Positions 1-24,616 of a DNA stretch of 24,616 nt are shown piece by piece. The stretch covers positions 1 through 24,616 of IMG/VR virus record IMGVR_UViG_3300025929_000047; one strand, written 5' to 3'. The translations under genes and the position numbers were made by a program. Position 1 is the first letter of the stretch. The number at the start of each line of letters is the position of its first letter. Origin of the DNA: a virus. Under the pieces are notes generated by a model. The model had not been told where the DNA came from, made no database searches, and saw only the letters and a program-made list of their open reading frames with translations.

Positions 1-115
1 GCTCGTTCGCCTCGCGTGCCGTGGCCCGCCGAATGTCGGGCTCGCCGGTCACGGCCGCCAGGCGGGCGACGTCGACCCGGTTCGGGCCCGACACGAGGCA
101 CAGCACGGGCACCGG
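1..115 (-). pseudogene. Fragment of YbaK/EbsC-type aminoacyl-tRNA deacylase
   Basis: Read on the minus strand, this stretch encodes an internal piece with the sequence PVLCLVSGPNRVDVARL, followed by LAAVTGEPDIRRATAREANE. This fits the central strand and helix of the YbaK/EbsC editing domain, where an LVSG..RVD..KLA pattern precedes an R.A...E segment. The family hydrolyses mischarged aminoacyl-tRNAs. Third codon positions are almost all G or C in this frame up to about position 113. Beyond that the frame stays open but the protein stops resembling the family and the G/C bias falls. The N-terminal ~35 residues expected in the family are therefore missing. The gene continues off the left edge. 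It is probably host DNA next to a phage fragment, but a phage-borne copy cannot be excluded. Confidence 0.6.
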
Positions 116-124
116 CCCGTCACC

Positions 125-1588
125 GTGCTGGAGTGGAACGGCTGGGCCTACGACCCGGACGACTTCCGGGGGTTCCTGGCCGGTGATGAGGCCATGAAGT
201 CCATCACGGCCGTGAAGGCGGTCAGCGGGGCCGACGCGGGCGCGCTGGCCGGTGTCGACCTCCACGCGGTGTGGCGGCGGGCGTCGTCCACGGCGTCCCG
301 GGAACGCGGCTACATGCCGGCCCATGTGGCGCTGATGATCGAGAACGGCTTCAGCAAGATCGAGGACACGTGGTTCGGGCGGCGGTCGGACCTGGGCGGC
401 GACGACTCCGCGATCGACGCGGCGTTGGTGCGGCTGATGTGCGACGCGGGCGCGTCGCCGGAGGTGCTGGCCGAAGCGGTCATGTGCCGGCGGCTGCTCA
501 ACCGGGACACCGACAAGGTGGACCCGGCCAAGCGAACCGACTACGTGGTTCGGACCGTGCTGAACGTGACCGCGATGGCGAAGGCCGCGAACGCGGAGCG
601 GAATGAGCTGGCCGGCAAGATGCAGGCCATTCGGGACGCGCCCGTGGTGGTCGAGCCGACGCCGGAACCGGCCGCGCCCGTGAACGTTCCCGAACCGGTG
701 ACGCCGGCCGCGTTGACCGTCGTGCGGGAACGGGAGCCGGAGCCCCCGGCCGCCGGCACCACACCGGAGCCGGGGGAACCGGAGACTATCGCGCAAGGCT
801 CGCCCGTGCTGGACGTGCTGAATCAGCTTCTGATTCCCAAGAAGTTCCGGGAAGCGGGAGTGTCCACGATCGGAATGGAGCACCGCGACTACGGCGAGAA
901 CCAGAAAGGACGGCTGATCTTCCAGATTCCGGACGGTTTCCGCTGGGCTGGTTCGGGTCCGGCGCTGTATCGACCGGGCAAGCCGTTGAAAGCCGAATGG
1001 TACCGCAAGGACATTTTCGAGATTCCAAAGGGATTCCGCACCACTCTTGAACGGGACGCGATGATTCCATCGCGAACCGTGGGAAAGAACAAGGAGGAGT
1101 GGGAAGCCGTTATTTCCGAGTTGACGAGCCACTGGGAGCGGGATTCCAGCGGATCGGACTTGGCGACGGCGGTCAAGGAATGGCTTCGAGATTATCTGAT
1201 CGTGCACGCGGCGACCACGATCGAGGCGGAGGCTGTGGAGCTGAAACGCGCCTACATGATCGACACCGGGAACTGGGGAGCCAACGGCGCGACCCCCCGC
1301 GTGTTGATCCTGTTCAGCTCGTTCGCGGAGTACGTGTCCGCACAGCCAGGCGGCCGGCAGTACGCGGGCCGCGCGGCCCGCAACCTGGTCGACTATTTGC
1401 ACATGAAAGAGGTCCGGCCCCGACTGGCCGGGCCGGACGGCGTGGTTCGTCGCCGGACGAACTGGTTCGAAATCGAGGAGTCCCAGTTCACGATGGATGA
1501 CTGGGGCGCGGTGCTGGAAGCGGCACAGGACCGCATGACGTCCAGCGAGGAACGGCGGCTCCGTGCGATCAAGGGAGGCATGGCGTGA
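125..1588 (+). CDS. Putative primase/replication protein, 5' truncated
   Basis: This 487-residue product is readable from a GTG at 125, but that codon has no ribosome binding site. The protein appears to start inside a domain, so I regard the 5' end as missing. Residues ~20-155 resemble the helical region that follows the archaeo-eukaryotic-type primase/polymerase (AEP) domain in phage and plasmid replication proteins: a D-x-LW/VW segment, then WFGRRSD, then an A-L-V-R-L helix and a K-R-TDYVVRT segment. A Pro/Glu-rich linker (~175-225) leads to a C-terminal ~250-residue domain I do not recognise. No AEP catalytic residues are visible, as expected if the N-terminus is lost. The stop overlaps the next start (GTGA). 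An unrelated replication-associated protein remains possible. Confidence 0.5.
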   Translation: MLEWNGWAYDPDDFRGFLAGDEAMKSITAVKAVSGADAGALAGVDLHAVWRRASSTASRERGYMPAHVALMIENGFSKIEDTWFGRRSDLGGDDSAIDAALVRLMCDAGASPEVLAEAVMCRRLLNRDTDKVDPAKRTDYVVRTVLNVTAMAKAANAERNELAGKMQAIRDAPVVVEPTPEPAAPVNVPEPVTPAALTVVREREPEPPAAGTTPEPGEPETIAQGSPVLDVLNQLLIPKKFREAGVSTIGMEHRDYGENQKGRLIFQIPDGFRWAGSGPALYRPGKPLKAEWYRKDIFEIPKGFRTTLERDAMIPSRTVGKNKEEWEAVISELTSHWERDSSGSDLATAVKEWLRDYLIVHAATTIEAEAVELKRAYMIDTGNWGANGATPRVLILFSSFAEYVSAQPGGRQYAGRAARNLVDYLHMKEVRPRLAGPDGVVRRRTNWFEIEESQFTMDDWGAVLEAAQDRMTSSEERRLRAIKGGMA

Positions 1589-2325
1589 TCACGGTTGTGA
1601 ATGGTTACGCGGGCACGTGCGCCATGTGCTCTCTGCGTACAGACACATGGTGGTGTGGTACGGATTTCTACGCGTGCGTACACGCGGAATGCGCGGCCGC
1701 CCTGGCGAAGAGGTGCCCGGCCTTGATCGGCCGGGCACCGGCGGTTGTGGAAACTAGCTCGGTTCGACGCGGGGCGTACGCCCGACGAGCCGGCGGATCG
1801 GTAACCGCCCCGCTGTTTGTGCCGGCTCGATTCCCAGGCTACATCCGGCATGACGCGTGGTTGGCGTTGGCGGACACCTATGTGGGTCAGGTGGCGGTGC
1901 CGTGTGGCGGCAACGCGGGGCACGGTACAGCAGTGGTGCGGCGGTGGGAGTTGTTGACGGCGGTGGGGTTGCCGATCACCACGGCCGGCGCGCGGGCGGT
2001 TGGCGCGGCGCTGTTCGACCCAGATGGCATGGTGACGATGTCGTGGGGGTGGGGTGTGGAGCCCGGGCGGCCCTGGTTTACCACGTTGGACCAGGTGACG
2101 GAGTGGTGTTTGTGCGCTGGCTGTGGGATGTATGTGTGGCCTGGCCGGTGGGTGAGCAGCGACAAAAGGTGTCGGCTGTGCGTGGGGGACGCTGATGGAA
2201 GGGTGTGGCCGGATGAACCGGACTTCCCGGGAGGGGAGTTTGTCCCTGATGATATGAGGGATGACGTCCCGAAGGGGCGTACGAAACGAGTCCCCAAGGA
2301 GTTCAGCCGTGCCGAGCATGATTAA
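1585..2325 (+). CDS. Cysteine-rich putative zinc-binding protein
   Basis: This 246-residue protein starts at a GTG overlapping the previous stop, with GGGAGGC just upstream, so the two genes are probably translationally coupled. The N-terminus carries CAMC (residues 12-15) followed by WWCG, a further C at ~31, and C36 and C44. A second cluster near residues 172-200 has LCAGCG and then RCRLC with about 15 residues between them, typical of a zinc ribbon. The middle is rich in Gly, Ala and Val and contains no recognisable enzyme motif. I infer metal-dependent DNA or protein binding. No specific function is recognised. Its place behind the replication-like gene suggests an early role. Confidence 0.6.
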   Translation: MITVVNGYAGTCAMCSLRTDTWWCGTDFYACVHAECAAALAKRCPALIGRAPAVVETSSVRRGAYARRAGGSVTAPLFVPARFPGYIRHDAWLALADTYVGQVAVPCGGNAGHGTAVVRRWELLTAVGLPITTAGARAVGAALFDPDGMVTMSWGWGVEPGRPWFTTLDQVTEWCLCAGCGMYVWPGRWVSSDKRCRLCVGDADGRVWPDEPDFPGGEFVPDDMRDDVPKGRTKRVPKEFSRAEHD

Positions 2326-2467
2326 CAACACAACCGCGTTTCATCCGCTTCGGTGGATCGGGGGTGTCGCCGTGGCGCTGGCGGTGGCATACCTGTTGGG
2401 CCTGGGCGCGAACGCCCCAGCGGTGACGGCCCCACAGTGCGTGACGACGTCGCCGTCTAGTCGGTGA
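2309..2467 (+). CDS. Tiny single-span membrane protein
   Basis: This 52-residue product starts at GTG 2309, chosen because AAGGAG at 2296-2301 lies 7 bases upstream. ATG 2318 is an in-frame alternative. It overlaps the end of the preceding gene by 17 bases. One hydrophobic segment (WIGGVAVALAVAYLLGLGA, residues ~16-34) would span the membrane, leaving a short polar C-terminus with one Cys. No family is recognised. It is the last gene before the terminator at 2473-2500. Confidence 0.5.
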   Translation: MPSMINNTTAFHPLRWIGGVAVALAVAYLLGLGANAPAVTAPQCVTTSPSSR

Positions 2468-2472
2468 TGTGT

Positions 2473-2500
2473 GAAGCCGCCCGCGTGGCGGCTTCTCTCT
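2473..2500 (+). terminator. Rho-independent-like terminator
   Basis: GAAGCCGCC (2473-2481) pairs perfectly with GGCGGCTTC (2487-2495) around a 5-base loop, followed by a TCTCTCTC tract. It lies just after the stop of the tiny membrane protein and just before a promoter, so it separates two transcription units. The tail is pyrimidine-rich rather than pure T, which is common in high-GC genomes. Confidence 0.75.
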
Positions 2501-2518
2501 CACCTTCCAGCCCAACAC

Positions 2519-2547
2519 TTGACAAACCAAGCAACGCTGACTAGCGT
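2519..2547 (+). promoter_or_regulatory. SigA-type promoter of the regulator gene
   Basis: TTGACA (2519-2524) is separated by exactly 17 bases from TAGCGT (2542-2547). The consensus -35, optimal spacing and acceptable -10 make this a convincing housekeeping promoter. The start codon at 2572 is only ~25 bases downstream of the -10 box, which leaves room for AAAGGAG at 2556-2562. The -10 lies inside an inverted repeat. Confidence 0.75.
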
Positions 2548-2551
2548 TGCT
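2530..2551. promoter_or_regulatory. Palindromic operator overlapping the -10 box
   Basis: AGCAACGCT (2530-2538) and AGCGTTGCT (2543-2551) form a perfect 9-bp inverted repeat with a 4-base centre. It covers the promoter spacer and the -10 element, so a bound dimer would block RNA polymerase. The next gene encodes a zinc-ribbon/HTH protein, which makes autoregulation the simplest idea. I found no second exact copy in the window. Confidence 0.7.
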
Positions 2552-2571
2552 GACGAAAGGAGTTAAGCGCG

Positions 2572-2928
2572 ATGGCCGACAACCAGGCCGCAAGGCTGTG
2601 CCGGCGCTGCGGGAAGCCCATGACGGGCAGCAGGAACGCGGAGGCCGGCGAACGGAAGCACGTTTCCCGGGGCCTGTGCTCCGGCTGCTACTACGGCGTA
2701 CGCAACCGGGGTGAGCTGGGCATTTACCCACTCCTCCAGAACAACCGGGAGGAGATCGTGGCCGCGTTCGTGGCCGCACGCACAGCGGATCCGCAGATCA
2801 GCCAAGAGGACATCGCCCAGACGCTGGGAATCCAACGGACCACACTCGCGATGAACCTGCGTCGCGCCATCGAGTTGGGTGATCCACGGATCACCAATGA
2901 GAACGGGATTCTGGATATCGTTCAGTGA
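2572..2928 (+). CDS. Zinc-ribbon/helix-turn-helix DNA-binding regulator
   Basis: This 118-residue protein has CRRC (residues 10-13) and CSGC (36-39), spaced as in a four-Cys zinc ribbon. From ~residue 76 the ISQEDIAQTLGIQRTTLAMN stretch looks like a helix-turn-helix. Small proteins with this combination are common in actinophages and are assumed to bind DNA. The ATG is preceded by AAAGGAG at 2556-2562. The gene is the first of its transcript and sits directly behind a promoter with a palindromic operator, so it may control its own expression and that of the ParB-like gene 22 bases downstream. The DNA target is not known from the sequence. Confidence 0.7.
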   Translation: MADNQAARLCRRCGKPMTGSRNAEAGERKHVSRGLCSGCYYGVRNRGELGIYPLLQNNREEIVAAFVAARTADPQISQEDIAQTLGIQRTTLAMNLRRAIELGDPRITNENGILDIVQ

Positions 2929-2950
2929 AACACACCAAGGAGTATCGTCA

Positions 2951-3925
2951 GTGACCATGATTGCCAACCGGACCGCAACCGACATGCTTGGGGAGTTCGG
3001 GCTCAAGTTCGCTTCCCTGCCGCCGGGAGTGGAGCGCTACACCGTCACCATCGACGCGGAAACAGCCACACGGCTCCTCAACGCCAACGAGAACAACCGG
3101 CGGCTGAGTCAGACGTTGGCCGTGTCCTATGCCCGCATGATGGAGACCGAAGGCGGCTGGCCCTACGTCGGTGACCCGATCCGGGTCGACAAGAACGGCC
3201 GTCTTCTGGACGGCCAGCATCGCCTGAGGGCTGTTGAGTTGTGCGGTGTGCCGCTTGTGGTGGACATCATCCTGGGTTTGGAGCCTGAGACCCAGGACGT
3301 GATGGACACCAACTCCACCCGCAAGGCCACCCAGCAGGTTGCCATGGCGGATATCAAGCACGCCGTGGCGGCGGCCCCAGCGGCGCGTCTGCTCATGCGG
3401 TGGGGCTACAGCGACGATCCCAACATGGAGACGTGGGCGCTGGCGTCAGACCTGTACGCCCCGGCCCGCCCGGAGGTCACTCGCTGGTGCCGGGCGCACA
3501 AGGACGCGATTGAGCGTTCCGCCGGCCTGGCGTTCGCCGTGTTCAACGCGTCGGGCGTCAAGCCATCGGTGGCGGCGGCCGTCCACTTCCGGGCCGCGCG
3601 GATTGACGTGCACTGGGCAGACAAGTTCCTGTTCTACCTCCGCACGGGGGAGGACATGAGTGCCGGCAACCCGATTCTGTCGCTGCGCAACAAGCTCGTG
3701 CGGCAGAAGCGGGAATCGATCCGGGAGAAGGCGGACGATCAGCTGTACCACGTGTCGAACGCGTGGAACCTGTGGGTGGAGCGCAAGGCGAACCTGAAGC
3801 TTCAGCTTCCGCGCACGCCGATCAAGGCCGGCAGTGTGATCGCGCTGTCTCCCCGGATTCTCCTGGAGAAGCCGGGCGAGGGTGAGCGTTTCGTGTGGAC
3901 TCCGAAGGAGAAGGGCGAGAAGTGA
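2951..3925 (+). CDS. ParB-like (ParB/sulfiredoxin fold) protein
   Basis: This 324-residue protein starts at GTG 2951, chosen because AAGGAG at 2937-2942 lies 8 bases upstream. A longer in-frame form from 2879 would overlap the previous gene and lacks this signal. Residues ~30-125 match the ParB-like fold: a segment on the preferred arguments of the cell (VDKNGRLLDGQHRLRA, with DGQHRLRA at 87-94), then a QDVMDTNSTRKA segment. Phage members of this family have been annotated as ParB-like nucleases or transcription modulators. The remaining ~190 residues are helical and unassigned. The gene's stop overlaps the next GTG start. No ParA partner is visible, so genome partitioning is unlikely to be its only possible role. 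Confidence 0.75.
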   Translation: MTMIANRTATDMLGEFGLKFASLPPGVERYTVTIDAETATRLLNANENNRRLSQTLAVSYARMMETEGGWPYVGDPIRVDKNGRLLDGQHRLRAVELCGVPLVVDIILGLEPETQDVMDTNSTRKATQQVAMADIKHAVAAAPAARLLMRWGYSDDPNMETWALASDLYAPARPEVTRWCRAHKDAIERSAGLAFAVFNASGVKPSVAAAVHFRAARIDVHWADKFLFYLRTGEDMSAGNPILSLRNKLVRQKRESIREKADDQLYHVSNAWNLWVERKANLKLQLPRTPIKAGSVIALSPRILLEKPGEGERFVWTPKEKGEK

Positions 3926-4146
3926 CGACGGACATCACGCTGTCCGTCTTGGGCGTGATGCTGGTGACGCTCCCGTACGTGCGTTGGTACGTGCGGGAGC
4001 GTCGTCACGCTGAGGACAGGATCACGCACGCGGAGTTCATGGTGTGGCTGGACGCATTGGAGCGTGCCGGCCGGGAGCAGGCGCGGGACATTCGTACGGT
4101 GGTGATGGTGGCGCGGTATCGTCAACTCGTCAGTTCAAAGGGTTGA
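3922..4146 (+). CDS. Small N-terminally anchored membrane protein
   Basis: This 74-residue product starts at the GTG that overlaps the ParB-like gene's stop (GTGA). One hydrophobic segment (residues ~5-20, ITLSVLGVMLVTLPYV) is followed by a charged, probably helical tail facing the cytoplasm. No family is recognised. Its 3' end carries the TTGACA of the next promoter, and an unusually stable stem-loop lies inside the gene (3964-4008). Confidence 0.6.
   Translation: MTTDITLSVLGVMLVTLPYVRWYVRERRHAEDRITHAEFMVWLDALERAGREQARDIRTVVMVARYRQLVSSKG
3964..4008 (+). other. Long stem-loop inside a coding region
   Basis: GTGACGCTCCCGTACGT (3964-3980) can pair with 3989-4008 (ACGTGCGGGAGCGTCGTCAC), leaving an 8-base loop, one G-T type mismatch and a 3-base bulge. 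This is far stronger than ordinary coding sequence usually shows. There is no T-tract, so termination is not indicated. Confidence 0.5.
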
Positions 4147-4171
4147 CAAGCCGAAGTGAGTCGGGTAATCT
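4143..4171 (+). promoter_or_regulatory. SigA-type promoter of the recombination operon
   Basis: TTGACA (4143-4148) and TAATCT (4166-4171) are separated by 17 bases. The -35 overlaps the stop codon of the preceding gene. The expected transcript start (~4178) leaves a leader of about 30 bases carrying AAAGGAGG at 4193-4200. This is the last strong promoter seen before Lsr2, so it may drive the whole run of genes from 4207 to 9204. Confidence 0.75.
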
Positions 4172-4206
4172 TCTTGTTGTCAGGAACGCACCAAAGGAGG
4201 CACCCG

Positions 4207-4587
4207 ATGACCGCCACCGTCGAAACCGTCATCGACTCCCCCGAGTTCGTTTTCCGTTACCGGGTGGACGACATCCTGAACGCGGAATTCATGGACTACG
4301 CGGAGACCGACCTGACGGGTCCGGCAGTGAAGGTCCTGGGCCGACTCCTCACGGAAGAATGGCACCAGCGCGGGCACCGGATGATCCCAATTCGGCTCGA
4401 ACTGTTCAACCGCCTTTACGAAAGGGAGAACCGGATCAGCCCCGCCGTTCTCCCGGATCCCGTCACCTCAAATGAAGTATGGGATCTGGCAGTGGCACGG
4501 CTGGAATTCGACGACATCGTGGTTGAAGCCGGACTCACCCGCGAATACGCCACATTCGTTCGAGCACAGCCGGACTACAACCAGTAA
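4207..4587 (+). CDS. Hypothetical phage protein
   Basis: This 126-residue protein starts at ATG 4207, 6 bases after a near-perfect AAAGGAGG (4193-4200). It is the first gene behind a strong promoter and should be well expressed. The sequence is soluble and acidic-to-neutral, with helical stretches such as LTGPAVKVLGRLLTEEWHQR, and no Cys cluster or membrane segment. I do not recognise the family. Being first in an early operon whose later genes are DNA enzymes, it may act early on the host or on phage DNA, but nothing in the sequence proves that. Confidence 0.65.
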   Translation: MTATVETVIDSPEFVFRYRVDDILNAEFMDYAETDLTGPAVKVLGRLLTEEWHQRGHRMIPIRLELFNRLYERENRISPAVLPDPVTSNEVWDLAVARLEFDDIVVEAGLTREYATFVRAQPDYNQ

Positions 4588-4595
4588 GGAAAACC

Positions 4596-4991
4596 GTGAG
4601 CAACAGCTGGCATCACGCGGTGTCCGCCTCACACAAGTGGGGCGGCACTCCGCATGACTATCTGAAAATCGAAGAGTTCATCGACGGCAGCAAAGCCGCG
4701 ATGGGCGACGTCCGGCACCGTGCCCTCTACCATCACACGGCCGGCGTGTTCCTGGTGGAAAGGATCTTCGGACCCACCATCACCATCGTCAAGCGCAACG
4801 GCACCGGAACCTACGAAGTGCCCACCCGCGAAATCGCGGAACGGCACATCGTGGAAGACCTGGGCTACATTCCGTCCCCGTCCGACTGGCTGACCCGCAT
4901 GGACGTTCAGCCGTGGATGGGCGGCCGACTGTCCCGCTACGTCGGCCGTGAGGACTTCCTCACCGTCACCATTCAGGAAGGCAAGAAGTGA
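4596..4991 (+). CDS. DUF6915-like phage protein
   Basis: This 131-residue protein starts at GTG 4596, with AAGGA at 4586-4590 overlapping the previous stop. The pattern SxWHHAVSxxxKWGG, DYLKIEEFIDGSK, RHRALYHHTAGVF, ERIFGPTI, HIVEDLGYIPSPSDWL and QPWM matches a small conserved phage/bacterial family that I know as DUF6915. That family has many conserved His and Trp residues and no established function. The clustered histidines (HH near residue 6, RHRALYHH near 41-48) could bind metal. The stop overlaps the next start (GTGA), so it is probably co-translated with the acidic protein. Confidence 0.7.
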   Translation: MSNSWHHAVSASHKWGGTPHDYLKIEEFIDGSKAAMGDVRHRALYHHTAGVFLVERIFGPTITIVKRNGTGTYEVPTREIAERHIVEDLGYIPSPSDWLTRMDVQPWMGGRLSRYVGREDFLTVTIQEGKK

Positions 4992-5518
4992 CCAAGTCGG
5001 ACACGTTCGAAGGGCGTCCCATCACCGGGGATCTCAGTTACCGCGACTACACCGCCGTGGAACAGTGGGACCGTACCCGGTTCCTGGAACTGCTGGACGC
5101 CGTGCTCACCGCGCCCGACGTGGCGGCCGTCCGGTGGCGTCAGTGGGTCCCGTCGTTCAACGACGGTGACCCGTGCGAGTTCACCATGGGTGAGTTCTAC
5201 CTCAAGCCGGCCAGTCTGCCGGACGCCACGGCGGACCCGGACGACCCGGAAGACGACGCGGACGAAGACATCTACGACGACGACGACACCGAATATGGCG
5301 ACGGGTTCCGCGACGCGAACAACCTGTCCCGCGCCTGGGACGACGCCACGTGCAAGTACGTGGACCTCCCGAACCCACACCCCGGCGCGGAACCGCTCCG
5401 GGAGCTGAACCGCAACTCCGGACACTTCGAATCCGTAATCCGGGAGAGCTTCGGGGACCACGCCATCGTCACCGCGACCCGCGACGGATTTAACGTGGAG
5501 TTCTACGAGCATGACTGA
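4988..5518 (+). CDS. Acidic hypothetical protein
   Basis: This 176-residue protein starts at GTG 4988, overlapping the previous stop. An aromatic-rich N-terminal part (RWRQWVPSF, CEFTMGEFYL) is followed by a strongly acidic stretch at ~residues 79-103, a near-continuous run of Asp and Glu, and then a C-terminal part ending in GFNVEFYEHD. Acidic tracts can mimic DNA or bind basic proteins, but that is inference. No family is recognised. It overlaps the nuclease gene by 8 bases. Confidence 0.65.
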   Translation: MTKSDTFEGRPITGDLSYRDYTAVEQWDRTRFLELLDAVLTAPDVAAVRWRQWVPSFNDGDPCEFTMGEFYLKPASLPDATADPDDPEDDADEDIYDDDDTEYGDGFRDANNLSRAWDDATCKYVDLPNPHPGAEPLRELNRNSGHFESVIRESFGDHAIVTATRDGFNVEFYEHD

Positions 5519-6404
5519 TGTCAGCGCAGACCACGGCCGGGTTCCGGCCCGGTCGTGGTCGGTGTCCCAATCGCACGCCATGGCGGAATGCCCACGCGCC
5601 TGGTGGTTCCGGTACGTGGCCGCCGCGACGCCGGCACAGGCGCGCCCGGTGAAGCAACTCATCGGCTCCGCCATCCATGCCGGCCTGGAAGCCGCGTACC
5701 GGGCGGCGAAGGCCAACACGTCGTGGACCGGGCGCACCATGGCCGACACGTACGGACTGGCGGCCCTGGCGGCGTTCAACGCCTACTGGGACGCCAACGG
5801 GACCGGTGTTCGCGAGTACGAACGCGAAGACGCGGAACGGCTATTGCTGGAACTGCTGGACGTGCTGACCGTTCCCCGCGCCTGGGAAATCCTCGGGGTG
5901 GAGGAGAGGTTCAGTCTCCGCTTGCTCCCTCAGGACGACATGCCGCCGGCCACCGTGCACGGTGTGATGGACCTGGTGTTCAACACCAGCGTGGCGGACA
6001 AGAGGTCCATTCACATTCGGGACTGGAAGTTGGGGCCGGTGCCGACGAACGAGACGGAGCTACAGCGCAACACGCAACTGTGCACGTACGCGGCGGCGGC
6101 CGTGCACCGCTGGCCGTGGGTCAAACGGATCACGGTCGGCCTGTACTCGATCCGGGAGCGCCGCGAGATCAGCACGGAACTGCATTCGGACTCGATCGAG
6201 CACGCGGCGAAGGAACTGGCCTATGACGCGGAAACGGCCCGGTTGCGGGCCGAACGCAAGTGGGTGGAGCCGACGAAGGGCGAGCACTGCGGCGGCTGTC
6301 GGTTCCGGTCCTACTGCCCGGTCACGGAGCGGATGAAGTCACCAGTCGTAGATGGTGTCGACGTCAAGGGGGAACGCGCTCGACTGGCCGCGTTGCTTCG
6401 CTGA
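5511..6404 (+). CDS. PD-(D/E)XK exonuclease, Cas4/RecB-like
   Basis: This 297-residue protein has the Cas4/AddB/RecB-nuclease layout. An N-terminal Cys (C27 in ECPRAWWFRYV) is followed by GSAIHAGLE with H56, then G-V-M-D (D154) and RDWK (D171, K173) as the D...DxK catalytic core, and a downstream Q-x-CTYAAA helix (Q ~188). The C-terminus has C260, C263 and C269 in CGGCRFRSYC. Together with C27 these four Cys are placed to hold a [4Fe-4S] cluster, as in Cas4. The expected role is metal-dependent exonuclease processing of DNA ends during phage recombination or replication. There are no CRISPR repeats or Cas1/Cas2, so a CRISPR role is not supported. The UvrD-like helicase follows directly, an AddB/RecB-like pairing. 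Confidence 0.85.
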   Translation: MTDVSADHGRVPARSWSVSQSHAMAECPRAWWFRYVAAATPAQARPVKQLIGSAIHAGLEAAYRAAKANTSWTGRTMADTYGLAALAAFNAYWDANGTGVREYEREDAERLLLELLDVLTVPRAWEILGVEERFSLRLLPQDDMPPATVHGVMDLVFNTSVADKRSIHIRDWKLGPVPTNETELQRNTQLCTYAAAAVHRWPWVKRITVGLYSIRERREISTELHSDSIEHAAKELAYDAETARLRAERKWVEPTKGEHCGGCRFRSYCPVTERMKSPVVDGVDVKGERARLAALLR

Positions 6405-6434
6405 GAATCCGTTACACACCAAGGAGTGCACACC

Positions 6435-8135
6435 ATGGAAGGCACCGCGTTCACCGGTGAGGCGTTGCGCGTGTTCGGGCCGCCCGGCACAGGCAAGACC
6501 ACCTATCTCGCCCGGGAGATTTACAAACTGATCCGCGACAACGGAGCGGACTCCACGCTGATCTGTTCATTTTCCACAACGGCGGCCCACGCCATCGTGC
6601 AGAAGTTCACCGAAAACAACGCGGTGTATCGGCCCAACAAGAAGATGGTCGGCACTTTGCACAGCCACGCCTACCGCGCCACTGGGCACAGCAGCGTGGC
6701 CCTGGACCCGAAGGTGATCGAGGACTGGAACAACCAGTCCACGTTACGGATCACAGCCTCACGGCGCGACGGCGGCGGCGACACCGGAAAGTTCGTCACC
6801 GATCCGACGAAGGCTGTCACCGGAGACGATCACCTCGGGTGCCTGGATCTGTTGCGCGCCAAAATGGTTCCGATCGAGGAGTGGCCGCGTAACATCCTCG
6901 ACTTCGCCACCCGTTGGAATTCATGGAAGCGGGATGTCGTCGCGGTCGACTTCTCCGACATGATCGAAAGCGCGTTGGAACGCGCCCGAGACGGAGAGCA
7001 CGCGCCCGGGAATCCGCAGTTCATCATCTCCGACGAGTCGCAGGACATGACTCCGCTGGAAACAGCGCTCGTGCTGGCATGGGGCCAACACGCGACTCGA
7101 ACCGTGCTGGCCGGCGACGACGACCAAGCGATCAACGGATGGCGTGGCGGCAGCCCGGATCCGATGCTGATGTTGCACGGCGACAACGTGTCCGACCACA
7201 TGCTGACGAAGTCGCACCGGGTGCCGGAGAACGTGCGGCTGATCGCGGAGGACTGGATTCGTCACGTGTCGTTCCGGAAGGACAAGGCGTACACGGCACG
7301 GACCCGGCTGAACGGTGACACGGACACGGGCGAGATCATCGGCGGTACCGCGTTCACTGTGCCGGAAAGCCTGGGGAACCCGGATCTGGTGGTTCGAATC
7401 AACCAGGATCTGGACGCCGGCAAGGACGTCATGGTGGTTGCGTCGTGTAATTACATGTTGGAGCCGGTGATTAGCAACTTGCGGGCGGAAGGTGTGCCGT
7501 TCCACAATCCGTACCGGCCGGCGGAAATGCGGTGGAACCCGTTTGGCGGCGGCCGGGATGACGTGCAGTCCACGGCGGAGCGTGTCTACCGTTACTTGGT
7601 TCTGGCTGACCGGGATTGGACTGGTGAGGATGTTCAGTCGTGGATGGAATTGGTGAAGATCAAGGACGCCGGCCTGGTGTCGAACGCGAAGCGGATTGCG
7701 GCGGCGTGGGGCCGTGATCCGGTTCCGTATGAGGACATCGTGACCTTGTTCAAGACGGAGGAGGCGTTGGACTGGGCGACGCAACCGGACCCGGATTGGT
7801 TGGCGTCGTGCCTGTTGAAGGCAAAAGCGGATTACGCGACGTATCCGCTTGAGGTAGCTCGGCAGCGCGGGCACGCGGCATTGAATGAGCAGCCGCGCGT
7901 GGTGGTGGGCACGATTCACAGTGTCAAGGGCGCGGGCGCGGACGTCGTGTACCTGGCCCCCGATATTTCGAACGCCACTCGTGTGTCCATGCAGCAGCAG
8001 CGGGACAGCAAGGACGAAGTGATCCGCCAGTTCTATGTGGGCATGACTCGCGCGAAGGAATCGCTTCGCGTGCTCGCCCCAAACGGCAATATGTACATGA
8101 ACGGGTTGATTCCGACTCGATTGGAAGCGCTGTGA
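6435..8135 (+). CDS. UvrD/Rep-family superfamily 1 DNA helicase
   Basis: This 566-residue protein starts at ATG 6435, 8 bases after AAGGAG (6421-6426). The order of motifs is clear: Walker A GPPGTGKTT (15-23, K21), Walker B DESQD (200-204), motif III GDDDQAINGWRG (227-238), motif IV-type KSHRVPENVR, TIHSVKGAGADVVYL, and VGMTRAK (535-541) with the motif VI arginine. Proteins of this family unwind DNA 3'-5' using ATP. The length is shorter than full UvrD (~720), as usual for phage versions. It follows a Cas4/RecB-like nuclease, and the two may form a helicase-nuclease pair. The next gene starts inside its stop (GTGA). Confidence 0.93.
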   Translation: MEGTAFTGEALRVFGPPGTGKTTYLAREIYKLIRDNGADSTLICSFSTTAAHAIVQKFTENNAVYRPNKKMVGTLHSHAYRATGHSSVALDPKVIEDWNNQSTLRITASRRDGGGDTGKFVTDPTKAVTGDDHLGCLDLLRAKMVPIEEWPRNILDFATRWNSWKRDVVAVDFSDMIESALERARDGEHAPGNPQFIISDESQDMTPLETALVLAWGQHATRTVLAGDDDQAINGWRGGSPDPMLMLHGDNVSDHMLTKSHRVPENVRLIAEDWIRHVSFRKDKAYTARTRLNGDTDTGEIIGGTAFTVPESLGNPDLVVRINQDLDAGKDVMVVASCNYMLEPVISNLRAEGVPFHNPYRPAEMRWNPFGGGRDDVQSTAERVYRYLVLADRDWTGEDVQSWMELVKIKDAGLVSNAKRIAAAWGRDPVPYEDIVTLFKTEEALDWATQPDPDWLASCLLKAKADYATYPLEVARQRGHAALNEQPRVVVGTIHSVKGAGADVVYLAPDISNATRVSMQQQRDSKDEVIRQFYVGMTRAKESLRVLAPNGNMYMNGLIPTRLEAL

Positions 8136-8341
8136 CTCTGACTCGCAAAATCGACGGGATCCCAATCGATGAAATCACTTACGTGGAGATGAACGACGGT
8201 ATCACGCACGTGGTGAACAAGGGCAGCATGATGGGCGCTGTCAACATGTTCGGTGACGACGTTCAGCGGTACGTGTTCACCAACTCCAAGGGCAACCAGG
8301 TGACCGTACGCCACGACCGCATCAGGGAGGTAAAGCGATGA
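8132..8341 (+). CDS. Small hypothetical protein
   Basis: This 69-residue product starts at GTG 8132 overlapping the helicase stop, and its own stop overlaps the next ATG. It is predicted as mostly beta strands (ITYVEMNDGITHVVN, QRYVFTNSKGNQVTVRHDRI) with no Cys or membrane segment. I do not recognise it. Tight coupling on both sides suggests it works with the helicase or the VRR-NUC protein, but that is only context. Confidence 0.6.
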   Translation: MTLTRKIDGIPIDEITYVEMNDGITHVVNKGSMMGAVNMFGDDVQRYVFTNSKGNQVTVRHDRIREVKR

Positions 8342-8772
8342 TCGAGGACGCGCCGTTCGACCCGGAACCGCTCCGGAAGCTCGCGGCACGCAAGGCTGAA
8401 CGGCCCCGGCGTGTGCCCGAAAAGGAGATCGTGAACGTGGCCATCAGCTACATTCGATCGTTTGAATGTGGGTACGCCCGGAAGGTCCACGGCTCCCAGT
8501 TCGGCAACGCCGGAGAACCCGACGTGGACGCCGTGATGCGCGGCCGGTCCGTGAAGCTGGAGTGCAAGGCCCCCGACGGCGGCAAGCCCACCCCGGTTCA
8601 GGTCGGCGCGATGAAACGATGGGCGAAGGCCGGGGCGCTCACCGGCTGGTTCACCAGCCTCGATCACGTGATTGAGATCCTGGACCACGTGAACGACCCG
8701 CACACCGACTTCGTGGTTAACGTGACCTATCCGGGATGTTCCTGCCCCCGGCATCAAAACATTCCCGCGTAG
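8338..8772 (+). CDS. VRR-NUC domain nuclease
   Basis: This 144-residue protein has the compact VRR-NUC form of the PD-(D/E)XK fold: an N-terminal E (~30) in an amphipathic helix, GEPDVDAV with D62, then VKLECKAP giving E75-x-K77, and TPVQ with Q88 at the following helix. Family members include Holliday-junction or flap-type nucleases in phages and eukaryotic FAN1. The segment HGSQFGNAGEPDVDAV is characteristic of stand-alone phage versions. The C-terminus ends with CSCPRH. It follows the helicase module and precedes Lsr2, fitting a recombination or junction-processing role. Confidence 0.85.
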   Translation: MIEDAPFDPEPLRKLAARKAERPRRVPEKEIVNVAISYIRSFECGYARKVHGSQFGNAGEPDVDAVMRGRSVKLECKAPDGGKPTPVQVGAMKRWAKAGALTGWFTSLDHVIEILDHVNDPHTDFVVNVTYPGCSCPRHQNIPA

Positions 8773-8811
8773 GATATGCTCCGTAATAACGACTCAAGGA
8801 GGTCAAGGAAG

Positions 8812-9204
8812 ATGGCGAGCAAGACAGTCGTGGAACTGGTCGACGACATCACCGGAGAGCCGGCCGACGAATCGGTTTACTTCGGTCTGGACGGGATCGA
8901 GTACACGATCGACCTGACGAAGGCGAACGCAGCCGAACTGCGCGGACGGCTGGAAGCGTTCGTGGAGAGCGCACAGCGCGTGAAGACCCCGAGGACTCCA
9001 AAGAGCACCGGAACCGCGCGGGCCACCCGGTCCGGCGAGAAGCGCGCAACCGGCACGAACCTCAGCCGGGAGCAGAACCAGGCCGTCCGCGAGTGGGCGC
9101 GCAGCCAGGGCGAGAAGGTCAGCGAGCGTGGCCGGATCCCGGCGGAGCTGCTGGCCCGGTTCCAGGAAGCGCACGCGCCGGAACCGGAACTGGCGACCGT
9201 CTGA
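8812..9204 (+). CDS. lsr2: Lsr2-like nucleoid-associated protein
   Basis: This 130-residue protein matches Lsr2 along its length. The N-terminal dimerisation part has LVDDITGEPADE and FGLDGIEYTIDL. A basic linker (~56-82) leads to the DNA-binding end with REQNQAVREWARSQG and the RGR hook (106-108) in SERGRIPAELL. Lsr2 binds AT-rich DNA in the minor groove and silences it, the actinobacterial counterpart of H-NS. I chose ATG 8812, 9 bases after AAGGAGG (8796-8802). An in-frame ATG at 8776 lies upstream of this site and would add residues not found in the family. It is the last plus-strand gene, ending before a bidirectional terminator. Phage Lsr2 might counter host Lsr2 or regulate phage genes. 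Confidence 0.93.
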   Translation: MASKTVVELVDDITGEPADESVYFGLDGIEYTIDLTKANAAELRGRLEAFVESAQRVKTPRTPKSTGTARATRSGEKRATGTNLSREQNQAVREWARSQGEKVSERGRIPAELLARFQEAHAPEPELATV

Positions 9205-9221
9205 ACTTCCCCAGAACGCAG

Positions 9222-9260
9222 AAAAGCCCCCGCCCGGGAAGTTCCCAGGCGGGGGCTTTT
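9222..9260. terminator. Bidirectional terminator between converging units
   Basis: AAAAGCCCCCGCC (9222-9234) is the exact reverse complement of GGCGGGGGCTTTT (9248-9260). The loop holds a further GGGA/TCCC pairing. A T-run follows the stem on both strands. It lies between the last early gene and the last late gene. Confidence 0.93.
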
Positions 9261-9263
9261 CGT

Positions 9264-9566
9264 TCACTCACTGATCGGTGTCACCGTCGGCACCACGGGC
9301 GTGGGTGGTGTCGGTTGTGTGTAGGTCGGCGCGGCCGGGTGGCCCAACAGAACTGCCGTCAGCCACGGCGGCAACGCGCCCTCAGCGGCCGTGAACGCCC
9401 ACTTCCACAGTGCGATGGCCGCCGGCACCAGAACGGCCAAGCCGATACCGTTGAGGCCGTCAGCAACCGCCGCGAGGGCCGGGATGCGGGTCACCAGCCA
9501 CGCCACGGCCAGCCCCCACAACGCGGGAACCACGGTGCGCAACCATGCGATCACCTTGTCCGACAT
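9264..9566 (-). CDS. Putative holin (two-span membrane protein)
   Basis: This 100-residue protein starts at ATG 9566, 4 bases after the stop of a 49-residue membrane protein. Hydrophobic stretches at about residues 10-35 and 40-60 could form two membrane spans, followed by a Pro/Thr-rich soluble tail (PTYTQPTPPTPVVPTVTP). Size, topology and the position at the end of the lysis cassette, downstream of the endolysin, fit an actinophage holin that opens the cytoplasmic membrane for lysis. Holins share little sequence, so the call rests on context and topology. Confidence 0.6.
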   Translation of the reverse strand: MSDKVIAWLRTVVPALWGLAVAWLVTRIPALAAVADGLNGIGLAVLVPAAIALWKWAFTAAEGALPPWLTAVLLGHPAAPTYTQPTPPTPVVPTVTPISE

Positions 9567-9570
9567 CGGG

Positions 9571-9720
9571 TCACTCTCCCATCAGGCCAAGAAATGTCGC
9601 CACACCGAACAGGGCGACCGAGACAGCGGCCAGCACCGTGGCGGCCCGGCCGCCGATCAGGAACGCCAGCGCCAGCAACAGGCCAGCCAGCGGCACCAGA
9701 ACCGCCCGCAACACGGTCAC
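9571..9720 (-). CDS. Tiny hydrophobic protein of the lysis cassette
   Basis: This 49-residue product starts at a GTG that overlaps the previous stop (GTGA at 9720-9717) and ends 4 bases before the putative holin. Nearly the whole protein is hydrophobic: LRAVLVPLAGLLLALAFLI, a short GGRAA turn, then a second hydrophobic segment AAVSVALFGVATFLGL. Two short membrane spans are likely. It could be a second holin or antiholin. The tight overlap on one side and close spacing on the other, together with its consistent topology, support it as a real gene. Confidence 0.6.
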   Translation of the reverse strand: MTVLRAVLVPLAGLLLALAFLIGGRAATVLAAVSVALFGVATFLGLMGE

Positions 9721-10133
9721 GATGCCATCGCCTCCTGCGCGGCCGGGGATCCCTCCGGCCAGTGCCAGGTTCCCGGCTTCTTGGTCTCGTCGTGCTCGAT
9801 CGGCACTCCGCCGGAGTTGAAGAACACGCCGGTCGGGTTATGCACCGACATGGAGCACGCCTCAGGGTGAAATTCCTGGACAAGGACGCGGGTCCGCTTA
9901 TCCGTTCCCGGGAACGTCAACGGGTTCCCGTTTCCGTCAACAAAATGGATAACAGTCCCGTCTGCCTGGGTAATGCTAGGTCCCAGCGGCTCCGGATCGG
10001 CCGGAAATTCTTGTTGCAAAACCGTCACCCACTGGCCCACTTCCGTGATGATCGCGGCCCGGCACTCCGGCGTGTATTCGCCGTTGCGGGTGCCGTAGCT
10101 CACGTAATGGACTGTGCGTCCAATGGCAATCAC
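9717..10133 (-). CDS. Conserved actinophage protein near lysis genes
   Basis: This 138-residue protein starts at GTG 10133, 6 bases after GGAGG. It begins with GRTVHYVSYGTRNGEYTPECRAAIITEVG and ends with a GTWHWPE segment, a combination I recognise as recurring in small actinophage proteins encoded near lysis or tail-fibre genes. The function of these is not established to my knowledge. The sequence looks soluble and beta-rich, with two Cys and an HPEACSMSVHNPTG segment. Its stop overlaps the start of the tiny hydrophobic protein. Confidence 0.65.
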   Translation of the reverse strand: MIAIGRTVHYVSYGTRNGEYTPECRAAIITEVGQWVTVLQQEFPADPEPLGPSITQADGTVIHFVDGNGNPLTFPGTDKRTRVLVQEFHPEACSMSVHNPTGVFFNSGGVPIEHDETKKPGTWHWPEGSPAAQEAMAS

Positions 10134-10143
10134 GTGCGACCTC

Positions 10144-10524
10144 CTATGTTTCAGTGATTCCGTGTCGGTTCAGAGTCGCGGATAGTGTGTTGATCGTGGT
10201 CCGCATACTCCGCATCTGAAACTGCGCGTCGGACAACTGAAGCAATAGCGTGTCGTGCTTGTCCTGCAAATCATCCGCCCGCGCGTTGGCCGCTTTCAGC
10301 TTTTCCGCCAAGTCATCCGCACGGCTGTTCGCATTATACAACTGCCGTTGCAGGGTGTCGGCTTGTGTTTGCAGCCGTTCAATCAAAGCGACCGCGTTGT
10401 TTGCGATAGCGGTAGACTGATCGATAGGAATACGCTTCCGCTTCCTGTATCCGTCGATAAAGGCGAGCACACCACCGGCACCTCCAAGAGCGCCGATGAG
10501 AGCGGTGATGTCTGCCCAATTCAT
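10144..10524 (-). CDS. Membrane-anchored coiled-coil protein, spanin-like layout
   Basis: This 126-residue protein has an N-terminal hydrophobic segment (ITALIGALGGAGGVLAFI, residues 6-23), a basic stop-transfer-like KRKR, then a long coiled coil (~45-110) with repeats such as NSRADDLAEKLKAAN and NARADDLQDK. The start overlaps the preceding stop (ATGA). This layout is like an inner-membrane spanin or a membrane-tethered accessory lysis protein. Gram-positive hosts lack an outer membrane, so a true spanin role is doubtful unless the host has a mycolate layer. Confidence 0.6.
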   Translation of the reverse strand: MNWADITALIGALGGAGGVLAFIDGYRKRKRIPIDQSTAIANNAVALIERLQTQADTLQRQLYNANSRADDLAEKLKAANARADDLQDKHDTLLLQLSDAQFQMRSMRTTINTLSATLNRHGITET

Positions 10525-10979
10525 TCGTCACCGTCCAATTGCTTGGTGGCAACGTCCTCCATGCGTTTCAGGTCCACCGTGATGTACACGAAACGAACGA
10601 CGCACGCCACGGCGAACAATCCTGTAACCAAAGCCGGAAGTGTCCCCCGGACACCGACTTGCGCAAAAAGCGCAAGAGCGTATGCCAGCATGAGGCAGCC
10701 AAGAAGAATGATGCCGACACGTTCCACGAGAAGTGACATCACTCCTCCCCTGGCTACGCCGACCAAACTGATGACGCCCCCCGCGAGTAAACCGCTATAC
10801 CAGCACAGCACTTCCCAATGCGGCAACGTGTTGGTGACCGCATTTGCCGACGCGTTCGGCGCGAGAAGACCGATAGCTCCAGCGAAAGCGCACGCGCACA
10901 GCATCAGCACCTCGAACGGGTTGCGGCCAGACCGCACCAGAACCGGCACACCGCCGCGCGCCATGATCACCCGGGTCAC
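10521..10979 (-). CDS. Multi-span membrane protein of the lysis cassette
   Basis: This 152-residue protein starts at a GTG overlapping the endolysin stop (GTGA). About four hydrophobic segments are visible: LMLCACAFAGAIGLLA, WYSGLLAGGVISLVGV, RVGIILLGCLMLAYALALFA and LVTGLFAVACVVRFVYI. It is immediately downstream of the endolysin, so a holin or holin-like role is plausible. No family is recognised from sequence. Confidence 0.6.
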   Translation of the reverse strand: MTRVIMARGGVPVLVRSGRNPFEVLMLCACAFAGAIGLLAPNASANAVTNTLPHWEVLCWYSGLLAGGVISLVGVARGGVMSLLVERVGIILLGCLMLAYALALFAQVGVRGTLPALVTGLFAVACVVRFVYITVDLKRMEDVATKQLDGDE

Positions 10980-12004
10980 CCGTTGACGTGGTAGGTCAGC
11001 GTCCCAGTGTGGCCGGCAAACGCGGCGTCCACAATAGACGTCACCTCCGCTGGGGTCGCGCCCGCCGCGCCGGCCGAACCGAGCCCGGCCAATGCGGTAT
11101 CCCGGGCGCGTACCGCCGCGTCCAGGGCCACATAGCCGGCGTAGGCGGCCCCGGGCAGTCCCAGCACGGAGCCGGTCCCGTCGCCGTTGTATGTCTTGTC
11201 CTTGGCCTGCACGTCAGCCCACGTGGCCGGCTGGGCGTATCCGCCACCCAGCAACAGCAGCACATTCGCGTTGGTGGTGGCCTTGTCGCTCAGGTTGCCG
11301 GTGGCGGGCTCGAAGGTGTCGATATTGCACACGAATTGAAACATGATGTCTCCTGGGGTTGATGCCACTCCGTCGGAAATGAGTTGTGTGTCCCCCACGA
11401 GCATGGACGCGAGGGTGAACGGGGCCACAGTGGCGTCCCGGTCCACCGTCCCGGCCACACCTGGCACGGTTCCGGCGTCGGTGTGCTGATGCAACGCCAG
11501 ACGCGGATGTGACCAACCTGGATTGCCGGGGTCGCCGTTCCACGCTGCGATCCACAGAAACACGTTGTCGTCGGCCCACGACATGTCTAGGACGTTGCGG
11601 AACCAGTCGGTGTTGCTGTACACCGCGATTTTCGGCTGTCCACTGTAAATGCGGAACGCGTGGATGAACCGGCGAGTGAAGTCGTTCGCGGTCGCCCGCA
11701 ACTCCGCCGCTTCAAGATCGAGCATCGGCACGAACGAGCCGTTCAGCAACAGCGCCCGCGCCCGGCATTCCGACGCGAAGAACTGGGCCTGCGCCTCCGG
11801 GGTGGTGTCGCTACGCGCGAAGTGGTAGCCGCCCGGTGCGATGCCCGCGTTCCGTGCCCCGTTGGTCTGCCCCGACGCGTCTGGGGACACGTAGCCGGCG
11901 GATTCGGTGACTTTGATGGACGCGAACGTGATGCCGTTGCCGCGCACCGCGCCCCAATCGGACACGCTGTTCCAACCGGACACGTCGATTCCATATTCAG
12001 TCAT
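10976..12004 (-). CDS. Endolysin, GH25 muramidase
   Basis: This 342-residue protein starts at ATG 12004, 7 bases after CGGAGG. Residues 1-~205 are a GH25 (Chalaropsis-type) lysozyme: GIDVSGW with D7, SIKVTE, PGGYHFAR, then MLDLE giving the catalytic D96-x-E98 pair, and KIAVYSNTDWF. These enzymes cleave the N-acetylmuramic acid/N-acetylglucosamine bond of peptidoglycan. No signal peptide is present, so it relies on a holin. The C-terminal ~135 residues are not a familiar wall-binding repeat. They include MFQFVCNIDTFEPATGN and an Ala/Gly-rich end. Its stop overlaps the next gene. Confidence 0.9.
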   Translation of the reverse strand: MTEYGIDVSGWNSVSDWGAVRGNGITFASIKVTESAGYVSPDASGQTNGARNAGIAPGGYHFARSDTTPEAQAQFFASECRARALLLNGSFVPMLDLEAAELRATANDFTRRFIHAFRIYSGQPKIAVYSNTDWFRNVLDMSWADDNVFLWIAAWNGDPGNPGWSHPRLALHQHTDAGTVPGVAGTVDRDATVAPFTLASMLVGDTQLISDGVASTPGDIMFQFVCNIDTFEPATGNLSDKATTNANVLLLLGGGYAQPATWADVQAKDKTYNGDGTGSVLGLPGAAYAGYVALDAAVRARDTALAGLGSAGAAGATPAEVTSIVDAAFAGHTGTLTYHVNG

Positions 12005-12016
12005 CGGGGACCTCCG

Positions 12017-12583
12017 TCACTGGCCGATGCGCCACATAGACAAACTGGAAACCGGCTGAAAACCACTGGTGATGCTAGTGAGAGTGACGCCGGAATCTTG
12101 GAACACAATCACAAAGAATGTATCACCGACTACACAGTTCGGCATCACGGTCGCCATGTGCATAGTGTTGCCCCGGCCGGTTGCCCCGCTCATGGCCGTT
12201 TGTTCGTCTGTAGCCACGCTGTTGGCCGTTGTGCTGGTTCCGTTTTTCGTGCCCCAGATGACACGGTGACCGGAGCCGTTAAGCGTGAAGCCGAATTCGC
12301 AGTCAAACGCGTAGCTGCCGGCCGTCTGGATAGTGATCTGAGTGGGCGACACCAGCGTGAACATGTTGTCATTGTTGACGTCGATGGTGTCCCAACTGAT
12401 CGTGGTGTTCGTATTGTTGGTGATGTTCTGTCCGGCTACTCGCCGCAACCGTACGGTGGGTACATAGGAGCGCGGCGCAGCAGCCCCGGTGACGGTGGTG
12501 TTAATATTGTTGATACCGGTGGACAGCGCGTTCAGTGATGCTTGGTGAACCACGTTGCCATCGGTGAAAGTGGGCATTGTCAC
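12017..12583 (-). CDS. Tail appendage/receptor-binding protein with C1q-like fold
   Basis: This 188-residue protein begins with TFTDGNVVHQASLNALSTGINNI, the short alpha-helical attachment segment found at the start of many phage tail appendage proteins. From ~45 on it looks like a C1q/TNF-type jelly roll: RLRRVAGQNITNNTNTTISWDT, QITIQTAGSYAFDC, then beta strands ending LSMWRIGQ. Such domains usually form trimers that bind the cell surface. The start chosen is GTG 12583, 10 bases after AGGGAGG; ATG 12577 is the alternative. It lies between the tail-tip genes and the endolysin. Confidence 0.65.
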   Translation of the reverse strand: MTMPTFTDGNVVHQASLNALSTGINNINTTVTGAAAPRSYVPTVRLRRVAGQNITNNTNTTISWDTIDVNNDNMFTLVSPTQITIQTAGSYAFDCEFGFTLNGSGHRVIWGTKNGTSTTANSVATDEQTAMSGATGRGNTMHMATVMPNCVVGDTFFVIVFQDSGVTLTSITSGFQPVSSLSMWRIGQ

Positions 12584-12617
12584 AGCGCGACGACCTCCCT
12601 ATGTGCGCTACGCGACT

Positions 12618-12890
12618 TCAGGCGGAAACGATCCAGGACGACCCGGCGATGAACTGATTTTGGAAATCCGTGTCGCCCAGGAATTGAACAGTGCCGTCTC
12701 CGGCGACAGCCCACATTCCAGTCGCAACCGTAAAAGAGTTCCCAAATGGCGTGTGCGCGGTGCCCCCGTTGTCTGCGGTGAAAGACCAATGCGACAACTG
12801 GCACACCGTATTCACGTCAGTGACGTTCGTCCCGTCCCACACCACCGCCGAATACTTGATGGGTCGCACGAGATAATTGGCTACTGCCAT
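12618..12890 (-). CDS. Small tail-region protein, PGDW-like
   Basis: This 90-residue protein starts at ATG 12890, 6 bases after GAGGAGG, which is much better than the in-frame start at 12947 inside the upstream gene. The C-terminal half (FTVATGMWAVAGDGTVQFLG, then DTDFQNQF) resembles the widespread phage PGDWIV-type small proteins in which a Trp-containing beta strand precedes an FxxxY/F ending. The function of that group is not established. It sits between the large minor tail protein and the C1q-like appendage protein. Confidence 0.6.
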   Translation of the reverse strand: MAVANYLVRPIKYSAVVWDGTNVTDVNTVCQLSHWSFTADNGGTAHTPFGNSFTVATGMWAVAGDGTVQFLGDTDFQNQFIAGSSWIVSA

Positions 12891-12900
12891 GAAAACCTCC

Positions 12901-15351
12901 TCAGTAGACGGGCACGGTTGTCGTTCCCAGCACGCCGTATGTGGCATCCCCCAACACCCACGCCTGCGCCACGAACACGGGCGACAATTGAAGATCCGTC
13001 GTCCACGTGCCCTGTTCGGCGTCGATGTGGTGTTCGATTTGTTCGATGTAGTAGTCGCCGCTGGTTGTCAGATAGTCCGACCGGCGTTTGACCGTGACCC
13101 GCTGGGAAATTTCCAGCGACAGCACGACCGGCCACAGGGCCGGGTTTGACGACGGATCCAACGTCAGTTTGGAGACACGTGTGATGGGTGCCGCGTAACG
13201 TGCGAGATAGAAGATCCCGGCCTGTGTCAGGTCAAAATCGGTGTTGCATTGCACGGTTTGCGTCAGGATCCGCTGGCCGTAGTTCGCCTGCGCCGCGCTG
13301 TTCACCATCGGCGCGAAATTGCTGTTCGCCGGTCGCGACAGATTTGCCTGGCTGAACGTGTACGTCGGGTCGTAGTCAAACTGGATATCGGTGTACGGGA
13401 ACTCTCCGCCGGCCGCGTTCTCCCCGAACGTCCACAGCGCCGTCTGATTCAGGTACCGGCTTGTGCGGTCTTCGAACACGAATGTTCCGGCCGCATTCAT
13501 GTAGGCCAGCCCGCGCTCTGACTCCTGGATTTCTTGGATCACATCCAGGAGAGTGCGGCCGTTGTAACTGAAATCGGGTGCCAGCGCTAGTTGTCCGCCC
13601 GCGATGGAGTTCGTTGAATTCCAGTACTGGTTGATCAGGCGTTGCACGCGCGCGCCGGACAATTCGCCGATGTATCCGGATCCGCGAAGGTAGTGATTGT
13701 GGCGCGCAGTCGACCCGATATCCCGGGGGTAGTAGGCCCAGTTGCACACGGACATTTGCGCGTCCGGGTTTCCGAATCCTGTGCTGACGCCGAAGTGAAT
13801 ATTGTTCACCCCCCAGATTGCCGTGGGGGCGGTGATGACGAAGTCCTGTTCAACTCCGTCCACTGTGGACGCCATGCCGCCGGACGTGTATAGCGTAACA
13901 GCGTGGTAATGCCATTGTCCGTCGGCGAATCCCGTGCCGGTCGGGAACGCGACAACCGCGTTCGTGCTTGTCAGATTGTCCGCCACGGAAGCGGCCAGCC
14001 TGCCTGAAAACGCGCTGTTGGTTTGAACATACTGCTGATCAGGAAGAACCGTTTTGCCGTCGGTGATGACGGCCGCCTGAAGCGGAGCGATCAAACCCGA
14101 ATTGTATTTGAACCACACCTCAAACGTGGCGGCCACCGTGTTCACGCTGAATGTTCCAGCCGTGATGTTCCATTCGGTGTCCTGCTGAAGACCGCCATTG
14201 GTCGGCGGGGTGAACTGGTTCTTTTGGGTCATCACCAGCGCGTTGGTGCCGTCCAGGAACTGGTCCCCCGCCCAGTTGAACGAGCCGGTGGGAGTCGGTG
14301 ACGGCGTGGACAGGAAGTTGTTGCCGCCGATGGTGAACCGGCCCGGCGCGGCTGTGTCCGACAACGGAAGGTACAACTGCGGATTATCGGCGGTGATCGT
14401 CGCCAAATAGGACTGGGCAATGGCGGTCCGCGACATGATGGCCAACCCATCCACCGCCTGAAGCGGGTGGTTCGCGCGCTTGCCAGCGTTGTCGTACGCG
14501 GTGGGCCAGCGTTCGACGTAGCCGTTGTGGAGCATATACAGCGTCGGCCCGGTGGTGGTGAACGCGGACGGCGATACCAGCCCGAATTCCAGCATCACCG
14601 CGTCCACGTAGAACATGGGCGTGCTGGCGGTGGTGCCGTACACGGTGATGTTTTCCAGGGCCTCCACGCACGTCCACGACACGGACAACCGTGTCCACGT
14701 GTTCAGTGTGGACGCGGTGGCGGAGTTGTGCGTGACGCCGTTGCCGTCAACGACCTGGAACAGCACGGGCCCGTTGGTGGGGTACACGTACAGGCTGATG
14801 GTGTAGTCCACGCCGGGCGCGGTGCGGAATCCGTTGACCGATCCGAAACCGGCTCCGGCGGCGGACTGGGTGACCAGCATGGACTGCGACCCCACGAAGT
14901 GCTGAGCGTTGCTCACCACACAGGTGGTGGTGCCGCCGGCCGGGGCCCAGACGCCGGGGAACGTGGATCCGACGGTTTCCAATTCGAATGACGGATCGTA
15001 GTTGCCGTTCACGTTGGGGTTGTTGATGTTTCCGGAGCCGGGTTGGTTGGGCCACATCGCGGCGGCCCGGAACCGGCGGTACGGCAATACCTTGTTGGAG
15101 CCGGTGTTGAACACGGAGCCGGTGTTGGCCGGGGTGAGCAGTTCCAACGGGTCCGTGATGGACACGGTGGCCTGACCAGCCTGCACCTGGTCCAACTCGT
15201 ACTGGCGGCCGTGCACGATGTCCGCGCCCCGTACCGCCAGGCGACGATACGGGGCGTTGATGCTGTACCGAGTTGCCGCCAGACCAGGCGGCCCGCCGGT
15301 GAAATCGACTTCCCACATGGTCAAAGCAAAATTCTTGTTCGCGTTGGCCAT
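12901..15351 (-). CDS. Large minor tail protein with carbohydrate-binding-type domains
   Basis: This 816-residue protein starts 3 bases after the tape measure stop, the usual place of the tail-tip/hub protein. The N-terminal ~110 residues and the C-terminal ~250 (from YIGELSGARVQRLINQYWN to the end) look like tail-structure segments, the latter a receptor-hub-type domain with LLDVIQEIQESERG. Between them, residues ~116-255 look like a CBM4/9-type beta sandwich (DPSFELE, then MLVTQS, FYVDAVMLEFG). Residues ~330-545 look like a concanavalin A/LamG-type domain (TFEVWFKYNSG, DGQWHYHAVTLY, STVDGVEQDF). These inserts probably bind glycans of the host wall. I see no enzyme active site. Confidence 0.8.
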   Translation of the reverse strand: MANANKNFALTMWEVDFTGGPPGLAATRYSINAPYRRLAVRGADIVHGRQYELDQVQAGQATVSITDPLELLTPANTGSVFNTGSNKVLPYRRFRAAAMWPNQPGSGNINNPNVNGNYDPSFELETVGSTFPGVWAPAGGTTTCVVSNAQHFVGSQSMLVTQSAAGAGFGSVNGFRTAPGVDYTISLYVYPTNGPVLFQVVDGNGVTHNSATASTLNTWTRLSVSWTCVEALENITVYGTTASTPMFYVDAVMLEFGLVSPSAFTTTGPTLYMLHNGYVERWPTAYDNAGKRANHPLQAVDGLAIMSRTAIAQSYLATITADNPQLYLPLSDTAAPGRFTIGGNNFLSTPSPTPTGSFNWAGDQFLDGTNALVMTQKNQFTPPTNGGLQQDTEWNITAGTFSVNTVAATFEVWFKYNSGLIAPLQAAVITDGKTVLPDQQYVQTNSAFSGRLAASVADNLTSTNAVVAFPTGTGFADGQWHYHAVTLYTSGGMASTVDGVEQDFVITAPTAIWGVNNIHFGVSTGFGNPDAQMSVCNWAYYPRDIGSTARHNHYLRGSGYIGELSGARVQRLINQYWNSTNSIAGGQLALAPDFSYNGRTLLDVIQEIQESERGLAYMNAAGTFVFEDRTSRYLNQTALWTFGENAAGGEFPYTDIQFDYDPTYTFSQANLSRPANSNFAPMVNSAAQANYGQRILTQTVQCNTDFDLTQAGIFYLARYAAPITRVSKLTLDPSSNPALWPVVLSLEISQRVTVKRRSDYLTTSGDYYIEQIEHHIDAEQGTWTTDLQLSPVFVAQAWVLGDATYGVLGTTTVPVY

Positions 15352-15354
15352 GAC

Positions 15355-18300
15355 TCACCCCGATCCGAACCCGGTGTAACTGGTGGCGTTGTTGATATTG
15401 CGGATTCCGTATCGGAGCAGTTCCTGTTGGAGTTCGCGAACGAACTGCTGTGTGGTGCGGATGTTTCCTTGCACGGTGATAGGGCCGATGATGGTGACTT
15501 GTTGCGCACCGGCCCCGCCCCGGTTGATTCCGGTAGCGAGCCCGCTGGGGCCGGTGAAGTTACCGGTCATGGTCATGTCACCGATGTTGGCCGCGCCGAC
15601 GATTTGGCTGGTCGTCTTCTTGGCGAGGTCGATCACGGCTCCGGCTTTGGCGCTGATTCCGTTTCCGAGTCCGTGCATCAGGTCTTCACCGATAGCGTGG
15701 AACACGCGGGATGGCGAGTGTGAGTCGAATCCCGCTTTGACGCCGGCAATCAGGTTGGAGATGAACCCGGTCACGGTGTCCCAGACCCAGCCGATAGCGG
15801 AGCTGATACCATTCACCAAGCCGGTCAGGATGTCGCGGCCGGTTTGGTACAGCCAGTTTCCGGCATTGCGGAAAAATCGCATGATCCCGTCGGGGAACGT
15901 CGCGCTCCACCACGCTTTGACGGATTCCCATCCGTTGTTGATGCCGTCTTCCGCGCCGTGGAGGATGTCCTTGCCCTTTTGGACAAGCCAATCTCCGGCG
16001 TCGTCAAAGAAGCTGACGACCTTGTGTGGCACCGATTTCATCCATGTCCACACGTCCTCGGCTTTTTGGCCAATGGCGTCCAGCCAGCCCAGGACCATGT
16101 TTTTTCCGGGGCCGGTCAGCCAGTTTTTCGCGTCGGACATCAGGTTGGACACGTTGTTGGGTAGGTCGTTGAACCATTGCACGGTGCTGTTCCAGGCGTT
16201 GGCGATAGCGCCGGTGAACGCGTCCCACGCTTCTTTGCCCTTTTTCGCCAATGTTCCGATCAGGTAGCCGATCGCAAATCCGGCCTTTTCGGGAAAATGG
16301 GTGAGCAGCGTGATAGTGTTGTTGATTCCGTCAGAAATGAACTTGGTGAAACCGTCCCAGGCGCTTTTGGCGATGTCAGCCAGTTTGCTTCCCAGCGCCT
16401 TGATTCCGTCCCATACCTTCTGAGGAATCTGCTTCACCCAGTCAATGAATTCGCCGATCTTGTCGCCGATCCAGTCGATCGCCGTTTCGAACGCATTCTT
16501 GACCGTGTTCCACAAATCCACGAAGAAATCGGAAATCTGCTGCCAGTGATTGACGATCTCAACCACGATGATAGTCAGGATGGTGATCACCGCGATAACA
16601 GCGAGAATCACCGCCGTGACCGCCAGCATGACGCCAATCTCTGGCAACATGGCGATATTCACAATCACCATGGCGGCGGCGAACGCCAAGGCGGCCACCG
16701 TGAGAATACCGATCGCAATAGCCACGGCCTTGATCAACGTCGGGTGCTCCGACAGCCAATGTGCCGAGTCCGCCAACGCTCCGAGAACCTTCGACAGAAT
16801 TGGCAGGAACACCGCGCCCAGCTGAATCGCGACCGCACCGAGAGCGGCTTTCGCCTCATCCAGCTTCTGGTTGAACGTAGACTGGATGTCAGCCCATCCC
16901 TTGACGCTTCCATCCGCGTCTTTTGTGGATGCGGCAATGTCGTTAACGGCCTTGTTCGTGGCCGCCGTGTTCTGGCCCGTCAGCATCAGGGCGACGTTCA
17001 GCGACGTGGCGTTGCCCGTGGCGCGTTGCATGGCCTGGCTGTAGGACTGGGCGGCTGGGCCACCTTGCTTCAAAATGTTGTTGAAGCCGTCGGCCTTGTT
17101 CGCCAGCGCGGCGAACTGGGTTGCCATGCCTTGCTGGTCGGTCGGCAACGCCTTAATCGCCTGCCGCCAGTCGTTGACCGTGATCTGTCCATTGAGGAAC
17201 GCTGTTGCCGTTGCCTGCAACGACTTCGGCATGTTTTGCAGCATCACTTGCAAGTCTTGCGAGGCTTGCTTGGACTCATTGAACGCGGAGATCAGGACCT
17301 TCCCGGACGGCCCCATCTTGTTCATGATCGCTTGGCTGATGTCGTTCAGCGTGCCTGTGAGCCCTCGCGTGGCAAGCTTGTCCGTCAGATCGGACGCTGT
17401 GATTCCAATCTGCGCCAAGTAACTCGTCATGTCCGATGACGGCTTTTGCATCTCCCGCAACGCGTTCGACAGATTCTGAGACGCCTGGTCGGCACTCATG
17501 CCATGCGCGGTCATCTCCGCCAACGCGCCTGCAATGTCGTTGAACGGGACATTCATGGCTGACGCCAGCGGAAGCACGTTGTGCAGTGCGCCCGTGAAGT
17601 CCTCGAACGTGGTGCCGGCGTCACCGACGGCCGTCACCAGCTTGGACATGACCGTGGCCGCGTCCCCGACTTTCGGGCCGTAGTCGTTCATCGTGGCTGT
17701 CAGGCCTTTAGCCACGGTGTTCAAGTCCGCGTTTTCCAGCTTCGCGCCCTCGGCGGCGGCCTTCAGCGCGTCCAGGCCAGCCTGAGCGTGGTAGCCCATG
17801 GACTCGATGAAGTAGCCGGCGTGCGCGAGGTCCAGGGAGCTGTCTCCAACCTGTCCGGCCATCTGGAGAAGCCCGTCACGGACCATCTGGAGCTTGTCTG
17901 CGGACTCTCCGGCGGAGCTGACCAGGCGTTGGGTGGCGGACTCGAAATCGCCTGACATCTTCGCTGTGCCGGCGATGACCAGCGCGCCGGCCGCGCCGAC
18001 CAACGCGCTGACCTTCGCCATGGTCGCCGCGTTCGAGGCGGCCGTTTTCGCGGCGTCCTCTTCGGCTTTCGCGGTCGCCGTGCCGATGGCCACTGTGGAC
18101 GCTTCGGCCTTGGCTGCCATGGCCTCGAAGTCCAGGGCCAGTGTCTTCGTCTTGACCGACATGGCTTCGAAGTCGGCGGTGGTCTGCAACGCCATTTCGT
18201 CGGATGCCGCGCCAACCGAGATCAGCGACGCGTTCATGCGTGCGATTTCGGCTTCAACGTCGGCGGTGACAGCGGCGACCTTGGCGGCCATCTCTTCGCC

Positions 18301-18387
18301 GGATACGGACGCTTCGGTGAAGCCGCCGATCAATTGTCCGGTGTCGGCGCGGAGCAGCACATAGAGATCGCTGATCTGTTCGGCCAC
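15355..18387 (-). CDS. Tail tape measure protein
   Basis: This 1010-residue protein is the longest in the window and follows the tail chaperones. The N-terminal region is coiled-coil-rich. Residues ~150-350 match the TP901-type tape-measure core (FESATQRLVSSAGESADKL, then LLQMAGQVG, GALAEMTAHGMSADQASQNL). Hydrophobic segments at ~549-612 could insert into the host membrane during DNA delivery. Trp-rich repeats follow, then the family's common end motif HSPSRVFHAIGEDLMHGLGNGI near ~900. By the usual rule of about 1.5 angstrom per residue, the tail would be roughly 150 nm long. The GTG start has only a weak AGGGG ribosome binding site. It ends 3 bases before the minor tail gene. Confidence 0.95.
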   Translation of the reverse strand: MAEQISDLYVLLRADTGQLIGGFTEASVSGEEMAAKVAAVTADVEAEIARMNASLISVGAASDEMALQTTADFEAMSVKTKTLALDFEAMAAKAEASTVAIGTATAKAEEDAAKTAASNAATMAKVSALVGAAGALVIAGTAKMSGDFESATQRLVSSAGESADKLQMVRDGLLQMAGQVGDSSLDLAHAGYFIESMGYHAQAGLDALKAAAEGAKLENADLNTVAKGLTATMNDYGPKVGDAATVMSKLVTAVGDAGTTFEDFTGALHNVLPLASAMNVPFNDIAGALAEMTAHGMSADQASQNLSNALREMQKPSSDMTSYLAQIGITASDLTDKLATRGLTGTLNDISQAIMNKMGPSGKVLISAFNESKQASQDLQVMLQNMPKSLQATATAFLNGQITVNDWRQAIKALPTDQQGMATQFAALANKADGFNNILKQGGPAAQSYSQAMQRATGNATSLNVALMLTGQNTAATNKAVNDIAASTKDADGSVKGWADIQSTFNQKLDEAKAALGAVAIQLGAVFLPILSKVLGALADSAHWLSEHPTLIKAVAIAIGILTVAALAFAAAMVIVNIAMLPEIGVMLAVTAVILAVIAVITILTIIVVEIVNHWQQISDFFVDLWNTVKNAFETAIDWIGDKIGEFIDWVKQIPQKVWDGIKALGSKLADIAKSAWDGFTKFISDGINNTITLLTHFPEKAGFAIGYLIGTLAKKGKEAWDAFTGAIANAWNSTVQWFNDLPNNVSNLMSDAKNWLTGPGKNMVLGWLDAIGQKAEDVWTWMKSVPHKVVSFFDDAGDWLVQKGKDILHGAEDGINNGWESVKAWWSATFPDGIMRFFRNAGNWLYQTGRDILTGLVNGISSAIGWVWDTVTGFISNLIAGVKAGFDSHSPSRVFHAIGEDLMHGLGNGISAKAGAVIDLAKKTTSQIVGAANIGDMTMTGNFTGPSGLATGINRGGAGAQQVTIIGPITVQGNIRTTQQFVRELQQELLRYGIRNINNATSYTGFGSG
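15830..16280 (-). repeat. Tandem Trp-rich repeats in the tape measure
   Basis: At protein level, four degenerate copies occur. The last three begin DAKNWL, DAGDWL and NAGNWL, each followed by a G-K/R segment and ending in a W-x-W/WW stretch plus a Pro. The spacings are 44 and 45 residues. An earlier weaker copy begins KAGFAI, 51 residues upstream. The regularity suggests the repeats arose by duplication and help set tail length. Confidence 0.55.
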
Positions 18388-18404
18388 TGCGCACCCCTAT
18401 GAGT

Positions 18405-18893
18405 TCAGCTCACGTTCCACGGAGCGCCGAAAATCTTCTCGTACGCCAACGCGGCAATGTGCCGCGTGGCGAACGTGACCGCAGGACCCATGAACGGGTA
18501 CGCGGCACCGTTGCGCAGCATTCCCTTTTCCAGGTACAGCCCGTACTTGTTCGCTGGTGTCTTGCTGGTGAACGTGCGGCCGTACATGGTGCGATAGCGC
18601 GGGTACAGGCCGGTTGCGGTTCCGACTTTCATGGACCAGCCAGCGAAGTCCATAGCCGGATCGGTGTGCGTGATGGACCGGACCAGCGTCCCGGAGATCC
18701 GGGCCGGACCGGTCCCCGGTGACGCTGGTGTGGGCGTGCCGTACGGGTGTGACCCGGTGGAGGCGTTGATCTTCGCTTGCCGCTCCACCGCCGTGCCGAC
18801 CACGGCCAGCGCGGCGGCTGCTTTTCCTTGCGCCTCAACAGCAATGCGAGCGAACAGGGCGGAGAACACGCCGGATCGAAGTTCAGTGGCCAT
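18405..18893 (-). CDS. HK97 gp10-like protein
   Basis: This 162-residue protein has the core of the HK97 gp10 family: AVERQAKINASTG, GPARISGTLVRSI, MKVGTATGLYPRYRTMYG, LEKGM and PFMGPAVTFA. Family members act in head-tail joining or tail completion. It overlaps the end of the frameshifted chaperone frame by 11 bases (ATGGCCACTGA). Its position between the chaperones and tape measure is unusual, since gp10 normally lies before the major tail protein. Confidence 0.75.
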   Translation of the reverse strand: MATELRSGVFSALFARIAVEAQGKAAAALAVVGTAVERQAKINASTGSHPYGTPTPASPGTGPARISGTLVRSITHTDPAMDFAGWSMKVGTATGLYPRYRTMYGRTFTSKTPANKYGLYLEKGMLRNGAAYPFMGPAVTFATRHIAALAYEKIFGAPWNVS

Positions 18894-19511
18894 GCTTGCG
18901 TGTCTCCCGTTCCTGGGCTTCCCGTTCGGCGGAAAGCCTGGCCTGCAACAGGTCCCACGTGTATCGCTTCACGTACAGCGGGGTTGCGCACAGATCAGGC
19001 CACGACCAGTGCATGTGGTACATGAGTTCGAAATCCGCCATTTCCTGTGGCGGAGCCCCGGAGCCCCATGTGCCCTCATAGATGGACTCGGCGGGCCAGA
19101 GCACGTCTTCCGTGTAGGGATGCCCCGGCCCTACTGGGGGTTTACGGCGTTGGTGATCTCCTCGGAAATCTTCTTGACGATGATGGCCGGGAGCTTCGCC
19201 ACGGTGTCCGGAGTGGCCGGGAGTGGCAGAATGTCTTGCTCCATAGGGTTTCCGGCCTCGTCCAACGCGATATCGGAGGCGTCGTACACGTGCCAGCCGA
19301 CGATCAGCTTGGCCAGCATTTCATACATGGCCGATTCGGCATCGCCAAGGTTCACGGGTGTGACCCCGTCGGGCATCATGGCGACGTCGCGGGGGCGGAG
19401 TTCGCCGGCCGCCAACAGCTTCGGGTTGCGGATGGTGATCCAAACCTGGTCGCCGGGTTCGGCCAGTTCTTCGGTGAAGTCCAGGTGCACCAGACGGTTT
19501 GCGTATCCCAT
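18883..19511 (-). CDS. Tail assembly chaperone GT fusion, made by -1 frameshift
   Basis: Ribosomes slipping back one base at A AAC CCC (19143-19137) would read past the TAG at 19133-19131 and continue in the -1 frame to the stop at 18883. The product is ~209 residues: 125 from the first gene plus 84 more. The added part starts PVGPGHPYTEDVLWPAESIY and contains ELMYHMHWSWPDL, a T-domain-type sequence. No ribosome binding site or convincing start precedes the T part. G/GT chaperones bind the tape measure during tail assembly. Confidence 0.85.
19131..19511 (-). CDS. Tail assembly chaperone (G-type)
   Basis: This 126-residue protein starts at ATG 19511, 7 bases after AGGAGG. A longer in-frame reading from 19565 lies in the upstream hairpin and is rejected. 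The sequence has LVHLDFTEELAEPGDQVWI early, a helical middle (LGDAESAMYEMLAKLIVGW), and ends KKISEEITNAVNPQ. It sits between the major tail protein and the tape measure, the standard place for the tail chaperone that keeps the tape measure soluble. The same gene gives a longer form by frameshifting near its stop. Confidence 0.85.
   Translation of the reverse strand: MGYANRLVHLDFTEELAEPGDQVWITIRNPKLLAAGELRPRDVAMMPDGVTPVNLGDAESAMYEMLAKLIVGWHVYDASDIALDEAGNPMEQDILPLPATPDTVAKLPAIIVKKISEEITNAVNPQ
19137..19143 (-). other. Slippery heptamer AAACCCC for -1 frameshift
   Basis: On the minus strand the zero-frame codons are GTA AAC CCC CAG TAG. The bases A AAC CCC fit X XXY YYZ, so both tRNAs can re-pair one base back (AAA, CCC). 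The stop follows two codons later. The run of five C adds slippage potential. Confidence 0.8.
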
Positions 19512-19533
19512 TATGTGACCTCCTGAAGGCATC

Positions 19534-19572
19534 AGCGCGCATGACCATCCATTGTGGACGGTCATGCGCGCT
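19534..19572 (-). terminator. Perfect 13-bp hairpin between tail tube and chaperone genes
   Basis: AGCGCGCATGACC (19534-19546) pairs perfectly with 19560-19572 around a 13-base loop that itself holds TCCA/TGGA. It lies between the major tail protein stop (19585) and the chaperone start (19511). There is no T-tract, so partial termination or mRNA processing/stability is more likely than full termination. The lower chaperone level needed relative to tube protein would fit this. Confidence 0.6.
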
Positions 19573-19584
19573 GGTTGTTGTTGA

Positions 19585-20757
19585 TCAGTAAGCGGTGGAC
19601 TGGAAGTTCTTCAGCACGACCGCGACGGCTCCGGTGTCGGTCGAGTTGTAGATACCCGACAGGCTGAAATCAGCCTGGACGTAGTTGGACGCCAAATCAC
19701 GCTTTCCCTTGAAGTATCCGGACTTCGACATGGTCAGCGCGAGCGACGCGCCCGATCCGTCGGTGCCGGACGCCGGCTGCTGAAGCAACGCGGTGGTGAC
19801 AGTCTGGGTGTAGTTCAGATACAGGTTCAGGTCCGTCTGGTTCTCGAAGATCGCTTTGTACGTGCCGTCGACTTCCAACGCGCCCTGGAAGATTTCGCGT
19901 GGCGCTTGGATGCCGTCCGAGGAGTGAACGGGTTCCACGGCACGTTTCACCGTCAGATCGTAGGTAAGACCCCGGGTGGACGCGCCTCCCGCGTTGGTCA
20001 TGTTCCATTCCCAACCCAGCATCGGCGGAAGCGCCGTGTAGGTCGGAGTCATGGACGACTGAACAACCTGAGGAAACGTCGTGTACTTGAGGTCCAGGGT
20101 GACCGACGCCTTCGGGTCGATCTTCACGGCAAGATCCGACATTGCCGCGCCCGAGTACGAAACCGTCTGGGTCGTGTCGTACACGGTCAGCGAGTACGTG
20201 GCCTTCGTGGACGGGTTGGCCGACTGGTTGAACGTGTGCGTGGACTGGGCCACGATCGGTTCCGTCGCACTGTGCGCCTTCGTCAGGCCCACTGTCTGAC
20301 CGACGACCGTGGTCACCGTCAGGTTGTACGGGCCAGTGCCGGTCACGGCGGTCACGTACGCGTATTCGAGCGTCGCGCCCGTGCCCACCTGGATGTAGGT
20401 CAAGGCGGCAATGGACGCGGTGGACGGCAGCGTGGTCGCGCCGATGGCGGAACCACCGGTGGCGACCGTCGTGGACACACCGGCCGTCACCGTGTCCGGG
20501 CCGATGATGCCCCGAAGGAAGTGGCCCAACAGGTCCGGATACGCCAGGACGGAGATATCCCACGTCGCGTGCACCGGACCTTGGTACATGCCCTGAAGCA
20601 TGGTGTCGTTGGCGCGGTACGACTCGTCCTTAAGCTCGGTGTAGACATCCTCGAAATCAGCCTTGGTGAACGGAATGTACACAGTAGGGGCCACATACGT
20701 TCCGGCTACGGTTTCCTTTGCCAGGCCCAAAATCGCAAGGCGGGAAAGCTGGGTCAC
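19585..20757 (-). CDS. Major tail (tube) protein
   Basis: This 390-residue protein starts at ATG 20757, overlapping the previous stop. Its N-terminus LAILGLAKETVAGTYVAPT and later KADFEDVYTEL, GPVHATWDISVLAYPDLLGHFL fit the siphovirus tail tube family, as does its place before the frameshifted chaperones. Residues ~95-165 look like an inserted beta domain (SAIGATTLPSTASIAALTYI, then QVGTGATLEYAYVTAVTGTG), a module often added to phage structural proteins. This makes it longer than simple tube proteins. The tube domain resumes around residue 175. Confidence 0.85.
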   Translation of the reverse strand: MTQLSRLAILGLAKETVAGTYVAPTVYIPFTKADFEDVYTELKDESYRANDTMLQGMYQGPVHATWDISVLAYPDLLGHFLRGIIGPDTVTAGVSTTVATGGSAIGATTLPSTASIAALTYIQVGTGATLEYAYVTAVTGTGPYNLTVTTVVGQTVGLTKAHSATEPIVAQSTHTFNQSANPSTKATYSLTVYDTTQTVSYSGAAMSDLAVKIDPKASVTLDLKYTTFPQVVQSSMTPTYTALPPMLGWEWNMTNAGGASTRGLTYDLTVKRAVEPVHSSDGIQAPREIFQGALEVDGTYKAIFENQTDLNLYLNYTQTVTTALLQQPASGTDGSGASLALTMSKSGYFKGKRDLASNYVQADFSLSGIYNSTDTGAVAVVLKNFQSTAY

Positions 20758-20981
20758 TTGTCGTCCACCTCCTCATCGGTCGTGGCCGACGGGGCGGCCC
20801 GCTCTACTTCGTCTTCCTGCGCCGGCTGAGCCGGTTCGTCCTCAGTGGACTGTTCGTCGGTGACCTCTTCAAACCCGGCCAACAGTTCGGGATGTTCGAT
20901 CGTGTCGCCCGGAAGCACCTCGGCGGGCGGATCGAGCGTTGGCAGGACGAGAGGACTGCCCGACACGTTGCGCTGCAACAC
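20754..20981 (-). CDS. Small acidic protein before the major tail gene
   Basis: This 75-residue protein starts at GTG 20981, with GGAGG 5 bases upstream; earlier in-frame ATGs lie inside the preceding gene. The N-terminal part (SGSPLVLPTLDPPAEVLPGD, then TIEHPELLAGFEEV) resembles short beta-rich actinophage proteins that sit between head-tail and tail-tube genes. The C-terminus is rich in Glu and Asp. It overlaps the tail tube start by 4 bases (ATGA). No function is established. Confidence 0.6.
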   Translation of the reverse strand: MLQRNVSGSPLVLPTLDPPAEVLPGDTIEHPELLAGFEEVTDEQSTEDEPAQPAQEDEVERAAPSATTDEEVDDK

Positions 20982-21003
20982 GCGTGCCTCCGGTTTTTCC
21001 TTG

Positions 21004-21504
21004 TTAGATAACGACTTCCAAGTCGTCCGCCTCATAGTTGGCGGTGCCGGACAGGAAACCACGGTCCATCGTGGTCTCTGGCGGGTCAAAATCGATGTTG
21101 ATCTCGGGGTTCCGGCCGGGTGCCTCGGTGGCGGACAGGAACCGTCCACCGTGGGTCTTGTCGCCCAACGTGCCCCGAAGTCGATCGATCAGAAGGTCCA
21201 CGGCCGCGTCGAAATTGGCCTGCTCCGTCTCGGCGATCATCGTTCCCGTTGTGGTGGAACCAATACGCCAGAACAGCTTCAGGCGGAACGTGTATCGCGG
21301 CAGCTTCCGTTGGTTGGACCATCGAATATCGGTGATCCTGGTCCGCGTGACGTAGATGCCGTTCAGGTTGTAGTTCGGCGTCCGAGGCCAGTACGCCTGA
21401 ACCAGGTCCCATGGGCCGCCGTTCGTCTTGAGCAACGCGGGCAGTCCGTCACCGAATGAAGACAGCCAGTCCGCTTCACGTTGCACGGCGTCCGATGTGG
21501 ACAT
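21004..21504 (-). CDS. Putative tail terminator protein
   Basis: This 166-residue protein starts at ATG 21504, with GGAGG inside the end of the preceding gene. It has an N-terminal helix (ADWLSSFGDGLPALLK), a central beta-rich core with RYTFRLKLFWRIG and ETEQANFDAAVDLLIDRLRG, and a C-terminal strand region. Size, fold pattern and position just before the tail tube gene fit the family that caps the tail and joins it to the head. No sequence motif proves it. Confidence 0.6.
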   Translation of the reverse strand: MSTSDAVQREADWLSSFGDGLPALLKTNGGPWDLVQAYWPRTPNYNLNGIYVTRTRITDIRWSNQRKLPRYTFRLKLFWRIGSTTTGTMIAETEQANFDAAVDLLIDRLRGTLGDKTHGGRFLSATEAPGRNPEINIDFDPPETTMDRGFLSGTANYEADDLEVVI

Positions 21505-21510
21505 TCGCCC

Positions 21511-22041
21511 TCACCTCCGCTTCCGCTTCTTGCGATGCCACACACGGTGATGACGGACGTAGCGATGGATGATGATGCGCGTGCGGCGGCGGCGAACTTT
21601 GGTGTGCAGCAAAGACTTTCGGCTGCGATAGGTGGTCGAGGAAATCAGCCTGTGCGTGCCACTGTGGAACTTGTGCGTGCGCAGACCACGAGCCATGACA
21701 TAGCGGTGAAACGCTCCCTTGGCCGGACGGCGCAAGTTGCCCAGGGACTTTGCCGACAGGTGTCGGGTGCCGGTTGTGGCGCGCGGACGGCGGGTGCCGC
21801 GTGCCGCGTCGCGCTTGCGGAGCGCGGCCCCGATCTTCGCGCGGGTCGCGGCGGTTGGGGAGTGCCCCTTGTGCGGATGCTTCTTACCCTTGAGCGCCTT
21901 GGAAATCTTCGCTTTTTGCGCGGCGGACATCCGGTGCCCCTTGTGGCCGCCGACATGGCGCTTGCCGCCCCACCCGTGGCCTTTCATGCGGGCGAACAGC
22001 TTGGCGCGGGCAGTGGGCGACATAGGGTAACCGCGCGCCAT
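21511..22041 (-). CDS. Very basic NUMOD3-like protein in the head-tail cassette
   Basis: This 176-residue protein starts at ATG 22041, 7 bases after GGAG, just past the adaptor's stop. It is packed with Lys, Arg and His. Three repeats of the NUMOD3 kind occur: MSPTARAKLFARMKG (7-21), MSAAQKAKISKALKGKKH (38-55) and SPTAATRAKIGAALRKRD (61-78). NUMOD3 is the DNA-binding module usually attached to GIY-YIG or HNH homing nucleases, but no nuclease motif is visible. The second half is Arg/His-rich and ends RKKRKRR. It occupies the position where a head-closure (stopper) protein is normally encoded. It may bind packaged DNA or be a remnant of a mobile nuclease gene. Confidence 0.65.
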   Translation of the reverse strand: MARGYPMSPTARAKLFARMKGHGWGGKRHVGGHKGHRMSAAQKAKISKALKGKKHPHKGHSPTAATRAKIGAALRKRDAARGTRRPRATTGTRHLSAKSLGNLRRPAKGAFHRYVMARGLRTHKFHSGTHRLISSTTYRSRKSLLHTKVRRRRTRIIIHRYVRHHRVWHRKKRKRR

Positions 22042-22043
22042 GG

Positions 22044-22715
22044 TCAGCTCCGCATGTACGGCGACAGCCACGACACGGCCAATGCCTCAAGCTTGTCCGG
22101 GTCGTGTCCGTGCTGGGATTGCAACATCGGGTCCAGTTCACGGCACGCGACGGAGGCGGCCATGTACTTGCACGCGCGGACCAGGTCAGCCGGAACCGTG
22201 CTGTAGCCGGCGGAGTACGTCACCCGGGCCAGGGAGCCAATAGGAATGAACTTGCCCAGGTTGAACCACACATGACCTGAGTCAACCTCGGGTCCTTGAA
22301 ACTGTGTGGCCACAAGGTTTTCTGACCCGCCGTAAGACCGCACGATCATCAGGGAGATGTCCGAATAGGTCCAGTACTCGGGGTAGAGAGGCGCGTACTC
22401 GTTCAGCCACAAGTGGCGCACGAGCGTGGACGCGCCCATGGCGTACGCGTATGACCGGCCCAGCGCGCCCTGAAGGTCCAGAGGCAAGTTCGCCGTGTCG
22501 GTGTACTCATCTGGGTCGATCCCTTGGCACCGATGGGTTTCGAAGTGACCAACGAACGGGGCCAGGCGGCGCTGACACTCGGTTTCGCACGCCCGGGTGG
22601 CCTCAACCATGATCTCGTTCAGGGCGTCGTCGGTGAAGCTTCGCACCAGGTCCGCGAACGCCCCTTGTTTCATCTGCGCTGCCGTGGCAAGCGGCGTGGG
22701 CGAATCCAGTGCCAT
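22044..22715 (-). CDS. Head-tail adaptor (connector) protein
   Basis: This 223-residue protein starts 3 bases after the preceding stop. It has an N-terminal helix region (FADLVRSFTDDALNEIMVEA, then TRACETECQRRLAPF) and later IPIGSLARVTYSAGYSTVPADLVRACKYMAASVACREL. This GY..VP.DL..A...LA pattern is typical of phage head-tail adaptors that attach below the portal. Position two genes after the capsid gene agrees. Confidence 0.75.
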   Translation of the reverse strand: MALDSPTPLATAAQMKQGAFADLVRSFTDDALNEIMVEATRACETECQRRLAPFVGHFETHRCQGIDPDEYTDTANLPLDLQGALGRSYAYAMGASTLVRHLWLNEYAPLYPEYWTYSDISLMIVRSYGGSENLVATQFQGPEVDSGHVWFNLGKFIPIGSLARVTYSAGYSTVPADLVRACKYMAASVACRELDPMLQSQHGHDPDKLEALAVSWLSPYMRS

Positions 22716-22718
22716 GGC

Positions 22719-22982
22719 TCACTCCGTGAAGGTGGAGACGTCGATTCCCTTGTTGGCAACGCTCTTGGCTTTAAGTGGCTTCGGCGACTCGCTGATCAGC
22801 TTCTGCGCCGGTCCCTTCGGAACCCTTGGCGTCACAGGGACTTCCGCCACTTCGCTGAACCCAGCGTCCTGGATCCGCAACAGCTGACGGGCCTGTTCCT
22901 CTGGCACGTCGACAACCGCACCGTCGGTCTCCCACACGTTCCCGAACGTGTCGGAACCGGCATGTTCCTTGCGTAGCAACAT
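22719..22982 (-). CDS. Small head-region protein
   Basis: This 87-residue protein starts at ATG 22982, 7 bases after GGAGG. It resembles short proteins encoded directly after the capsid gene in many actinophages, with EHAGSDTFGNVWETDGAVVD (a beta element) and a basic, probably disordered tail (SESPKPLKAKSVANKGIDV). Its role is not established. Its ribosome binding site may pair with a hairpin loop upstream (see 22989-23048). Confidence 0.6.
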   Translation of the reverse strand: MLLRKEHAGSDTFGNVWETDGAVVDVPEEQARQLLRIQDAGFSEVAEVPVTPRVPKGPAQKLISESPKPLKAKSVANKGIDVSTFTE

Positions 22983-22988
22983 CTTTGA

Positions 22989-23048
22989 ACCTCCATTGTG
23001 GACGCACCCCGCCGACACGGGGAGGTCAGTCCATAGTCGGCGGGGTGC
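22989..23048 (-). promoter_or_regulatory. Hairpin whose loop can pair with the ribosome binding site
   Basis: On the minus strand, GCACCCCGCCGAC (23048-23036) pairs perfectly with 23016-23004 (13 bp). The 19-base loop contains ACCTCC (23026-23021), which is complementary to GGAGGT (22994-22989), the ribosome binding site of the next gene. The result could be a pseudoknot that hides the site. It could equally be an mRNA-stabilising hairpin after the capsid gene. Confidence 0.45.
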
Positions 23049-23050
23049 AC

Positions 23051-23085
23051 GGTGCCGGGCGGCTTGCTGGTGGCCACCCGGCACC
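23051..23085 (-). other. Second hairpin after the capsid gene
   Basis: GGTGCCGGG (23051-23059) pairs perfectly with CCCGGCACC (23077-23085) around a 17-base loop. It lies just after the capsid stop (23092) and next to the 23004-23048 hairpin. There is no T-tract on the minus strand. Tandem hairpins here may slow polymerase or protect the capsid mRNA. Confidence 0.5.
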
Positions 23086-23091
23086 GGGTCA

Positions 23092-24456
23092 TCACACAGC
23101 CGTGTTGACGCGGTACAGACCACCCAGGAACTTCGGACCACGCACGGCGAGCACGGTGTCCGAAATAATGGCGTAGGGCAGGCTGTCTGGGCTGGTTGTC
23201 GTCGGGTAGACGTCCAACGGTGTCAGCTCGCGAACGTACGGCCGGCAGATGTTGTCGTAGTCGCGAGACATCAGGTAGACGTTCTCGTTTCCTACGGCCG
23301 CCGGGAACTTGTTCGTGTTCGTTCCCTGGTAGGTCGCTGGGAACGTGGCCGGCTGGGTCGAACCGTTCTGTGGGATCAGGGTTGCCCCAGTGTCCACAAT
23401 GGACGTTGTGAGGAGTGGCGTGATGCCGTCGGCCTGGAAACCAACGTTCGCGTCCACGTACCCCAGAAGGGTTTCCGTGCCCGTCGAAGTCGAGCGGTAC
23501 ACCTTGTAGAGGATTGGCTGAAGCCCGTCCAGGCCCGTAGGCGTGGAGAACGACAGCGTCACCGTCGACGTGGATCCCGTGGTGGCCTGGGAAACCTCCG
23601 CCGAGGCCGCGATTTCACCCTGGCGGGCGACAACCGCCGACACCTTGTAGGAGTAGGTGGCCGCCGCGAGCGTTCCGCCTGTTGTCGCCGTTGCCGATGT
23701 CACCGTGCCCATCTGAATGGAACGAGTGCTCATGAACGACGACTTGATCAGCGGAATGTCACGGTAGGTCGGCACGATCAGACCGGCCGCGACCTCAACA
23801 CGGTCCATGAACCGCTGCTGGTTGGTCAGAAGCTGAGCGATCTTCGACACGGCGGTGTTGCTCATGACCAGCTGCCATGTGGAGTCGAACACCGACATCG
23901 CGGCGTTGGTTTCCACCATGTCGATCAGTTCGTCCAAATGTGCCAGGGTCAGCGTCGCGCCGGCCTTGTCCTGGGCGTTCTGGTTTCCGCCGCTGTAGGT
24001 GTTGATCAGCGAGTCCAGGCCATCGAACTGTGGGTACGGTCCGAACTGAGTGGAGCCCGCGTTTCCCCACAGGAGAGCGGTCTCAATGTCCCAGTAGAGG
24101 CCACGGATGGACCCCTCGATTTCACGTGCTCGCAAGTCCCCGATTACCTGGCGAGTCACTTCCTGGGCGTAGCCGGTGATTGCGCCGACTACCTGAAGGT
24201 GCTTGATGCCAAACGAGTTCTGTACGTAGGTCGAGTTCGACACGACCCGCGCGCCACCGTCGACAACGAACCCGCCGTTCGGGTTCACGGTGCGCTGGTT
24301 GAAGTAATAGGTGTCGCTGTTCCACTTCTGGGACGGAATCGACCGCACCAGAGGGGAGTAGCGCCGCTGGTACTCCAACAGCATCGGGTCGATGATCTTG
24401 GGGATAAGGGCTGACGCGCCGGCAGCGGTCAACGCCTCCCGAAGCTCAGAAGGCAC
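23092..24456 (-). CDS. Major capsid protein with inserted Ig/FN3-like domain
   Basis: This 454-residue protein starts at GTG 24456; upstream in-frame reading hits a TGA with no other start. The core looks like an HK97-fold coat protein: YSPLVRSIPSQKWNSDTYYF, then VIGDLRAREIEGSIRGLYWD, ALLWGN, LDELIDMVETN, and a C-terminal LTPLDVYPTTTSPDSL...YAIISDTVLAVRGPKF. Residues ~248-336 form a likely FN3/Ig-type insert (TYSYKVSAVVARQGE, PILYKVYRSTSTGTETLL), probably exposed on the capsid surface. No long N-terminal scaffold arm is present, so a separate scaffold is expected upstream. A strong terminator lies just before the gene. Confidence 0.85.
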   Translation of the reverse strand: MPSELREALTAAGASALIPKIIDPMLLEYQRRYSPLVRSIPSQKWNSDTYYFNQRTVNPNGGFVVDGGARVVSNSTYVQNSFGIKHLQVVGAITGYAQEVTRQVIGDLRAREIEGSIRGLYWDIETALLWGNAGSTQFGPYPQFDGLDSLINTYSGGNQNAQDKAGATLTLAHLDELIDMVETNAAMSVFDSTWQLVMSNTAVSKIAQLLTNQQRFMDRVEVAAGLIVPTYRDIPLIKSSFMSTRSIQMGTVTSATATTGGTLAAATYSYKVSAVVARQGEIAASAEVSQATTGSTSTVTLSFSTPTGLDGLQPILYKVYRSTSTGTETLLGYVDANVGFQADGITPLLTTSIVDTGATLIPQNGSTQPATFPATYQGTNTNKFPAAVGNENVYLMSRDYDNICRPYVRELTPLDVYPTTTSPDSLPYAIISDTVLAVRGPKFLGGLYRVNTAV

Positions 24457-24503
24457 GGGGGCCTCACTTTCGATAGTTGATGGTCATAGCGGGTGGGGGC
24501 ATG

Positions 24504-24528
24504 AAAAAACCGTCCACAAGGGACGGTT
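24504..24528 (-). terminator. Intrinsic terminator upstream of the capsid gene
   Basis: On the minus strand AACCGTCC (24515-24508 on the plus as GGACGGTT partner) forms an 8-bp stem, 24508-24515 with 24521-24528, around a 5-base loop and is followed by TTTTTT (24509-24504). It follows the stop at 24541 and precedes the capsid start at 24456. It should end or attenuate transcription from upstream head genes. Confidence 0.85.
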
Positions 24529-24540
24529 GGTTGGTGACCA

Positions 24541-24616
24541 TCACTGCCGAAACGGCACCGCGTGCGCGGCGGTCGGATCGATCCCCCGAAGGCCCGCCCC
24601 GGCGGGGAAGTGCCGG
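24541..24616 (-). CDS. C-terminal end of an unseen head gene
   Basis: The minus strand is open from the right edge to a TGA at 24543-24541, giving 24 residues ending HAVPFRQ, with G or C in nearly all third codon positions. A terminator follows directly. In this gene order it would be a scaffold, protease or other head protein, but the piece is too short to identify. Confidence 0.55.
   Translation of the reverse strand, partial: RHFPAGAGLRGIDPTAAHAVPFRQ

Follow-up and report, generated by a model that had tools for sequence, protein, structure and literature searches.

The core proteins of adenoviruses and the P6.9 protein of baculoviruses are arginine-rich, protamine-like virion proteins that neutralise packaged DNA; in tailed phages this neutralisation is usually ascribed to small cations. 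Among phages, T4 encodes the internal proteins IPI, IPII and IPIII. These small basic proteins are tied to the assembly of the head, are accessory and poorly conserved, and can be replaced by other basic proteins (PMC9026906). In the tailed archaeal virus HFTV1, DNA-condensing proteins of the head or neck could be no more than suspected in a cryo-EM study (PMC12494034). The Pfam motif NUMOD3 is known in tandem units from GIY-YIG and HNH homing endonucleases (I-TevI, PDB 1i3j; Seg-type enzymes; HNH phage nucleases), and published surveys have recorded homing nuclease genes near terminase, portal and capsid genes (PMC1564403; PMC10448857). It has also been annotated as a conserved domain of plant ClNUM1, a stress gene with no virion link (PMC11201747). 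The DNA-binding domains of homing nucleases have been reused without the nuclease in plant AP2 and in CapR, a satellite-encoded repressor of phage capsid expression (PMC10448857).

The NUMOD3 motif, basic phage head proteins of the T4 kind and the reuse of homing-nuclease DNA-binding domains are thus known already. The locus described here carries the same motif as a conserved polycationic array in the neck operon of a large clade of actinobacterial phages. No description of such an array was found in the open-access papers searched, with subscription papers mostly outside that search, which agrees with the initial annotation, to which no described system of this form was known.

Genomic context of the array gene

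The window analysed here is the whole stretch of viral DNA, 24,616 nucleotides in length. Its head-tail genes are read from the minus strand in the order major capsid protein (MCP), small gene, adaptor, array, terminator, 79-aa protein and tail tube, with the following assignments:

23092..24456, minus strand: major capsid protein (phrog_752, 3.6e-43; SU10_MCP, 8.9e-10)
22719..23069, minus strand: small conserved gene that separates MCP from adaptor
22044..22715, minus strand: head-tail adaptor (PHROGs match, phrog_442)
21511..22041, minus strand: nuclease-free NUMOD3-array protein, 176 aa, net charge +53 (open reading frame call, Pfam, composition)
21004..21504, minus strand: tail terminator of gpU-like fold, 166 aa (AlphaFold pTM 0.81; Foldseek)
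20754..20993, minus strand: small conserved gene between terminator and tube, 79 aa
19585..20757, minus strand: tail tube protein (Phage_tube_2, Pfam 2.4e-13)

The ATG of the array gene lies at 22041, and the stop codon of the adaptor ends at 22044, 3 bases before it; the coordinates first given for this reading frame were exact. Searches of solved structures with terminator and adaptor profiles returned no match, and the identity of the terminator was taken from a fold search instead, in which Foldseek matched the 166-aa protein best to terminators of phage tails and to neck proteins (R4C, lambda gpU, T5 p142). Because of this fold, the array gene can be placed at the address where many siphophages keep a stopper. 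The initial annotation had spoken of a head-closure position among head-tail joining genes, and as an address, between adaptor and terminator, this was correct.

Other genes of the window were also noted. A PD-(D/E)XK nuclease gene adjoins a UvrD-type helicase gene at 5511-8135 (plus strand), and the two may be a recombination pair. A glycosyl hydrolase family 25 lysin was found at 10976-12004 (minus strand) and a tape-measure-like protein (PhageMin_Tail) at 15355-18387 (minus strand).

Sequence and predicted structure of the array protein

The array protein contains 33 arginines, 21 lysines, 17 histidines, one aspartate and no glutamate, with a pI of about 12. The Pfam NUMOD3 profile (PF07460) matched it at E = 1.7e-9 and 37.9 bits, compared to a curated gathering cut-off of 20.4. 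Pfam and PHROGs searches detected no nuclease domain, a homing-endonuclease PHROGs family reaching only E 0.084. Its parts are as follows:

21982..22017, minus strand: first repeat helix, residues 9-20 (AlphaFold/DSSP; unit aligned in alignment A1)
21832..21939, minus strand: Pfam NUMOD3 match, residues 35-70
21892..21924, minus strand: second repeat helix, residues 40-50 (AlphaFold/DSSP; within the Pfam match)
21802..21852, minus strand: third repeat helix, residues 64-80 (AlphaFold/DSSP; unit aligned in A1)
21514..21696, minus strand: Arg/His-rich C-terminal tail, residues 116-176 (alignment A2; pN)

It was therefore confirmed that a NUMOD3-array gene occupies this slot. The nuclease-free NUMOD3 repeats and the highly basic character with an Arg/His-rich tail, both read initially from the sequence, were upheld by these searches and by the composition. 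The description as a run of repeats holds in part: with a model that we derived from repeats of the family itself, three units were recognised, and relatives have 2-9, but the run is modest in the window copy, since a single stretch passes Pfam NUMOD3 unaided. Among close relatives, the pattern HRLI...VRHHRVW is conserved in the C-terminal tail (alignment A2).

From a shallow alignment of 22 rows, AlphaFold gave a model of the array protein with low overall confidence (pLDDT 64, pTM 0.21), comprising one short helix per unit, extended linkers, and two or three weaker helices in the tail region. A globular or stopper fold was looked for in this model and none was seen, only isolated short helices. 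In a profile search of solved structures, the sole DNA-binding match was a segment of the I-TevI DNA-binding domain, HKHSDITKSKISEKMKGKK, at E 0.43, which is non-significant alone. Two PPAR-gamma constructs ranked above I-TevI and were discarded as artefacts because their alignments begin in the His tag.

Distribution and inheritance

We assembled 103 distinct adaptor loci, from viral contigs and bacterial genomes, in which adaptor and terminator could both be placed. The loci were pooled from searches with the adaptor (which carries no bias to array loci), the capsid and the array itself. A NUMOD3 array lay between adaptor and terminator in 67 of the 103, a value that is not an unbiased frequency since array-based and adaptor-based searches were pooled; in most array loci no other gene shared the interval. 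The recurrence of the same gene in the same slot in 67 loci argues that its placement is not due to chance. The array was found just past the terminator in 6 loci, the slot was empty (less than 100 bases from adaptor to terminator) in 21, and a longer gap without NUMOD3 was present in 9.

On a tree of the 103 adaptors, built by a quick method, presence or absence of the array required about 6 changes, and all five slot states required 12 changes compared to a shuffled mean of 34. The arrays on the far side of the terminator fell into two separate groups of this tree (L086/L088 and L079/L114/L164/L170). The array is stably inherited with occasional loss or relocation, unlike a scattered mobile nuclease gene. 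Frequent loss in relatives, along with absence from the virion, had been named at the outset as evidence against the initial reading; the array is indeed missing from 30 of the 103 loci, yet these are clustered by clade and not sporadic.

In a whole subclade, the adaptor is joined directly to the terminator and the array gene is absent. We found no very basic reading frame near the head-tail module of this subclade, and a PF07460 search of 23 empty-slot records gave no match; the controls were also unmatched and many records are fragments, so that absence of the array elsewhere in empty-slot phages is not proven. Four large empty-slot records, searched for a substitute polycation, contained just a few short, chance-like minus-strand reading frames. 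With neither array, basic reading frame nor NUMOD3 match, the gene appears dispensable in this subclade. We also asked whether the small gene after MCP compensates through its basic tail and set this aside, the median tail charge being 0 with the array and +1 without it, no clear difference.

Among 200 sampled Streptomycetaceae genomes, only two NUMOD3 matches were detected, both in an adaptor-array-terminator arrangement within a prophage-like locus. Named strains also have contigs with the array, among them Streptomyces olivoverticillatus CECT 3266, Kitasatospora aureofaciens CPD02 and Catenulispora pinisilvae NH11. When the array, adaptor and terminator proteins of the window were searched against a phage collection, none had a match; the capsid gave only five far matches, and repeat-only queries mostly annotated homing nucleases; no cultured isolate of the array clade was found in that collection. 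The array protein is carried by many uncultured actinobacterial phages between two head-tail joining genes.

Charge, selection and slot contents

We then compared the composition of the family. The 73 array proteins have a median length of 207 residues, a median net charge of +63 (range +42 to +83) and a median of 0 acidic residues, with 2-9 repeats per array most commonly spaced by 22 or 24 residues. Their 340 repeat units contain 0.11 acidic residues each vs 1.38 in 21 units of seven nuclease-type phage proteins, a small comparison set counted with a simple unit pattern written around the arrays. A Pfam scan of 22 aligned members gave a NUMOD3 match in 21 and a nuclease family in none.

Across eight close relatives, the array gene contained no stop codons and had a pN/pS of 0.44, compared to 0.105 (adaptor) and 0.28 (terminator). 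Constraint is stronger on the repeats and on the tail than on the linker that separates them, mean pN being 0.23 in the tail vs 0.39 in the linker. The initial suggestion of a decayed module was not supported, given this purifying selection and the inheritance of the gene with the phage lineage.

Some clade members without NUMOD3 still have a polycation in the slot, of 73 aa (L198), 99 aa (L143) or 34 aa (L023). L198 nests among array-bearing lineages on the adaptor tree, and by eye its GLRHH segment resembles array tails. From these sequences, charge appears to be the lasting property, and the NUMOD3 repeats appear to be its usual supply.

Several variants of the slot were observed. In L189 (2319-2912), it holds a Thr/Lys-rich basic stretch fused to an additional domain. 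In L115 (1549-2286), units of the form AAQVAAAKANLAKARAAxKGKPR are interleaved in the array as a second repeat type beside NUMOD3. An enlarged slot in L065 carries a 502-aa opposite-strand gene beside the array (3501-5009, minus strand), resembling a cargo insertion; next to the arrays of L033, L065, L070, L076 and L115 there are again opposite-strand genes, of smaller size. In the far relative L040 (2869-3411), a protein that by eye resembles virion morphogenesis or tail completion proteins directly follows the adaptor.

Arrays in other lineages and their origin

Arrays in other lineages were retrieved with the array as query, so they serve as illustrations and do not form a random sample. 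Three unrelated contigs (L068, L093, L094) have a nuclease-free array between TerL and portal, and in L122 one directly follows a phrog_442 adaptor. In L062, the array lies between a gene weakly like Mu gp36 (adaptor-like) and a Neck1 gene; in L008, L011 and L104, it stands just before an adaptor-position gene; in L081, it precedes a tail-tube-like gene; and in L097, its neighbour is a terminase gene of the opposite strand. The array of L085 is by primase and QueE genes, away from head-tail genes, and those of L121 and L090 had no assigned neighbourhood. It was noted that L121 (1395-2923) contains two adjacent long NUMOD3-like arrays whose units retain Glu (SPETRAR), a departure from the main family.

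The TerL-portal interval is also occupied by nuclease-type NUMOD3 proteins, namely in Streptomyces phage Dagobah and Xanthomonas phage CP1. Both had been considered as cultured nuclease-free arrays and were used as controls instead, since HNH-like and GIY-YIG-like regions were recognised by eye in their translations; L123 and L125 were likewise read by eye as nuclease types and used as controls. Because nuclease-type proteins share the TerL-portal position, the address alone is no proof of virion function.

The most likely ancestor of the array is the portion of a homing endonuclease that binds DNA. With nucleases found near packaging genes, the likely history is that homing nucleases settled there, lost the nuclease and kept the DNA-binding part. 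An intermediate keeping the nuclease domain in the adaptor-terminator slot was not found among the loci examined.

Proposed function and alternatives

We consider it reasonably probable that a domesticated homing-endonuclease DNA-binding module serves here as a late, accessory, polycationic DNA-binding protein in packaging or head completion. The observed pattern suggests that homing-endonuclease repeats increased in number, were cleared of acidic residues and became fixed among the late head-tail genes. The product would be a string of short DNA-binding helices with Gly/His/Lys linkers and a polycationic tail, and it would most likely bind the phage's own double-stranded DNA, largely non-specifically. 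By analogy with I-TevI, the helices may lie in the minor groove while the tail neutralises phosphates. The high positive charge alone could drive binding of any nucleic acid, RNA included. The protein would be expressed late with the connector proteins and would act while heads fill and join tails. Its part would be that of an accessory factor akin to a protamine: it would either travel into the head or neck along with the DNA, or hold or condense DNA at the portal. It is possible that the array protein is packaged near the portal. A wider proposal, which we put forward tentatively as the less probable one, is a tailed-phage protamine: a virion protein condensing or pinning packaged DNA, derived from homing-endonuclease repeats and inherited vertically in the head-tail operon of a large actinobacterial phage clade, with similar recruitments next to portal and adaptor genes of other lineages. 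If packaged, it would mean that the head or neck of some tailed phages contains proteins dedicated to condensing DNA.

In the strongest rival reading, which we regard as rather unlikely, the DNA-binding protein is made late but acts within the infected cell, as a regulator, a nucleoid disruptor or a shield against host nucleases, or is ejected into the next host; a shield, if packaged, would be ejected with the DNA like T4 IPI. CapR and plant AP2 show that homing-nuclease DNA-binding domains became regulators before (PMC10448857), and the T4 internal proteins are basic, with IPI blocking a host restriction enzyme (PMC9026906). However, near-total loss of acidic residues and 2-9 repeats suit non-specific and not operator-specific binding, and in several lineages the array is tightly linked to packaging or connector genes.

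The array might instead be the DNA-targeting half of a split system, placing or protecting a cut made by a separate nuclease such as a packaging HNH enzyme or terminase. Arrays do lie beside packaging genes in some lineages, and a passage of PMC10448857 cites the HK97 HNH nuclease as cooperating with terminase at cos. We judge this quite improbable: among the annotated head-tail genes the array has no nuclease gene as a neighbour (the terminase region being outside the window), and acidic-free units suit low specificity.

A decayed, functionless homing endonuclease left at its former insertion site is even harder to credit. Dagobah and CP1 have nuclease-type NUMOD3 proteins at comparable places, and homing nuclease genes cluster by terminase and capsid genes (PMC10448857), but the array gene shows pN/pS 0.44 without stop codons in eight lineages, charge is conserved in 73 arrays, the slot state follows the adaptor tree and no nuclease remnant was found in the 22 members scanned. 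As a present function, a relic is largely refuted, and the ancestral nuclease origin is likely.

The least probable reading takes the array protein for the clade's stopper (head-completion protein), unusual in its sequence. It would suit a mostly sole gene between adaptor and terminator, but the structural role suggested initially is not supported, given the fold-less model (pTM 0.21), the 21 empty slots with a subclade whose adaptor and terminator are adjacent, and the 6 loci with the array beyond the terminator.

The array family is directly testable, being common in its clade, with countable repeats, natural loss lineages and presence in named strains.

Comparison with known systems

Relative to adenovirus core proteins and P6.9, the array offers a functional comparison only, and no homology. 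With the T4 internal proteins, it shares the traits of being highly basic (net +42 to +83), accessory and swapped for other polycations (L023, L198, L143). The T4 proteins differ in possessing capsid-targeting propeptides cut by gp21; the array consists of NUMOD3 repeats with no sequence relation seen, and no shared N-terminal propeptide was evident among array proteins in alignment A1.

Likeness to the homing endonucleases extends to the I-TevI helix segment that aligns with the array profile (E 0.43). The array differs from these enzymes in having no nuclease domain in the members scanned, in the near removal of acidic residues and in its vertical inheritance within a virion operon. CapR and AP2 resemble it in reusing a DNA-binding domain without the nuclease; they belong to other domain families and have regulatory roles, whereas the array is polycationic and located in a structural operon. 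Homing-nuclease DNA-binding domains, known as regulators, here seem to have been turned into a polycationic late virion-assembly protein.
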